A stretch of DNA of 64,000 bases, taken from the NCBI RefSeq assembly GCF_001552255.1, contig NZ_BCQV01000020.1, forward strand, positions 1 to 64,000, given 5' to 3'. Origin of the DNA: Alicyclobacillus shizuokensis NBRC 103103. Its GTDB lineage: Bacteria; Bacillota; Bacilli; Alicyclobacillales; Alicyclobacillaceae. The position numbers were made by a program, and so were the translations under genes. Each line of letters opens with the position of its first letter. The first letter of the stretch is position 1. Positions 1 to 64,000 of the stretch are shown here, piece after piece. The notes under the pieces are model-generated. The model searched no databases. It was not told the DNA's origin and saw only the letters and a program-made list of their open reading frames with translations.

Positions 1-858
1 GTTATAACTGTCATCAACGTTGCGGTGCTCGGATGTTGTGCCACGCGGGACGTTTTCAATTCCCGTTTCAATCCACACTACAGGGACTTTTACCACTGCG
101 GATTGACGCAGAACCAATCTTCGATCATAAGCCTTATGAGTGAGCGGGTAGAATATGATCCACTTAAAATCAATAATCTATCTGACTACGATAGATGGAA
201 TGTGGAAACCGAGTTCACGAAGGAGTTTTTGGACCTGCTCCCAAGCTTGTCACCGGATTACCTAATCATAGACTTCTTTGCGGATGTACACTTTGGTTGT
301 ATTCAGTTGAGTGATAGACAATATATAACCAACAATAGGTGGAAGTTGTGGAAGACCTCCTATTACAAGGAACTCAAAGAAAGAGATGGTATTATCGAGT
401 TCTGCCTCCAACAAAGCCCGGAAGCATATTTCAATCTATGGAAGACGTGCGCGGACAAATTGTTTCACTTTATTCATCACACCATTCCTGAGTGCAAAAT
501 CATCATCCACAAAGCAAGAAACGTAGATTCCTTCTACCCAAAAGATGGTGCTCCTCAACGACTGAGTACTTCTGGACGCGTTCAGCCTATTGATGTAGAG
601 GCGTATAATGAGATGTGGTCACGAATGGATGAATACGTCGTTGAAAAATACGGCACCGATTTCATCGATCTTTTTTCTAATAATAATTATTTGTCATACG
701 AAGATCATCCATGGGGCCCGTTTTATGTTCATTATACGATGAACTATTACCATGATTTTTTGAGAGAATTCCATAAGATCGTCGTCAAGGATGATCGAGG
801 TTCAACAACCATTGGCCACAAGATAAAGTCGGAATTACTCAAAGTCCATTCTTCGTAA
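1..858 (+). CDS. DUF6270-type SGNH-like protein, 5' end outside window
   Basis: The reading frame is open from base 1, and the in-frame GTG at 25 falls inside the conserved GCCATRD opening motif, so the true start probably lies left of the window. This motif, followed by a long alpha/beta protein and a C-terminal segment with DHPWGP and HYTMNYY near residues 225-245, resembles DUF6270 proteins. These are often found in capsule and surface-polymer loci and may be SGNH-type esterases; the nucleophile position would be in the opening motif and the Asp/His pair near the end. The substrate is unknown. The gene is AT-richer than the window average and converges, with a 22-base gap, on teichoic-acid-type transferase genes, which suggests a role in surface polymer decoration and possible recent transfer. 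Confidence 0.6.
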   Translation, partial: VITVINVAVLGCCATRDVFNSRFNPHYRDFYHCGLTQNQSSIISLMSERVEYDPLKINNLSDYDRWNVETEFTKEFLDLLPSLSPDYLIIDFFADVHFGCIQLSDRQYITNNRWKLWKTSYYKELKERDGIIEFCLQQSPEAYFNLWKTCADKLFHFIHHTIPECKIIIHKARNVDSFYPKDGAPQRLSTSGRVQPIDVEAYNEMWSRMDEYVVEKYGTDFIDLFSNNNYLSYEDHPWGPFYVHYTMNYYHDFLREFHKIVVKDDRGSTTIGHKIKSELLKVHSS

Positions 859-880
859 CCCTTTGTCCCGGACAGCTACA

Positions 881-2098
881 TCAGACGTGCGGTGCCCCCT
901 TCCCCATCATGACCATGTCTACAAACCTTGCGCTTGCACGCCCGTCAACGTGATCAAAAAAGTATTCGATGAACCTGTCCAACATATCGGTATGAAAGTC
1001 CTGGGCTTTTATGGCCTCCACCATTTCTTCCGTAGTTCTGACGATTTTCCCAGGGACAAAGTCTTCATAACGAAAATAAAAATCTCTCTCGGCCACGTAG
1101 TCTTCGAGATCAAAAGCAAAGAAGAGCATGGGCCGATGTAACAGAGCATATTCAAAGCAGACCGACGAGTAGTCGGTGACGAGGATATCGGCTACAAACA
1201 ACAGATCATTGACTTCTCTGTGGCACGACAAATCCAGCACAAATTCCCGATATGCATCTGGAATCGGGAATGTGTCCTTTACAAACGGGTGCATCTTGAC
1301 TATAAAGGCGTATTCATCTCTCAGAGCCTCGTATAACTTGTCCACATCAACAACCTCAAACGGGAAGTAGGCGCTACGCTCCCCGCTGCCCCGAAATGTC
1401 GGGGCAAACAGAATGATCTTCTTGGACATCAACTTGGGATACCGTTTGAAAAACCTGTTCCTTGCACTGTCGCGATAATCTTCGTCAAAGAAGACATCTG
1501 TGCGTGGCACACCACTGGGAATAATGCGTTCAGGCGCAATACCAAATCCCTCGGCATAATAGGGAATCACATTCTTCGAACTCACGATTGCTTTCGTATA
1601 GTTGCGATGGTTGATTCCTCGTTTGTGACCTGTGTACGTTTCACGACTGTAGCCGAATTTTTTAAAGGCACCTGCCGCATGCCAGACCTGAATAAGCTCC
1701 GCTTTCCTGCGAATCTTCAATGGATATACTATGGGATAGAAGTCATCCAACAGAATAAATCGCGACGTCGCCAAGTGAAATGCTAATCGAATCAGTTCTC
1801 GATACGTCTTGCGTCGGCCAATACTCGGCGAAAGGGCAAACACATAGGTATAATCCCAGCCGCGCCGTACGAGTTCGTCATACACGAATTTAAGGTTCCC
1901 ATCCAGCTGCCCTCGACTGTCGGACGCAAATAATATCTTCCTCCGCAGGGGAAGGATCTTAAACAGGGCGTAGGAAATCCTGAAACCGTATGAACGAAAT
2001 GCCCGATAAACAAATCTCTCTTCTATGATTTTCATCACAGCCCATAACCCTTGCTGGCGTAGCAACGATGCGATACGTTTAAAGACAGATTGCCTCAT
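881..2098 (-). CDS. CDP-glycerol/CDP-ribitol polyolphosphotransferase family protein
   Basis: This 405-residue protein belongs to the TagB/TagF/TarL type glycosyltransferase-like family that moves polyol-phosphate from a CDP-activated donor to a growing teichoic acid at the membrane. Visible family motifs are WHAAGAFKKFG near residue 140, APTFRG near 225 and VTDYSSVCFEY near 310, the last carrying the conserved Asp-Tyr-Ser-Ser. The basic, amphipathic N-terminus (about residues 1-55) fits membrane association. It is the last gene of a four-gene minus-strand operon (tarI, tarJ, then two transferases) and begins 21 bases after the upstream transferase ends. CDP-ribitol synthesis genes next door make a ribitol-phosphate donor likely, but priming and polymerase roles cannot be separated from sequence alone. 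Confidence 0.85.
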   Translation of the reverse strand: MRQSVFKRIASLLRQQGLWAVMKIIEERFVYRAFRSYGFRISYALFKILPLRRKILFASDSRGQLDGNLKFVYDELVRRGWDYTYVFALSPSIGRRKTYRELIRLAFHLATSRFILLDDFYPIVYPLKIRRKAELIQVWHAAGAFKKFGYSRETYTGHKRGINHRNYTKAIVSSKNVIPYYAEGFGIAPERIIPSGVPRTDVFFDEDYRDSARNRFFKRYPKLMSKKIILFAPTFRGSGERSAYFPFEVVDVDKLYEALRDEYAFIVKMHPFVKDTFPIPDAYREFVLDLSCHREVNDLLFVADILVTDYSSVCFEYALLHRPMLFFAFDLEDYVAERDFYFRYEDFVPGKIVRTTEEMVEAIKAQDFHTDMLDRFIEYFFDHVDGRASARFVDMVMMGKGAPHV

Positions 2099-2119
2099 CT
2101 CAAATCCTCAGCTTTATGG

Positions 2120-3376
2120 TTATGCACGCGTTTCAAACAAATCAAGCACTCTTTGAGTGGAACGCCCATCGACAGCATCAAAGAATCGATCCCGAAAACG
2201 ACGAATCACATCGAACTGGAAATTACCAGAGAGAATCCACCTTGCAAGATCTAGGGTCTCTGTGAAGAACGGCCCGGGAATCAGGGACTTGTAATCGTAA
2301 TAAAAATCCCGTTCCAAGACATAACTCTCCAAATCGGTAGCGAAGAAGGCCATGGGCTTGAGCAGCAGGCTGTAATCAAATATCACCGAAGAATAATCCG
2401 TCACCAGATAGTCGGAGACAATCATCAAATCCTCGATCTCCACCCCCGGCATGTCCACGCGAATGAAATCCGCAGGAACCCCGAGCCCTGTGAAGTCGAT
2501 TCCTCTCATATAGGGATGCAAATGCACGAGGACCCGATACTCGTCTCCTAACATTCGGTATAAGGTGCCCATGTCGATGGGACACTGAAATCGGCTCTGA
2601 TGATAACTCTCTCCACGGAACGTTGGGGCGTACAAAATCAGCTTCTTCCCAATTAAATTTGGAAACGCATCGTAAAACTCCCTGGTTATTTGGTTGCGCA
2701 TTTCCGGGTTGAGCAGCTTGTCGGTTCTCGGCAGACCCAGCGGCAGGATGCGTTGTGGCGACATCCGAAACGCTTCCGCATAGTGAGAAACCACCTCGGT
2801 CGAGCTCACAATCACCGCCGAATAATTGGAGTGAATCGGCACGTGCTGCACGTAATCTGCGCTGGTTCCCACCGCGCTGCCCATGATGCTGTAGCCAAAT
2901 TTCTTGAATGCTCCGGCCGCGTGCCAGAGCTGGATGACCTCGGTCGCCCTTCTCAACTTCACGACGTAAACGGGAAAGTAGTAATCGTCAATCACAAAAT
3001 ATCTCGATGTGGCCATGTGATATCCAGCTCGTATCATGTAAAACACGTAACTGATTTTATCTATCAAACTGCCCTGGTACTTGCGCACCAACACGACCAC
3101 ATGATGTTGATTGCGTCGCCTGAGTTCATCGCACACCGCCCGCAGGTTCCCGTGCAGACGCGCACTGCGGTACGACGCTAGTGTTATCTTATCCTTTCTA
3201 ACAGCAAAAAGAGCGCACGCTCCGTAGTAGGCGAAACGAATAATCCACTTCGCCAGCCACGTGGACCACACTTTGAAGTTCGCAACGCGAGCAGGCCTGT
3301 GTCCTCGGCGCGTCGTTCTAGCTGTATCTAACGGCGCCGTTGCTAAATCGCCCATTTCATCACCGTTTTTCCCCAT
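2120..3376 (-). CDS. CDP-glycerol/CDP-ribitol polyolphosphotransferase family protein
   Basis: This 418-residue protein is a paralogue of the downstream gene, with the same order of motifs: WHAAGAFKKFG near residue 175, APTFRGE near 250 and VTDYSSVIFDY near 345. It should transfer polyol-phosphate from a CDP-linked donor during wall teichoic acid synthesis on the cytoplasmic face of the membrane. The reading frame overlaps the 3' end of tarJ by 34 bases. The first ATG at 3376 has no clear ribosome binding site, and ATG 3355 is an alternative that would also overlap. Two such transferases in one operon suggest a primase plus polymerase pair, or one bifunctional TarL-type enzyme plus a primase, as in other ribitol teichoic acid loci. 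The exact division is inference. Confidence 0.85.
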   Translation of the reverse strand: MGKNGDEMGDLATAPLDTARTTRRGHRPARVANFKVWSTWLAKWIIRFAYYGACALFAVRKDKITLASYRSARLHGNLRAVCDELRRRNQHHVVVLVRKYQGSLIDKISYVFYMIRAGYHMATSRYFVIDDYYFPVYVVKLRRATEVIQLWHAAGAFKKFGYSIMGSAVGTSADYVQHVPIHSNYSAVIVSSTEVVSHYAEAFRMSPQRILPLGLPRTDKLLNPEMRNQITREFYDAFPNLIGKKLILYAPTFRGESYHQSRFQCPIDMGTLYRMLGDEYRVLVHLHPYMRGIDFTGLGVPADFIRVDMPGVEIEDLMIVSDYLVTDYSSVIFDYSLLLKPMAFFATDLESYVLERDFYYDYKSLIPGPFFTETLDLARWILSGNFQFDVIRRFRDRFFDAVDGRSTQRVLDLFETRA

Positions 3377-4368
3377 GGACTGGTTAAATCCACCTCAAAC
3401 GTCGCCACAATGTCATGCAGGGATCGAACCTCGTTCACCACGCCGACCAAGCGCTGCAAGTAGTCTATCAAATGCGGATGACGCTTGAGCAGATCGACGG
3501 TCTCCACGAAATCGTCTCTGCCGCTCCGACTGCTCCCAATCACCGTCAGTCCCTTCTCCAACACCATGCGGGTATTCATTTCAATCGGGTATTCCGAGAC
3601 CCCCAGCAGCGCTATACTGCCTTCCGGATGAATGTGGTCGATGATCTGGTTGACGGCGGCTTGACTGCCAATACCGCCCACACATTCGAACGCATGGTCC
3701 ACGTGGACCTGCTGCGGAACGGCATCCACTCGATAGACAGCGTCCGCGAAGGAGAAGTTCTCCAATTTCCAGTCGGTCTTGCCGAACACGGCAACATGGC
3801 TGTCCGGATAGTACGTCTTGAGCAGCAAGGCCGTGATAAACCCGACATTCCCGTCTCCCCACACCCCGAACACGTCTCTCCGGCTATGGGACTTGCGGGA
3901 GAGGCGGCCTACAGCGTGCACGCTTACGGAAACCAGTTCCGTAAACGCGGCCACATGCGGATCAAAGCCAGAAAATAGAGGCACAACCCGGTCTCGGGGC
4001 AAAAAGACATAGTCCTGCATGAAACCGTCGTGACCGCTCGAACAGAAACGGCTTGTCCGGAGATAATTCTCCGCTATCACGGCATCATGCTCTACCGGCT
4101 GATTGGGAATCATCACCACCGACGTTCCGGTGCGGTATTCTCCGGCGGGATCATAGGCAATGAGACCGATGCCTTCGTGAATTAAGGCCATCGGAAGCTT
4201 TTGGCGCATTGTTTCCTGGTTGCGTGAACCCGTGTAATATCTCTGATCAGCGGCACAAATGGATAAGTACGTGGGCCGGACAACCACGTGGTCTGCCCTT
4301 AGGTCGACCCCTTTGTAAGCGATTTCGAATTGACGAGCGGCGACAAGGCGGTAGACCTGGTTGATCAT
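3343..4368 (-). CDS. tarJ: TarJ-like ribulose-5-phosphate reductase (MDR family)
   Basis: This 341-residue zinc-type alcohol dehydrogenase-like protein most resembles TarJ, which reduces D-ribulose 5-phosphate to D-ribitol 5-phosphate with NADPH for CDP-ribitol synthesis. A Cys in SICAADQRYY (residues 37-46) and His-Glu in LIHEGIG (about 62-68) match the catalytic metal site. A cofactor-binding segment GVWGDGNVG lies near residue 170. The gene overlaps tarI by four bases (ATGA) and the next transferase by 34 bases, so the genes are translationally coupled. TarI and TarJ act as one enzyme pair elsewhere, which supports the assignment. The alternative, a generic polyol dehydrogenase, is less likely in this operon. 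Confidence 0.85.
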   Translation of the reverse strand: MINQVYRLVAARQFEIAYKGVDLRADHVVVRPTYLSICAADQRYYTGSRNQETMRQKLPMALIHEGIGLIAYDPAGEYRTGTSVVMIPNQPVEHDAVIAENYLRTSRFCSSGHDGFMQDYVFLPRDRVVPLFSGFDPHVAAFTELVSVSVHAVGRLSRKSHSRRDVFGVWGDGNVGFITALLLKTYYPDSHVAVFGKTDWKLENFSFADAVYRVDAVPQQVHVDHAFECVGGIGSQAAVNQIIDHIHPEGSIALLGVSEYPIEMNTRMVLEKGLTVIGSSRSGRDDFVETVDLLKRHPHLIDYLQRLVGVVNEVRSLHDIVATFEVDLTSPWGKTVMKWAI

Positions 4369-5078
4369 ACGGGTTCCTTCTCCTCACACATCGCCTCGGC
4401 GACCCGCAAGTCGTATGGGGTCGTGATTTTGATATTGAATACCTCACCCCGAACAATGTGAACCGGCTCTCCGGACAGAGACACGATCTTGCAGGCATCC
4501 GTGAGCATGCGTCTTTGCTCGTTTGTTAACTTCTGGTATAAGGAAACCAGTTTCTTGATGTTGAAACTCTGCGGCGTTTGCCCTTGGAACATCTCGGACC
4601 GTAACGGGATATCCGTGATGACCCGGCCATCCTCGGATTGGATGATGGTGTCGGTGGCGGGTACTGCCGTGTCAACCGCGCCGAACCGGAGCGCATACTC
4701 GATGTTCTCTTCAATAATGCGATGGGTGACAAACGGGCGCACAGAATCATGCGTGACGACGATATCGTCGTCGCGGACACCGTAATTCTCCTCTATGTAT
4801 TGAACGCCTCTCATGATGGTGCCGTTTCTGTCCTCGCCACCTTCAACGACCACCACGCGCTCATCCGTGCCGATGTGCCTGCGGATGACATCCTGTGCGT
4901 GATTCATCCAGTCACGAGGAACCATGACAAGGATCTTGTCGAATCGATCGTGAACGAGGAATTTCTCCAAGGTGTGGACGACAATCGGCCTGTTCTGCAA
5001 CGACAGAAACTGCTTGGGCAGGTTCACATTGCCCATCCGTGTTCCTTTGCCCGCTGCGAGAATTTCCGCATATATCAC
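4365..5078 (-). CDS. tarI: TarI-like ribitol-5-phosphate cytidylyltransferase
   Basis: This 237-residue IspD-family protein is the first gene of the teichoic acid operon. The nucleotide-binding signature AAGKGTRMG lies at residues 8-16 with PKQF just after it, and VTHDSVRPF near residue 107 is the typical second motif. The likely reaction is CTP plus D-ribitol 5-phosphate to CDP-ribitol and pyrophosphate. IspD itself would share these motifs, but the overlap with tarJ and the following polyolphosphotransferases favour TarI. The start is a GTG preceded by a purine-rich AAGGGGGATAGG stretch. A strong promoter lies 130-160 bases upstream. Confidence 0.85.
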   Translation of the reverse strand: MIYAEILAAGKGTRMGNVNLPKQFLSLQNRPIVVHTLEKFLVHDRFDKILVMVPRDWMNHAQDVIRRHIGTDERVVVVEGGEDRNGTIMRGVQYIEENYGVRDDDIVVTHDSVRPFVTHRIIEENIEYALRFGAVDTAVPATDTIIQSEDGRVITDIPLRSEMFQGQTPQSFNIKKLVSLYQKLTNEQRRMLTDACKIVSLSGEPVHIVRGEVFNIKITTPYDLRVAEAMCEEKEPV

Positions 5079-5210
5079 CCACCTATCCCCCTTAATCCTA
5101 CCTGCTTCTCATAGTGGTGGAATCTATCGATACACGTGGAACCGATGCGTGATAAGAACTTCCAGGGCACGTGTAGAATCTTGCAAGATTATGTCCCTTA
5201 TATGATTTGC

Positions 5211-5238
5211 ATTATAGACCACATACATATTTTTTCAA
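5211..5238 (-). promoter_or_regulatory. Sigma-A-like promoter of the tarI operon
   Basis: On the minus strand TTGAAA (5238-5233) is followed after 16 bases by a perfect TATAAT (5216-5211). It points into tarI, about 130 bases upstream of the start codon. The surrounding sequence is AT-rich compared with the flanking genes. Confidence 0.7.
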
Positions 5239-5361
5239 CCCGGAAGGTGTGGATATCCGCCAGGATACCGGAGGACGTTGAATTATGGTAGTGTAATGCT
5301 CTGGTGAGGGGATGGATGGGGTCACGATCGATATGTCGAGTGGACGAAGGGACGAAAGCCA

Positions 5362-6036
5362 ATGCAGCAAAATCCGGATTTTGTCACCCCGGCTCATGCT
5401 GCCGAGGTGGAGATGGTCATCAAGAAGTCGCGCTTCATCGGTCAACTGCGGCCAGTGAATTCGGTCGAACAGGCGGAGGCGGCCCTGGATGAGATTCGCG
5501 CTGTCCACAAAACGGCGACGCACAACTGCTATGCGTACACCGTCGGACTAGGCGTGCCGGTGGAGCGGTTTTCCGATGACGGCGAGCCATCGGGTACGGC
5601 CGGTCGTCCCATCCTGGAAGTGTTGCGCCGACGCGAGGTGAGCAACTCCCTCATCGTCGTCACGCGGTATTTTGGCGGTACACTGCTGGGAGCCAGTGGT
5701 CTGGTACGCGCGTACACCGACGCAGCCGCCCGCGTGCTGGATGAGGCGCGATGGCTCACATGTCGGTGGATGCAGCCCGTTAGCGTCGCGGTTGACTACG
5801 GGCGGTTCGGCAAGTTGGAACACGAGCTGGCATCGGCTGGATGGGTGATTCGCGACAAACAGTTTGCCGAAGATGTCCGACTGCTCCTGTGGATCCCTGT
5901 AGATGATACCCCCAAGTTGAGAGAACAAATCGCCGATTGGATGGACGGGCGGGCCCGGGTTGAGGTGGGGCCGGCCGAATATGTGGGTGAGGATGAACAG
6001 GGAGCATTGGTGTTTGGGGTGGTTGTACCCATCTGA
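5362..6036 (+). CDS. yigZ: YigZ/IMPACT family protein
   Basis: This 224-residue cytoplasmic protein belongs to the UPF0029 (IMPACT/YigZ/YvyE) family. The signature CYAYTVG, followed by [13 protein letters not shown] near residues 73-85 and [19 protein letters not shown] near 100-118, is diagnostic. The N-terminal two thirds form the IMPACT domain and the C-terminal 70 residues match the smaller DUF1949 domain. The family has been linked to translation control in eukaryotes; its bacterial role is not settled. The ATG at 5362 follows AAGGGACG at a reasonable distance. The gene converges on the trxA relic, whose degraded end touches its stop codon. Confidence 0.9.
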
Positions 6037-6215
6037 AACAAGACGAGGGTTGGAATGGCCATCACGGCAAAGTTTTCGATGGTTTGCGGATGGTAACACC
6101 GGGGATATCATCTTGCAGGGCCGCACCACAGCGCCCAAAAGTCGACCAACACGGTTTTTTCCTGCTTCTCCACTTTCGTCTCGAAGGTTTGATCTGTCAC
6201 ATGCACAATCGCCAT
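6036..6215 (-). pseudogene. trxA: Thioredoxin (trxA) relic with frameshift and internal deletion
   Basis: An intact ribosome binding site (AGGAGGG) and ATG at 6215 start a thioredoxin-like reading frame that begins [11 protein letters not shown] and reaches [10 protein letters not shown]. At 6117-6119 one base is missing inside the active-site CGPC codons, so the frame stops early. The shifted frame continues with CKMISPVL, exactly what thioredoxin should have. About 25 residues are then missing before [15 protein letters not shown] appears in another frame, ending at the yigZ stop codon. The C-terminal quarter is absent. The gene cannot make a working thioredoxin. A trxB relic lies immediately upstream, so this was once a trxB-trxA pair. 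Confidence 0.85.
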
Positions 6216-6225
6216 TTCGATGCCC

Positions 6226-6405
6226 TCCTAAAGGATTCGGCGATGAAATGAGTCTCCAGAAACCGTTCGCAATCCCATGCCGCCTGGCAGCCGCTGCCGG
6301 CTGAAGTGACGCGAATCTGGTCAAGAAGTTCGCCTCCTCCATGGCCGAGTCGCCGCCACCGACTACGATGACCCTTTTGCCGCGAAAGAAGAATCTGTGA
6401 TGCCA
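6226..6405 (-). pseudogene. trxB: Thioredoxin reductase (trxB) relic
   Basis: Two separated pieces of a thioredoxin reductase are visible on the minus strand. The first, about 6395-6320, reads [20 protein letters not shown], the NADPH-binding motif found in the middle of TrxB. The second, about 6318-6230 in a different frame, reads [16 protein letters not shown], which matches the TrxB C-terminus. The N-terminal FAD domain with its CxxC is missing, and most of the segment between the two pieces is deleted. The left-over sequence lies directly upstream of the trxA relic and overlaps the 3' end of the O-antigen-ligase-like gene. Confidence 0.8.
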
Positions 6406-7715
6406 TACAGAATACGGATGAGGTAAGGCAAGAGGGCGGCCAGGTAGATACTCACAGCGGGCGCAGTGAGGACGTGCCCTGCCAAACCGGCGACGGCCAA
6501 GCCCAGAGACACGGACAGCCAGTACGGGGCAGCCGCGGGCAGCCTGTGGACGACCCTGACCTGCCGATAGATGGCGATCCCAAGCAAGACGGTAAGCGGC
6601 AGCACCCACAGCACGAAACCAATGCCTCCGAAGCTGAACCACGCATCGTGAAAGTCCATTTCCACAAGTTTCGGGCGCTGCTCATAGTTCCCCGCAAAAC
6701 CCGCCCCAAACACCTTTTGCACGAGCGGATCGCGGGAAAAAAGGGCGAGCGCCTGCGCCAGGTAGACGTCGCGGCTGCTGTACACGAGCTCGTCCACATC
6801 CGCAACCTGGGCTATATCTCCCTCGCCCGTTGCGCCTGGGTGGACCAGCGGGTGAATCCAGGCGATGTGCGCGTGCGTATTCGCCGCCACCGGCGACCAC
6901 GGCGTGGCCCCCAGGTAGAACACCAGTGTGGCGGCATACAGCCAAGCCCGTCCCGCCTGGGGCAGGCGCCGCCGCCATTGCCGTGCGCGCACGAAACGGG
7001 CCATCGGCACCATGAGCAGCGCGGCGGCTCCGGCCAAATACGCGGTCTTGGTGCCCAGCGCGAGCAGACCGAAGCACACCAGCCAAATCGGGAACCAACG
7101 CTCCAGATTTTGCCATGTACGGGTAGACGGGGGCGCGGCCAACGCCCGGGCCAGCGCCACCGGAAAGGTGAGGGCAAGGGCGGCACTGACCTCGTTAGCC
7201 GAGAAGTACCACCCGCTCACCCCCGCTTTCCCCGGGTAGTGGTAACTGGGCAGGGCGGTGCCGGTCAGGGTGGCGGTCAACATCACGGCGCCAGTCAGCC
7301 CCGCCGCAGCAGCCACGGCCCGGCCGACGGCCGGCCAAAAGCCTGGTTGAGATTGCTGGAGAAAGGTAGCAAAGGTGAGCAGGAGCGTGGGGAAGTACCA
7401 CGCCTTGGCCGCATATGTCAGTTCCAGACGCGGCGAGAACACCGGCTTGTTGAGGTAGTTGATCACCAAATTGGCCGCGATAAATCCTACAACCAGCAGC
7501 GTGTAGGCCTGCAACAGGCGTCTCGGCCGCCGCGGCAGGCCGGCGCCCGTGAGCAGATACGCCATGCCGCCCAGGAGCACGACGACGCGCACCACGACGC
7601 CGACGGTCACAGGACCGTGCAAGGTGTACAGGCTGGCCGTGGTGGCGGCGTCCAACAGCGGCTGGACGACGAGAAACCACGGCAGAAACCGCTCCATAGC
7701 TTGGCGCAGGCCCAT
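6363..7715 (-). CDS. O-antigen ligase-like polytopic membrane protein
   Basis: This 450-residue protein has about ten to twelve hydrophobic segments and a large polar loop around residues 275-370. It contains [11 protein letters not shown] followed by a Gly-rich GAGFAGN and then [12 protein letters not shown], the layout of the Wzy_C (O-antigen ligase/polymerase) family. It may join or polymerise an undecaprenyl-linked glycan on the outer face of the membrane; no partner genes are adjacent. The chosen ATG at 7715 has AAGGAGG nine bases upstream, while the frame itself extends further upstream without support. The last ten or so residues (SSFAAKGSS) are read out of frame from the trxB relic, so the native C-terminus was probably lost by a deletion. 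Function after this change is uncertain. Confidence 0.7.
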
Positions 7716-7865
7716 CCACGCAACCTCCTTCCCGTCCTTCCGCCTGCTCCATCCTGCCCGGGGCAGGCGCCTATTTCCCGTGCGGACGGTGGCAGCGGGC
7801 CCAGATACGCAATAGGCTGAAGTACCCGGGCGCCTGGGACCTTCCGTGAAGGAGTGACGATCCGC

Positions 7866-8144
7866 ATGAAACTGCCACCGGAGTCTGGGATGACAATGGA
7901 TTCGGACCTTGCCGCTGAACCTGCATGGGAGACTCGCGGCGGATACCGTCTCGCGCCGCACGAAACCCTGGAACTGCATGAGTTGCTGGCGTTCCAAGCC
8001 AACCACCTGGCTCGTCACAAGAAGGCGGCGGCCAAAATCCACGACCCAGCTCTGTGCAAACTCTACCTGGAAGCCATTGCAGCGGGCGAACGCTGCATCT
8101 ATGAGCTGATGGACGCACTCAAGGCTCGCGCTTACATGACCTGA
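7866..8144 (+). CDS. Small CotF-like spore coat-associated protein
   Basis: This 92-residue protein has an alpha-helical core beginning ETLELHELLAFQANHL near residue 35, followed by a lysine-rich stretch and a helix ending in CIYELMDAL. This pattern is seen in short proteins encoded just upstream of CotF-type coat genes in spore formers, including the shorter partner of two-gene coat loci. The ATG at 7866 is placed 11 bases after AAGGAG; the in-frame GTG at 7854 overlaps that site and is unlikely. The next gene, 61 bases downstream on the same strand, is a frameshifted CotF-like gene, so the two probably formed one sporulation-time operon. The family assignment is moderate because the sequence is short. 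Confidence 0.55.
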   Translation: MKLPPESGMTMDSDLAAEPAWETRGGYRLAPHETLELHELLAFQANHLARHKKAAAKIHDPALCKLYLEAIAAGERCIYELMDALKARAYMT

Positions 8145-8205
8145 TCTTCACGCCGGCGGCGGGTTTTACCCCGTCTGCTGCAGAACACCGAAAGGAGAAT
8201 CGCTC

Positions 8206-8770
8206 ATGACCCATGCCGGCCAAGACCCCGTCTACGCCGGGGCCCTGTTGGGCTACACGAAGGCTTCGGTGCGCAACACGGCGGCCGCCATCACCGAAAC
8301 GGCCACGCCACAGGTGCGCCGCATGCTGATGACCCACCTGCGGAGGGCCATCCGCCTGCACGGCAAAAGTGTTTCACTATATGTACAGGCGAGGGTTGTA
8401 TCCTGCCCATCACCCAGACCGGGTCATCCAAAACGACTTCCGCAGCGCCGAGATGGCCCTGGCGATGCCGGTGATGACCGCCCACCACACCACGAAGTAC
8501 AAACCCATGTCGATGCCTGTCCACCCGCCGCTGGGCGGTCTGTGGAAAACCGGGCCGAGCATGTCGACAGGCGGGACACACGGATGGCCTATGCCCGCAA
8601 AATCGCAGTCCGCATACGCCTGGTCCACGCAGCTCTCGCACCTGGAGATGGAGTCGCCCCCCAGTGACGTGCCGTACCCGTACCACATGGAGTCGGGCGA
8701 CGGCGAGAGCCGCAGCGAGAACCCGGACGACCATCGAGACCTGCGCACAGAGACCGACGCAGACACGTAG
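8206..8770 (+). pseudogene. CotF-like spore coat gene with +1 frameshift
   Basis: The frame opening at ATG 8206, after an AAAGGAG site, reads a helical coat-like N-terminus up to RLHGK near residue 57. There, in the run GGCAAAAGTG (about 8363-8372), the frame must shift by one base to continue as VFHYMYRRGLYPAHHP, the hallmark Tyr/Pro-rich end of the CotF domain, followed by DRVIQNDFRSAEMAL. The second frame stays open to 8770 with a His/Met/Pro-rich and then acidic tail. Without a shift the protein would be 153 residues with an arginine/proline-rich nonsense tail. One extra A explains everything: a real mutation, a phase-variable tract or a sequencing error are all possible. Confidence 0.65.
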
Positions 8771-8775
8771 CAGCG

Positions 8776-9312
8776 TTACAACACGTGCTCACTATGTAAC
8801 CGGCTCCAAAACAGCTCGGCCTCCACCAGACGCTGCATCACGCTCGCCTTGCTCATGGGCACGTCGATGATCCGCCCGTCCAACAGCAGGATGCGAGTAG
8901 TGCGGCGGTTCAGCGCGTCCAGATCCGCTATGTACGTGTCGGCGATGTATCCAGTGGCCCCGTCGTTGCGCCCGCGCAGCTTGGTGCGCATCTTAAGGCA
9001 GACATGCACCAGGTTGCGCGGTGGGATGACGATGGGCATGTACAGCCACCGGTGGTTGAGGCGGCGAAACTCCATCCGCAGATCCTCCTGACTGATGCAG
9101 TGACACCCCATCACCTGCTTTCGGATCCACAGGGCGCTGCTGCCAAACACCATTTCCACCCCATCTTCGCCATACACCACCGATGCGTTGCCAAAATCCT
9201 TCAGATACACCGGCGCCCACGCAACGATGCGGGGTACCCACAGCTTCCTGTCCGGCACCTCGGCGCGCCGCAAATAGAGCGCCACCCCAGGGCCCGGAGT
9301 GTAAAACTCCAT
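8776..9312 (-). CDS. comK: ComK-like competence transcription factor
   Basis: This 178-residue protein resembles ComK. It has the central FGSS motif (about residues 56-59) followed by a basic RKQ, a Pro-rich PIVIPPRNLVHVC segment where ComK has its phosphate-contacting loop, and a C-terminal DGRIIDVPMSKASVMQRLVEA that matches the ComK pattern of Gly, Pro-x-Ser and a final helix. ComK binds AT-rich boxes as a tetramer and switches on DNA uptake genes. The sequence is divergent, so a competence role is inference. The ATG follows a GGGGTGAGGAG stretch. A good promoter with an inverted repeat across its -35 lies just upstream, and a sigma-factor-like gene diverges from it. Confidence 0.6.
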   Translation of the reverse strand: MEFYTPGPGVALYLRRAEVPDRKLWVPRIVAWAPVYLKDFGNASVVYGEDGVEMVFGSSALWIRKQVMGCHCISQEDLRMEFRRLNHRWLYMPIVIPPRNLVHVCLKMRTKLRGRNDGATGYIADTYIADLDALNRRTTRILLLDGRIIDVPMSKASVMQRLVEAELFWSRLHSEHVL

Positions 9313-9358
9313 CTCCTCACCCCCTAGAATGATCGGTAGGATTATTTTCTATTCCGAA

Positions 9359-9387
9359 AGTATATTTCTCTTGCCATTCGCTTTCAA
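9359..9387 (-). promoter_or_regulatory. Promoter of the comK-like gene
   Basis: On the minus strand TTGAAA (9387-9382) is separated by 17 bases from TATACT (9364-9359). It lies 47 bases upstream of the comK-like start codon. The -35 hexamer is covered by an inverted repeat. Confidence 0.6.
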
Positions 9388-9403
9388 TAAATTGAATTGA
9401 AAG
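9381..9403. promoter_or_regulatory. Inverted repeat over the comK-like -35 (possible operator)
   Basis: CTTTCAAT (9381-9388) and ATTGAAAG (9396-9403) form a perfect 8-base inverted repeat with a 7-base AT-rich spacer. One arm contains the -35 hexamer of the comK-like promoter. The other arm carries a TTGAAA that could serve the divergent gene. Its position suits a repressor or an autoregulatory ComK-type AT-box site. The 328-base gap (9313-9640) around it holds no other gene. Confidence 0.5.
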
Positions 9404-9609
9404 TTAAGGACTTAATCGGATTATATAAATGGAACTTATCTGTAGTAGTGAGCATATCATGTGAATTTACCCAGTCTCCACATCGAAGTGGCCCAAAACG
9501 GTGTGACTCGGACTTCCGCCACTCTTCATTGTCGAGGACTTGCGGACGGGTCCAGGTTCGCTCGCCGCGTCGCCCGTAGACTATCCTGGGCCTGCGCGCA
9601 AATCCAAGT

Positions 9610-9623
9610 GGAGACCGGTCTCC
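9610..9623. promoter_or_regulatory. 14-base perfect palindrome before the sigma-like gene
   Basis: GGAGACCGGTCTCC is a perfect palindrome that ends four bases before the ribosome binding site of the sigma-factor-like gene. It could be an operator or fold as a short RNA hairpin that affects translation. No T-run follows it, so a terminator is unlikely. Confidence 0.4.
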
Positions 9624-9640
9624 CGCAAGGAGACAAGTAG

Positions 9641-10228
9641 ATGGAGATGCAGGCGTCTAGGTATGCGGCGATTGAGACATGGATAAAAAGGGCGCAGATA
9701 GGAGACAAAGCGGCTGTGCAGGCGCTGGTGGTCCAATTTGAAGGGATGTTGAAAGCGATTTCCCGCCGCTACCGCGGTCTCTCACAGGCTGACGCCTTGC
9801 AGGAGGCTTACCTTAGCCTGCTCCTGGCCATTCGCGACTACGACGCATCCCTCGGTGTGCCGTTTGCGGCCTACGCCCAGCACAAGGTACACGGCGATGT
9901 GCGTACAGCGATGCGCCGATGGTGGACACACGATGCCCACCTGGAACCAGAGGACGAGAACCAAGACCGTCCCCGCGCATGGGAGAACCAAGCCGCCCTC
10001 TCGTCAAATAGGACGACCAACCCGTACAATCTTCCGGAGTGGCGACTGGTATTCCGCGCCGCCGGCCTCAGCGCACGGGAGCGGGTGGTCACCGAAGCTA
10101 TGGCCAGCGGCTGGCGCATCAAAGAGCTGGCACAGGCCCTCGGCGTCTCCGTTGAGACCGTGAAGACGGTGCGCAAGCGCGCTCTGCGCAAACTCCGCGA
10201 GCACTTGCGGCCGGGCGACGGACGCTAG
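9641..10228 (+). CDS. Sigma-70-family-like (region 2/region 4) regulator
   Basis: This 195-residue protein has the two-part layout of small sigma factors. Residues about 10-85 match region 2 (SQADALQEAYLSLLLAIRDYD, then FAAYAQHKVHGDVR), and residues about 140-190 match region 4, with a helix-turn-helix in IKELAQALGVSVETVKTVRKRA. A short acidic/Asn-rich linker (about 100-125) joins them. The ATG follows AAGGAGAC at eight bases. The arrangement recalls SigH/ComX-type or phage-like sigma factors rather than membrane-linked ECF sigma factors, and no anti-sigma gene is adjacent. It diverges from the comK-like gene, so a joint role in competence or another rare developmental state is possible. It converges on fabZ with a four-base gap. 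Confidence 0.7.
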   Translation: MEMQASRYAAIETWIKRAQIGDKAAVQALVVQFEGMLKAISRRYRGLSQADALQEAYLSLLLAIRDYDASLGVPFAAYAQHKVHGDVRTAMRRWWTHDAHLEPEDENQDRPRAWENQAALSSNRTTNPYNLPEWRLVFRAAGLSARERVVTEAMASGWRIKELAQALGVSVETVKTVRKRALRKLREHLRPGDGR

Positions 10229-10232
10229 CGGA

Positions 10233-10673
10233 TTAGACAATCGCGAACAGTATCGTGCCCTCGGCCACCAGGTTTCCGTCGACCAGCGCGCGGCCCTGGC
10301 CCTTGCCCATGGTGCCGCGCATTCGGTCGATGGTCAGCTCCATGTCCAGTCGGTCTCCGGGACGCACCTGGCCACGGAAACGCACGCCGTCCATGCCGGC
10401 GAACATCGGCAGCTTGCCCGCAAACTCAGGCATCGTCAGCACCGCCACCCCGCCGAGCTGAGCTATCGCCTCCATGATAAGCACGCCCGGCATGAGGCTG
10501 TATTCCGGAAAGTGCCCCTGAAATTGCGGCTCATTGGCACTCACCAGCTTGTAGCCGGCGACACGCTTACCAGGCTCCAGCTCCGTCACCCGGTCAACGA
10601 GAAAAAATGGGTAGCGGTGCGGCAAGATCTTCCGAATGTCCTCCGCATGCAACGGCAACGTCCAGTCTGACAT
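10233..10673 (-). CDS. fabZ: 3-hydroxyacyl-[acyl-carrier-protein] dehydratase FabZ
   Basis: This 146-residue hotdog-fold enzyme dehydrates (3R)-hydroxyacyl-ACP to trans-2-enoyl-ACP in fatty acid elongation. The entry motif HRYPFFLVDRV is at residues 19-29. The catalytic His54 lies in GHFPEYSLMPG and the catalytic Glu68 in IMEAIAQLGG. The length is normal for the family. The ATG at 10673 is preceded by GGAGGG; the open frame continues upstream without support. The gene stands at the end of the mbl-flhO-flhP block, as in B. subtilis, with a pgsA-like gene inserted between. Confidence 0.95.
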   Translation of the reverse strand: MSDWTLPLHAEDIRKILPHRYPFFLVDRVTELEPGKRVAGYKLVSANEPQFQGHFPEYSLMPGVLIMEAIAQLGGVAVLTMPEFAGKLPMFAGMDGVRFRGQVRPGDRLDMELTIDRMRGTMGKGQGRALVDGNLVAEGTILFAIV

Positions 10674-10861
10674 GCGTTTCCCTCCAGGTCCAAATCCTGC
10701 CGACATACGTGCGTCGGCGTGATCGAAAAATATAAGTAATCCCCGCGTCCAAAGCTGGCGCGGGGTTGACATAGGTGCACTGGCCGTCGGCGCGTCGGAC
10801 ACCAAGGCGACATGCACGGACGTGTGCACGGTGTTGGCGCAGACGGCCACTGCACCATGGT

Positions 10862-11401
10862 TTACAAAACGCGACGGTGCACGTCGATAATCTGCATGCT
10901 GGCCACATATAGAAAGGTGGTCACGTAGGAAAACACCAACGTAAAACTGAGCAACCACGTAGAAAACGTATCACTCGGCCAAGCCAGAATGATAGAGCAG
11001 ATACTCGCGTAATAGAAAACCGTGGTCGTCTTGCCCCAACGATTGGCTTTGGGCACCGCGCGTTTACCCAAAAAGTAGAAAAATGCGGCCCCAAGAATCA
11101 TCAGCGCATCGCGCAGGACAAGCAACCCGGCCAGCAGCCACGACACCCGATTCGATTGGATGAGCGAGAACAGCACAGCCACCATCATCAGCTTGTCTGC
11201 GAGCGGATCCAGCAACTGTCCGGTCTGCGTCTCCAGTCCTTTGCGCCGCGCGATGTACCCGTCTAGTATATCCGTTAACCCCGCCAGCAACAAAATAAAA
11301 AGCGCGCTCACCTTGTGCGGGCTGGCCACGCCGTAAAAGGCCCACAAATACACGGGTATAAGAACAAACCGGAACAGGGTCAGCGTGTTCGGCAGGTTCA
11401 C
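10862..11401 (-). CDS. CDP-alcohol phosphatidyltransferase (PgsA-like)
   Basis: This 179-residue membrane protein carries the full CDP-alcohol phosphatidyltransferase signature: DG-x2-AR-x8-G-x3-D-x3-D, visible as DGYIAR (about residues 47-52), then TGQLLDPLADK (about 60-70). The rest consists of about five to six hydrophobic helices. By length and by MNLPNTLTLFRF at the N-terminus it is closest to PgsA, which makes phosphatidylglycerol phosphate from CDP-diacylglycerol and glycerol 3-phosphate. A second CDP-alcohol transferase such as a cardiolipin synthase variant cannot be excluded. The start is GTG after GAGGGGG. It sits between flhP and fabZ, all on one strand. Confidence 0.85.
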   Translation of the reverse strand: MNLPNTLTLFRFVLIPVYLWAFYGVASPHKVSALFILLLAGLTDILDGYIARRKGLETQTGQLLDPLADKLMMVAVLFSLIQSNRVSWLLAGLLVLRDALMILGAAFFYFLGKRAVPKANRWGKTTTVFYYASICSIILAWPSDTFSTWLLSFTLVFSYVTTFLYVASMQIIDVHRRVL

Positions 11402-11527
11402 TCCCCGGCCCCCTCTTCTATACGATGGAAATTATACCGCCGGATATTGAAAGGACGCAACTGCAAATACCCTGTCCGAATCTGCCAGACCCGCCGGGGT
11501 CTTTACGCCCGCACAAGCGTTACCGCC

Positions 11528-12346
11528 TCATCCTACATGGATGTCATCCGCCGTGCCCATCATGCGGTTGGTCATCTGTAATGCCTCGGCGTTCAACTCG
11601 AACAACCGCTGCGCCTCTATCATCTCGGACATCTCGTCGGTCAGGTTGACGCTGCTCTGGTTCAGGGCTTGCTGCTGCAACATCGACCGCCCGTTCCCCT
11701 GGCCTGTTGCCGCCAGACGATAGTTCCAGCCGGGGCGAATGGCGTAAGCGTTGCCGCCCGCAGGCTGCAGCGATTGACTTGGCAGCGGCACGTCCACCAG
11801 CGCGATCGTCGGCCCCACCCGATTCCCCCACCGGATTTGCCCGTTGGCATCGATGTGCATCTCCGCTTCTGCCTCGTCCGCACCGATACCGGGGGGTAGA
11901 TAGATGGGCTGGCGGTTGCGATCCAGCACCAGTTGGCCGGACGCGGTCACGAGCGCGAAACGCCCGTCCGCCTGCCGGCTCCACCCGAGGTTGCCCGCCC
12001 TAGTCACCAGCTCCCGGCCGTCGCTGTCCCGCACCAGCAGGAAGGCGGGCCCCTGCACCGCCACGTCCATGGGATTACCAGTCTGAACCACCGACGTCTG
12101 CGAGAAGTCCAGGTCCGTCGCCGTGGCGTGCGCCCCGGTGCCCCCGCGCCACCCGGGTGGTGTATAGCGATTGGCCACCGCGGGCGCGGTGGCGGACGCG
12201 GGCAGCGCAGCCGTCAACTCGTCGGCGAAGGACGTGCCCTCCCGTGCGTACCCTGGCGTCTGCACATTGGCCACATTGGCGGCGATCTCGGTCAACCAAT
12301 CCTGCCCGGCGGTCATGCCGGACAGGCTCGTCCACAACGACTGCAT
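11528..12346 (-). CDS. flhP: FlhP-like flagellar hook-basal body (FlgG-family) protein
   Basis: This 272-residue protein has the flagellar rod N-terminal motif (ANVANVQTPGYAREGTSF, residues about 23-40) and the matching C-terminal helix (SVNLTDEMSEMIEAQRLFE, near 235-253), with a central beta-rich domain containing NPMDVAVQGPAFLLV. It is a distal-rod/hook-basal-body component exported by the flagellar type III system. The position after mbl and the FlhO-like gene and before fabZ matches flhP of B. subtilis. The ATG follows GAGGGAG. The length is as expected, unlike the enlarged upstream FlhO-like protein. Confidence 0.85.
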   Translation of the reverse strand: MQSLWTSLSGMTAGQDWLTEIAANVANVQTPGYAREGTSFADELTAALPASATAPAVANRYTPPGWRGGTGAHATATDLDFSQTSVVQTGNPMDVAVQGPAFLLVRDSDGRELVTRAGNLGWSRQADGRFALVTASGQLVLDRNRQPIYLPPGIGADEAEAEMHIDANGQIRWGNRVGPTIALVDVPLPSQSLQPAGGNAYAIRPGWNYRLAATGQGNGRSMLQQQALNQSSVNLTDEMSEMIEAQRLFELNAEALQMTNRMMGTADDIHVG

Positions 12347-12367
12347 CGGTCTACTCCCTCACCCTCG

Positions 12368-13579
12368 TCACAGGTTCACCCTTCCGACATCGTTCACGGC
12401 CTTGTCGAGCAGGGTGTCCTCGGTCTGTATCACCTGCTGGTTCGCCTGATACTGGCCAATCACCATCATCATGTTGGTCACGGTGGACGCCGCATCGGCG
12501 TTGCTCTGTTCCAGGCTGCCTGGGCTGAGATCGCCAGTGCCCGGGCGCAGCGCCGCAATCACCGTCTGGGGATTGAGCGTGCCGAGCATGTACTCCGTCT
12601 CCCCCAGCGGCTGCAGCTGCGTCACGTCCGCGTCCACCAGGCCCAGACGGGCTCCGGCCAGCGGCTGGTTGTTGGCGCCCACTACTTCGTACGAGGGCTG
12701 CCCCGCCGCGTCGAACACCGGCCCGCCGTCGGCGGCAAACAAGGTATCTCCCTGGTAGTTCGGGTTGATGACGATGCGCGCTCCGACGATGGGTTGGCCG
12801 TTGGCATCCACCGGCAGTACTGCGTGCCCGGCCGCGTCGACCAAGGTATGCTGGGCGTTCACCTCAAAGTGGCCGTCGCGCGTGAGCGCGACACCTGCCG
12901 CGCCCTCCGGAGACGTGTAGGCCACGGCGAAGAAACTGTGCCAGCCCATGTCTTGCTCATTGCCGACGCGGATGGAGGCGTCCTGCCAAGCCGCGTCCTG
13001 CGGCGATGCCAGCACCTGGCCAGCCGCGTTGGCAAACAGGTAGGAGGGGTTCCCGCTCGCGTCATAGTCCGGCTCCCCATCCGCCGCGTAGAGAGCCTGC
13101 CCTTGATAGGCGGGGTTGCGTATCGCGTACACACCGGCGAGCACGTTGCCGTTGGCGTCCAGTACGGCCAGCGGTTGACCGTCCAGCGACAGTCGCCCGC
13201 CTGCGCCCACAGTCACGGTACCCGCTGCCGACTCCGGCTGGCCGCCGGGGCCTACCACCGTGGCGTACGTGCCGGTCGGAGTCTGGTCGCGGATGCCGAC
13301 ATCCAGGTTGCGCCCGGTCTGGGTGAGATCGCCCTGGCTGAACAGTGGCACCCCCTCTTGGAACACCACTCCGGTGCCCAGTTGACCTATGGGAGACTTC
13401 CCCCCGCTCTCTCCGCTGTAATCCATGGCGGCCAACAGTTGATTGGGGAAAGACAACATCGACCCGTCGCTCGCCTTGAACCCGGGCGTCTCCAGGTTGG
13501 CCAGGTTGTTGGCGAGCAGCTGCTGCATCCGTTCGTCTGCCACCATGCCGGCAGCTGCTGTCGTTAAACCGCGAATCAA
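12368..13579 (-). CDS. flhO: FlhO-like flagellar rod protein with internal duplication
   Basis: This 403-residue FlgG-family protein starts MIRGLTTAAAGM, followed by the rod signature ANNLANLETPGFKA (residues 23-36), and ends with the rod C-terminal helix NMMMVIGQYQANQQVIQTED. FlhO of B. subtilis is about 270 residues; the extra 130 sit in the middle. Two copies of a DANG-x-NPxYQG-x-AADG-x-SY unit lie at residues 140-182 and 257-299. The start is TTG with GGGAGGG seven bases before it. It lies 21 bases downstream of mbl and 21 bases upstream of flhP, so the three are co-transcribed. The enlarged central domain would be exposed on the rod or hook surface. Confidence 0.8.
   Translation of the reverse strand: MIRGLTTAAAGMVADERMQQLLANNLANLETPGFKASDGSMLSFPNQLLAAMDYSGESGGKSPIGQLGTGVVFQEGVPLFSQGDLTQTGRNLDVGIRDQTPTGTYATVVGPGGQPESAAGTVTVGAGGRLSLDGQPLAVLDANGNVLAGVYAIRNPAYQGQALYAADGEPDYDASGNPSYLFANAAGQVLASPQDAAWQDASIRVGNEQDMGWHSFFAVAYTSPEGAAGVALTRDGHFEVNAQHTLVDAAGHAVLPVDANGQPIVGARIVINPNYQGDTLFAADGGPVFDAAGQPSYEVVGANNQPLAGARLGLVDADVTQLQPLGETEYMLGTLNPQTVIAALRPGTGDLSPGSLEQSNADAASTVTNMMMVIGQYQANQQVIQTEDTLLDKAVNDVGRVNL
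12683..12811 (-). repeat. Repeat unit B inside the FlhO-like gene
   Basis: It encodes residues 257-299, beginning VDANGQPIVGARIVINPNYQG. It is the second copy of the 43-residue unit found at 13034-13162. Confidence 0.7.
13034..13162 (-). repeat. Repeat unit A inside the FlhO-like gene
   Basis: It encodes residues 140-182, beginning LDANGNVLAGVYAIRNPAYQG. It matches unit B (12683-12811) in about half of its positions, with DANG, NP-x-YQG, L-[YF]-AADG, D-A-[SA]-G-x-PSY shared in order and without gaps. Confidence 0.7.
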
Positions 13580-13600
13580 CGCACATCCCTCCCGCGTTAG

Positions 13601-14623
13601 CTAGCGTGCCACACGCCTGCGTGACGAGCGCGGCGCGGTGCGCAGCCGGTAGGGGCTCTCAATGTACATACCGGTTCCACGCACCACGCAGCGCATCGGA
13701 TCTTCCGCTACATGCACCGGGATCTCCAACTCCTGGACCATCAGCTTGTCCAATCCGTCTACTAACGCTCCTCCGCCGGTCAGCACGATGCCCTTGTCGA
13801 AGATGTCGGCCGCCAACTCCGGCGGCGTGCGCTCAAGCACCGACTTCGTCGCATCGACAATTTGCGCGACCGGATCTGCCAGGGCTTCGCGCATCTCCTC
13901 CGCGTGGATGTTGACCGTTTTCGGCAACCCAGTGACCATGTCGCGCCCGCGAACGTCCATCTCACCGGAACGGCCGTCCGGGAATACTGTCGCCAATTCC
14001 TTCTTCAGCTCTTCGGCGGTCCGCTCGCCGATGAGCAGGTTGTGCTCCCGCTTGATGTACGCGATGATGGCCTCGTCGAGCTTGTCCCCCGCCACGCGCA
14101 GCGATGCCGAGGTCACGACGTCGCCGAGCGAAAGCACCGCAATGTCGGTCGTACCGCCGCCGATGTCGACGACCATGCTTCCGCTTGGCTCGAAGATGTT
14201 GAGTCCCGCACCGATAGCCGCCGCCTTCGGTTCCTCAATCAGGTCGACCCCCTTGGCACCGCAGGCTTCGGCGGCTTCCCGCACCGCCTTTTGCTCCACC
14301 GAGGTGATGCCGGCCGGTACGCAGATCATCAGATGCGGCCTGGCCATCATGCTCTTGCCAATGGTCTTGCGGATAAAGTGGCGCAACATAATTTCTGTGA
14401 CCTCGAAGTCCGCGATGACGCCTTCGCGCAACGGCCGGATGGCGACAATATTCCCCGGCGTCCGTCCCAGCATCTGCCGTGCCTCTTCGCCAACCGCGAC
14501 CACATGACCGGTCGTTTGGTCGATGGCCACGACAGACGGCTCAAACAGGACAATGCCCCGCCCTTTCACATGGATCAGCACGGTGGCCGTGCCCAGGTCC
14601 ACTCCGATTTCCCTCGAAAACAT
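13601..14623 (-). CDS. mbl: Rod-shape determining protein Mbl (MreB family)
   Basis: This 340-residue actin-like ATPase forms membrane-attached filaments that guide side-wall synthesis. The N-terminal MFSREIGVDLGTA carries the phosphate 1 motif and a hydrophobic membrane contact, DIGGGTTDIAVLS (about residues 160-172) is phosphate 2, and GIVLTGGGALVDGLD (about 283-297) is the adenosine motif. The order spoIIID-mbl-flhO-flhP identifies it as Mbl rather than MreB. The ATG follows AGGAGGATTC. The length is normal. Confidence 0.95.
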   Translation of the reverse strand: MFSREIGVDLGTATVLIHVKGRGIVLFEPSVVAIDQTTGHVVAVGEEARQMLGRTPGNIVAIRPLREGVIADFEVTEIMLRHFIRKTIGKSMMARPHLMICVPAGITSVEQKAVREAAEACGAKGVDLIEEPKAAAIGAGLNIFEPSGSMVVDIGGGTTDIAVLSLGDVVTSASLRVAGDKLDEAIIAYIKREHNLLIGERTAEELKKELATVFPDGRSGEMDVRGRDMVTGLPKTVNIHAEEMREALADPVAQIVDATKSVLERTPPELAADIFDKGIVLTGGGALVDGLDKLMVQELEIPVHVAEDPMRCVVRGTGMYIESPYRLRTAPRSSRRRVAR

Positions 14624-14735
14624 TTACTACGAATCCTCCCCAACTGAGCATCAGACTCGGCGTATCCTCTGCAACCGCTGTGTGGAGCCAGTTTGTGGAC
14701 GTGCACGATGACCACATCGAGCCCAAATTAAAGTT

Positions 14736-15032
14736 CTACAAACTCTGGGAAACTCCTGTCTGCGGCTTGTAATTTTCTGTCGAACTGTCTTTGTTGTACT
14801 TCATTTTTGTCGCTTGACCGCCCCGCAGGTGGCGGATGGACTTGTGATATTCCAGGATCTCCTTGACATGGCTGGCCAGTTCGGGGTTGATCTCCGGCAG
14901 CCGCTCTGTCAAGTCTTTGTGGACGGTGCTTTTGGAAACCCCAAACTCGCGGGCAATCGTGCGCACCGTGTTGCGGGTCTCGACGATGTACTCACCAATT
15001 TTCAAGGTGCGCTCTTTGATGTAATCGTGCAC
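14736..15032 (-). CDS. spoIIID: Stage III sporulation transcriptional regulator SpoIIID
   Basis: This 98-residue DNA-binding protein is made in the mother cell under sigma-E and adjusts the sigma-E and sigma-K regulons. The N-terminal YIKERTLKIGEYI and the helix-turn-helix TVRTIAREFGVSKSTVHKDL (residues about 23-42) are almost invariant in the family, followed by a basic helix. The last 20 residues, rich in Lys, Ser and Asn, are longer than in some homologues. The start is GTG behind GAGGCGAGGGG. It is separated from spoIIQ by a strong terminator and from mbl by 112 bases. A CATACCGT element on the minus strand near 15090 resembles a sigma-E -10, but its -35 is poor. Confidence 0.95.
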   Translation of the reverse strand: MHDYIKERTLKIGEYIVETRNTVRTIAREFGVSKSTVHKDLTERLPEINPELASHVKEILEYHKSIRHLRGGQATKMKYNKDSSTENYKPQTGVSQSL

Positions 15033-15180
15033 TCCCCTCGCCTCCCCATTCTGCTCAGGTGGTCTGATACAGTATATGAGGGGGTGTACACGGTATGCCT
15101 GAGAAAGCGGGATGAGGGCTTGTCAGGACAGTTCTCGTCATTCTAGCTTTTGTTTTCTCTCATTTGCGTGCGGGGAAATA

Positions 15181-15213
15181 ATAAAAAAGTAGGCCGCTCC
15201 TTTGGAAACGGCC
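15181..15213 (-). terminator. Rho-independent terminator of spoIIQ
   Basis: On the minus strand GGCCGTTTCC pairs with GGAGCGGCC across a CAAA loop (15213-15192), followed by TACTTTTTTAT. It lies about 40 bases after the spoIIQ stop codon. Confidence 0.85.
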
Positions 15214-15252
15214 ACAGTCCGTCGTGATGTGTGCAGCAACGTATCTGCAGGG

Positions 15253-15960
15253 TTACCGCTTGGGCAATACCGAAGCGGGGTCCACCGGGGTCTTGCCGTC
15301 CTTCTCTACCGCGAAGAACAGGTGGTTGCCCTGGCTCTCTTCAAACCGGCAGGTGCCACTCTGACCAATCGCCTGGCCCATCGTCACCTTGTCGCCTTTG
15401 TGCACCGACACACTACCCAGCGACTCGTACAGTTCCACATTGCCATCCTGGCTGGTGACTTCAACCGTCTTGCCGTTGAGCGGATCGTCCTTGACCGCAG
15501 TCACCGTACCGCTGGCTGCCGCATCGACTTCAAACGGCTTGCCGTCCTGCGCTTTGATGTCGATGCCGGTGTGAGGATAATAGCCGCCGTCATACGATAC
15601 AAGTGCCTTGGCCTGCTCACGCTGGGATCCATGCTCAGGGAAGAACCCCATGCTGACTCGAATCTGGGTGCCTTCGGCCACAGGCCAGGTGTAGGCAACA
15701 TCCGTCGTCTGAGCCTGGGTCGGCACATTCCCCTCATCGGCGACAGTGCCGGAGGTCTTAGACGTGTGCATCTGGCTGCGCGCGTACATCAGGCCTATGA
15801 TCAGCGCAGCCGCCCCCAGGTAGATGGCCGGGTAGAGCCAACGCTTCGAGAACACCTTACGCGCGGACACGACGGTCGGTTGAGGCGCCTTTGGCGCCGT
15901 CTTTGCCTGCTCTGTCTCTCGCTTTGTCTGTGAAGGATTGGTATGCTTATGATCCTCCAT
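15253..15960 (-). CDS. spoIIQ: SpoIIQ-like M23-family engulfment protein
   Basis: This 235-residue forespore membrane protein should pair with SpoIIIAH across the septum to hold the engulfing membranes together. It has a charged cytoplasmic N-terminus (about 1-40), one membrane helix (about 42-58) and an outer LytM/M23 domain (about 90-230). The first zinc motif is present as H-TGI-D in YYPHTGIDIKA. The expected H-x-H near the end reads NHLFFAV, so the second His, a zinc ligand in active M23 peptidases, is Phe. B. subtilis SpoIIQ also lacks full catalytic residues. Its neighbours are spoIID upstream and spoIIID downstream, the usual order. A GTGTA-N16-GGATAACGT arrangement upstream weakly resembles a sigma-F promoter. 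Confidence 0.85.
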   Translation of the reverse strand: MEDHKHTNPSQTKRETEQAKTAPKAPQPTVVSARKVFSKRWLYPAIYLGAAALIIGLMYARSQMHTSKTSGTVADEGNVPTQAQTTDVAYTWPVAEGTQIRVSMGFFPEHGSQREQAKALVSYDGGYYPHTGIDIKAQDGKPFEVDAAASGTVTAVKDDPLNGKTVEVTSQDGNVELYESLGSVSVHKGDKVTMGQAIGQSGTCRFEESQGNHLFFAVEKDGKTPVDPASVLPKR

Positions 15961-16059
15961 GTGGCGCTCACCTCATTAGGCCAGTGTCGCCACGTTATCC
16001 GCGTTCTATACCTATCTACACGCAACCTTCACAGACACGCGAGTTTTTGTGCGGATATC

Positions 16060-16080
16060 GCCGCCTGTGCCCCAGGCGGC
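16060..16080 (-). terminator. Stem-loop after spoIID
   Basis: GCCGCCTG and CAGGCGGC form a perfect 8-base stem with a 5-base loop, starting four bases after the spoIID stop codon. Only a weak T-run follows on the minus strand, so termination may be partial or Rho-assisted. Confidence 0.5.
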
Positions 16081-16083
16081 CGA

Positions 16084-17274
16084 TTATACCCGAATCGGTT
16101 TGCTGCCGGGATAGAATTTCTCAAGTATCCACTGCCAGTCCCGTCCCTGCTCGGCGAACGCGCTGGCCTGATGCAGGCTGAGGCCAAAGCCCGGCCCCTC
16201 CCCGTGCACCGTGACCCGCAGCCCAGACTTGTCCAGGCGCAGGGTGAAACAGGGCGAAGCCAGACCCAGCGCCGCGGCGAACGACTCCCCCGTCCAGGTC
16301 TTGCCACCCGCCTCCACGCGCACGACATACCCTTGGGCATCGCGCTCAGCAACCCGCACCCCCGCCAGATTGACCGCCGTCTCCGCCTCGCCCAGCGCGC
16401 GGGCTAGCCTGGCCCGGCTGACGGTTTTCGTGCTGGTCCGCTCCGCTGCCTGGTCGGCGGGGCATGCCACTGCGCGCAGGTACGGCGCCGTCTTTTTCAG
16501 CGATCCGCTCGCACTCCGGGTCCATCCGTTCGTGATGGTGGTGATGAAGGCCATGATGGGCTGCTGGCGGTACTCGAGGATGACACCGTCGGTGGCCAGG
16601 ATGGCCTGTTCCAAGCGCGCCTTCACCCAGGCGGCGTCGGCGCCAAACCGCTCATCCCAGGCGGACTGTGGCAGCCAGGGCAAGTCGACGGCCGGATTGT
16701 CCGTCACATCGGCATGGTGGGCCCGCGCCAGCGCCGTTTGCCCCGCAGGCACCTGGATGGCGTGGGCCGCGTACGTGCGGGCGGCCACCGCCGCCGCCTT
16801 CAGCGCGGCCAGCGGCGCGTGCGGATCCACCTGGGCGGCCAGCACACCCAACAGGTACTCGTTCTCCGGCATGCTCACCACTGTCCGGGTCCCCGTCCGG
16901 TACACGGTGACCTTCACCGCTGCGTCCCGGCTCCTCGACCACGCGACAACCGGATTTGGGCCCGGGCCGTGTACCTGATGAACAGTCGCCGCGACCGCGC
17001 CGGGGAGCACGACCATGGAGAAGAAGGCGGCGAGCAGCAAGCAGCCGGCCTGGATGCGCGGGTCCGCCTCGGACCAGCGGAGAGACAGTCCCCGCCCGGG
17101 CGCAGCTCCGATACCACCGGCTGCTCGCGCCGCAGCCCGGGCGGCCCGAGCCGCTCCAGAGGCGCGAACGGACGGCGCAGCCAAGAAGCCCCAGGTGGCC
17201 GCGCGAAAGCGTCTCGAACGCCGGACAAACGGGGCGCGCCGCGATGGAACGCGGCGACGTGGAGAAAAGAACAA
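16084..17274 (-). CDS. spoIID: Stage II sporulation protein D (peptidoglycan lytic transglycosylase)
   Basis: This 396-residue protein matches SpoIID, a mother-cell membrane enzyme that cleaves denuded glycan strands during engulfment. The signature PENEYLLGVLAAQV, then LAALKAAAVAARTYA, and later DGVILEYRQQPIMAFITT are all typical. A membrane helix lies near residues 78-98. I chose the TTG at 17274 because GGGAGGTGG precedes it at seven bases; the frame is open to 17391 without a good site. Even so, the N-terminus before the helix is unusually long and rich in Arg and Ala. It follows murA directly, as in B. subtilis. Confidence 0.85.
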   Translation of the reverse strand: MFFSPRRRVPSRRAPFVRRSRRFRAATWGFLAAPSVRASGAARAARAAARAAGGIGAAPGRGLSLRWSEADPRIQAGCLLLAAFFSMVVLPGAVAATVHQVHGPGPNPVVAWSRSRDAAVKVTVYRTGTRTVVSMPENEYLLGVLAAQVDPHAPLAALKAAAVAARTYAAHAIQVPAGQTALARAHHADVTDNPAVDLPWLPQSAWDERFGADAAWVKARLEQAILATDGVILEYRQQPIMAFITTITNGWTRSASGSLKKTAPYLRAVACPADQAAERTSTKTVSRARLARALGEAETAVNLAGVRVAERDAQGYVVRVEAGGKTWTGESFAAALGLASPCFTLRLDKSGLRVTVHGEGPGFGLSLHQASAFAEQGRDWQWILEKFYPGSKPIRV

Positions 17275-17402
17275 AGCCTGTCCACCTCCCTGCTCGGACG
17301 CCAAATGGCTCCGTAATAGGGATATGCGGACAGGCCCGCCGACAGAACGGCTCGCAATTCCATTCACAGCACGGACGCGGACGGCGCCCAATTCCGTTCA
17401 CT

Positions 17403-18719
17403 TCAGCCCTCTTTGCGCAAAGGTACAAGACGGAGCCGGGCTCCCGCCCCCTCTTCGTCGATCCGGTGGATGTGGGCACCGAGCGATTGGAACTTACCGA
17501 CCAAGTCATCGTAGCCCCGGTCGATGTGGTGCAGACCGGTGATCTCCGTTTCCCCCTCGGCCATCAACCCGGCTATGACCAGCGCTGCGCCGGCGCGCAA
17601 GTCGGTCGCCGTTACCTGGGCACCGGACAGGCGCGGCACCCCTTCGATGATGGCGGACCTTCCCTCCACCTGAATCTGGGCGCCCATGCGGCGCAGCTCG
17701 GCCACATGCAGGAAGCGGTTCTCGAACACCGTCTCGGTGACCATGCTGGTACCCAGGCAGAGACTGAGCGCCGCCACCATCTGCGCCTGCAGGTCGGTCG
17801 GATAGGCGGGATAGTAGTGGGTCTTCACGTCAATCCCGCGCAGGCGCCCGCCCTGAACCGGCCAGACCTGGATGCCCGAGACGTCATCCTCCAACTGCAC
17901 GCCGGCCTCCTCCAGTTTCGCGATAAGCGACATCAGGTGCTGGGAGACGGCGTTTTCCACGTAGACGCCCTCGCCCATAACGGCGCCGGCGAGCAAAAAC
18001 GTGCCCGCCTCAATGCGGTCAGGGATGACGTTATGGGTGGCGCCGGTCAGTGATTGGACGCCCTCGATGCGAATAATATCCGTCCCCGCTCCCCGCACGT
18101 GCGCCCCCATCGCGTTCAGGTAGTTGGCCAAATCAACGTTCTCCGGCTCCTTCGCCGCGTTCTCAATGATGGTGGTGCCCTTGGCTAGGCACGCCGCCAT
18201 CATCAGATTCTGGGTGGCCCCCACGCTGGGGATGTCCAGATAAATGCGGGCCCCCCGCAGTCCACCGGGTGGCGCATGAAAGACAGCGGCCCCGTTTTCG
18301 ACAACCGCTTTGGCCCCCATCGCTTCGAAACCCTTGATGTGCAAGTCCACCGGGCGGGGGCCGATGTTGCAACCACCCGGCATGGCGATGCGGGCATGTC
18401 CAAAACGGGCCAAAAGCGGCCCGGCCACCACAAACGAGGCGCGCATGCGCCGAACCAGATCTGCAGGGGGTTCACAGCTGTCGACGCGTGCCGCGTTGAT
18501 GCGGACGGTGTTGCCGCGCCGGTCCACAATCGCGCCGAGCGACTGGATGGTTTCCATCATGTGGCGAACATCGAGCAAGTCTGGTACATCTTCAATCTGA
18601 CTGGTTCCCGACTCGGCCAATAAACTCGCGGCTAAAATGGGCAAGACGGCGTTTTTGGCGCCGCTGACCCGGACCCTGCCGCGCAGGCGATGGCCGCCTT
18701 CAATCATCATCTTGGACAA
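17403..18719 (-). CDS. murA: UDP-N-acetylglucosamine 1-carboxyvinyltransferase MurA
   Basis: This 438-residue enzyme catalyses the first committed step of peptidoglycan synthesis, moving enolpyruvate from PEP to UDP-GlcNAc. The N-terminal GRVRVSGAKNAVLPI contains the substrate-binding Lys-Asn pair. The active-site loop MPGGCNIGPRP contains Cys117, the residue targeted by fosfomycin. HIDRGYDDL near the C-terminus is also diagnostic. The first codon is TTG, with an in-frame ATG nine bases later as an alternative. The order ywmB-murA-spoIID is the usual one in spore formers. Confidence 0.95.
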   Translation of the reverse strand: MSKMMIEGGHRLRGRVRVSGAKNAVLPILAASLLAESGTSQIEDVPDLLDVRHMMETIQSLGAIVDRRGNTVRINAARVDSCEPPADLVRRMRASFVVAGPLLARFGHARIAMPGGCNIGPRPVDLHIKGFEAMGAKAVVENGAAVFHAPPGGLRGARIYLDIPSVGATQNLMMAACLAKGTTIIENAAKEPENVDLANYLNAMGAHVRGAGTDIIRIEGVQSLTGATHNVIPDRIEAGTFLLAGAVMGEGVYVENAVSQHLMSLIAKLEEAGVQLEDDVSGIQVWPVQGGRLRGIDVKTHYYPAYPTDLQAQMVAALSLCLGTSMVTETVFENRFLHVAELRRMGAQIQVEGRSAIIEGVPRLSGAQVTATDLRAGAALVIAGLMAEGETEITGLHHIDRGYDDLVGKFQSLGAHIHRIDEEGAGARLRLVPLRKEG

Positions 18720-18922
18720 TGCGTCAACCCCCGTGGAAGTGGCGGACTTCTACCATCTTCTGTCGGTCTACGGAAGCCGGTCCCCGCACGGAAGGTCCGA
18801 TTCGAACAGCCGACAAACGGGCCGCAACGCGCTCTTGCGCCAACGGATGCTCAGGCCGCCCGCTTGCACACCGTTGGCGGCGAGCCGCTTATGTATTGCC
18901 GGTGTCTGCGATTCGAGTCGTG

Positions 18923-19786
18923 TTAATACGTGACGGTGATGATGGGCGTTCCGATGACGACATGCGTGTAATGGTGATAGCTATCATAATGAACTGCGAC
19001 TTGCAGGTTCATTTTATGACCGTCGCTGGTCATCCAGACGGAACCGAGTGGACTATATGCGGAAACACTTGTCAATGATCCCGTATGAATACCTTCCACC
19101 CGGCGGGCAGACACGGATTCCAAGACACGGGATACCATGGCACCTTGTTGACCATTCAATATTCTACCATCTCGATACCCTGAGATACAAGCAGAGATTT
19201 GTGGCGAAGCATGGAAACTCTCGACGGCAGCCTGCTCAACCGTCCACCATGCAGACACCCGTTTCTGCACGTCATCCAGGTCCGTGCCCGGTTCATCGGC
19301 TCGAATCACCAGCACAGTCTGAGCCGTTGCCGCGCTGGCCCGCAGACTCGACAGAATGATAGACACCCGCGCGTGCTGCTTCGTCTCCCCTTCGACCGCG
19401 ACGTACGCTTCACCGTCCACCGCCTTCCTCAAAGTTTTCATGTGAATGAGGTTCGCACCGTGCTGGGCCATTTCCTGCCGAACGCGGTCGGCCATTGTCG
19501 ATAATTGCGAGACCCTCATAAACTGCTGGTTGACCTCGGACCAGTTGTGCACCTCAAAGCCCAGGGGATGAGCCCCACTCGCTGCGTACGCCCGGGTCAA
19601 GCAGCGAGCTTCGACGGCTGACTCCTCGTTGGCTGCCCCCGCCTCTACATGTGCCCCCGTTTGAATGGACGATCCGCCCGCCTCACTTGTTGCACGCGCG
19701 TCTGCGACCACCGCCGTGGACGCAAAGACCTGGTGAAACAGCGCCCATGCCCCGATTCCTGCTGCCAGCCACAGCCATAACCTCAT
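18923..19786 (-). CDS. ywmB: YwmB-like TATA-box-binding-fold protein
   Basis: This 287-residue protein has an N-terminal signal or anchor helix (residues about 3-23, ending FAST) and a long outer domain. By position between murA and ywzB, by size and by the extracytoplasmic architecture it corresponds to YwmB (DUF1779), whose role is unknown. The mature part shows SVSAYSPLG near residue 250, a family-typical turn before the C-terminal strands. The segment of about residues 30-60 is low-complexity (Ala, Glu, Ser). Function is not known in any organism I can name; its fixed neighbourhood suggests a cell wall role. Confidence 0.8.
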   Translation of the reverse strand: MRLWLWLAAGIGAWALFHQVFASTAVVADARATSEAGGSSIQTGAHVEAGAANEESAVEARCLTRAYAASGAHPLGFEVHNWSEVNQQFMRVSQLSTMADRVRQEMAQHGANLIHMKTLRKAVDGEAYVAVEGETKQHARVSIILSSLRASAATAQTVLVIRADEPGTDLDDVQKRVSAWWTVEQAAVESFHASPQISACISGYRDGRILNGQQGAMVSRVLESVSARRVEGIHTGSLTSVSAYSPLGSVWMTSDGHKMNLQVAVHYDSYHHYTHVVIGTPIITVTY

Positions 19787-19908
19787 GACTTACTCCTCCC
19801 CGTTGGCCGTGCCGTCTATACGTGCCAGTATCGACCAGTCGGGAAGGGTTTATACCGAGTTTGTTGCTAGATTGATAGAGAAGCGAGAACGGCAAGAACC
19901 TTCGTGTA

Positions 19909-20172
19909 TCAGACCAGCACGCGCAGTAGCTGAAACGCCAAAATGTAGGCAACCGCCGCCAGGGCCAGCAGGAAGCCGCCCAGGAGCGCGAGCAGAAAGC
20001 GCAGCACCCGGGTCTGGGTGCCAAACGGATCGAACAGAAACTTGTCCCACTTGAGCGCCCCCAGCGCCCACCAGGTTACCCAGGTGCCGAACAGGAACGC
20101 GAGGATGAACAGGACGCCGTCGGCTGCCCATACTGCGCTGCCTGGAAGCGTCCCCATCATGGTGGCGGACAT
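19909..20172 (-). CDS. ywzB: DUF1146 (YwzB) small membrane protein
   Basis: This 87-residue protein has two hydrophobic helices (about residues 18-40 and 55-80) joined by a loop with WDKFLFDPFG, typical of DUF1146. The ATG at 20172 follows GAGGGATG at a good distance; the ATG at 20187 would have no site. In B. subtilis ywzB stands between the atp operon and ywmB. Here the ywzB-ywmB link is kept, but the nuo operon and a catabolic cluster separate it from atpC. The function of the family is unknown. Confidence 0.8.
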   Translation of the reverse strand: MSATMMGTLPGSAVWAADGVLFILAFLFGTWVTWWALGALKWDKFLFDPFGTQTRVLRFLLALLGGFLLALAAVAYILAFQLLRVLV

Positions 20173-20550
20173 GGAAACATCCCTCATTTCCCATCAGGCG
20201 TCGTCTTCGGGTATTGTAACACGGGAAGCGGAGAGGGGCGGGGGGTGGTAAGCCAGCAAACAACCCACAGGGTGCTGGTTGGAATTCTACACCCATTGGT
20301 CTATCTCGCGACGGCAACACGGGACTCCGAACGCTTCGACCATTGACGAATCGGATAATTAGTCTATAGCATAGCCCTTTCCTTGCGCTCAACTTCGAGA
20401 GCCATAAGTAATCCCGGAATCCACCACATGGAGGGCTCCGGGATGAGGAGTACATTCTTGCGGCATGCGCACTCATTTTCTCTATTTTGCAATTTGCGAA
20501 TAGACGCTTGTTCTTTCCGGCCCAGGGTTCAGGACTACCTGCAATTGGTT
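20173..20550. other. Intergenic gap upstream of ywzB
   Basis: No open reading frame with a credible start was seen. An imperfectly spaced inverted repeat, ATCCCGGA (20411-20418) and TCCGGGAT (20437-20444), lies inside but lacks a T-run on either strand. The gap should hold the promoter for ywzB-ywmB and the end of the MFS transcript. Confidence 0.4.
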
Positions 20551-21879
20551 TTAGGCCGAGATGTCTTCAAGCTTAGTACCCGGCTTAATCCGAGGCAAAG
20601 CCAACGTCAGCCATTGTCCTACGGCGAGAACAACCGCAATGATGACCCAAGTTGCCGTCGCCGTAGTCACGGAGATGAGCAGAGTCCATAACAGGCTCCC
20701 GATGAGCAGTCCAAGTGTGAAAATAGCCCCGAGAAAGCCAACAGCCGTGCCCCGAACGCGCGTCGGGAAGCTCTCTCCCCAGTATGCATAACCAGCCCCG
20801 GACCACGTCCCATTCGTCACCTGGTAGATGACGAAATAGAGAATGAACACCAGGGAATGTTGATGCACGAAGAGAAACAACAGGTTCAAGGGAGCAGTGA
20901 GAATTCCAGTCACAATCAATACATTTCGACGGCTAAAGATCTCACCGAGAACTCCCCCTAAGACATAGAAGAGATAACCAATTCCACCCGCTACGAGCAG
21001 CATATGGGCTGCCTGCGCATCCGTCCAACCGTCGTACGTGGTCAACCAGTAGGTTATATATACGTTTGTTGCCACGTAGGATATAGAATAAAATAACCAC
21101 ACGGCAGTGAGAAGCAACAATTGCCGTCTCACATACCCCTTCTCGGCAAACAACTGGAGCCAAGTTACCTTGTTTAATTGACGGATATCAACTGGATAGA
21201 TTTCAAGTAGCCTGTCCACTTCCTCGTGCCTGCCATCCTCTAGCGCCTGTCGTACTTTCTTTATATGGAGAAATCGGTCAGATTCCTTAACCCAAATCCG
21301 CGCTATGATAACAAAAATGATCGGTATTACTCCCCACAGAAACACCGTCCTCCAACCGTACCCAATAAACTCTAGGTACACGCCAGAGGCGAGAAACACG
21401 CCAAGCGGCCACCCACCTTGAACGACAGAATATAGGAGCCCGCGATATCGTGGGTTTAATTGCTCATTCACCAATGTAACCGATATGGCTAACTCGGACA
21501 TTGCAAACCCGGAAGCCAACGCACGAACGATAGCAAGCTCCGTGTAATTATTAACGAAGTATGTTAATCCGGTAAAGACGCCGGCGAAGACCAGTGACAG
21601 TTGCCACATGCGGCGCCTTCCTATTTTATCCATTCCATAACCCACAAACATCGTGATCACAAATTCAGCCGCATATACAAAGAACCCCAACAATCCAACC
21701 AGCGTCGACGACAAGTGAAGGTCAGACGCAATATTCGGCATGGTGAGAACCAGCAAATTAAAGTCATACGAAGCCAGAGCCCAGCCGACGAGCGCTACAA
21801 TAATGAGGTACACAGTATATCCGACAGAAAGTGAATTGCGCGGCGTCACACCTGTGGACTGCACTTCCAAATTAGACAT
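20551..21879 (-). CDS. MFS transporter (sugar/organic acid type)
   Basis: This 442-residue protein has twelve predicted membrane helices. The loop after helix 2 contains GYGMDKIGRRRMW, the MFS signature G-x3-D-x2-GRR, and the halves are joined by a charged loop at about residues 205-245. It resembles proton symporters for organic acids and sugars (sialate/aromatic acid type). It is the last gene of the dtnK-like operon, 40 bases after the cyclase-family gene, so it probably imports the pathway substrate or a precursor. It is AT-richer than the kinase and PdxA-like genes of the same operon. Confidence 0.8.
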   Translation of the reverse strand: MSNLEVQSTGVTPRNSLSVGYTVYLIIVALVGWALASYDFNLLVLTMPNIASDLHLSSTLVGLLGFFVYAAEFVITMFVGYGMDKIGRRRMWQLSLVFAGVFTGLTYFVNNYTELAIVRALASGFAMSELAISVTLVNEQLNPRYRGLLYSVVQGGWPLGVFLASGVYLEFIGYGWRTVFLWGVIPIIFVIIARIWVKESDRFLHIKKVRQALEDGRHEEVDRLLEIYPVDIRQLNKVTWLQLFAEKGYVRRQLLLLTAVWLFYSISYVATNVYITYWLTTYDGWTDAQAAHMLLVAGGIGYLFYVLGGVLGEIFSRRNVLIVTGILTAPLNLLFLFVHQHSLVFILYFVIYQVTNGTWSGAGYAYWGESFPTRVRGTAVGFLGAIFTLGLLIGSLLWTLLISVTTATATWVIIAVVLAVGQWLTLALPRIKPGTKLEDISA

Positions 21880-21919
21880 GGTGACACTCCTCTCTATACA
21901 AAATTGATAAGGAAGAAAA

Positions 21920-22720
21920 TTATCGTTCCACCAACGCTATGGCGCGACCTGGGCCACCAGTTGAACCCTCTACCTTCACGGGCAAAAACATAAATGTGAA
22001 CCCGCGGGCTGGAAGTCGGCTGAGCCCCGATAGCAACTCGACATAGCGCATGCCTCGACTTAGCCCTTCTTGGTGTGCAGACGCTCCATCATGTGCCGCT
22101 CCGATGCTGGGAGCATCTATGCCAATGCATCTAACCCCCCGGTCATACAGGTAAAGTATGGTCTCGACATTCGGCGCCGGCCAACCGGGCGCTGACTTCT
22201 CAACCAACGGCTTGAATGAATACTTCGCGGCCTCCTCCCCACGCACATAGAAACGATCCCACCCGGTATAAAAGAGGACAATCTCTCCACTGATGGGGCC
22301 ATTCTCCCGCTCCCATGCTTGAATGTGCTGTACACTGATGTAGGGACTGACACCAGCCTCTGAAGCCCCATTTCCCACCTGGGTCACGTCGATGCAAACA
22401 CCAGGTCCCATCAGGTCCTCCAGGGGAACCTTGTCCCCGGATTGTGCGCCAAATTGCCCGCTCCACGGAAGTTGTGTGCAAGGATGAGGAATAAAATGGG
22501 TCGGCGCATCAAAATGGGTGCCGCAGTGCTCATCCATGATCCAAAATCGTGTCTGGTAGGGAGCTATGCTCCGTACGTAGCCATGCGGCTCGCTTACTTC
22601 CGTGTAGTAATTCCATACCTTGGCTGAGAACGGCATATGTGATGGCCAATATGACGGTAAGGACTCCGAGACGGTTACTGACAAATCCACAACACGCAAT
22701 TTGTCAAGAGATATCGCCAT
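21920..22720 (-). CDS. Cyclase-family (kynurenine formamidase-like) metal hydrolase
   Basis: This 266-residue protein carries the cyclase-family signature H-x-GTH-x-D-x-P-x-H (HCGTHFDAPTH, about residues 68-78), the Mn/Zn site of bacterial kynurenine formamidase and isatin hydrolase. A second conserved stretch, VRCIGIDAPSIG, lies near residue 195. Known members hydrolyse amide, lactam or lactone-like bonds. The ATG at 22720 follows GGAGGTG. It lies between the reductoisomerase-like gene and the MFS gene in one operon, so it may open a lactone or amide on the way to a hydroxy acid. The substrate cannot be named from sequence. Confidence 0.75.
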   Translation of the reverse strand: MAISLDKLRVVDLSVTVSESLPSYWPSHMPFSAKVWNYYTEVSEPHGYVRSIAPYQTRFWIMDEHCGTHFDAPTHFIPHPCTQLPWSGQFGAQSGDKVPLEDLMGPGVCIDVTQVGNGASEAGVSPYISVQHIQAWERENGPISGEIVLFYTGWDRFYVRGEEAAKYSFKPLVEKSAPGWPAPNVETILYLYDRGVRCIGIDAPSIGAAHDGASAHQEGLSRGMRYVELLSGLSRLPARGFTFMFLPVKVEGSTGGPGRAIALVER

Positions 22721-22764
22721 TTCACAGACACCTCCACACAAATGCTCGTTCCTGTGGGATCACC

Positions 22765-23766
22765 TTATAGGAAATCCTCTCCCAGCGCTTCTCTCAGTGC
22801 ACGTTCGTACGTAGCCATCGGATGTTCTGTCAAAAGCGCTTCTCTCATCCGATGGAATCGATTCAGCCCAGCTTGTCTTTCATCTTCCCAATTCCTTGCA
22901 AAGGCTCCGCTTTGAATTCGGTTTCTCAGAGTGTCAAAGATAAAGGAACGCAATGGGCCTGGGTCTACTCCGGGAAGGGACGTGAGTTGTCCATATTGAG
23001 ATGTCTGCGAGTGAAGCCGGATTTGTTCGAATAATCCATTTGCAGCTGCTCGATAAAAGATTTCTGCGGGCTCCTTGGACATGTACATCTCCAGCAAGAC
23101 AGCCTCGGGCGGCAGTCCTGCCTCCACCTGCACCTCGAATGCAGCCTCAAGGACCTTATAGATGAGCGGAAGTATGGCCTGCTCGGTCAGCAAATCCATC
23201 CATGTCTCCTCTTGGAAGGTCACCGCCATTGAACCCGTCCGCAGTGCTCCAATGGCCAATGCCACCGCTTTGGCAAATTCCCAGGCACGTCCGCTTGCAT
23301 CTTGATAAACATCGAGAAAAGCCGGGAAACCCTTGCCTTGAACGAATAACGAACGCACACCATCCCCAATCATCCTGGGCGCGACCATAGTGACATCGAC
23401 TGACTTATCGGGTTGAATCAAACCGTAAGAGACGTTATAGCCTGATGCAAAATTGACCACTTTCCCAGCCCGCAATTCTGGCGCTATAGCCTCCTTATAC
23501 ACCTGGGGCTGTTCCTCGTCAGGGACCAGTACGAAGATGATATCGGCACGTGCGCAGGCTTCTCGCACACTCATGACTGGGAATCCATCGCCTTCGGCAC
23601 GTTCCCAAGATGCATCCCTTATATTTCCAATTATAATGTTTTGTACTCCGGAATCCCGCATATTAAGAGATTGGGCTCTACCTTGATTGCCATAACCGAG
23701 AACGGCAATCGTCTTGTCGGCTAGCACCTCAAGCGATGCATCCTTCTCATAGAAGACCTTTCTCAT
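22765..23766 (-). CDS. Ketol-acid reductoisomerase-like protein with altered active site
   Basis: This 333-residue protein is clearly related to IlvC: a Rossmann opening GYGNQGRAQSLNMRDSG (residues 25-41), LVPDEEQPQVY, DVTMVAPR and the metal-site segment TFQEETWMDLLTEQ. Key IlvC features are changed. The catalytic His in AHGFN reads ASGYN, the PKGPGH loop reads PRMIGDG, and the second C-terminal metal Glu appears to be Ser, while the Asp/Glu in MDLLTEQ and a C-terminal Ser (HSQTSQYG) are kept. No other branched-chain amino acid gene is near. It is 1 kb downstream of pdxA2 in a sugar-acid operon, so it probably acts as a dehydrogenase or isomerase on a different substrate. ATG follows TTAGGAGG. 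Confidence 0.75.
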   Translation of the reverse strand: MRKVFYEKDASLEVLADKTIAVLGYGNQGRAQSLNMRDSGVQNIIIGNIRDASWERAEGDGFPVMSVREACARADIIFVLVPDEEQPQVYKEAIAPELRAGKVVNFASGYNVSYGLIQPDKSVDVTMVAPRMIGDGVRSLFVQGKGFPAFLDVYQDASGRAWEFAKAVALAIGALRTGSMAVTFQEETWMDLLTEQAILPLIYKVLEAAFEVQVEAGLPPEAVLLEMYMSKEPAEIFYRAAANGLFEQIRLHSQTSQYGQLTSLPGVDPGPLRSFIFDTLRNRIQSGAFARNWEDERQAGLNRFHRMREALLTEHPMATYERALREALGEDFL

Positions 23767-23832
23767 AGCAAATCAGCCTCCTAATCGTAGTGGTTCTCGA
23801 TGTATGCGATTACATCCCATAATGCTTGTGTG

Positions 23833-23870
23833 CGCCGCCCGCATCCCCTTAGCGCACACCGCGGGCGGCG
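23833..23870. repeat. GC-rich inverted repeat inside the catabolic operon
   Basis: CGCCGCCCGC (23833-23842) and GCGGGCGGCG (23861-23870) form a perfect 10-base stem with an 18-base loop between pdxA2 and the reductoisomerase-like gene. No T-run follows on the minus strand. It may stabilise or attenuate the mRNA at a point where base composition changes. Confidence 0.5.
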
Positions 23871-23892
23871 GCGAGACTGCTTCGCTCCTAAC

Positions 23893-24900
23893 TCAAACCG
23901 GCCGGTAATTCGGCGCGTAGCGGATGGCGGCGCGGATGGCTTCCACCATCGAGACGGCGGACGCGAGTCCCTTGCCGGCGATGTCGAAGGCGGTGCCGTG
24001 ATCCACGCTGGTGCGCAGGGTCGGCAGGCCGAGAGTGATGGACACGGTTTTCTCGAAGTCCATCACCTTGGCGGCGATGTGCCCCTGATCGTGATACAGG
24101 GACAGCACTGCGTCATACTGGCCCTGGCGCGCAAAGTGGAAGACCGAATCCGCAGGCACCGGGCCGACAACATCCATACCCTGCGCCACCGCGCGTTCAA
24201 CGGCGGGGCGAATGGATTCGACCTCCTCCCGGCCGAGCAATCCCCCCTCCCCGGAATGGGGATTGAGTCCAGCGACCGCAAGCCGCGGTTTGGCCGTGAC
24301 CAGGCTTTCGAGGGCGCGATAGGCGCGCACGATGCCGGCGTGGACAAAATCGGTGTCCGCAATCTGGCGGCAGGCCTCAATGAGCGGCACGTGGCGAGTC
24401 AGAAAGAAGATGCGCACGTTCTGAATGAGGAACATGGTCATCTCCGACTTCACGTGCTGCAGGTCGGCAAACATTTCAGTGTGGCCGATGTAGGGCACGT
24501 TGGCGGCGCGCAGCGCCTCTTTGTTGATGGGAGCCGTGACAACCGCGTCCACCTCGCCCGCGTTCGCCAATTCCACCGCACGCTGCACGTATTCAAACGC
24601 GGCCTGCCCACACTGCGCCTGCACCTCGCCGAGCGTCAGCTTCGAGACGTCGATGTTGTCGAGATCCAGGACGTTCACCGTACCCGCCGTGTAGGAGGCG
24701 TCGGACGGACCGGACACCCGCTGCAGCGAGACCGGAATGTCCAGCCGCGATTGGATATCCTGCAGCGCCGCCAGGGAACCAATGACAAGCGGCCGCGCGT
24801 CGTCGTATAGAGTGGCGTCGGTCAACGCCTTCAGCGTGATCTCTGGGCCGATGCCGGCGGCATCGCCCATGGTGATAGCCAAAACGGGACGTTCAGACAT
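23893..24900 (-). CDS. pdxA2: PdxA2-type 4-phospho-sugar-acid dehydrogenase
   Basis: This 335-residue protein belongs to the PdxA family. The N-terminal ITMGDAAGIGPEI, the metal ligands in IGHTEMFA (about residues 136-143), NPHSGE and LYHDQGH, and the C-terminal TSVDHGTAFDIAGKG are all visible. PdxA itself oxidises 4-phosphohydroxy-L-threonine in vitamin B6 synthesis; the PdxA2 subgroup oxidises and decarboxylates 4-phospho-D-threonate or D-erythronate to DHAP. The adjacent DUF1537 kinase and DeoR regulator favour PdxA2. It starts 39 bases after the kinase gene. Confidence 0.85.
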   Translation of the reverse strand: MSERPVLAITMGDAAGIGPEITLKALTDATLYDDARPLVIGSLAALQDIQSRLDIPVSLQRVSGPSDASYTAGTVNVLDLDNIDVSKLTLGEVQAQCGQAAFEYVQRAVELANAGEVDAVVTAPINKEALRAANVPYIGHTEMFADLQHVKSEMTMFLIQNVRIFFLTRHVPLIEACRQIADTDFVHAGIVRAYRALESLVTAKPRLAVAGLNPHSGEGGLLGREEVESIRPAVERAVAQGMDVVGPVPADSVFHFARQGQYDAVLSLYHDQGHIAAKVMDFEKTVSITLGLPTLRTSVDHGTAFDIAGKGLASAVSMVEAIRAAIRYAPNYRPV

Positions 24901-24939
24901 GTGCTCACCTTCCTGTGCTGTTTTCCCGCAGTACCGGAG

Positions 24940-26163
24940 TCAAGCTCCGGACAATAACACTCGGACACTGTCGTACACAGCGCTGTCAGGCCCAATCGAT
25001 CCACCCTTGGTCACGACGCGCAGGTCCCTGTGCGGACCGGAGACGATGCGACTGAGGATGCACAGCGGCCACACCTCGAGGATGGGCTCCAGCGCCTCCG
25101 CCTGGAGACGGTGCAGGACCTCGTAGGCCACCTCCCCGCCGCTGACGTACAGGCCTTGAATGGTCACCCGCTCCAGCACGGCCTCCGTCAGCACGGCCAG
25201 GGCGCGCGACACATCCACGGCCGCCCGGCCGCCGCATGGGCTGCCGTCGGTACGCACGCCGACAATGGGCTGCTGGGCGAAAGCCTGCTCCACCTGTTGG
25301 GCGATCCGCTCGAGACACGCGGGGCCCGTGTCTGGAGCGGCCAACGTGAGTGGATCGATCTGGAGAAGGCGGGTTTCGCTGTGCTCTTCCAGGTACGTGA
25401 GTTGGCGCCGGGTGGTCGGCATGAGACTGCCGGAGACGACGAAGATGCGGTTCTGCTGGGCGGCCAGCGCCGAGAAGTAGTGGACGGTGAACGGCCCTGG
25501 ATCAATCGGCAGGATAGGCACAGGCCAGGTGGCGAAGGACTGGGCCAGAGACGCGATGTCCTCGTCGCTCTCCGCGTCGCAGACAATGAGCAGACGCTGG
25601 CCGTCCGTGCCGCCGAGGCGCTGGACAAGCTGCTGAAACCCTTGCGCGGCCTCCTCGGGCGTCACACGCACAATCGGCAGGCTGGTTTGTGTGCGCAGCA
25701 GTTCCGCCAGGTTGGAAGTGGTTACAGGGGTGTATACATCGGCGCCAATTTCCGTCTCGTGCACAGGGACACCGTGCACGTACAGGCAGCCGTCACGCAC
25801 GGTGCGTCCGGAAGAGGGAAAGGCACCGACCACCACTCCGACGGCCCCCGGCGGGAGCAGCTCCAGCATCGCCTCGGCTTCCGCGCCAATCGGCCCGCGA
25901 AACGTGCTGTCGATGCGTTTTGCCACGTGAGTCTTTGCCCCCCACCGCCGCAGGACCAGGCGCATCATCGAGCGTACGCGATCCGCTGCCCTATCCGGGG
26001 GCAGCAGTCTGGTGCCTGTATTCCATATCGTCGCGGCGCCCTGTGGCGGCGGCAGCGTCTGGTCGTGACGCAGCAGGGTTTGGGCCCGCCAGCCCAGATG
26101 GCGAAACAGCACGGCCTCGGCGTTACAGCCGGTGAGGTCGTCGCCAAACACCAGGATATCCAT
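24940..26163 (-). CDS. dtnK: Four-carbon acid sugar kinase (DUF1537, DtnK/DenK-like)
   Basis: This 407-residue protein matches the DUF1537 kinases that phosphorylate D-threonate, D-erythronate or 3-oxo-tetronates at O4 with ATP. The N-terminal substrate domain begins DILVFGDDLTGCNAEAVL, with the invariant DDLTG at residues 8-12, followed by RIDSTFRGPIGAE near 82-94. The C-terminal nucleotide-binding domain has GLYVSGGEVA near residue 350. I chose ATG 26163 because GGGAGGGG precedes it. It is the first gene of a five-gene minus-strand operon and diverges from a DeoR-family regulator. D-threonate is the most likely ligand because of the PdxA2 partner, but this is inference. Confidence 0.85.
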   Translation of the reverse strand: MDILVFGDDLTGCNAEAVLFRHLGWRAQTLLRHDQTLPPPQGAATIWNTGTRLLPPDRAADRVRSMMRLVLRRWGAKTHVAKRIDSTFRGPIGAEAEAMLELLPPGAVGVVVGAFPSSGRTVRDGCLYVHGVPVHETEIGADVYTPVTTSNLAELLRTQTSLPIVRVTPEEAAQGFQQLVQRLGGTDGQRLLIVCDAESDEDIASLAQSFATWPVPILPIDPGPFTVHYFSALAAQQNRIFVVSGSLMPTTRRQLTYLEEHSETRLLQIDPLTLAAPDTGPACLERIAQQVEQAFAQQPIVGVRTDGSPCGGRAAVDVSRALAVLTEAVLERVTIQGLYVSGGEVAYEVLHRLQAEALEPILEVWPLCILSRIVSGPHRDLRVVTKGGSIGPDSAVYDSVRVLLSGA

Positions 26164-26211
26164 GCCCGTCCCCTCCCAGCGATGCGCAGTGTGTGCGCGA
26201 CCTGCAGTCAC

Positions 26212-26276
26212 AATATATTACACAAAATAACACATTGTCAATATGATAACTTCAGGAAATCACATTTTATTTCACA
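26212..26276 (-). promoter_or_regulatory. Promoter and possible DeoR operators of the dtnK operon
   Basis: On the minus strand TTGACA (26241-26236) and TATATT (26217-26212) are 18 bases apart, pointing into dtnK. Two CACA-type direct repeats flank the -35: CACA-N6-CACA at 26221-26234 in the spacer, and CACA-N8-CACA at 26261-26276 upstream. Such spaced repeats suit a DeoR-family operator. The whole stretch is strongly AT-rich. Confidence 0.55.
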
Positions 26277-26312
26277 AAGATGTTCGATATAGATAAGTCT
26301 TGTTGCTTTGTG

Positions 26313-26341
26313 GTGACGACGGTGCAGGGACCCTCTATAAT
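26313..26341 (+). promoter_or_regulatory. Promoter of the deoR-like gene
   Basis: GTGACG (26313-26318) is followed after 17 bases by a perfect TATAAT (26336-26341), 37 bases upstream of the regulator start codon. Confidence 0.6.
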
Positions 26342-26378
26342 GAGATTAGCACACCGGTAGAAAGAGAGGTGTTTGGGG

Positions 26379-27140
26379 ATGTTGGCCGCGCAGCGCAGAA
26401 AAGAGATCTACCACATGCTCGCGACACGCGGGCAGGTCGAATTGCAGGAGCTCGCCGCGCACTTTCAGGTGTCGATGATGACCATTCGCCGCGATCTGGA
26501 GCAGCTGGAACAGGAGGGCAAAGCGCGGCGGGTGCACGGAGGCGCCATTGTCGGGGAGCAGAAGTGGATGCCCGACAGCCTGGAGGTCAAGTCGACGGCG
26601 AACATCCAGCAGAAGCAGGCTGTCGCGCGCAAGGTGATGACCCTGCTCAAGCCCAACCGCTCCATTTTCCTGGATGCCGGCAGCACGGCGTACGAAGTCG
26701 CGAAGGAGCTGACCGCCTCGTTTCTGGAACCGCTGACCGTCTGTACGCCAGATCTGCAGATTGCCCTGCTCCTGTCCCAAACCCCGCGCTTTCAGGTGTA
26801 CGCCTGTGGCGGACTTGTGGACTCGGCCACCGCCAGCTTCGGCGGCGCCTTCGCCACGCGGATGATCCGCTCGCTCCACGCGGACCTGGCGCTCATCGGC
26901 TGCGACGGGTTGACCCTCAAGGACGGAGCGATGAGCGCCCGCGTGGAGCAGGTGTCGGTCAAGCAGGCGATGATGGAGCGCAGCCTGCAGGTGGCGCTGA
27001 TGACCGACAGCAGCAAGCTCGGCCGTGTCTCGTTTGCCACCATTGCCCCCCTGCACGCTTTCGACTACGCGGTGATGGACGACGGCGTCGATGAGACCCT
27101 GTCCGAGGGGCTGAAGAAATCAGGCGTCCAGGTGGTATGA
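26379..27140 (+). CDS. DeoR-family transcriptional regulator of the sugar-acid operon
   Basis: This 253-residue protein has the DeoR N-terminal winged helix (AAQRRKEIYHMLATRG, then the recognition region VSMMTIRRDLEQLEQEGKARRVHGGA) and the C-terminal sugar-phosphate sensor domain, with LDAGSTAYEVAKEL and LIGCDGLTLKDGAMS. DeoR regulators usually respond to a phosphorylated sugar intermediate, here perhaps a 4-phospho-sugar acid or DHAP. ATG 26379 follows GAGAGGT. It diverges from dtnK across a 215-base AT-rich gap and ends one base before the nuoN stop codon on the other strand. Confidence 0.9.
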   Translation: MLAAQRRKEIYHMLATRGQVELQELAAHFQVSMMTIRRDLEQLEQEGKARRVHGGAIVGEQKWMPDSLEVKSTANIQQKQAVARKVMTLLKPNRSIFLDAGSTAYEVAKELTASFLEPLTVCTPDLQIALLLSQTPRFQVYACGGLVDSATASFGGAFATRMIRSLHADLALIGCDGLTLKDGAMSARVEQVSVKQAMMERSLQVALMTDSSKLGRVSFATIAPLHAFDYAVMDDGVDETLSEGLKKSGVQVV

Positions 27141-27141
27141 A

Positions 27142-28605
27142 TCAAAACCACTGCACCCACTGCAGCGGGTGCAGCAGCGCCGCCGGAACCACGCCGAGCA
27201 CGAGGGTGCCGGCCACGCACAGCGCGACCACCAGGTTCATCACCGGCCCGGCGTGTATCGGCTGTACGGCCGCAGTGTCGGCATCGCGGCGGAACATGTG
27301 GCGCACCCAACCCAGGTAGTAATAGAACGAGACGATGCTGGCGACAAACAGCAGTATACCCAGCCACACCGTCTGGAAGTGGATGGTCTCCACGAATATG
27401 TAAAACTTGCCGAGAAACCCGCCGGTCAGCGGCATGCCCGCGAGCGAGAGCAAAAACACGGTCAATGCCCCCGCCAGCCAGGGGGATCTTTGATACAGAC
27501 CGTCCAACGCGTCGTCCGTGGACGTCTGGCGCGCTCGGCCCACCACCGACACCACGGCAAAGGCGCCGATGGTCATGAAGGTGTACGCGAACAGGTAGAA
27601 CGCCAGGCTGTCAAACAGGCCCGTCCAGTCGGTGTAGTTGGGGCCAATGAGAGCCAAGGGAATCAGCGCGTATCCCGCCTGGGCGACGCTCGAGAACGCC
27701 AAGAGCCGCTTCATGTTCCGCTGCGGCAGAGCGAGCAGGTTGCCCGCCAGCATCGTCGCCGCGGCAAAGATGCCCGCCCAGTAAAATACCTCCGTCGCGA
27801 CTCCATTGAAGATGAACAGGAGCATGCGCAGCAGCATGGCGAACGCGGCTACTTTTGAAAGCGTGGCCAGGAAGGAACTGATGGGCGACGGCGCTCCGTC
27901 GTAGGCGTCGGGCGTCCACATGTGAAACGGAACCAACGACAGCTTGAACCCCATCCCGGACAGCATGAGGATAAAGCCGAGCAGCACGATGGCCGGGTAC
28001 TGCTGGTACAGCTGGCCGCCCAACTGTCCCAGCTGCACCAGGCTGGTGGTGCCGGAGATGCCGTAGATAAACGACATCCCGTACAAAAGCACGGCCGAGC
28101 CGACGGATCCCATGATCAAATACTTGACTCCGCCCTCGACGGCACGGACGGATTTTCGGCGGACGGCGACCAGGACGTAGCTGGCGACGGACAGGAGTTC
28201 CAGGCCGATGTACAGAGTGATGAGATCCAAGGCGGACGCCATCGCCAGCGCCCCGGCCACGCCGAACAGGATGAGATACGTGTGTTCAGCGGCCAACGGC
28301 CGCTCGGCGCTGTACGCGTACGAGAACAACAGAATCAGCGCCGCCGAGACGAGGATGAGCAGGGTAAAGACGCTGGCAAAACCATCAATCATCACCGTGT
28401 TCAGCGCCGCTGTCGGCTTAGCCCACAGATGCTCCACGGCCGGCACCAGCGCCGCCAGAACGCCGGCCAAGGCCGGCCAGACCAGCCAGCGGCGGGGCCC
28501 TTTGAGAAAGATGAACTCCAGAATCATGACCACAAACGCGGTCACCGAGACGATAAGGAGTGGGCCCATCGTCAGCCAATAGGGTTGATGGATGAGGTCC
28601 GGCAT
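27142..28605 (-). CDS. nuoN: NADH-quinone oxidoreductase subunit N
   Basis: This 487-residue antiporter-like subunit has about fourteen membrane helices and is one of the three proton channels of complex I. Conserved features include the Glu and Lys in ALDLITLYIGLELLSVASYVLVA and GVKYLIMGSVGSA, and the discontinuous helix region with LVPFHMWTPDAYDGAP. It is the last gene of the nuo operon, 3 bases after nuoM. It converges on the deoR-like gene with one base between the stop codons, so no terminator fits between them. Confidence 0.95.
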   Translation of the reverse strand: MPDLIHQPYWLTMGPLLIVSVTAFVVMILEFIFLKGPRRWLVWPALAGVLAALVPAVEHLWAKPTAALNTVMIDGFASVFTLLILVSAALILLFSYAYSAERPLAAEHTYLILFGVAGALAMASALDLITLYIGLELLSVASYVLVAVRRKSVRAVEGGVKYLIMGSVGSAVLLYGMSFIYGISGTTSLVQLGQLGGQLYQQYPAIVLLGFILMLSGMGFKLSLVPFHMWTPDAYDGAPSPISSFLATLSKVAAFAMLLRMLLFIFNGVATEVFYWAGIFAAATMLAGNLLALPQRNMKRLLAFSSVAQAGYALIPLALIGPNYTDWTGLFDSLAFYLFAYTFMTIGAFAVVSVVGRARQTSTDDALDGLYQRSPWLAGALTVFLLSLAGMPLTGGFLGKFYIFVETIHFQTVWLGILLFVASIVSFYYYLGWVRHMFRRDADTAAVQPIHAGPVMNLVVALCVAGTLVLGVVPAALLHPLQWVQWF

Positions 28606-28608
28606 GAA

Positions 28609-30156
28609 TTAACCCCCTATCCCGAGCAGCGTGTGAGCCGACAGGCCAAACAGGCCGCCGATGACGGCCGGGTAGACTCCGACCACCAGCACCAGCGCGG
28701 TCAGCACAACGAGCGGCAGGTACTCTACCGGCCGGGCGTCAGTCAGCGCTGCGGCAGGCGACACGGCCGGCCCAAACGTGGTCTTTTGTATCGCGTACAA
28801 CAGGTACGTGGCAGACAGGACGAGCCCGAGCGCGCCGACCAGTGACAGGTATGGGTGGCCGGCGAAGGCGCCCAGGAACGCCTGCAGTTCACTGATGAAC
28901 CCGCTGGTAAGCGGCAGCCCCAATGATCCGAGCGCAGCAAACAGCAAGAACCCGGAGAGCATGGGCATGGGTTTGGACAGACCGCCCAGCTGCCCCATTT
29001 GGCTGGTTCCCGTGCGGGCCTCCATGGCACCCGAGACGAAGAACAAGAGCGCGGTGAGCAGCCCGGAGGAGACCATCATGAACATGGCTCCCTGCAGTCC
29101 GGCCGCGTTCATCGCCGAGATGCCGAGCAAGACCAGTCCCATGTGACTGATGCTGGAGAAGGCTATCAATCGCCGCCATCCGTCCGCTACCCAGGCGGCA
29201 AACGCTCCGTACAGGATGTTGATGACACCAAACACCGCCAGCAGCAGGCTGAACCGGTGCACCTGATCGGGTAGCATGCCGACACCGAAGCGCAGCAGAA
29301 TATAAGCGCCGATTTTTGTCATCATGCCGCCCATCAACATGTTGGTGGCAGTGTCCGCCTGCTCGTGCGCCTGCGGCAGCCAGGTGTGAAACGGGACAAA
29401 CGCCTCCTCGATGAACACGGCCAACAGCAACACCAGGAACAGGGCCGGCCGCGCTCCGCTGAACACCGCCGCAGCGTGCCCGATGTCCTGTTGCAGCGTG
29501 GGCAGCGAAAACGTCAGCGATCCGACCGAACTCGGCAGCTTCGGCGTGGAGGCGACGGTGGCCCCTTGGTAGTACAGCCCGGCCAGGCCGTAGGCCAGGC
29601 CGACAAACGCCACCAGCACCCCGATGGTGGCAAACCCGCGATACAACAAGAACTTGAAAGCCGCGTGCCGACGGCGCGGGCCGCCAAACTGCTGGATCAA
29701 GAAAAACCCCGCAAATAGCGCCAGCTCAAGCGCCACCAAGAAGGTGAACAGGTCCAACGCCGTGAGCACGCCGAGGATGGCCGCCACAAGCAGGCTCTGC
29801 CAGAAGTGGTACACGCGAGCGCCTCCTGCGGGGGTCGGCACGCCGACCACCGCCAGCAGCGCGATCACGGCCGTCAGCGTCACCAGCGGCAGCGACAGGC
29901 CATCCACCCCGAACGACAGCCCGATGGTCAGGTTGTGGCCCAACCATACGTTGGGGAGCGTGAACCAACTGAATGAATTCATGTGCGCATACCCGGCGCC
30001 AGGATAGCTGGCCCAGGCCAGCACAGCCAACACCAGGGACGCTGCAAAGCCGAATCCGGCGACAAGCCGAGACAGACCCGCGGCGCGCGTCGGCAGAAAC
30101 AGGGTGACGAGCGCCGCAATCACCGGCGCCCCCGGCAGCCAAAGACTCAGGCCCAT
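28609..30156 (-). CDS. nuoM: NADH-quinone oxidoreductase subunit M
   Basis: This 515-residue antiporter-like subunit has about fourteen membrane helices. The conserved ALELALFAGFFLIQQFG contains the channel Glu, and FHTWLPQAHEQADTATNMLM contains the motif with the broken helix and the conserved His and Asp. SSISHMGLVLLG marks the second half. It lies directly between nuoL and nuoN with 3-base gaps on both sides, so translation of the three is tightly coupled. Confidence 0.95.
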   Translation of the reverse strand: MGLSLWLPGAPVIAALVTLFLPTRAAGLSRLVAGFGFAASLVLAVLAWASYPGAGYAHMNSFSWFTLPNVWLGHNLTIGLSFGVDGLSLPLVTLTAVIALLAVVGVPTPAGGARVYHFWQSLLVAAILGVLTALDLFTFLVALELALFAGFFLIQQFGGPRRRHAAFKFLLYRGFATIGVLVAFVGLAYGLAGLYYQGATVASTPKLPSSVGSLTFSLPTLQQDIGHAAAVFSGARPALFLVLLLAVFIEEAFVPFHTWLPQAHEQADTATNMLMGGMMTKIGAYILLRFGVGMLPDQVHRFSLLLAVFGVINILYGAFAAWVADGWRRLIAFSSISHMGLVLLGISAMNAAGLQGAMFMMVSSGLLTALLFFVSGAMEARTGTSQMGQLGGLSKPMPMLSGFLLFAALGSLGLPLTSGFISELQAFLGAFAGHPYLSLVGALGLVLSATYLLYAIQKTTFGPAVSPAAALTDARPVEYLPLVVLTALVLVVGVYPAVIGGLFGLSAHTLLGIGG

Positions 30157-30159
30157 GTT

Positions 30160-32070
30160 CTACAGCACCCCCCCGACACCCAGGACCGCAACCACAATCA
30201 CGACCACCAACCCGAACGCCGCAATCACGCCGTACGCCTGCACCTGCCCATTCTGCGTGTATTTCAGAGCCAGACCCAGGACACCCACCAGCCGCGCCCC
30301 GACCTCGATGATGCCGTCGATGAGATACCTGTCCAGCGCGCGCACCAGGCGCGCCACGAGCTTGCCCCCGACGACCACGGTGTGGTAGTACACCTCATCC
30401 AGGTAGAACTTGTGCAGCGAGATAGCGTACGGGATGGAGAGTTTCTCCGCCAGCCGCGCCGGCGCGTCCGACTTGCGCCCGTACAGCAGGTAGGCCAGGC
30501 CGATGCCCAGCAGCCCGACCACGACGCTGAACACCATCAACGGCAGGCTTTCCTGCACCGGCGTCGCGGCCGCCGCGCTGGCCGTCGCGTCATGTTCCAG
30601 ATACCGCTCCAGCCCGTGCCCGGTCCACGGTGTGTTGACAAACCCCGCCAGCGTCGCCAGCGCCGCCAGAATCACCAGCGGCACCGTCATCACCCAGGAG
30701 CCCTCGTGGGCGCCCACGGTTCGTTCCTCATCCCGGGACTGACCCGTGAACACGAGGAAGTAGACGCGAAAGATGTAAAAGGCGGTGCAGAACGCCGCCA
30801 CCAGCCCCAGCCAGTAGAGCGCCATGTCGCCGCGCTGCCACGCCGCCGTCAGGATGTCGTCCTTGGACCAAAAGCCGGAAAACGGAAAGATGCCCGCCAG
30901 CGCCAGCGCGCCCGCCAGGAACGACCAGCGGGTTATCGGCAGCTTGCGGCCGAGCCCCCCCATCTGGAACAGGTCCTGCGTGTCGACCGCGTGAATCACA
31001 GACCCGGCCGCCAAAAACAAGAGCGCCTTGAAGAACGCGTGCGTGAACAGGTGAAACACGCCCAGCGCATAGGCGCCAATACCCAGCGCCAACATCATGT
31101 ATCCCAGCTGGGAGATGGTCGAGTAGGCAATCACCCGCTTGATGTCCCGCTGCGTCAGGGCAATCAGAGCCGCCAGCAGCGCCGTCACGCCGCCAATCCA
31201 GGCCACCGTCGTGAGCGCCGGCGGGCTGGCCTGAAAGAGCGGGAACATGCGGGCCACCAGATAGACGCCGGCGGCGACCATGGTGGCCGCGTGAATCAAA
31301 GCCGACACCGGCGTCGGGCCTTCCATGGCGTCCGGCAGCCAGACGTGCAGGGGAAATTGCGCCGACTTGCCCACCGCGCCAAGAAAGACCAAGAGCGCCG
31401 CCAACGTGGTCAAGCCCTGGCTGCCCATCCAGCCCAAGTGCAGAGTGTGAGCCGACACCGCCTGGAAGATCGCCGTGAAATCGAACGATCCGCCCGTGCC
31501 CAGGAACAGCAGAATCATGCCGACAAACAGGCCAGTGTCGCCGATGCGGGTGACAATGAATGACTTCTTGGCGGCCAACGCGGCCTCCGGCTTGAAATAC
31601 CAGAACCCGACCAACAGATAGGAGCACAGGCCCACCATTTCCCAGAATATGTACAATTGCAATAGATTCGGAGAGATCACCAGCCCCAGCATCGAAAAGA
31701 CAAACAAGTTGAGGTACTGGTAAAACACGGAGAATCGCTCATCCCCGTGCATGTAACCCTGCGAGAACAGCAGCACCAGCACGCTGACCAGGCTGACAAC
31801 CACCAGCATCAGGGCGTTCAGGTGCGTGAGCGAGATGCCCACATCGACGTGGGCGGATCCAATGGTGAGCCAGTGGAACAGCCAAGTCTGACCACCCGCT
31901 GGTTCAGGTCCCAGCTGGAAGAACACCACCAGGCTCAGTACGCACGAGATGCCGGTCAGGACCACGGACACCCCGGCCGCCACCGCCTCCGGCGTTCGCC
32001 GCCCGGACAGGAGCAAAAACACGTACCCCGCCAGCGGCAATAGCGGCACCAGCCATACCCAATCTGTCAT
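30160..32070 (-). CDS. nuoL: NADH-quinone oxidoreductase subunit L
   Basis: This 636-residue subunit is the most distal proton channel of complex I. FWEMVGLCSYLLVGFWY contains the channel Glu, HVWLPDAMEGPTPVSALIHAATMVAAG is the family hallmark, and YSTISQLGYMMLALG marks the second half. The C-terminal region after residue 500 fits the lateral helix and its anchor that lie along NuoM and NuoN. An 88-base gap separates it from nuoK; no other gene fits there. Confidence 0.95.
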   Translation of the reverse strand: MTDWVWLVPLLPLAGYVFLLLSGRRTPEAVAAGVSVVLTGISCVLSLVVFFQLGPEPAGGQTWLFHWLTIGSAHVDVGISLTHLNALMLVVVSLVSVLVLLFSQGYMHGDERFSVFYQYLNLFVFSMLGLVISPNLLQLYIFWEMVGLCSYLLVGFWYFKPEAALAAKKSFIVTRIGDTGLFVGMILLFLGTGGSFDFTAIFQAVSAHTLHLGWMGSQGLTTLAALLVFLGAVGKSAQFPLHVWLPDAMEGPTPVSALIHAATMVAAGVYLVARMFPLFQASPPALTTVAWIGGVTALLAALIALTQRDIKRVIAYSTISQLGYMMLALGIGAYALGVFHLFTHAFFKALLFLAAGSVIHAVDTQDLFQMGGLGRKLPITRWSFLAGALALAGIFPFSGFWSKDDILTAAWQRGDMALYWLGLVAAFCTAFYIFRVYFLVFTGQSRDEERTVGAHEGSWVMTVPLVILAALATLAGFVNTPWTGHGLERYLEHDATASAAAATPVQESLPLMVFSVVVGLLGIGLAYLLYGRKSDAPARLAEKLSIPYAISLHKFYLDEVYYHTVVVGGKLVARLVRALDRYLIDGIIEVGARLVGVLGLALKYTQNGQVQAYGVIAAFGLVVVIVVAVLGVGGVL

Positions 32071-32158
32071 ACCTTCATCTTCCCCCCGGCCCGGCCCAAG
32101 CCGACAGCGCGCCGCGTCCTGCGCCTTTCGCCAGCGACGCCCGCCGCGAGGCCGCCTG

Positions 32159-32485
32159 TCAATACTTTTCCGTGTTCAGGTCCTTCACCTCGGTCGACTT
32201 GCGCAGACGGAATGCGGCCAAGACCAGCGCCAACCCGACGGCGATCTCGGCGGCAGCCACGGTGATGACGAACAACGCGAACACCTGCCCGTCGAGACTC
32301 GGCGCCACCCCGAGACGCGAGAAAGTGACCAGGTTGATGTTGACCGCGTTGAGCATCAATTCCAGCGAGATCAGTACCATGATGAGGTTGCGCTTAGTCA
32401 GCGCCCCGTACAGACCGATGCAGAATAGGATGGCAGCCAGACCGAGCAGAGACCCGGTCGGCACCGAGACCACCGGATTGTCCAC
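32159..32485 (-). CDS. nuoK: NADH-quinone oxidoreductase subunit K
   Basis: This 108-residue subunit has three membrane helices. The two conserved Glu residues of the proton path are seen in [16 protein letters not shown] and [13 protein letters not shown]. It starts with GTG immediately after the nuoJ stop codon. The length matches the family. Confidence 0.95.
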
Positions 32486-33004
32486 TCACTCGTCCTCCTT
32501 TCGCGCCTGCGCCAGCATCACGGCGCCCACCAGCGCCACGACCAGGAGCAGCGACACCAGCTCGAAGGCAACCGTGTAGTGTTGGAACAACTCCAGGCCG
32601 ATGGCGGCCGGGTTGGAACGGCCGCGGTTTATGTCGGTGCCGCCCTGCGCCGGCCACGCCTGGCTGCGGATAATCCACAGCAGCGCGGCCGCCAACAGGA
32701 CACAGAACACGGCGCTGGCACCGTTGCGCAGCGTCCAGCGAAAGGGCGGTTCCATTTCCTCATGGTTGGTGAGCATGATGGCAAACATGATGAGAATGGT
32801 GATGGCGCCGGCGTAGATGAGCACCTGCGCAATGCCCACGAACGGCGCCCCGAGCAGGATGTACACGGCGGCGCAGCCGATGAACACCGCCCCAATCGCC
32901 AGCGCCATGTAGATCACCTTGCGCAGCGTGAGAAACGAGATGGCGGCGCTGAGGATGGCCAGCGCGATGATAAAGAAAGCGATGAGCGCCGGGTGCAGGT
33001 TCAT
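32486..33004 (-). CDS. nuoJ: NADH-quinone oxidoreductase subunit J
   Basis: This 172-residue subunit has five membrane helices. The typical GAPFVGIAQVLIYAGAITIL segment with its hinge in helix 3 is present near residues 52-71, and VALVGAVMLAQ near the end. It overlaps nuoI by four bases (ATGA) and abuts nuoK. Confidence 0.95.
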   Translation of the reverse strand: MNLHPALIAFFIIALAILSAAISFLTLRKVIYMALAIGAVFIGCAAVYILLGAPFVGIAQVLIYAGAITILIMFAIMLTNHEEMEPPFRWTLRNGASAVFCVLLAAALLWIIRSQAWPAQGGTDINRGRSNPAAIGLELFQHYTVAFELVSLLLVVALVGAVMLAQARKEDE

Positions 33005-33444
33005 GCGTCGTCACCCGCCGTGGCCGCTTGTGCGCGCTCGGGATGGTTCTGCTCGTAGCGCAGCTGGTTTTCGTACAACCAGTTCATGTCCAGATAAAAG
33101 TTGTCGCGCGTCTCCGCGGCCATCTCAAACGTGTCGGACATGAGAATCGCCTCCGTCGGGCAGACCTCGGTGCACAGGTCGCAGAGAATGCAGATGTCAA
33201 AGTTGATGTCAAACGTGTCGATGCGCATTTTTTTGTTCGCGTCCCGCTCCCCGCCCAGCGAGATGCAGTCGGTGGGACAGATACGGGCGCACTGGTTGCA
33301 GTTGATGCACAGCTCAGGGATGAACCGGTGCACCCCGCGAAACCGTTCCGGCCACTCCGGGCGCACGTCCGGGTACTGCAACGTGACCTTTTTTTTCGGC
33401 AGCTGGCTGAGCGTGACGCTCATTCCCTTGAGAAATCCAAACAC
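33001..33444 (-). CDS. nuoI: NADH-quinone oxidoreductase subunit I (ferredoxin-like)
   Basis: This 147-residue peripheral-arm protein holds two 4Fe-4S clusters, shown by CINCNQCARICP (about residues 46-57) and CILCDLCTEVCP (about 85-96). It passes electrons toward NuoB and quinone. In this operon without NuoEFG it would be the outermost iron-sulfur subunit and so the likely docking point for an electron donor. The start is GTG at 33444 after a weak purine-rich site; nuoH lies 55 bases upstream. Confidence 0.95.
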   Translation of the reverse strand: MFGFLKGMSVTLSQLPKKKVTLQYPDVRPEWPERFRGVHRFIPELCINCNQCARICPTDCISLGGERDANKKMRIDTFDINFDICILCDLCTEVCPTEAILMSDTFEMAAETRDNFYLDMNWLYENQLRYEQNHPERAQAATAGDDA

Positions 33445-33499
33445 GCGAGCTCACCCCGTTTCCTCCCTGCAACCGGCAGGGCGTCAAGATGACCGACCT

Positions 33500-34492
33500 C
33501 TACACCCACGCCTTGACCACCGCCGTGATGACCAGGTTGAGCAGCGCCACCGGCAACAGGACTTTCCAACTGAATGACATCAGCTGGTCCACGCGCAGCC
33601 GCGGCATGGTGGCGCGAAGCCAGAACTGAAAGAAGATAAACGCCGCAACCTTGATGGCAAACCACAACCATCCCGGCAGCCAGGGCCCCAGCCACCCGCC
33701 GAGGAACAAGGTCGCCGCCAGCCCGGCCATGGCGAACATGTACAGGTATTCGGTGAGCATGAAGAAGGCGAAGCGAAAGCCTGTGTATTCGACATGGTAC
33801 CCGGCCACCAACTCCGATTCCGCCTCCGGCAGATCGAAGGGAGTCCGGTTCAACTCCGCGGTCGCGGCCACCAGGAACACCAGAAAGCCCAAAATCTGCG
33901 GGATGACAAACCACCAGGTACGCTGCGCCGCGACGATGTCGTTCAGGTTGAGCGATCCGGCCATGAGTACGACACCGACCAGCGACAGTCCAAGCGGGAT
34001 CTCGTAGCTGAGCATCTGCGCCGCGCTGCGCATGCCACCAATCAGGGCGTACTTGTTGTTGGAAGCCCATCCCCCCAGCATGACCCCGTGAATGGTGATC
34101 GCGGACAAGGCCAGGTAGTACAGGGCGCCGATACTGAGGTTGGCTGTAAACACGTGTGTGCGGGAGAACGGAATGACAGCCAGGACCATGAAGGATGGGA
34201 TAAAGGCAATCACCGGGGCCAGCAGGAACAGGCTGCGATCCGCCTTTTCGGGCACCACGTCCTCCTTGATGAGCAGCTTCAGGATGTCCGCAAACGACTG
34301 GAACAGCCCGAGCGGCCCGACGCGGTTGGGGCCGATGCGTCCCTGCATCCAGCCCAAAACCTTGCGTTCAAAGTAGATCTCGTAGGTCACCACGCCCAAA
34401 CCGATGAGGAGCACAATGACGGCACCGATGACCATACCGAGGAACGGGAGCCAGGTGAGTCCCACGTTGTGCCACTGCCAGAGCCAGTCCAT
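33500..34492 (-). CDS. nuoH: NADH-quinone oxidoreductase subunit H
   Basis: This 330-residue membrane subunit forms the quinone chamber with NuoB and NuoD. It has eight helices. ERKVLGWMQGRIGPNRVGPLG near residues 42-62 and the acidic loop AELNRTPFDLPEAESELVAGYHVEY near 205-229 are nearly invariant. The ATG directly follows the nuoD stop codon. Confidence 0.95.
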   Translation of the reverse strand: MDWLWQWHNVGLTWLPFLGMVIGAVIVLLIGLGVVTYEIYFERKVLGWMQGRIGPNRVGPLGLFQSFADILKLLIKEDVVPEKADRSLFLLAPVIAFIPSFMVLAVIPFSRTHVFTANLSIGALYYLALSAITIHGVMLGGWASNNKYALIGGMRSAAQMLSYEIPLGLSLVGVVLMAGSLNLNDIVAAQRTWWFVIPQILGFLVFLVAATAELNRTPFDLPEAESELVAGYHVEYTGFRFAFFMLTEYLYMFAMAGLAATLFLGGWLGPWLPGWLWFAIKVAAFIFFQFWLRATMPRLRVDQLMSFSWKVLLPVALLNLVITAVVKAWV

Positions 34493-35617
34493 TCAGGCGT
34501 CCACCTCCCCCAGCACGATGTCGACGGCGCCGAGAATCGCAATCAGGTTGGCGATGTTCTGCCCCCGCAGGAGTTGCGGCAGCAGCTGCAGGTTGACGAA
34601 CGAGGGCTTGCGGATCTTCAGCCGGTACGGCTTGTCTTTGCCGTCGCTGACAATGAAAAAGCCCAGCTCGCCGCGCGCCCCCTCAATGCCCGAATAGTAC
34701 TCGCCGGCCGGAATGCGAATCAGTCGCGGCACCTTGCCCAGGACCGGCCCCGTATCGGGGATCTGCTCAAGCGCCTGCTCGACAATCTTCAGCGACTCCC
34801 CCATCTCCAAAAGGTGCAGGTAGTAGCGGTCAAAGCAGTCGCCGTGTTGTCCGAGGGGCACGGCGAAGTCGAAACGATCATAGATGCTGTACGGCTTCTT
34901 CCGCCGCAGGTCCCAGTCGAAGCCGGTGCTGCGCAGGTTGATGCCGCTCATTCCGTAAGCCAGCGCCGTTTCAGCGTCGTACACCCCAACCCCGCGCGTG
35001 CGATCAAGGAAGATCTCGTTGCCGGTGATCAGGCTGTCGTACATTTTGATCTTCTCGCGCATGAACGGGACAAACGCCCGCACCTTGTCGAGCCAACCCG
35101 GCGGAGCGTCGTACTTCACACCGCCGATGCGCATGAAATTGTAGGTCATGCGCGCCCCGCTGATCTCGTTGAACAACTGAACAATTCGTTCGCGCTCCTG
35201 GAACACGTACAAAAACGGGCTCATGGCGCCCAGGTCCAGCAGGTACGTACCGATGAACAGCAGATGGGAGGCGATACGCTGCATCTCCATCAGAATCACC
35301 CGCAGGTACTCGGCGCGTTCCGGAACCTGGATGTCCAGCGCCTCCTCCACGGTGTGGCAGAAGGCGTAGTTGTTGAGCATGGCCGCCAGGTAGTCGAGCC
35401 GGTCGGTGTAAGGAATGATTTGGGTGTACTGCAGGTCCTCTGCCAGCTTCTCCGTTCCGCGGTGCAGGTAGCCAATGACCGGATCGGCATCGAGAATCGT
35501 CTCGCCACTGATCTTCACCAGCAACCGAAATACTCCGTGCGTGCTGGGGTGCTGCGGGCCCACGTTGAGCAACATCTCTTCGGTGCGAACTTGGTTGGCT
35601 TCGTCCAGGAGCGCCAT
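34493..35617 (-). CDS. nuoD: NADH-quinone oxidoreductase subunit D
   Basis: This 374-residue 49-kDa-type subunit lines the quinone site. It begins with the characteristic LNVGPQHPSTHGVFRLL (residues 17-33); LHRGTEKLAE and DRLDYLAAM follow. It is a separate gene rather than a NuoCD fusion. It starts 24 bases after nuoC ends and abuts nuoH. Confidence 0.95.
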   Translation of the reverse strand: MALLDEANQVRTEEMLLNVGPQHPSTHGVFRLLVKISGETILDADPVIGYLHRGTEKLAEDLQYTQIIPYTDRLDYLAAMLNNYAFCHTVEEALDIQVPERAEYLRVILMEMQRIASHLLFIGTYLLDLGAMSPFLYVFQERERIVQLFNEISGARMTYNFMRIGGVKYDAPPGWLDKVRAFVPFMREKIKMYDSLITGNEIFLDRTRGVGVYDAETALAYGMSGINLRSTGFDWDLRRKKPYSIYDRFDFAVPLGQHGDCFDRYYLHLLEMGESLKIVEQALEQIPDTGPVLGKVPRLIRIPAGEYYSGIEGARGELGFFIVSDGKDKPYRLKIRKPSFVNLQLLPQLLRGQNIANLIAILGAVDIVLGEVDA

Positions 35618-35641
35618 CGTCCTAATCCCCCCGCCTCATGT

Positions 35642-36286
35642 TCACGGCCGCTGTCCGTCGACCAGCGGCCGTTCCGTCTCTGCCCAGACACTGTAATCTT
35701 TGCGCAGCGGATGCCCGACAAAATCGTCATCCAACATGATGCGGCGGAGATCCGGGTGGCCGCGAAAGTCCACCCCGAGCAGGTCATAGATCTCCCGTTC
35801 CTCCCAGTTCACCCCAGGATAGACCGAGACCAGAGAGGGCAGCCAGGCCTCATCCCTCGGCGTCTGGGTCTTGAGGCAGACAAAATGGCCTAACTCCGTG
35901 GATTGGACAAACAGCACGACCTCAATCCGATCCTCATAGTCGGTTCCCGCCATGCACTCGACGTAGTTGAGCCGCCAATCAGGGTGGGTACGCAGGTAGT
36001 TGACCGCATCTAACCAGCGCTCGCGGGCAATCCGCAACATGGGTTTGTGGTGCGCCGCTCCGCTCTCCAACACCGCCTCGGGCCCGAATCGGTCCGCCAC
36101 CGCTTGGTGCAGCCGCTCCGCCTGCTCTTTCGCGGCCAGGACGCGAGGATCTGGCGCAGGCGGCTGCTTGTTCGCCGCCGCCCGTCCGGCCGCAGGCGCC
36201 GCCCCGGCCGCCGCTTTGCCGCCTCCCTCCTGACCTCGGGCCGCCTTGGCTGGAGCGGCCGATTGCTGGGGCTGCTCTTCACTCAC
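35642..36286 (-). CDS. nuoC: NADH-quinone oxidoreductase subunit C with low-complexity N-terminus
   Basis: This 214-residue 30-kDa-type subunit has the normal core at about residues 50-205, including [29 protein letters not shown] in its C-terminal half. The first 45 or so residues are rich in Ala, Pro, Lys and Gly and are not part of the fold. The start is GTG at 36286, with GGGAG in front and a four-base overlap (GTGA) with the nuoB stop. The open frame runs further upstream inside nuoB, but there is no need for it. Confidence 0.9.
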
Positions 36287-36825
36287 GCCCGCTCCCTCCT
36301 CATGCGCGCCTCGCGGCGAATTTTCTCCTGCAGCAGGTTGAGACCGTAGATCAACGCGGGCGGCGACGGCGGACAACCGGGAATGTAGATGTCGACCGGC
36401 ACCACCTGGTCAACCCCTTTCACCACCGAGTAGCTGCGTACATACGGACCTCCTGCGGTCGCACAGACGCCCATGGCCACCACCCACTTCGGGTCGGCCA
36501 TCTGCTCGTACAGGCGGCGCAACAGCGGCGCCATCTTTTTCGTCACCGTCCCCGCCACAATCATGACGTCCGACTGCCGCGGCGAGGCGCGAAAAAAGAT
36601 GCCAAACCTATCCATGTCGTAGTGGGAAGCGCTGGCTCCCATCATCTCAATCGCACAGCACGCCAAACCGAATGTCAGCGGCCAAAGGCTGTTGCTGCGC
36701 GCCCACGCTTTCAACTGCTCGAGCGGCTGTAGCAGGACGCCAGCGCGCCGGAGTTCCATGTTCTCTTCAGGGGTCAGCCCTTCGTACTCGATGACCGGCA
36801 AACGGCTGTCGGCATTCAGTTCCAT
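36283..36825 (-). CDS. nuoB: NADH-quinone oxidoreductase subunit B
   Basis: This 180-residue subunit holds the terminal N2 4Fe-4S cluster. The tandem Cys pair is in [10 protein letters not shown], with the remaining ligands in [10 protein letters not shown] and [12 protein letters not shown]. The ATG at 36825 follows GAAGGTG and overlaps the end of nuoA by ten bases; the longer open frame upstream lies inside nuoA and is not needed. Confidence 0.95.
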
Positions 36826-37184
36826 TCGAGCACCTTCTTTCGCCACGCGTAGCCGAGACCCACGGCCAGTATGACAATGAACAAAAGCGCTTCCACCAAC
36901 CCGAACTTGCCCAGCCGATGGTAGCTGACAGCCCACGGATAGAGAAAAAGGGTTTCCACGTCAAAGACGACGAATAATAGGGCAAACAGGTAATAGCGGG
37001 CATTGTAGCGGACATGCGAATCGCCAATCGGGTTGACACCGCTTTCATACGTCTCCAGTTTCCCACGTGTCGGTCGGCTGGGACGCAGCATCGGCCCGAT
37101 GATCCAGAGGGTCGCCAACGGCAGCAGCACCGCCAGTGCGATGAACAAGATCACGAACAAGTACTCGTTGAAGTACTGAGACAT
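36816..37184 (-). CDS. nuoA: NADH-quinone oxidoreductase subunit A
   Basis: This 122-residue subunit has three membrane helices and the conserved loop [14 protein letters not shown] (about residues 42-55) that shapes the quinone entry. [13 protein letters not shown] near residue 74 is also diagnostic. It is the first gene of the nuo operon and has a promoter about 130 bases upstream. Confidence 0.95.
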
Positions 37185-37310
37185 CCCTGATTTCCCCTTC
37201 CGGCCAACTCACCCACCCCGCAGGCGGCGACTGGCGTGAGCCAAAGCATGGAAAACCTATGATCCGACGGAAGGATTCCGACCTCAACAAATATCGATAT
37301 AGACGCAAAT

Positions 37311-37340
37311 ATTATAACAGAGCTGGTTGGGAGAGTACAA
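37311..37340 (-). promoter_or_regulatory. Promoter of the nuo operon
   Basis: On the minus strand TTGTAC (37340-37335) and a perfect TATAAT (37316-37311) are 18 bases apart. It begins directly after the atp operon terminator and lies about 130 bases before nuoA. Confidence 0.6.
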
Positions 37341-37365
37341 CAAAACGCCCGCCAATGACGGGCGT
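37341..37365 (-). terminator. Terminator of the atp operon
   Basis: On the minus strand ACGCCCG (37365-37359) pairs with CGGGCGT (37351-37345) across a 7-base loop, then TTTTG follows. It lies about 110 bases after the atpC stop codon and ends where the nuo promoter starts. Confidence 0.75.
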
Positions 37366-37472
37366 CGTTTCCGTTTTTCATACGGTTACAGGCGGCGCGT
37401 TCCCCCACACCGACCGCGGTCAAGCGGACGTGGCCAGACGGATATGAGACTCACCGGCAAGGGAACCGCCGC

Positions 37473-37910
37473 TCAGTCCGCGCGCCGCCCCAACAGGTGG
37501 CCCGCCTGCGCCGATTTCTCAGCGGTCTCCTGGCGCAGCCTGGCACGCCGCAGAGCCGCCTCCGCCTCAGCCCGCTCCTCCGGAGTGGACACCTTGGCCA
37601 ACCGTTCCTCGGCCTGCTCCTGCGCCCGAACGGCCCGCTCCACATCGATGTACCCGCCCAGTTCCGCAGCATCCGCCAGCAGCGTGATACGGGTGGGCAG
37701 GACCTCCAGGAAACCGCCCGTGACGTGGATAAAGTCCTCGCCGTCCACAAGCTTTACCTTGACAATCCCTGGCTTCACGGTGGTCGCCAGCGGTGCGTGC
37801 CGCGGCAGAATGCCCAGTTCTCCGTCGCCGCCGCGCAGGGAAACCATGCTGACTTCCCGAGACAAGAGCTGCCTCTCCGGCGTGACCACTTCCAACAGAA
37901 CCGTACTCAC
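37473..37910 (-). CDS. atpC: ATP synthase epsilon subunit
   Basis: This 145-residue central-stalk subunit has the N-terminal beta-sandwich (LLEVVTPERQLLSREV, then DGELGILPRHAPLATTVKPG) and a C-terminal pair of helices rich in Ala, Glu and Arg that can inhibit ATP hydrolysis. I chose GTG 37910 because AAGGAGGTGG precedes it; the frame continues upstream without support. It is the last gene of the atp operon. Confidence 0.95.
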   Translation of the reverse strand: MSTVLLEVVTPERQLLSREVSMVSLRGGDGELGILPRHAPLATTVKPGIVKVKLVDGEDFIHVTGGFLEVLPTRITLLADAAELGGYIDVERAVRAQEQAEERLAKVSTPEERAEAEAALRRARLRQETAEKSAQAGHLLGRRAD

Positions 37911-37994
37911 TGCGCCACCTCCTTCCTGGATGCGTTGCCGCGTGGGCGGCGGCCAATCCACCAGCCGACCGCCCATCGTCGGCCCGGACCCGAA

Positions 37995-40279
<2,285 letters not shown>

Positions 40280-40372
40280 CGGTCATCACCACCTTGCTGC
40301 CACCCGCCCCTGGGCGGACGTGCATTGCCGGGCTGTCGATCCGGTCGAAAGGCCGACCGGCCGACGCCCGGA

Positions 40373-42482
<2,110 letters not shown>

Positions 42483-42489
<7 letters not shown>

Positions 42490-42977
42490 ACCAGCTCACC
42501 CAGGCGCTTCTCCGCCTCTTTGAGCATCTCTTGATGCACTTCCGGCGTCACCCGTTCACGCAGCAACCGCCCGGTCAGCTCGACCGTCAGGCCGGCCACT
42601 TGGTTGAGAACGCTGTCCAGCGCCTCCTGCCGCTCCCGCTCGATCAGCTTGCGGTTCTCTTCCAACAGACGCGCCGCCTCCGCTTCCGCCGCGGCCACTA
42701 TCTGCCGTGCCTGTTCTTCGGCGCGGGCGCGCGCTGCATCGACCATCTGCTTGGACTCCCTGCGGGCTTGGTCGACCAGTTCGCGGTGTTCCGCCAACAG
42801 CCGCTCGGCCTGCGCCCGTCCCTCTTCCGCCTCCGCGATCTGCCGCTCAATGTGCAGACGGCGCTGTTCCATCATATTGCTGAGCGGCTTGAAGCCGAAG
42901 CGGATGACGATGGCCAGCATGATGAGAAACGCCAGGAGCGTAACAATCATCGTGCCGAATTCAAACACCTGCGTCAC
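42483..42977 (-). CDS. atpF: ATP synthase b subunit
   Basis: This 164-residue peripheral-stalk subunit has one N-terminal membrane helix (about residues 8-27) followed by a long charged coiled coil full of Glu, Arg and Ala. The membrane part ends in FGFKPLSNMMEQR, where the stalk begins. The start is GTG after GGGAAGGG at a short distance. Confidence 0.93.
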
Positions 42978-43024
42978 CCCTTCCCGATTTCTGCCCCAAC
43001 ACCGTCACGCGTCACGCAGCTCGC

Positions 43025-43279
<255 letters not shown>

Positions 43280-43378
43280 TTATCCTCCTTGCACTTTGCG
43301 TGTGCTGATGATGTGTATGAATACAACCCTTTGCAATCAGCCCGCGGACGGGCACCCCCGCCCACTCCCGGAACCGGG

Positions 43379-44161
43379 TCAGGCCGTCGCCTGATGGTTG
43401 TGATCACCATGCGCCTTGTTACCGATATACAGCGTCATCAGGATGGTGAACACATAGGCCTGGATGGTGCTGACAAAGGCGCTGTAGAACACCCAGACCA
43501 CAAGCAGCGGCAAACTCCACGGAATGAACCCAAACAGCATCGGGGCTCCTGCGAGCACGCCAATCAAAGCTTCACCGGCAAAGATGTTGCCGTAAAGACG
43601 CATGCCGTGCGTCAGAGGATTCGTGATCTCCTCCAGAATGGCCATCGGGTTCTTGTAGTGCTTGAGCCATTGCAATGGGTGACGGAGACCGACGGCATGG
43701 CTGATGACCCAGACCATGATGGCCAACCCGAGGGCCATGCTCATGTTGGCCGTGGGCGAGTTGAACAGCTCGATGGCGAAGTCCTTGCCGCTTTGATGGG
43801 CCTTCGCAATGTCCTCGGCGGTGATGCCAAGCCAGGGAATCGGGTGGCCAATCTTCAAGTCGACGACAAAAATCAGCCCGAGCCAGTTGGCGAAGAATAA
43901 GAACACCAGCATCATGAAGGCCAGCGGCAGCACCCATTGCACGATCCGCTCGTTGGGCATCGTCTCGCGCGCCATGTTGGTGACGAAGTCCGCTGCCCAT
44001 TCCACAACGTTCTGCATCCCGCGCGGGCTGCGCATATCCATGCGGCGCACGCCCAAGCGGACGAACACCAGCACCAGCAGGCCGGCCAGGACGGTCATGG
44101 CGACCGTGGTCAGGTTGGTCGCCCACATGGTTCCCTTGAATAGGGTAGGGAACGGCGTCAC
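43379..44161 (-). CDS. atpB: ATP synthase a subunit
   Basis: This 260-residue membrane subunit forms the proton half-channels next to the c-ring. The helix with the essential Arg reads THGMRLYGNIFAGEALIG, and the last helix WVFYSAFVSTIQAYVFTILMTLYIG has the conserved Gln. It starts with GTG and lies 11 bases after atpI. Confidence 0.95.
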   Translation of the reverse strand: MTPFPTLFKGTMWATNLTTVAMTVLAGLLVLVFVRLGVRRMDMRSPRGMQNVVEWAADFVTNMARETMPNERIVQWVLPLAFMMLVFLFFANWLGLIFVVDLKIGHPIPWLGITAEDIAKAHQSGKDFAIELFNSPTANMSMALGLAIMVWVISHAVGLRHPLQWLKHYKNPMAILEEITNPLTHGMRLYGNIFAGEALIGVLAGAPMLFGFIPWSLPLLVVWVFYSAFVSTIQAYVFTILMTLYIGNKAHGDHNHQATA

Positions 44162-44172
44162 TCTGCTGTCAC

Positions 44173-44574
44173 CTACTTTTCCTTTGGAGTCTCGCCACGG
44201 TTTCTGGCGTATCCGTAAAGTCCCACGAAAACCAGGACAAAGCCGAGTAAGTAGCCAATCAGCGCAGCGTACGGATTGACGTTCGGCAGTTTGACGGCAG
44301 CAACCATCACCGCCGCCAGCACCGCCAAGCGCGTAAACATCCCCAGCATCCCCGAGGCGAAGAGGGCCTTGCCCTCTAAGCCACCGTGCCGGTGGCCGTA
44401 GCGGATCATGCTGTAGACTGCGTAGGCACCGCCCGCCTCACCGAGTAGGAGACCGTTCATGACCGAACGCCACGGCAAAGCAACCGCCCAGACGGCTGCT
44501 GTCAACAGCAACCCTGCGGCGCCCACATAGGCCATCCAACGTATCCGTGCATCCAGTCGCTGCATGTCGTTCAT
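44173..44574 (-). CDS. atpI: ATP synthase-associated protein AtpI
   Basis: This 133-residue protein has four membrane helices and occupies the atpI position of Bacillus-type operons. AtpI helps c-ring assembly or magnesium supply in some species. It overlaps atpZ by four bases (ATGA). Its sequence is poorly conserved, so the name rests mainly on size, topology and position. Confidence 0.8.
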   Translation of the reverse strand: MNDMQRLDARIRWMAYVGAAGLLLTAAVWAVALPWRSVMNGLLLGEAGGAYAVYSMIRYGHRHGGLEGKALFASGMLGMFTRLAVLAAVMVAAVKLPNVNPYAALIGYLLGFVLVFVGLYGYARNRGETPKEK

Positions 44575-44819
44575 AACTTATCTCCCAGGACTTGTTTGGC
44601 GAGGAACGCGAGCCCGGACGCGCCGACGAACACGCCAAAAAACACGCCGACGGCTGTCACCCATGCGTGGTGCCAGTGGACAGCCAGACGCTGCCCCAAG
44701 TAGCCGAAGACAACGATGCAGACCGCTAACTGCAGGGACGCACCCGAGAAAAACGCAAACGTTTTCCAGGGACTGGCCTGCCTTTGCTTTCCGTCATTGT
44801 CCGCTACGGCTGTCACCAC
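44571..44819 (-). CDS. atpZ: AtpZ/AtpI family small membrane protein
   Basis: This 82-residue protein has two hydrophobic helices (about residues 24-42 and 52-74) separated by a short loop, with SLQLAVCIVVFGYLGQRL typical of AtpZ. It heads the atp operon. The start is GTG at 44819 with a weak site; an adjacent GTG is possible. With AtpI it may form a magnesium or calcium channel that supports the ATP synthase, as proposed in other bacteria. Confidence 0.85.
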   Translation of the reverse strand: MVTAVADNDGKQRQASPWKTFAFFSGASLQLAVCIVVFGYLGQRLAVHWHHAWVTAVGVFFGVFVGASGLAFLAKQVLGDKL

Positions 44820-45337
44820 CCATCGACTCTGGTGGGGTATGGTACTGAACTGCGGCGTGCCGCTTGTCTTTTACGTGGGCCTCACCGCGATTAAGCCGGA
44901 ACCCTCGCTAATACTATCGAACAACACTCTATTGTGTCAACGCGCAGACGCCGATATCGGACCGAAAACGGGGAATACCGGCGGTTTGTTCATAATTCTG
45001 CCGTTTTCCTTCCGATCCGGCCGTCTCCTTTCATTTTATGCCCTAATATTTTAGTTTAAGAAATTTTCGTCTCCCCTGTCCCTGACTCCGCGTCTGTCCG
45101 TCTCGCCCTGCGCCCTCACCCCCCCTTCCGCCAGCAACTCCAGCATCAACGTCCCGCCGCCCCATATGGAAGCGCTTGCAAACACAGTTCCGTTACCGCC
45201 CGTCGCTGCCAACCGACGTACTGCCGGCGGCACACGCACCACCCGGCCACCGCCGAGAGGCACTACTCAGACCGCGGCGCGACGGCTGCTCGCGGCTCAC
45301 GGGTCGATCCGCCCGCCCCCGTCGGCAGCCGGCAGAA
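44820..45337. other. Intergenic region between mnaA and the atp operon
   Basis: This 518-base gap holds the atp promoter near 44911-44940. From about 45063 to 45150 the plus strand is C-rich and G-poor. A short open frame at 45051-45263 on the minus strand has no recognisable product. No clear terminator for mnaA was seen. Confidence 0.5.
44911..44940 (-). promoter_or_regulatory. Promoter of the atp operon
   Basis: On the minus strand a perfect TTGACA (44940-44935) is followed after 18 bases by TAGTAT (44916-44911), about 90 bases upstream of atpZ. Confidence 0.65.
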
Positions 45338-46516
45338 CTACACGCGCCCGTGCGCATGGTGGACAAACGGGGTTGGCCTGGGCGCGCCGGTAAAGCGGTG
45401 CAAAATCGCCGCCACGATGCGCCGCGACGCTTCCCCGTCGCCGTAGGGGTTGCTGCGGCCCGCCATGTCGGCGTAAGCCCGCGGGTCCTCAAGCAGGCGC
45501 GCAGCTTCGGCGATGATGTGCTGGCGATCCGTGCCGACCAGCCGCAGTGTTCCGGCGGCAATCCCCTCCGGCCGTTCGGTGGTGTCGCGCAGGACCAGCA
45601 CCGGCACGCCTAACGTCGGCGCCTCCTCCTGGATGCCGCCGGAATCGGTCAAAATCAGCGTGGCGCGAGCCATGAAGTTGTGGTTGTCGATAACCCCGAG
45701 CGGATGCAGCAGGTGAACACGCGGGTGCCCGCCCAGGATGGAAAACACCGTCTCACGCACGCGCGGGTTCAGATGCACCGGGTAGACCACGTGCACGTCG
45801 GGAAACCGGTCGGCCAGCGCCCGCGCCGCTTCGCAGATGTGGCGCAGCGGCGCGCCCAGGTTCTCCCGCCGGTGCGAGGTCATGTAGACGATGCGCGCGC
45901 CCTCCGGCAGCCGTTCCAGCACCGGGTGCCGATACTCGCGGCGGACGGTGGTGCGCATGGCGTCAATCGCCGTGTTGCCGGTGACGTAGACCGACTCCGG
46001 CGGCTTGCCCTCACGCCACAGGTTCTTCGCCGACCACAGCGTCGGAGCGAAGTACATGTCGGCCAGCACGTCAGCCAGCTGACGGTTCATCTCTTCCGGA
46101 TACGGGCTGTATTTGTCGTACGTGCGCAGCCCGGCCTCGACGTGGCCGACGGCCGCCCGCTGATAGAACGCGGCCAAGGCGGCGGCGAAGGTGGTGGTGG
46201 TATCTCCGTGCACCAACACAATGTCCGGCCGCCGGTCCGCGATGACCGCCTCCAGCCCGGCCAGCGCCTTGCGCGTTATCGTCCCCAGCGTTTGATTGGG
46301 CTCCATGATGTCCAGGTCGTTGTCCGGCGTGATGTCGAACACCTTCAGCACCTGGTCGAGCATCTCACGGTGCTGCGCGGTCACACAGACGAACGACTGC
46401 ACGTTTGGGTGGCGTTCCAGCTCCTTGACCAAAGGCGCCATCTTGACCGCTTCCGGCCGCGTGCCGAAGACCGTCATCACCCGCACCGGGCGGTCCATCA
46501 CCAACGCTTTCTCCAT
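45338..46516 (-). CDS. mnaA: UDP-N-acetylglucosamine 2-epimerase (non-hydrolysing)
   Basis: This 392-residue enzyme interconverts UDP-GlcNAc and UDP-ManNAc, the latter needed for the linkage unit of wall teichoic acid. FGTRPEAVKMAPLV (residues about 16-29), VHGDTTTTFA, GHVEAGLRT and LTDSGGIQEEAP are family motifs. ATG 46516 follows GAGGTGG. It stands between upp and the atp operon, as in B. subtilis, and fits functionally with the tar genes at the left end of the window. Confidence 0.93.
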   Translation of the reverse strand: MEKALVMDRPVRVMTVFGTRPEAVKMAPLVKELERHPNVQSFVCVTAQHREMLDQVLKVFDITPDNDLDIMEPNQTLGTITRKALAGLEAVIADRRPDIVLVHGDTTTTFAAALAAFYQRAAVGHVEAGLRTYDKYSPYPEEMNRQLADVLADMYFAPTLWSAKNLWREGKPPESVYVTGNTAIDAMRTTVRREYRHPVLERLPEGARIVYMTSHRRENLGAPLRHICEAARALADRFPDVHVVYPVHLNPRVRETVFSILGGHPRVHLLHPLGVIDNHNFMARATLILTDSGGIQEEAPTLGVPVLVLRDTTERPEGIAAGTLRLVGTDRQHIIAEAARLLEDPRAYADMAGRSNPYGDGEASRRIVAAILHRFTGAPRPTPFVHHAHGRV

Positions 46517-46523
46517 GGCCACC

Positions 46524-47156
46524 TCAGCGCGTCCCAAACAATCGGTCCCCGGCGTCTCCCAGTCCGGGCACGATGTATCCATGATCATTGAGCCCCTCGT
46601 CCACCGCCGCGCAGTAGATGTCCACATCCGCGTGCGCCGCCTGCACCCGCTCTATCCCTTGCGGCGCCGCCACCAGGCACATCAGCTTGACCGAGGCGGC
46701 CCCGCGGCTCTTGACCGCCGCGATGGCGGCCGCGGCCGATCCACCCGTGGCCAGCATCGGATCGACCACAATGACGTCCCGCTCCTCAAGATGGGCGGGG
46801 AGTTTGCAGTAGTACTCGACCGGCTGCAGCGACTCGGGATCGCGGTAGAGCCCGACGTGGCCCACCTTGGCGTTCGGAATCATGTTGAGGATGCCGTCCA
46901 CCATCCCCAACCCGGCGCGCAGGACCGGCACCAGCGCCAGGGTCTTGCCGGCAATCACGCGGCTCGTTGCCGTGGCCACCGGCGTTTCCACCGACGTTTC
47001 CACCAGCGGCAGGTCACGCGTGATTTCGTAGGCCATGAACATGGCCACTTCCTGAACCAATGCCCGAAACTCTTTGGTGCCCGTATCCCGGTTGCGAATA
47101 TACGTCAATTTGTGCTGGATCAGTGGGTGATCCAGAACGTGCACCTGTCCCAACAA
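46524..47156 (-). CDS. upp: Uracil phosphoribosyltransferase
   Basis: This protein of about 210 residues makes UMP from uracil and PRPP. It begins [20 protein letters not shown] and has the PRPP loop [10 protein letters not shown] and the C-terminal uracil-binding [12 protein letters not shown]. The start is probably one of the tandem TTG codons at 47156 or 47153, just after GAGGAG; GTG 47159 is too close to that site. A TATAAT with an upstream TG lies 75-80 bases before it. The usual glyA neighbour is missing. Confidence 0.93.
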
Positions 47157-47229
47157 CACACGCTCCTCTTTTTCAACAACACGCGGCAGGAACCGGCGGC
47201 TGCCGTAGCGAACATGGCAGCTTAATGAC

Positions 47230-47239
47230 ATTATACCAA
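47230..47239 (-). promoter_or_regulatory. Extended -10 promoter of upp
   Basis: On the minus strand TGG-TATAAT forms an extended -10 element (TATAAT at 47235-47230). No good -35 is seen at the normal distance, which extended -10 promoters can do without. Confidence 0.5.
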
Positions 47240-47321
47240 ACCCCACCGCCTGGCATGGTAATTCCAGTCGGTGTTGCGGGCAGACTGTAGGCAGCGATGT
47301 GGCAGAGCTGGAGGGAAGAGC

Positions 47322-48683
47322 GTGCGAATAAAGTCCAGGTTTTCACTTTCGCGCTGGCTCGAGCCGGAGTTGTTGCAGCCGTTTCTGTTCGGCGTGTTGT
47401 TGTCGCTGACATTGTCCGAATTCGTCCGCGGAGCGCTCGTGTATTCTGTCCTGCCAACCTACGGCAGCACGGTTTTAGGGTTTGAGGTGGAGTGGGTGAC
47501 CCTCGCCCTCTCGGTTCACTATTTTGTCGACAACATCCTGCGCTCGCCGATAGGGTGGCTGGTGGACCGACTGGGGCCACGCCCGATGTTGCTCGCCGGC
47601 TTCGCCCTCGCCGCCGTGTCGATGTACGGCATGATGCAGGCCGGAAGCGTCGGCCTGCTGCTCGCCACGGCCGCGCTGTTCGGACTCGGCGTGACGCCGG
47701 TCTGGCCATCCGCTGTGGCGGCCATCGGCATCTCTAGCCCGGAGCAAAAGCGCGGCACGTTCATGAGCTACATGTACATATTCTGGCTGACGGGAGCGGG
47801 GCTGGGTCCGGTGCTCATCAACTTCGTCGTCGAACAGAGCTACCGCATCGCCTTTTGGTTGATGGTGATGGCCGAGTGCGCCGCCTTCGCGGTGATTTGG
47901 CTGTTGGTCCGCCGCCCGCCCGGCGCCGCCCCGGCCCCCTACAGGGCGGAGACAGAATCAAAATCGGCGCTCTCGCGAGCGGGCCTGAAGGACCTCTGGC
48001 GCAATGTGCGCGACGTCTCCTTCCTGTTTCCTGGCATGTTTGCCCAGACCTTCGCCGTCTCCACGCTGGTGCCCATCCTCTCCCTGTACGCCCGCGTCGT
48101 TCTTCACCTCGGCGCTGGCATGTACAGCGGCTTGCTGATCTTCGGGGGCGCCTTCGCCGTGCTGCTGATGATTCCCGGCGGGCGTGTGGTGGACCGGTTT
48201 GGGTCTCGCTGGTTTTTGGTGGCGGCCTTCGCCATCTGCGCCGCCTGCCTGCTGATCTATCCGTTTTACCACCGCATCTTCGCGACCTTCATCATGGTCG
48301 GCGTCGTCGGCGTCTGCTACGCGTTCATCTTGCCGGCCTGGAATTCGGTGCTCGACCACTCCATAGACCCGGACAAAAAAGCGACGGTGTGGGGCGTGTT
48401 CATGACGATTGAGGGCATGGGATCGGCGCTGGGGCCGTACGTGGGCGGACTGTTGTGGGATGGTTTTGGCCCCAACGCCCCCTTTTGGTTCTGCGGTGTC
48501 ATCATCGTGCTGATAGCAGGGCTGTACGCGGTGCTGCCGATTGAGCACGCGGCCCGGGTACGGCGGCGGGCAGCCGCTGCCGCCACGGTCGATGCGGCCG
48601 CGGCCCGCTTCCCGGCGGCGCCGGAGGGTAAGCGCCCAGGCGCCCGGCCGTTCCCGAGCCAGCGCCAAGGCCCTTTGCATTGA
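47322..48683 (+). CDS. MFS transporter
   Basis: This 453-residue protein has twelve predicted membrane helices and the MFS motif [13 protein letters not shown] in the loop after helix 2, with a related [11 protein letters not shown] in the second half. The substrate is unknown; drug and metabolite exporters of the YfmO/YttB kind look similar. GTG 47322 follows GGAGGGAAGAG. It lies on the plus strand between upp and ywlG, where spore formers usually carry glyA, and is followed by a good terminator. The C-terminal tail (about 30 residues, Ala/Arg/Pro-rich) is unlike the rest. Confidence 0.8.
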
Positions 48684-48799
48684 TCCGTTTTCAAGGAAAT
48701 TTTGAGGTTCCCGTCGTATCGTCAGCAGCGAGGGATGTAATTCCCGGTGTGCTGCCGGAACCCAACCCCACGGAGCACACCCGCTTCAACCCCCATGTC

Positions 48800-48824
48800 C
48801 CCTGCCCTCGGCAGGGACTTTTTT
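48800..48824 (+). terminator. Rho-independent terminator after the MFS gene
   Basis: CCCTGCC (48800-48806) pairs with GGCAGGG (48810-48816) across a 3-base loop, followed by ACTTTTTT. It lies about 115 bases after the MFS stop codon and 45 bases before the end of convergent ywlG. Confidence 0.8.
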
Positions 48825-48868
48825 ATCCACAAAACCGACTCGCGGCGCGGGTGCACAAGCAGCCGGCC

Positions 48869-49594
48869 CTACAGGGGGTCCAGGCCCAGACGCCTGCGCG
48901 CCTCCGCAGAATCGTAGACGGCCCGAGCGCCGCCTATCAGGGGCGGCCGTGTGCGCGCCATGGTGACGTGAGCTCGCCCCACCTGCGGCCGTCTCGGCCG
49001 CACGGGTACGGCCACGGGCTTTAAGTGCATGCCGATGAGCGTGTCGCCGATGTCGATGCCGGCCTCTGCTTCGACGGCCGCGACCAGACAGGCGTCCTCC
49101 ATCTGCGCGAAGGCTACGGCCGCCACCGCCCCGCCGGCGCCGGGCACGGGGATGGCGCTGACCTCGCGATAGCCGCGCCGCTGCGCGACCGAACGAGGCA
49201 GGACGAGGGCACGGTTGAGGTGCTCGCAGCACTGGAAGGCGACCGCGCAGCCGATGCCCTTGGCCCTGTCCAACACCGTATCCACCAGGGCGCGGCCCAC
49301 CGTCAGCGAAGTGGCGGTGCCGATGCGCCGCCCCATCACCTCGCTGGTCGAGGCGCCAACGACCAAAAGCCCTTCGGGACCAAGGGCCGCCGCTTGGAAC
49401 AGCTCTTCCAGACACAGGGAGAGGTCGCGCCGGACCGCGTCCAGGTCCAGAGCAGCGTCGGACGTCTCTCCCCCGCTGGGCGACGGTTCCGTGCAGGCGC
49501 GTTTCGCCGTCGGTGCGGCGTACGGATCGGCCACAGGCGGCAAGACGCCTTCATCTCCCATGGGTTTGTCCCTTAACGGCTGCAAATCGGCCAC
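48869..49594 (-). CDS. ywlG: UPF0340 / TIGR01440 family protein (YwlG)
   Basis: This 241-residue protein matches YwlG. VVGASTSEVMGRRIG (about residues 69-83), AFQCCEHLNRALV and GDTLIGMHLKPVAVPVR are family hallmarks. The function is unknown. The N-terminal 45 residues are longer and less conserved than in B. subtilis. The GTG start follows a G-rich GAGGGGGGG site. It lies 13 bases after rpiB, as in the ywlE-rpiB-ywlG block of other spore formers. Confidence 0.9.
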   Translation of the reverse strand: MADLQPLRDKPMGDEGVLPPVADPYAAPTAKRACTEPSPSGGETSDAALDLDAVRRDLSLCLEELFQAAALGPEGLLVVGASTSEVMGRRIGTATSLTVGRALVDTVLDRAKGIGCAVAFQCCEHLNRALVLPRSVAQRRGYREVSAIPVPGAGGAVAAVAFAQMEDACLVAAVEAEAGIDIGDTLIGMHLKPVAVPVRPRRPQVGRAHVTMARTRPPLIGGARAVYDSAEARRRLGLDPL

Positions 49595-49607
49595 CGGCGA
49601 CCCCCCC

Positions 49608-50060
49608 TCAACACCCGCCGTGGGTGCGCTCGATCCCGGTCATCTTATCCACGCGGCGGGCGTGCCGACCACCGTCGAAGTCGGTCGTCAAGAAAACCCG
49701 CATGACCTCCGCCGCCAAGCCCGGGCCGACGACGCGCTCCCCCATTGTCAGTACATTGGCGTCGTTGTGCCGACGGGCCATCTCCGCGGAGAACGTGTCA
49801 TGCGCGGTGACCGCTCGAATCCCATCCACCTTGTTGGCGCTGATGCACATCCCCAATCCGGTGCCACATACCAGAACACCGCGATCATACTGGCCGCGGG
49901 CCACCCCGGTGGCTACCTTGAGGGCATAATCGGGGTAGTCCACCGACTGCTCGTCCACGGTGCCCAAATCGTCGTAATCCATCCCCATTTCCTCGAGCAC
50001 CGGCAGCAGCGCCTGCTTCAACCGGTACCCGGCGTGATCACTGGCAATCGCAATCTTCAT
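49608..50060 (-). CDS. rpiB: Ribose-5-phosphate isomerase B
   Basis: This 150-residue enzyme interconverts ribose 5-phosphate and ribulose 5-phosphate. IASDHAGYRLK (residues 5-15), VDYPDYA and the catalytic Cys in VCGTGLGM are typical. It supplies ribulose 5-phosphate, which is also the TarJ substrate. Its start codon lies inside the end of ywlE (23-base overlap). Confidence 0.93.
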   Translation of the reverse strand: MKIAIASDHAGYRLKQALLPVLEEMGMDYDDLGTVDEQSVDYPDYALKVATGVARGQYDRGVLVCGTGLGMCISANKVDGIRAVTAHDTFSAEMARRHNDANVLTMGERVVGPGLAAEVMRVFLTTDFDGGRHARRVDKMTGIERTHGGC

Positions 50061-50544
50061 GTCCTGTCTCCTCGCTGTCGGCGCTCACCGGCTTGCGGTC
50101 GGGCGCCAATTTTTCCAACAAAGCCTTCAAGTGCCGTTCAATCTCTTGCGCGCAGCGGTCATAGGCCGCTTCGTCGCCACCGAACGGATCGGCCACATCG
50201 GCGCTGGGGTTGCCGGCAAACTTGGCCAGTTCATGGATTTTCTGACTGGCCTCGGGGAATCGGTGCTTCAGTTCCGCGGCGTGCTGGCTGGTCATCGCCA
50301 GAATCAGGTCCGCCCGCGCCACCAGCTCCGCGTTTACCGCCTGTGCGCGGTGCGCCGTGTCGGCCACGCCCCGACGGCGCAGCACCTGAGCCGCTTGCTC
50401 GGTCATCGGCGACCCCGCCATCGCGTACAACCCGGCCGACTCGATCACCCAATCGAGCCCCCTTTGACGAGCCGCATGTTGCAGCAGATGCGCCGCCATC
50501 GGGCTGCGGCACGTGTTGCCTGTACAGACGAAAACGATGTGCAC
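50038..50544 (-). CDS. ywlE: Low-molecular-weight phosphatase YwlE (protein-arginine phosphatase type)
   Basis: This 168-residue protein has the P-loop CTGNTCRSPMA at residues 7-17 and the general-acid Asp in DVADPFGGD near residue 117. Thr at position 11 inside the loop, rather than Ile or Leu, is the feature that makes B. subtilis YwlE a phospho-arginine phosphatase opposing McsB. The start is GTG with GGAGGGAGG in front. It lies upstream of and overlaps rpiB. Confidence 0.9.
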   Translation of the reverse strand: MHIVFVCTGNTCRSPMAAHLLQHAARQRGLDWVIESAGLYAMAGSPMTEQAAQVLRRRGVADTAHRAQAVNAELVARADLILAMTSQHAAELKHRFPEASQKIHELAKFAGNPSADVADPFGGDEAAYDRCAQEIERHLKALLEKLAPDRKPVSADSEETGHEDCDCQ

Positions 50545-50681
50545 GGCCGTTCCTCCCTCCTGCAAGCCAAAACGCCTATCTCCAGTATACTGTGCGCATT
50601 TCTGCAGGCAATCCGCAAGCAGGCCGGGTCGCGCCGGGCGCGGGTCGACGTGGCCCTCCCAGCGCGTCACTTCCGCACGCA

Positions 50682-51239
50682 TCAATGGATGAATGTGTGC
50701 AGTCCAAAGCCGATGAGAATGGCGGCGCCGAGCAATTGGCCGTACAGCCCGACCCAGTGGCTGGCGCGCTTGCCGATAAGGAGGCCCAGCCCGCACATCG
50801 CGGCGCCCCACACCCCAAAACTGACGGCGGCGGTGACGCCGAAAGCGGTGGTGCGCAGCCCGAGACTGAACCCGACGGAAAGCGCGTCGAGGGAAACGGA
50901 GGCGGCAAAGACGGTGACCGCCGTGAGCGAACTGCCGAGGAGCGGATCGGCGTGTGATTTGAACAGGGTGGCGTAGACCATGTGCATACCCAGCGCAATC
51001 AGGACTAAGGCGGCAAACCATTTGGCGACATCGCCCATCAGGCCTTGCAGGACCATGCCCGCCAAGAGGCCGAAGACGGTGAACATGACGTGATAGATGC
51101 CGATGGATAGCATCAACAGGACCGCGGTATCCCGCTTCAGCCCCTGCAGGCCAAGGCCCAGCGCCAGCGAGAACGCGTCCATGCCGAGCGCCAGCGACAT
51201 GACGAAAATTTCCATCAGGTCGTGGATGTGATTGGCCAC
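50682..51239 (-). CDS. mntP: Manganese efflux pump MntP
   Basis: This 185-residue protein has six membrane helices in two related halves. The conserved acidic motifs are SLALGMDAFSLALGLG in helix 1 and ASVSLDALSVGFSLG in helix 4, each with the Asp used for metal transport. GTG 51239 is placed six bases after GAGGGGG. The neighbours ywlE and sua5 are the same as for ywlD/mntP in B. subtilis. A TACAAT element and a perfect palindrome lie upstream. Confidence 0.9.
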   Translation of the reverse strand: MANHIHDLMEIFVMSLALGMDAFSLALGLGLQGLKRDTAVLLMLSIGIYHVMFTVFGLLAGMVLQGLMGDVAKWFAALVLIALGMHMVYATLFKSHADPLLGSSLTAVTVFAASVSLDALSVGFSLGLRTTAFGVTAAVSFGVWGAAMCGLGLLIGKRASHWVGLYGQLLGAAILIGFGLHTFIH

Positions 51240-51279
51240 CGCCATCCCCCTCTTCAAGACCCTACAGATTGTATGCGCC

Positions 51280-51293
51280 TGTCCAGCTGGACA
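51280..51293. promoter_or_regulatory. 14-base perfect palindrome in the mntP promoter region
   Basis: TGTCCAGCTGGACA is a perfect palindrome between mntP and the divergent GDSL gene. It begins six bases upstream of a minus-strand TACAAT (51273-51268), that is, within the expected -10/-35 spacer, where a regulator would affect mntP expression. Confidence 0.45.
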
Positions 51294-51404
51294 TGATAAG
51301 AGGGCCTGTCCGGAAATGGCGTTTTGACGAGGCTTCGCCGCACCCGTAGAATGAAGACACCACATGTCGAGACGGGCGAGACACTCGGGAGAGGGGTGTG
51401 GAGA

Positions 51405-53039
51405 ATGCGGCTCGGTCGACAGACGCCGCGCGGCAGACAATCCATGCGCTCGCCGGGGGGAGACGCGGCACTCCGCGGCCCGGGCAAGGCCTGGCTGGGC
51501 TGGATGCGCGCCGGCTGCGCCGTGTTGGCGGCTGGCCTCGTCTTTGCCGCCTGCACGGTCAGCACCGTCCCCATTCCCCATCAGTCGGCCTCCGCCAAGC
51601 CGAAGACCTTGGTGGCCCTGGGAGATTCCATCACCTTCGGCTGGCGGCTGCCCGGCGCCACCAGCGGCCACCCGTCCCCCGATGCGTTCCCGTACGCGGT
51701 GGGGCGGCGGCTGGGCTACCGTGTCGAGGACCTGGCCGTCCCCGGCGCCACCTCGCAGGACCTGCTGCGGCAGCTGAACAGCGCCAAGCTGAAGACGGCT
51801 TTGCGGCAGGCCAACGTGGTCCTCATCGATATCGGCAGTAACGACCTCTTGCACACAGCGAACAACGTGCTCACCAACGCCCTGTCAGGCCGGCGGCTGC
51901 CTGGAGGCAGTGATGCCGCCCAGTTTTCCGCAGCACTGTCCGCCTACGCGCGGACCCTGCCGCAGATTGTGGCGCGCGTGCAGGCGCAGACCGACGCGCC
52001 GATTGTCCTCATCGACCTGTACGATCCGTTCCCCGACGGCACCATTCTGCACGACATTGCGGAGCCGCTGTTGGCCGCCGGCAACCAGACGGTGCTCCAC
52101 ACGGCCGCGCAGACCCACTGCCTGGTCGCCAGCGCCTATGAGCAATTTAACCACCGGCAGGCCCAGTACGTGCGCCTGCAGGAAGACGACGTGCACCCCA
52201 GTGTGCGCGGGCAAAAGGCGCTGGCGGACGCGGTGCTGACCACCCTCGACAGCCCGCTCTGGCACCAGCCGATGTACTACGCGCTCGCCCCCAAGGGCGC
52301 AATTGTCCGCTCCCAGTCCGTCATGGGCTCCAACGGCATCTCCTGGCTGCACGGAGATCAGGCCGATTTGGTCATTGGCAAATCGGGATCGTGGTTGGAA
52401 GTGGTGACGCCCGAGGGGCAAACAGGCTTTGTGGAACAAAAGTCGGTGCGGCTGCTGCTCCGGCCGTGGAACAACGATTCGTTCGCGACGTTTCGCACGC
52501 CTGTCACGCCCGTCCGCCTGCAGGTTGAACACGGCCGTGGAGGAGTCAGGGAAGTCGCCGGGTTCGCCTGGTCGGGCTGGATCTACGCGCCGTTGTCTGA
52601 TCTGGCCCGAGCGGCCGGAGAAACGGTGACCTGGGATGAGGCCAACCGGGAAGCGGATGTGACGACGCCGGAGGTCGCGGCCTGGGACCTGAGCCAGGAC
52701 GCGGCCCAGGCGAAAGCCGCTGCGGCAGGAGCTATCGCCGTCGGCATCCCCGGCGCGGCGGAAAGCAAGCCGGCGGCCGCCAAGCCCCGTCTCATCCTGC
52801 CCAGCTCTCATGCCTACACGGCCGAACAGCGGACGGTGACGGTGCGCACGCGCGGCATCCTGGTCAAGATTGACGGCGAGGACACCAACCTGCGCGCTCA
52901 ACCCCTGGTCATCGGCGGGCGCATTTATGTGCCGGCCCCCGCCTTTTGGCAGGCGCTCGGACTGCCCCTGAGCGGGGCCACGACGCCTCCCGCCGAGCCG
53001 GCGGTGGTGCCGTCGTACATCCAACCCTTCCCAGGCTGA
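51405..53039 (+). CDS. Secreted SGNH/GDSL hydrolase with SH3-like and stalk domains
   Basis: This 544-residue protein probably is a lipoprotein or secreted esterase. A hydrophobic helix ends in FAAC near residue 50. The SGNH domain (about 65-290) has GDSITFGW with the nucleophile Ser, GSNDLL and the C-terminal Asp-x-x-His in DDVHPS. It is followed by an SH3-like stretch (about 300-350, GKSGSWLEVVTPEGQTGFVEQ) and two copper-amine-oxidase-N-like stalk domains (about 380-430 and 480-530, the first with WIYAPLSDLARAAGETVTWD). The layout suits a wall-bound deacylase acting on glycan or lipid. ATG 51405 follows GAGAGGGGTG. It converges on sua5 with a 12-base gap. Confidence 0.8.
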   Translation: MRLGRQTPRGRQSMRSPGGDAALRGPGKAWLGWMRAGCAVLAAGLVFAACTVSTVPIPHQSASAKPKTLVALGDSITFGWRLPGATSGHPSPDAFPYAVGRRLGYRVEDLAVPGATSQDLLRQLNSAKLKTALRQANVVLIDIGSNDLLHTANNVLTNALSGRRLPGGSDAAQFSAALSAYARTLPQIVARVQAQTDAPIVLIDLYDPFPDGTILHDIAEPLLAAGNQTVLHTAAQTHCLVASAYEQFNHRQAQYVRLQEDDVHPSVRGQKALADAVLTTLDSPLWHQPMYYALAPKGAIVRSQSVMGSNGISWLHGDQADLVIGKSGSWLEVVTPEGQTGFVEQKSVRLLLRPWNNDSFATFRTPVTPVRLQVEHGRGGVREVAGFAWSGWIYAPLSDLARAAGETVTWDEANREADVTTPEVAAWDLSQDAAQAKAAAAGAIAVGIPGAAESKPAAAKPRLILPSSHAYTAEQRTVTVRTRGILVKIDGEDTNLRAQPLVIGGRIYVPAPAFWQALGLPLSGATTPPAEPAVVPSYIQPFPG

Positions 53040-53051
53040 ACCAGCGCGCCA

Positions 53052-54230
53052 TCAGACCTTGTGGACACGGCCCTCGGCCGCCTTTTGCAGCCGGTTCATG
53101 ACGGCCGCGCCGACGCCCTCTGGAGCGACACCCTGGACGAGGATGTAGTCCACCTGATGGCGGTCAAACTCGCGCAGCAGCCGGTACAGGTGGTGAGCCA
53201 AGGCTGTGTCGTACCGCTCGCCGACGCGGGGCGACCAGGCCTTGCAGCGGCCCGCAAACGGGCGCTCCGAGATGACCGCCAGGCGCTTGCCCGGGTGGGC
53301 GTCGATAAACTCCATCATCGCCACCAGCACCTTGGCACCGTCCCCCCACCACACGTGTACCTGGGCGTCCGGGGCGTAGTGGCGGTACTTCATGCCGGGA
53401 GACGGCACCTTGTCCCCTTCGGCCTCGGCGCCGCGCAGGTGCGGGGCAAATTCCACCGGGATTCCGAGCGTCGCCTGCAGCTGCTCCCGCGTGACGCCGC
53501 CAGGGCGATAGATGACCGCCTTGTCCTCCGTCACGCGCACCACGGTGGACTCGATACCCAGACGGCAGGCCCCGCCGTCCACCACGCCGTCGATGTCATC
53601 GCCCAAATCCTCCATCACGTCCGCCGCCAGGGTCGGCGAGGGGCGACCCGACTTGTTAGCGCTGGGCGCAGCCACCGGACACCCGGCGCGGCGAATCAGC
53701 TCCAGCGCCACCGGATGGTTAGGCATGCGCACGCCAACCGTGTCCGTCCCTGGGTGCACCGCCTCGGCCACGCGCTCCGACGCCGGCAGAATCAGGGTCA
53801 GCGGCCCCGGCCAAAACGCTTCCATCGCGCGCCGAACCGGAGCCGGCAGCGTCTCGGGGGCAGCGACGACATCCCCCAATTGGGCTACATCCGCAATGTG
53901 GACAATCAACGGGTTGTCCGCCGGCCGGCCTTTGACCGCAAAAATCCGCTCCACGGCCGACTGCAGCGTCGCGTTGGCGCCCAGGCCGTACACCGTCTCC
54001 GTCGGAAAGGCGACCAGACCGCCGTCTTTGAGCACCTGCGCCGCCTCCTTCAGGGCGCCGACGGCCGATCCGTCCGTAGCTTCGCTTTGGGAGAGTTTGC
54101 TCGCATCGTCCCCCGCGTATGTATCCTCTGCAGGAATCGAAGTGGGACCGTCCCCAGACGGACTCGTGGCGGTCTCGCGCGGGACCGCCTGCGCATCGCC
54201 GTCCAGATGGACCTGCCACACCTTGGCCAT
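53052..54230 (-). CDS. ywlC: L-threonylcarbamoyladenylate synthase (Sua5/YwlC)
   Basis: This 392-residue enzyme makes threonylcarbamoyl-AMP from threonine, bicarbonate and ATP for the t6A modification of tRNA. The YrdC domain (about residues 60-250) has the signature KGRPADNPLIVHI and SANKSGRPSPT. The C-terminal Sua5 domain (about 290-390) is preceded by the linker SPGMKYRHYAPDA. The first 55 residues, rich in Asp, Ser and Thr, are an extension not needed for the fold. ATG follows GAGGAGG. It lies 12 bases after spoIIR. Confidence 0.93.
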   Translation of the reverse strand: MAKVWQVHLDGDAQAVPRETATSPSGDGPTSIPAEDTYAGDDASKLSQSEATDGSAVGALKEAAQVLKDGGLVAFPTETVYGLGANATLQSAVERIFAVKGRPADNPLIVHIADVAQLGDVVAAPETLPAPVRRAMEAFWPGPLTLILPASERVAEAVHPGTDTVGVRMPNHPVALELIRRAGCPVAAPSANKSGRPSPTLAADVMEDLGDDIDGVVDGGACRLGIESTVVRVTEDKAVIYRPGGVTREQLQATLGIPVEFAPHLRGAEAEGDKVPSPGMKYRHYAPDAQVHVWWGDGAKVLVAMMEFIDAHPGKRLAVISERPFAGRCKAWSPRVGERYDTALAHHLYRLLREFDRHQVDYILVQGVAPEGVGAAVMNRLQKAAEGRVHKV

Positions 54231-54242
54231 GATGATGCCTCC

Positions 54243-54938
54243 TCAGTTCAACTGCGAAAACCAGTGCTGGACGGCCCGCCACACTTCTTCGCCGTAGTCC
54301 ACGGAAGCCAGCCGCACGGCCACCTTCGTCTGCCCGCCGTCCGTGTTCGGGATCTCCATCGTCTCCAGCGGCGGCAAGTCCGGGAAACCGCCGGTGTTGG
54401 GGACGGCGTCCCCGTCTGCGATATCGACGAAGCACAGCGGCGGAAACAGCACGCACCACCAGTTTGCCCCGGCGCCTCGCCCGATGGTGACACGCAGGGC
54501 CTCATACACGCCAGCCGGGTACACCTGGTTGCCGTAGACCTTGGTGGGAAACGGAACACGCCCCATGTCTGCTTTCACATGGTACCGAAATCCGTGCGCT
54601 TCCACAACGTGGGCCGCCAGCGCCTGAACCTGCGGCAGGTGCTGGCGCAGGATGGACTTTGCCTGTTGCTCGTTCTTAGCCGGTTCCAGCCACTTGGCCA
54701 CCTGCACCACGACCGCGTCGCGCACCTCACGCTTGAGCGCTTGATCCGCTGGGCTGTCGCTGTTGGCGAGAATGCGCAGCCGCAGCGCCGCGTGCGGGAT
54801 TGGCTTAGCGTGCGGGGTGGCCAGCGCCATCTCCGCCCATTCTCCGTCGTCCCGGGCGTGGGGTTGAGTCAGCATCCTGCCCGCCGCCACCAATGCCGCC
54901 ACCACCGCCAGAAACACCAACAAGCGCCGCGCACGCAT
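54243..54938 (-). CDS. spoIIR: Stage II sporulation protein R
   Basis: This 231-residue secreted signal protein is made in the forespore and triggers SpoIIGA to process pro-sigma-E. It has a signal or anchor helix (about residues 5-22), then LRILANSDSPADQALKREVRD (about 53-73), the family hallmark, and GAGANWWCVLFPPLCF near residue 155. ATG 54938 is preceded by GGGGG. The order prfA-prmC-spoIIR-ywlC is as in B. subtilis. Confidence 0.93.
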   Translation of the reverse strand: MRARRLLVFLAVVAALVAAGRMLTQPHARDDGEWAEMALATPHAKPIPHAALRLRILANSDSPADQALKREVRDAVVVQVAKWLEPAKNEQQAKSILRQHLPQVQALAAHVVEAHGFRYHVKADMGRVPFPTKVYGNQVYPAGVYEALRVTIGRGAGANWWCVLFPPLCFVDIADGDAVPNTGGFPDLPPLETMEIPNTDGGQTKVAVRLASVDYGEEVWRAVQHWFSQLN

Positions 54939-55076
54939 CCGGCATCCCCCGTTCCTATCATGTCTAGCACCAGTGTGCCCAGACATTGATAGGTTTAAAC
55001 AGGGAACCGGTCACACAGTCCAAACGGATCGCCATGGAGCCGCAATCCCAGCCCCGGCGTGGCGGGCGGCTGAGTG

Positions 55077-56042
55077 TCAGCGCGGCGAAATCGAGGACGC
55101 CGCTTCGCCGCCGCGCTCGCCCACCACCACGCGCAGGATGTTGCGCAGATCCGGCACAGCATCAAACCGCCAGCCGGTCCACAGGCGTCCTTCGTCGCGC
55201 TGGAACAGGTCGATGACCGCGCCCGCCTGCCCGCTGCCGACTTCGAGCCACAAGGCCGCGGGACCCGGCGCAAACGCGATGCGTGCGTCTTTGGCCAGGC
55301 GCCGGTAAAAGTCGAGCCCGTCCCTGCCGCCGTCCAGGGCCAGGCGCGGTTCATACCGGCGCACTTCCTCGTCCAGCTGGTCCACTTCAAGGGTCGGGAC
55401 GTAGGGCGGATTGCTGGCGATGGCATTCCAGCGGCCCGTCTGCGCCCGCAGGAAGGCCGGCGCGTCCGCATGATGCCACTGCACACGGGCGCCGAGACGG
55501 TGGGCGTTCATCCTGCAGATACGAAGCGCGGCCTCGGAGATGTCGACGCCGTGGACCTCCACCTGTGGGCATTCGAGGGCCAACGTAATGGCGATGGCAC
55601 CGCTTCCGGCACCGATGTCGAGGACGCGCGCGCCCGGGTGGCGGCGCAGCCAGCGAATGGCGCAGGCTACCAGCACCTCCGTCTCCGGACGCGGAATCAG
55701 GCACCCTGGCTCGACGGCAAAACTGCGCCCGTAAAACCAGGCCTCGCCCAGGATGTATTGCAGCGGCCGGCCGCTTTGCCTCTGCGCCACCGTGTCGGCA
55801 AACCGGCCCCACACGCCCTCCGGCAGCCGGTCCCGCAGGCGGACCAAGAGTTCCGTGCGGCTCCATCCGGCCGCCGCCAGCAGCAGCTGTTCCGCCTCGC
55901 ACCGGGCCACGGCCGCTGCCTCCGCCGCGTCCGCGTGTTTGCCCGGAAAGGCTCGGGCCAAGCAAAAAGAGGCCCAGGCGAGGGCCTCCTGCACCGTCGC
56001 GGGCTGCGCACCGTTCATGGGTCCCGCTGGACAATCCGTCAT
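55077..56042 (-). CDS. prmC: Release factor glutamine methyltransferase PrmC
   Basis: This 321-residue enzyme methylates the Gln of the GGQ motif in release factors. The S-adenosylmethionine site is [13 protein letters not shown] (about residues 142-154) and the substrate-binding motif is SNPPYVP (about 208-214). The N-terminal helical domain is normal, and the C-terminus is about 30 residues longer than in most homologues. The start codon overlaps the prfA stop codon (ATGA), so the enzyme and its substrate are co-produced. Confidence 0.95.
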
Positions 56043-57109
56043 GCTTCCGCCGCCTCCAGCATCTGCGTCCGCTCCGCCACAATGAGGGCCTGGATGATTT
56101 CGTCCAGGTCCCCGTCCAAGACCGCCTCCAGACGGTGCAGCGTCAGGCCGACCCGGTGGTCGGTGACGCGGCTCTGGGGAAAGTTGTACGTGCGAATGCG
56201 CTCGCTGCGGTCGCCCGTGCCCACCTGGCTGCGCCGGTTGGCGGCCAGTTCGGCCTGCTGCTCCTGCTGATACTTCTCGTACAGCCGGGCCCGCAGAACA
56301 CGCATCGCCTTGTCGCGGTTTTTCAGCTGCGACTTCTCATCCTGGCAGGAGACGACGATGCCGGTCGGAAGGTGGGTGATGCGCACCGCGGACTGGGTGG
56401 TGTTGACGCTTTGCCCGCCCGGCCCGGTGGAGCAGAAGGTGTCGATGCGCAGGTCCTTCTCGTGGATCTCGACCTGGATGTCCTCCACTTCCGGCAAGAC
56501 GGCCACCGTGGCCGTGGAGGTGTGGATGCGGCCGCCCGATTCGGTCACGGGCACACGCTGCACCCGGTGGGTGCCGCTCTCAAACTTGAGCCGGCTGTAG
56601 GCGCCGCGGCCCTGGACGGACAGGGTCACTTCCTTAAGGCCGCCGATGTCCGTGTAGTGCGCATCAAGGACCTCGGTTTTCCAGCCGCATCGCTCCGCGT
56701 AACGGGTGTACATGCGCAGCAGATCGCCCGCGAACAATGCCGCCTCCTCGCCGCCGGCGGCGGCGCGGATCTCGAGGAAGACGTTCTTGTCGTCGTTCGG
56801 ATCCTTGGGCAGAAGCAAAATCTGCAGCTCCTGCTGCAGCCGCTCCAACTGGGCGGTGTGCTGCTCAATTTCCTCGTTGACGAACGCGCGCATCTCGTCG
56901 TCCAGGCGCTCATTCAGCATGTCCTTGGCCGCCTCCAGCTCCGCCTGCTCGCGTTGGTACGCCTGGTACGTCTCCACCGTCTCGCGCAAGTCGGCCTGCT
57001 CCTTGGAATACTGCCGCAGCTTGTCGGCGTCCTGGATCACGTCCGGGCTGCAAAGCAAGGCGCTTAACTGCTCATAGCGCTTGACCATCGCGTCCAGTCG
57101 GTCAAACAC
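56039..57109 (-). CDS. prfA: Peptide chain release factor 1
   Basis: This 356-residue factor ends translation at UAA and UAG. The codon-recognition PVT tripeptide is in [14 protein letters not shown] (about residues 185-198) and the catalytic GGQ in [16 protein letters not shown] (about 230-245). GTG 57109 was chosen because GGAGAGGGG lies six to ten bases before it and the length then equals the usual value. The open frame runs 30 codons further upstream without support. Confidence 0.95.
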
Positions 57110-57289
57110 GGTGAACACCCCCTCTCCGCTCGCGGCAGCCACTCTCACACCCCGAAGGCGGCGCGGCCTGACGATGTGACTGCCCCGCTTCTTGCGCACG
57201 TGTTTCCATACGTACGCAAAGACACAGACGCCCGAAGAAGCGGGCGTTCTCCGGGCAACGTCGATAAGGGAGCGGTGCGACCGCTCCCC

Positions 57290-57310
57290 AAAAAGCCTGC
57301 CGAAGCAGGC
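57290..57310 (-). terminator. Rho-independent terminator of rpmE
   Basis: On the minus strand GCCTGC-TTCG-GCAGGC followed by TTTTT begins at the last base of the rpmE stop codon. A second hairpin, GGAGCGG/CCGCTCC (57269-57287), and a third, GCCCG/CGGGC (about 57231-57246), follow before prfA. Confidence 0.85.
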
Positions 57311-57525
57311 TATTGTTCTTCTTTTTGGTTGAGACCATACTTGCGGTTGAAGCGCTCAACGCGTCCGCCGGAATCGACAAACTTCTGTTTGCCCGTGAAA
57401 AACGGGTGACAGTTCGAGCAGATTTCAACGCGCAGGTTCTCCTTCACGGAACCCGTCTCGAAAGAGTTCCCGCACGCACAGGTCACCGTCGTGATATGAT
57501 AATCCGGATGGATACCTGTCTTCAT
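57310..57525 (-). CDS. rpmE: 50S ribosomal protein L31, zinc-binding type
   Basis: This 71-residue protein has the four zinc-ligand Cys at residues 16, 18, 36 and 39 (CAC and CSNC), so it is the RpmEA form used when zinc is plentiful. The length is normal. A strong promoter lies 40-68 bases upstream and a terminator at its stop codon, so it is a single-gene unit between rho and prfA. Confidence 0.95.
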
Positions 57526-57564
57526 TCCGTACTCACCTCTTTCGTTCCTGACACACTAACGGTC

Positions 57565-57593
57565 AGTATATCACGCCGAGGCGAGTTTGTCAC
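57565..57593 (-). promoter_or_regulatory. Promoter of rpmE
   Basis: On the minus strand GTGACA (57593-57588) and TATACT (57570-57565) are separated by exactly 17 bases. Confidence 0.7.
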
Positions 57594-57684
57594 GAGTTCG
57601 CGATCACACAGGCGAGATGGCCTTGGAAAAATCACGTTGAAAGGGAGAAATATTCTACAGTCTTGTTTGCATGTACTCCCATTA

Positions 57685-58242
57685 TCAAGCGAATATCGTA
57701 CTTACGTCGATGAGCAAATCCGCAAACATCGTGGGGCTCAATGTGTCACCGGGTTTGCACTCGGCCGTCCAACGCAACGTTGAGCCGTCATGTAAATACA
57801 CGTTGATAATGTTTTCGTCGGGCTCAACAATCCAGTATTCACGCACATTCATCCGCTGGTACAGATTCAGCTTGCGAATCGTATCATTGGCGGCCGTGGA
57901 AGGAGAAAGAATTTCGACGACCAGAACGGGAATGCCTACGATTCGCCGCTCGCGCCCGTACTCTCCGCACATCACAAACAAGTCCGGCTGTACCACGTGC
58001 GGAGTTTTCATGCTCTCCTCAAAACAGAGGTCCATCGGAGCAATGAACGCTTGACATTCTTTGCCTCGCAAATACAGACCAAACTCCGTGGCTAGCTGCA
58101 GAGCAATTTGTTGATGCACCGGTGTCGGACTCGCCATCATGTACGGTACGCCATCGACCAGTTCCCATCGCTCCGGCCCATCCCACGTCAGGTAATCCTC
58201 ATAGGTGTAGTGAACAGAGCGGTCCTTTGCTGGCTTCGCCAT
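57685..58242 (-). CDS. Uma2-family (DUF820) putative endonuclease
   Basis: This 185-residue protein has the PD-(D/E)xK-like layout of the Uma2/DUF820 family: YTYEDYLTWDGPERWELVDG at the N-terminus, the acidic PDLFVM (about residue 88) and VVEILSPSTAANDTIRKLNLY with the Glu and downstream Lys (about 108-128), then GVREYWIVEP-type NVREYWIVEP. ATG 58242 follows GGAAGGATGAG; the frame continues upstream without a site. Members are very common in cyanobacteria and scattered in Firmicutes; their role is unclear and some may be transposon-derived. It occupies the place where tdk is found in B. subtilis. Confidence 0.85.
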   Translation of the reverse strand: MAKPAKDRSVHYTYEDYLTWDGPERWELVDGVPYMMASPTPVHQQIALQLATEFGLYLRGKECQAFIAPMDLCFEESMKTPHVVQPDLFVMCGEYGRERRIVGIPVLVVEILSPSTAANDTIRKLNLYQRMNVREYWIVEPDENIINVYLHDGSTLRWTAECKPGDTLSPTMFADLLIDVSTIFA

Positions 58243-58545
58243 CCTGCTCATCCTTCCGTGCGGTGGTCTTCTGAGCATTAGTATACCGTGGATGTTTCCC
58301 AGTGGGCCATCCGGTAAGAACGGGCGCTCAGTACGCTGCGCTCGCTCCACATCGATGGGTATCCAGTCTCGCGGCGATGCTCTCTGGTCACTCACGCGTC
58401 CCGCTTCCCCGCCAAGGCGACGATGTATTCCTGGACTACACGCGAGCGGTGACGCCGACGTTAGACCTGTCTAAACCTTGAAGGCGTTCTGGAAAACGGC
58501 GTAAAGTTTCTTCAGAATAGAAGACATCCGGGAAGAGAGGAGTAG
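58243..58545. other. Divergent intergenic gap
   Basis: The gap lies between the minus-strand Uma2 gene and the plus-strand mini-flavoprotein gene. It must hold promoters for both; I could not assign convincing -35/-10 pairs. No gene was recognised. Confidence 0.4.
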
Positions 58546-59121
58546 ATGAGAATGTACGATATCGCCATCATCGGCGCTGGTCCAGCGGGCGCCAGCGCCG
58601 CAATTTTCGCCGCCCGGGCGGGCAAGAAGACACTGGTCTTCGACAGCAATCAAAGCGTGACCCGCAGGGCCTGGGTGGAGAACCACTACGGAATCGACCG
58701 CATCACCGGTCCCGACTTGGTGGATCAGGGCAAGCAGCAGGCCCGCCGCTTCGGGGCCACCATCGTTGAGGCCAAGGTGACCGGCATGGAACGGCTCTCG
58801 GAGGGGTTTGCCCTGACCACCGAAGACGGACGCTTTGAGGCCAGGCATGTCCTGTTTGCGACCGGCTTGTGGACCGACCTGGCCGAGGAGGTGGGCTTGG
58901 AGACCAAACCTGCTACGGAGCCACGCATCAAGACGGTGATTGTCGTGGACCAAGATGGTCGGACAAACATCCCCGGCATCTGGGCCGCCGGCACCGTCGC
59001 CGGCACCAGCGTGCACACCATCATCACCTCCGGAGACGGCGCCCGCGTCGCGGTCAACATCATCAGCGAACTCAACGGCGAGCGCTGGGTGGACCACGAC
59101 GTGCTCAAACCGTCCACTTGA
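58546..59121 (+). CDS. Short FAD-binding, thioredoxin-reductase-like protein
   Basis: This 191-residue protein has the Rossmann dinucleotide motif GAGPAGAS at residues 10-17, an ATG signature in FATGLWTDL (about 109-117) and the C-terminal TNIPGIWAAGTVAG (about 139-152). It resembles the FAD half of thioredoxin reductase, without the inserted NADPH domain and without any Cys, so it cannot reduce thioredoxin in the usual way. The Asp normally following AG in the last motif is Thr. Similar mini-flavoproteins exist in Bacillales with unknown roles. Start is ATG 58546 or 58552, after GAGAGGAG. Confidence 0.75.
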   Translation: MRMYDIAIIGAGPAGASAAIFAARAGKKTLVFDSNQSVTRRAWVENHYGIDRITGPDLVDQGKQQARRFGATIVEAKVTGMERLSEGFALTTEDGRFEARHVLFATGLWTDLAEEVGLETKPATEPRIKTVIVVDQDGRTNIPGIWAAGTVAGTSVHTIITSGDGARVAVNIISELNGERWVDHDVLKPST

Positions 59122-59228
59122 TGCGCGTCCTCGGCGGCGCCCGGGGGCGGTTTCATCCCGCGACGGACACCGCCATAACGCCATGACGGGTGGAGAAACT
59201 TCTCATCTGCAAAGCTCAGCAAAGCGCG

Positions 59229-59256
59229 GATAACCGGCCGACCTTGGCCGGTTATC
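59229..59256 (+). terminator. Perfect 11-base stem-loop after the mini-flavoprotein gene
   Basis: GATAACCGGCC (59229-59239) pairs perfectly with GGCCGGTTATC (59246-59256) across a 6-base loop, about 107 bases after the stop codon. GCATCTCTTC follows, a weak T-run. It is the clearest structure in the 312-base gap 59122-59433. Confidence 0.55.
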
Positions 59257-59361
59257 GCATCTCTTCGTGGACTCAGAGACGCACCGCCTTCATACACCAT
59301 TTCCTCCTTTCCCTGCTTGCGACCGATTCGCCAAGACAAAAGAGATTTCTCCTGAATTTCA

Positions 59362-59390
59362 TTGATATAGGAAATAAATCGCTATATGCT
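59362..59390 (+). promoter_or_regulatory. Candidate promoter of the small secreted peptide gene
   Basis: TTGATA (59362-59367) and TATGCT (59385-59390) are 17 bases apart within a strongly AT-rich stretch, 43 bases upstream of the ATG at 59434. Confidence 0.45.
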
Positions 59391-59433
59391 CAATTTGTAT
59401 TAAACTTCTATCTGAGGGGAAGGGGTAATCAAA

Positions 59434-59622
59434 ATGCACAAATGGACTCGTGTGTTGCTCGGCGCTGTCGTCTGTGTGATGTTTGGCGGAATGACCGCGT
59501 TCGCCACCCCACAGCCAACCGGGGAGCTAAAATGGCCACAAGGACTCGCCACCCACTCGCCGCAACCCGCCGGAGACCTGGAGGAGCCCGAGTGGCTGAA
59601 CACGCCGGCCCTGCCACAGTGA
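59434..59622 (+). CDS. Small secreted peptide precursor
   Basis: This 62-residue frame starts with ATG behind GAAGGGG. Residues 1-24 look like a Sec signal peptide: HKWTR basic start, a hydrophobic core and an AFA cleavage end. The mature part is about 38 residues, acidic, Pro/Trp-containing and has two copies of PQP-x-G-[ED]-L (residues 26-32 and 43-49). I know no family for it. Secreted small precursors of this size include Phr-type signalling peptides and bacteriocin-like peptides, but no Rap, ABC exporter or immunity gene is adjacent. It has its own AT-rich promoter region and a hairpin downstream. Confidence 0.5.
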   Translation: MHKWTRVLLGAVVCVMFGGMTAFATPQPTGELKWPQGLATHSPQPAGDLEEPEWLNTPALPQ

Positions 59623-59676
59623 GACCATAGGTCCTGCAGGCCCGATTCGCATACCGGACTCACATACCGAGATGGA

Positions 59677-59713
59677 CAGCCCGCCGCAGGGAGCGCCTTC
59701 CCTGGGCGGGCTG
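59677..59713 (+). terminator. Long GC-rich hairpin between the peptide gene and rho
   Basis: CAGCCCGCC pairs with GGCGGGCTG, and after a one-base bulge CAGGGA pairs with TCCCTG, giving a 15-base-pair stem with a 6-base loop. It lies 55 bases after the peptide stop codon in the 312-base gap 59623-59934. No T-run is present on either strand, so it may be an RNA end-stabiliser or a Rho-assisted terminator. Confidence 0.5.
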
Positions 59714-59934
59714 CAAGAGTATGCAGGTGACGAAATCCCACATCGTCCCGCTCACCAGCCACCCGCGAGCCGATGGCCGGACGCATCCTAACCTCGGGGT
59801 ACCACGGCATATTGCGGTTGCAGGCGTATGCGACTCCACACGACCGTTTGAACCGATCGCCGCCACAAGCTTCTGCGGTGATTTCGTCTTACAATCAGGT
59901 TGTCCACTATGGAGGATACATGAAGGGGCGGCCC

Positions 59935-61188
59935 TCAGGCCCTTTTCTCTTTACGCAGTTCCAAACTCGCAAGAAACTCCGCGTTTGTCTTATAGTGCTT
60001 GAACTTGCGGATAAACATCTCGGTGAAGTCCTGGTTGTCCCCCATCGACTTGCGGATGGCCCACACCTTCTCCAACTCCTCGCGGCTCTGCAGGAGCTCT
60101 TCCCGGCGAGTGCCCGAACGACGAATGTCGATGGCCGGGAACACACGTTTTTCCGCCAACCTGCGTTCCAGATGCAACTCCATGTTGCCCGTTCCCTTGA
60201 ACTCCTCGTAAATCACGTCATCCATTCGCGATCCGGTTTCCACCAAGGCGGTGGCCAGGATGGTGAGACTCCCACCTTCTTCGACGTTGCGGGCGGAACC
60301 GAAAAATCGCTTCGGGCGATGGAACGCAGCCGGATCGATACCTCCGGACAACGTGCGGCCGCTCGGTGGCACCACCAGGTTGTAGGCGCGCGCCAGACGC
60401 GTAATGCTGTCCAGGAGGATGACGACATCCCGCTTGTGTTCCACCAAACGCAGAGCCCGCTCCAGCACCAGCTCCGCCACTTTGATGTGGTTCTCCGGCA
60501 CCTCGTCGAACGTGGACGCAATCACTTCACCTTTGACCGAGCGCTGCATATCGGTTACTTCTTCGGGACGCTCGTCAATCAACAAAATCAAAAGTTCGCT
60601 CTCCGGATGATTGGCCGCTATGCTGTTAGCGATTTCCTTGAGCAGAACCGTCTTTCCAGCCTTGGGCGGCGCCACAATCAGTCCGCGCTGTCCGAACCCG
60701 ATGGGGGTGAACAGGTCAATGATGCGAGTGGCGATTCGGTCCGGCGCTGTTTCAAGGATCATCCGTCGCTGAGGAAACAGTGGAGTGAGAGCGGGGAAGT
60801 GAAGTCGTTCGGCAGCCTGCTCGGGGCTCACCTGATTGACAGCTTCCACGTGCAGGAGCCCGAAGTACCGTTCGCTTTCCTTCGGCGGTCTCACCTTCCC
60901 AGAGACCAAATCTCCGGTGCGCAAGTCAAACCTTCGAATCTGGGACGCGGCCACGTAGATGTCTTCCGCGCTTGGCAGGTATCCGACCGGCCTCAGGAAC
61001 CCGTAGCCGTCTGGCATGATTTCCAGGATGCCCTCTGCAAACATCAATCCGTCTTTTTCGGCCTGGGCCTTCAAAATCGCAAAGATGAGTTCGCGCTTTT
61101 TCATCGACCCGTAATACGGGATTTGGAACTCTCGCGCGAGTTGGTAGAGTTCTGTCAACTTTTTCGATTCAAGGTCGCGTATGTCCAA
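59935..61188 (-). CDS. rho: Transcription termination factor Rho
   Basis: This 417-residue hexameric RNA helicase ends transcription at unstructured C-rich RNA. The N-terminal Rho_N helices (about residues 2-45) are followed by the RNA-binding cold-shock-like domain with DGYGFLRP, the Walker A APPKAGKT at 173-180, Walker B in [13 protein letters not shown] and the Q/R-loop region. The start is TTG 61188 with GGGGGA eight bases before it; the longer open frame has no site. The C-terminus ends RKEKRA. glpX lies upstream, as in B. subtilis. Confidence 0.95.
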
Positions 61189-61310
61189 TAGGCGTCCCCC
61201 ACATTCAGCAATCCGCTCGGAGTGCGGACCCACGGCCCGATCCGGCTGCCTGCAGCATCACAAAATGGCACAAAACAAGGGCACCCTGCCTCCTGCGTCG
61301 AGCCTTCTGC

Positions 61311-61319
61311 ATTATATCA
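61311..61319 (-). promoter_or_regulatory. Extended -10 promoter of rho
   Basis: On the minus strand TGA-TATAAT (TATAAT at 61316-61311) lies about 125 bases before the rho start. No clear -35 is present at the standard distance. Confidence 0.5.
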
Positions 61320-61370
61320 TGTTTACCCGCACAATTGGATCCTATGCTGCAGCGCGGCAGAATGATTCCA

Positions 61371-62345
<975 letters not shown>

Positions 62346-62553
62346 GCGCATCCGTCTCCCATTCTGGATCGAATTATACGGACCTTTTGCAAGCCGCGCT
62401 CCTATATAGTACAACATAATCTTCGATTTGTGACATATTTTTTTTGGGAGGAGCGCCGCTTCTGGCAACACGGACACCGCCATCGCCAAAAGGAGTTTCG
62501 CGAGCCCTGCCGTAAATAGATTTAGGATAGATGAGACAAGAGGGGATGCCGCC

Positions 62554-63726
62554 TTGACACAGACCAAAGAGCACCTTATCAACCCGCGCGTGCGGGACAT
62601 CCAGATCTCCGGGATCCGCCGCTTCTTTGACCGCATGCGCGAATTCCCGGACGCCATCTCGCTGACCATAGGGCAGCCGGACTTCCCGACGCCCGCCCAC
62701 GTCAGCGAGGCGGCAAAGCGGGCGATAGATGCCGGCCGCACGACCTACACGCCCAACGCCGGAATTCCCGAACTTCGTCGCGCCGCAGCCGCGTTCTTTG
62801 CCGCGCGGTACGGCCTGCACTACAACCCAGACACAGAGATGATTGTCACCCTCGGTGCTACGCAGGCGATTGACATCGCCCTGCGCACCATCCTGGATGC
62901 GGACAGCGAGGTCGTCCTGCCCGGCCCCGTCTACCCCGGGTACGATCCGCTGGTACGCCTGTGCGGTGCCCGGCCGGTGTACGTCGACACCCGCGACACC
63001 GGATTCAAGCTCGCCCCCGATAGGCTGGCGGCGGCGCTCACCCCGCGCACGCGGTGTGTGATTCTGCCCTATCCGTCCAACCCCACCGGCGCCGTCCTCA
63101 GCCGCGGCGAATTGGCGGCCATCGCCCAGGTCCTGGAAGGTCGCGACCTGTTCATCCTGGCCGACGAGATTTACTCCGAGCTGATCTACGACGGGGAGCA
63201 CCACTCCATCGCCGGTTTCCCCAGCCTGCGCGAACAAACGGTGGTCATCAACGGCCTCTCCAAGTCACACGCGATGACCGGTTGGCGCATCGGCTTCACA
63301 TTGGCACCTGCCTACCTGACGCGGGAGATGCTCAAGGTCCACCAGTACAACGTCTCCTGCGCCTCCAGTGTCAGCCAATACGCCGCGCTGGAAGCCCTGC
63401 AACACGGGGCGGACGACGCCCGGCCGATGCGCGAGACCTACGCCAGGCGCCGAGACTACGCCTACCAGCGGCTGATAGATATGGGGTTTGAGGTGGTGCG
63501 TCCAGGCGGCGCGTTCTATCTCTTCCCGTCGATCCGCCCGTTCTCGCTGTCCTCGTGGGAGTTCGCAGACCGGCTGCTGACGGAGGCAGGAGTGGCGGTG
63601 GTCCCGGGCCACGCGTTTTCCGAGTTCGGGGAAGGCTATGTGCGGATTTCCTACGCCTGTGATGACGCGGTCTTGGCCGAGGCGTTGGACCGGATGGAGC
63701 GTTTTGTGGCCCGGCTGCGGCCGTGA
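62554..63726 (+). CDS. patA: PatA-like class I aminotransferase
   Basis: This 390-residue PLP enzyme has the class I fold: IGQPDFPTP near residue 40, [21 protein letters not shown], the PLP-phosphate and ring contacts in YPSNPTG and [10 protein letters not shown], the PLP Lys in [13 protein letters not shown] (about residue 233) and the C-terminal Arg in YVRISYA. It resembles PatA of B. subtilis, the N-acetyl-L,L-diaminopimelate aminotransferase of lysine and cell wall synthesis. The partial M20 deacetylase gene downstream supports this. The start is TTG 62554, eight to ten bases after AGAGGGG. Confidence 0.85.
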
Positions 63727-63879
63727 GGCAAGCACGCACAGCGGCGCGCGGGGAAAACAGGCTGCCGCGGCGGGCAGGGCGCCAAACGCACCGCCGGGCA
63801 CGTGAGGCACTCGTACCCAGCCGCGCAGCCGGCGACGGCGCGAAGGAAACGGCTGGCGGGCGGCGTGGATGCGCCGACG

Positions 63880-64000
63880 CTACGGCTGACCGGCCCGATG
63901 GCGCAGGTACTCGCTGACCACGCGAATGCCCACCGCAATCGCGTCTTCGGACGGATCCATCCGGGCATGGTGCAGGCCGTAGGGCGAGTCCACGCCGAGC
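63880..64000 (-). CDS. M20-family amidohydrolase, C-terminal end
   Basis: Only the last 40 codons are in the window. They end with SPYGLHHARMDPSEDAIAVG, then VVSEYL, the usual C-terminus of M20D peptidases, where the His of LHHARMDP is a metal ligand. N-acetyldiaminopimelate deacetylase (YkuR type) is the most likely member because it completes the route that uses the adjacent PatA-like enzyme; other N-acyl amino acid hydrolases share this end. It converges on the aminotransferase gene with a 153-base gap, in which I saw no further gene. Confidence 0.7.
   Translation of the reverse strand, partial: LGVDSPYGLHHARMDPSEDAIAVGIRVVSEYLRHRAGQP

Follow-up and report, generated by a model that had tools for sequence, protein, structure and literature searches.

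A ketol-acid reductoisomerase-fold protein in an acid-sugar operon of Alicyclobacillus shizuokensis: probably a working catabolic enzyme, not a decayed IlvC

Organisation of the locus

The window, by which we mean the whole 64,000-nucleotide stretch of Alicyclobacillus shizuokensis NBRC 103103 DNA that was analysed, carries on its minus strand an operon in the order DUF1537 kinase, PdxA-family dehydrogenase, ketol-acid reductoisomerase (KARI)-like gene, PF04199 'cyclase' and MFS transporter, with the gene of a DeoR-family regulator diverging from it. The KARI-like gene (22765-23766, minus strand) is a single open frame that fills this interval exactly. Its ATG lies at 23766, preceded by a strong ribosome-binding site (AGGAGG, 10 nt 5' of the ATG), and its product of 333 residues, P0001, is matched along the chain by the Pfam domains KARI_N (9.8e-61) and KARI_C (4.2e-23). 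Both curated cut-offs are passed in the one chain (PF07991, 204.6 against 20.6 bits; PF01450, 82.7 against 29.1 bits); judged from these matches P0001 is a member of the KARI fold family, in agreement with the IlvC scaffold noted in a preliminary description of this DNA. Among the models for IlvC itself, P0001 passes TIGR00465 (248.7 against 226.15 bits) and stays below the cut-offs of NF004017 (285.7 against 336 bits) and NF009940 (215.8 against 406 bits).

The kinase gene (24940-26211, minus strand; PF07005/PF17042) and the pdxA gene (23893-24900, minus strand; PF04166, 3.1e-99) follow one another in a single operon, as they do in the DtnK-PdxA2 acid-sugar pathway. The dehydrogenase is a PdxA-family 4-phosphate dehydrogenase of the acid-sugar, PdxA2-like type (NF002992, 478.8 bits against a cut-off of 470). 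Unlike the kinase of that pathway, the window kinase lies far under the cut-off for D-threonate kinase, its nearest NCBIfam model (NF047819, 196.7 of 450 bits), and it matches the OiaK model NF042436 weakly and partially (2.5e-09). The DtnK-PdxA2 pathway as described is not known to include KARI-like, cyclase or MFS genes. The 'cyclase' (21920-22741, minus strand) belongs to a family of metal-dependent hydrolases (PF04199, 1.1e-31), carries a HCGTHFDAPTHF motif and is possibly an amide or lactone hydrolase; a Rubrobacter protein 59.5% identical to it is encoded among UxaA, lactate-racemase-domain and sugar dehydrogenase genes. The MFS transporter (20551-21879, minus strand; PF07690) scores 119.3 bits with TIGR00895, under the cut-off, and its nearest models are aromatic-acid/H+ and sialate symporters. 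The divergent regulator gene (26373-27140, plus strand) matches PF00455 and PF08220. A promoter-like sequence, TTGACA-18-TATATT, is found at 26241-26212, one of five such sites in a scan for which 4.0 +/- 1.8 are expected. Since this site ends at 26212, and the kinase of a more distant species of the genus (G001) begins near MxILVFGDD, translation of the window kinase probably starts at ATG 26163 rather than at GTG 26211.

The KARI-like, cyclase and MFS genes lie in a low-GC stretch (20249-23833), delimited by blastn junctions, GC content and sliding GC; the GC contents of the three genes are 0.508, 0.543 and 0.494, against 0.611 for the window. In a sister genome (G002), whose flanking DNA is 91-92% identical, the 3,585 bp of this stretch are replaced by 1,425 bp that encode a different MFS protein, whose nearest model, under its cut-off, is a D-galactonate transporter. 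The operon of G001 consists of kinase, pdxA and a transporter that starts like that of G002, without a KARI-like gene. The low-GC stretch is present in one of the three genus genomes examined, and because the operons of the other two lack the KARI-like gene, the state in the window is probably derived. Another genus of the family (G008) has the order kinase-pdxA-cyclase-MFS, also without a KARI-like gene, and its cyclase and MFS proteins are 63% and 80% identical to those of the window. Judged from these three operons, the KARI-like gene is an add-on to a pathway found elsewhere without it.

The pdxA-side junction of the 3.6-kb stretch falls in an inverted-repeat arm (GTGTGCGC/GCGCACAC, window 23828-23860). 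At C51 (locus L137, 3813-6182) the same genome carries another DUF1537 kinase and PdxA, with a permease-like gene after them. Identity to this pair is 29% for the window kinase and 47% for the window PdxA, which makes different substrates of the two operons probable.

Active-site residues

Residues were compared in an alignment of 16 rows from the clade of P0001 (P0001 included) with 62 canonical rows, using the E. coli KARI numbering and residue roles (His-132, Lys-155, E213, D217, E221, E389, E393 and Ser414). The canonical counts exclude L119, which duplicates the window. P0001 reads FASGYN where canonical enzymes have FAHGFN, and APRMIGDG where they have APKGPGH; the ASGYN sequence, with His changed to Ser, and the PRMIGDG loop pointed out earlier are both there. 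The position of His-132 is Ser in 14 of the 16 clade rows and His in two, those of Halomarina (L046) and Haladaptatus DYSN1 (L048), against His in 62 of 62 canonical rows. At the position of Lys-155 every clade row has Arg and every canonical row Lys (16/16 and 62/62). P0001 carries Ser108 and Arg131 at these two positions.

In the sequence alignment the metal ligands E187, D191, E195, E226 and E232 are present in all 16 clade rows and their partners in all 62 canonical rows. The spacing from E226 to E232 is six instead of four, owing to a two-residue insertion with Ser230, and a profile-profile alignment gives the same gap. The preliminary description had one metal Glu replaced by Ser; this was not borne out, since Ser230 sits in the insertion and all five ligands are kept. 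Loss of a metal ligand was rejected as an artefact of ungapped alignment; the insertion displaces the last ligand. Ser253, the counterpart of E. coli Ser414, is conserved in 16 of 16 clade rows. On this alignment the active-site differences of P0001 amount to two residues, one of which, Lys to Arg, is conservative.

A further position, in the cofactor loop, is Asp in every clade row; canonical rows have Gly in 49 of 62 cases and Asp in 5. The beta2-alphaB cofactor loop is described as determining whether KARIs prefer NADH or NADPH (PMC5940873). Of the earlier proposal of a simple NADPH oxidoreductase, the NADPH part is made doubtful by this Asp.

A clade shared with the Sulfolobus solfataricus enzyme

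The best match of P0001 among PDB sequences is 6jcv (1.1e-82), the S. solfataricus 'putative ketol-acid reductoisomerase 2' (Sso-KARI), which is also its best Foldseek match, at 44% identity. A maximum-likelihood tree of 49 rows splits 16 clade rows from 33 canonical ones with a support of 100/100 and in 100% of 200 bootstrap trees. The clade rows are those of the window, nine Oscillospiraceae-type loci (L006-L014, among them L013, named Candidatus Heteroruminococcus), four haloarchaea, one Sulfitobacter and Sso-KARI; several branches inside the clade are long, and the branching order is unsure. The family tree against true IlvC that had been proposed as a check thus places the clade of P0001 outside the canonical rows (100/100).

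Eleven residues are common to all 16 rows, P0001 and Sso-KARI included: N27, R30, D51, Y110, R131, M132, E226, S230, E232, H252 and S253. P0001 has all 11 signature residues of the 15 other rows, and the corresponding motifs are GYGNQGR, the cofactor-loop Asp, GYN, APRM, ExxxSxE and HS. For eight full-length Oscillospiraceae-type genes, dN/dS was computed in 6 of the 28 possible pairs and is 0.045-0.155 in these six. At the level of sequence, the substitutions of P0001 are a clade signature and not decay, and a decayed pseudogene was rejected on the strength of the intact frame, the clade-wide signature and the purifying selection in relatives.

Sso-KARI (6jcv, 6jcz, 6jd1, 6jd2) shows the signature of P0001, in the form FASGYN, APRMVG and LLExYxSxE. 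It differs in being just 44% identical, in sitting on a long branch and in having been named and studied as a KARI. There are 17 PDB entries for it, and titles among them name Mg2+, NADPH plus CPD, or NADH plus CPD as bound; CPD is presumably a KARI ligand. In KARI the His and the Lys matter, yet Sso-KARI reportedly works without that His. The enzyme is reportedly active and bispecific, and is said to reduce acetolactate. If it does, the substitutions alone leave KARI chemistry in place, and a different role for P0001 has to be argued from context and not from residues. The description of P0001 as a homologue that has lost key catalytic residues cannot be upheld: the changes are common to clade members in Bacillota, haloarchaea, Sulfitobacter and Sulfolobus, selection is purifying where it was measured, and the S. 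solfataricus member with identical residues has been solved with Mg2+, NADPH or NADH, and CPD.

A first structure model of P0001, from 10 sequences, was poor (pLDDT 62.7). A second, built on 13 sequences, has a pLDDT of 76.8 with an unreliable C-terminal half (below 50 at residues 237-266; rmsd 18-19 A and TM about 0.66 in Foldseek); the comparison with KARIs therefore covers about residues 2-237, with Z up to 35, and the metal ligands are assigned by sequence. The same KARI fold is found in BurG (PDB 7pcc, 7pce, 7pco; Z 32), where it has been recruited outside amino-acid synthesis; by its PDB titles BurG acts in cyclopropanol-ring formation, which sets it apart from P0001.

Canonical IlvC in the same genome and the neighbourhoods of relatives

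The genome has its own canonical IlvC, at C26:11282-12256, in an ilv locus with acetolactate synthase (IlvB, 9053-10714) and IlvD (7205-8824); an IlvN-like frame between them was read by eye. With canonical class I enzymes, represented by this IlvC (41% identical) and by the Alicyclobacillus structure 4tsk, P0001 has in common full-length homology, the fold of residues 2-237, the metal ligands and the equivalent of Ser414. It departs from them in the changes of His to Ser and Lys to Arg, the two extra residues that separate the final pair of metal Glu, the cofactor-loop Asp, GYGNQGR instead of GYGSQGH, and a place in an acid-sugar operon instead of the ilv locus.

Acid-sugar genes recur around clade members in haloarchaea. 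Of six haloarchaeal plasmids, four encode a four-carbon acid sugar kinase within 25 kb of the KARI-like gene and three carry pdxA there: Haladaptatus DYSN1, QDMS2 and YSMS36 have both, Halomarina the kinase alone. In all four kinase-positive plasmids the gene next upstream, on the same strand and 56-60 bp away, encodes a mandelate-racemase-family dehydratase. These four amount to about two independent cases, because the three Haladaptatus plasmids agree in gene order and in several protein accessions. The plasmids of H. halobius and H. salinisoli have no annotated kinase or pdxA gene up to about 24 kb away, in gene tables that are incomplete; that of H. halobius offers just a single Gfo/Idh/MocA oxidoreductase gene and one of hydantoinase type. 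The haloarchaeal kinases are 26-27% identical to that of the window and the DYSN1 PdxA 44%, values too low for an association inherited as a single recent block.

The Oscillospiraceae-type loci have a different company. A FadR-type regulator gene is directly upstream in all nine, a methionine-gamma-lyase-like gene is present in seven, a divergent LarA gene in six and both UxaA parts in five; an adjacent glycerate kinase (L009) and a cyclase occur in one of nine each. One of these loci (L008) is a 3.3-kb contig and another (L006) is cut, and neighbour domains were checked in L009 and L007 only. The genes for an NhaC-like antiporter, a methionine-gamma-lyase-like enzyme, a split UxaA-type dehydratase, a LarA racemase and a GntR regulator form a conserved cluster in L009-L012 and L014 that diverges from the FadR and KARI-like genes. 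A DUF1537 protein is encoded in only three of the nine genomes. In three of them there is a second KARI gene, in every case less than 0.6 kb from acetolactate synthase and with the variant elsewhere; the one whose residues were read (L090) is canonical. Four of the nine have the variant but lack both a second KARI and an acetolactate synthase over the cut-off. The variant is the sole KARI beside acetolactate synthase and IlvD in G356, and beside acetolactate synthase in G363; IlvD is over the cut-off in seven of the nine genomes and is absent from G363. Such absences weigh little, because at least six of the nine records are MAG-titled or come from binned assemblies.

The Sulfitobacter gene lies near those of a TRAP transporter, a GntR regulator and an aldehyde dehydrogenase, with a glycerate kinase about 4 kb off; branched-chain amino acid transporter genes lie 7-10 kb away in a separate gene group. 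The glycerate kinases of L009 and Sulfitobacter match different models. A search confined to IlvD, IlvB and IlvA homologues (E <= 1e-10) returned none in 16 clade-member stretches or in the window operon stretch.

Proposed role and alternatives

P0001 belongs to the KARI fold family and, by its residues and its place in the tree, is not a canonical IlvC. It is probably a working catabolic enzyme and not a decayed copy: the rare branch on which it stands has a conserved active site of its own, and its members often lie among genes of sugar-acid breakdown, in bacteria and in archaea. The acid-sugar operon, the separate canonical IlvC in the ilv locus and the position of the clade outside the canonical rows make it likely that the role of P0001 lies outside the synthesis of branched-chain amino acids. 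The earlier view that the protein probably makes no branched-chain precursors gains from these same three observations; the reason then given for it, a loss of residues, is unsupported. We give an even chance to the more precise reading that P0001, as a member of the Sso-KARI-type clade, is a functional oxidoreductase with the KARI fold that depends on Mg2+ and NAD(P)H and acts in acid-sugar catabolism. The context suggests 2-oxo or 3-oxo sugar acids as the substrate class, and the sugar acids put forward earlier as compounds to assay fit the acid-sugar operon.

In KARI two Mg2+ hold the substrate, a 2-hydroxy-3-oxo or 2-oxo-3-hydroxy acid, and reduction turns it into a 2,3-dihydroxy acid. PdxA2 oxidises and decarboxylates a phosphorylated acid to DHAP. 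In the known acid-sugar route the four-carbon acid is described as being phosphorylated by the DUF1537 kinase (PMC10971088), and oxo-tetronate variants of this route are described as well (PMC12540250). KARI chemistry and the DUF1537/PdxA route fit together most simply if P0001 converts an oxo sugar acid into a dihydroxy acid on which the kinase can act, or the reverse. Any rearrangement of carbon or hydrogen ahead of this step would depend on what the missing His and the Arg contribute. The MFS protein would import the sugar acid or a derivative, which the PF04199 protein would open if it were a lactone or amide. Two Mg2+ in P0001 would hold the 2-oxo-3-hydroxy or 2-hydroxy-3-oxo form of the acid, and the enzyme would reduce C2 with NADH or NADPH, with or without a prior 1,2-shift, to give the 2,3-dihydroxy acid; alternatively, it could run the same step oxidatively. 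The kinase would then phosphorylate the product at O4, and PdxA would oxidise C3 and decarboxylate to a triose phosphate. P0001 would thereby widen the intake of a pathway that is present without it in the sister genomes. Some caution is called for: the kinase-pdxA operon persists without the KARI gene in the sisters, and P0001 may act elsewhere. The neighbouring genes also vary by lineage, six of nine Oscillospiraceae-type genomes having no DUF1537 gene and two of six haloarchaeal plasmids no kinase or pdxA.

It is unlikely that P0001 is an ordinary second ketol-acid reductoisomerase which turns over acetolactate for valine and isoleucine and has come to lie in an acid-sugar operon by accident. 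Such an enzyme would be expected to pass TIGR00465 and to keep all the metal ligands, as P0001 does; Sso-KARI, with the identical signature, was solved with the presumed KARI ligand CPD and is said to act on acetolactate, and G356 combines acetolactate synthase and IlvD with the variant as its only KARI. Against this, a canonical IlvC already adjoins IlvB and IlvD in the same genome, all three second KARIs of the Oscillospiraceae-type genomes sit beside acetolactate synthase with the variant elsewhere, and the clade-member stretches are free of IlvD, IlvB and IlvA homologues. A passenger gene without present function, brought in with the cyclase and the transporter, would account for the low-GC stretch and its presence in one of three genus genomes; the intact frame of 333 residues, the strong ribosome-binding site, the 11 signature residues in common with 15 other rows and the purifying selection in relatives make this very improbable.

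Two further alternatives leave P0001 in sugar-acid metabolism and change its reaction. A KARI running in reverse would take a sugar acid, branched or linear, oxidise its C2 with NAD+ and shift the substituent, to give a 2-hydroxy-3-oxo acid for the DUF1537 kinase. This is KARI chemistry reversed, and oxidoisomerase chemistry of such a kind is known from ApnO, which acts on D-apionate upstream of a DUF1537 kinase by oxidation plus rearrangement of a sugar acid; ApnO probably belongs to another protein family than P0001. The DUF1537 kinases include the 3-oxo-isoapionate kinase OiaK, whose model the window kinase matches weakly and in part, and the cofactor-loop Asp of all 16 rows fits an NAD-type cofactor. 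We nevertheless regard an oxidoisomerase as doubtful, for the partner PdxA requires an oxidisable C3-OH, the operon has no aldolase-type decarboxylase, and the kinase is nearest to D-threonate kinase and not to OiaK. Equally improbable in our judgement is a pure reductase without an isomerase step (the His being gone and the Lys changed to Arg), converting hydroxypyruvate or tartronate semialdehyde to glycerate, or 2-oxo-tetronate to threonate or erythronate. The glycerate kinase genes, one adjoining the KARI-like gene in L009 and one near it in Sulfitobacter, speak for such an enzyme, as do the LarA-type racemases beside six of nine Oscillospiraceae-type loci, a type described as acting on glycerate too (PMC11770544), and the description of KARIs as promiscuous reductases (PMC4353338). 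Such a kinase is adjacent in just one of nine Oscillospiraceae-type loci, however, and the window operon has none. The acetolactate activity attributed to Sso-KARI would, moreover, require the isomerase step.

A broader and tentative reading, on balance unlikely, is that the entire Sso-KARI-type clade, although annotated as IlvC, is a catabolic family that applies the KARI rearrangement to sugar acids. Its members would be oxidoisomerases or isomeroreductases acting on 2,3-dihydroxy/2-hydroxy-3-oxo acids, and would supply pathways with a DUF1537 kinase, UxaA or an enolase-superfamily enzyme, in archaea as well as in bacteria; the S. solfataricus structures would then depict such an enzyme and not one of amino-acid synthesis. 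Returning to P0001, a sugar-acid substrate, if true, would mean a new reaction for a textbook fold and a new entry step for the DUF1537/PdxA route, and would call for a re-reading of the 17 Sso-KARI entries in the PDB.

Distribution and annotation

The clade looks rare in sequence collections. In 299 genomes of the phylum, that of the window included, only the latter exceeded 338 bits with the clade profile A1; in calibration, 12 A1 rows left out in turn scored 383-594 bits and Sso-KARI 364. The best 29 other matches in the phylum sample are all canonical by their residues. Among 60 relatives of the window genome, 51 have one match each at E <= 1e-30, and the 29 matches whose residues were read, a set without G001 and G002, are all canonical. 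No second clade member was seen in these 60 relatives or in the 299 phylum genomes. Among 200 genomes of the family of G357, the source of L007, G357 alone had a match at E <= 1e-115. A single scan of a species-genome collection, with P0001 alone as the query, yielded nine relatives, so the clade is under-sampled, chiefly in Archaea and Pseudomonadota. A viral origin was rejected: profile A1 gave 35 pattern matches to viral contigs and no relatives. Plasmid searches with the window kinase and MFS protein gave no match at thresholds of 1e-40 and 1e-60. Among the literature matches listed, as far as their titles and abstract openings go, none concerned a KARI homologue in acid-sugar catabolism.

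In public records plasmid-borne genes of the clade are labelled 'ketol-acid reductoisomerase', with valine/isoleucine terms. Given this naming and the pass in TIGR00465, pathway predictions from such genes may err, for instance where the variant is the sole KARI. On a plasmid of Sulfitobacter sp. DSM 110093 (NZ_CP085168.1, 20435-21286) there is a 99.3% identical copy of the Sulfitobacter KARI-like gene, annotated 'hypothetical protein', which covers residues 44-327 only and is either a truncated copy or one with another start.
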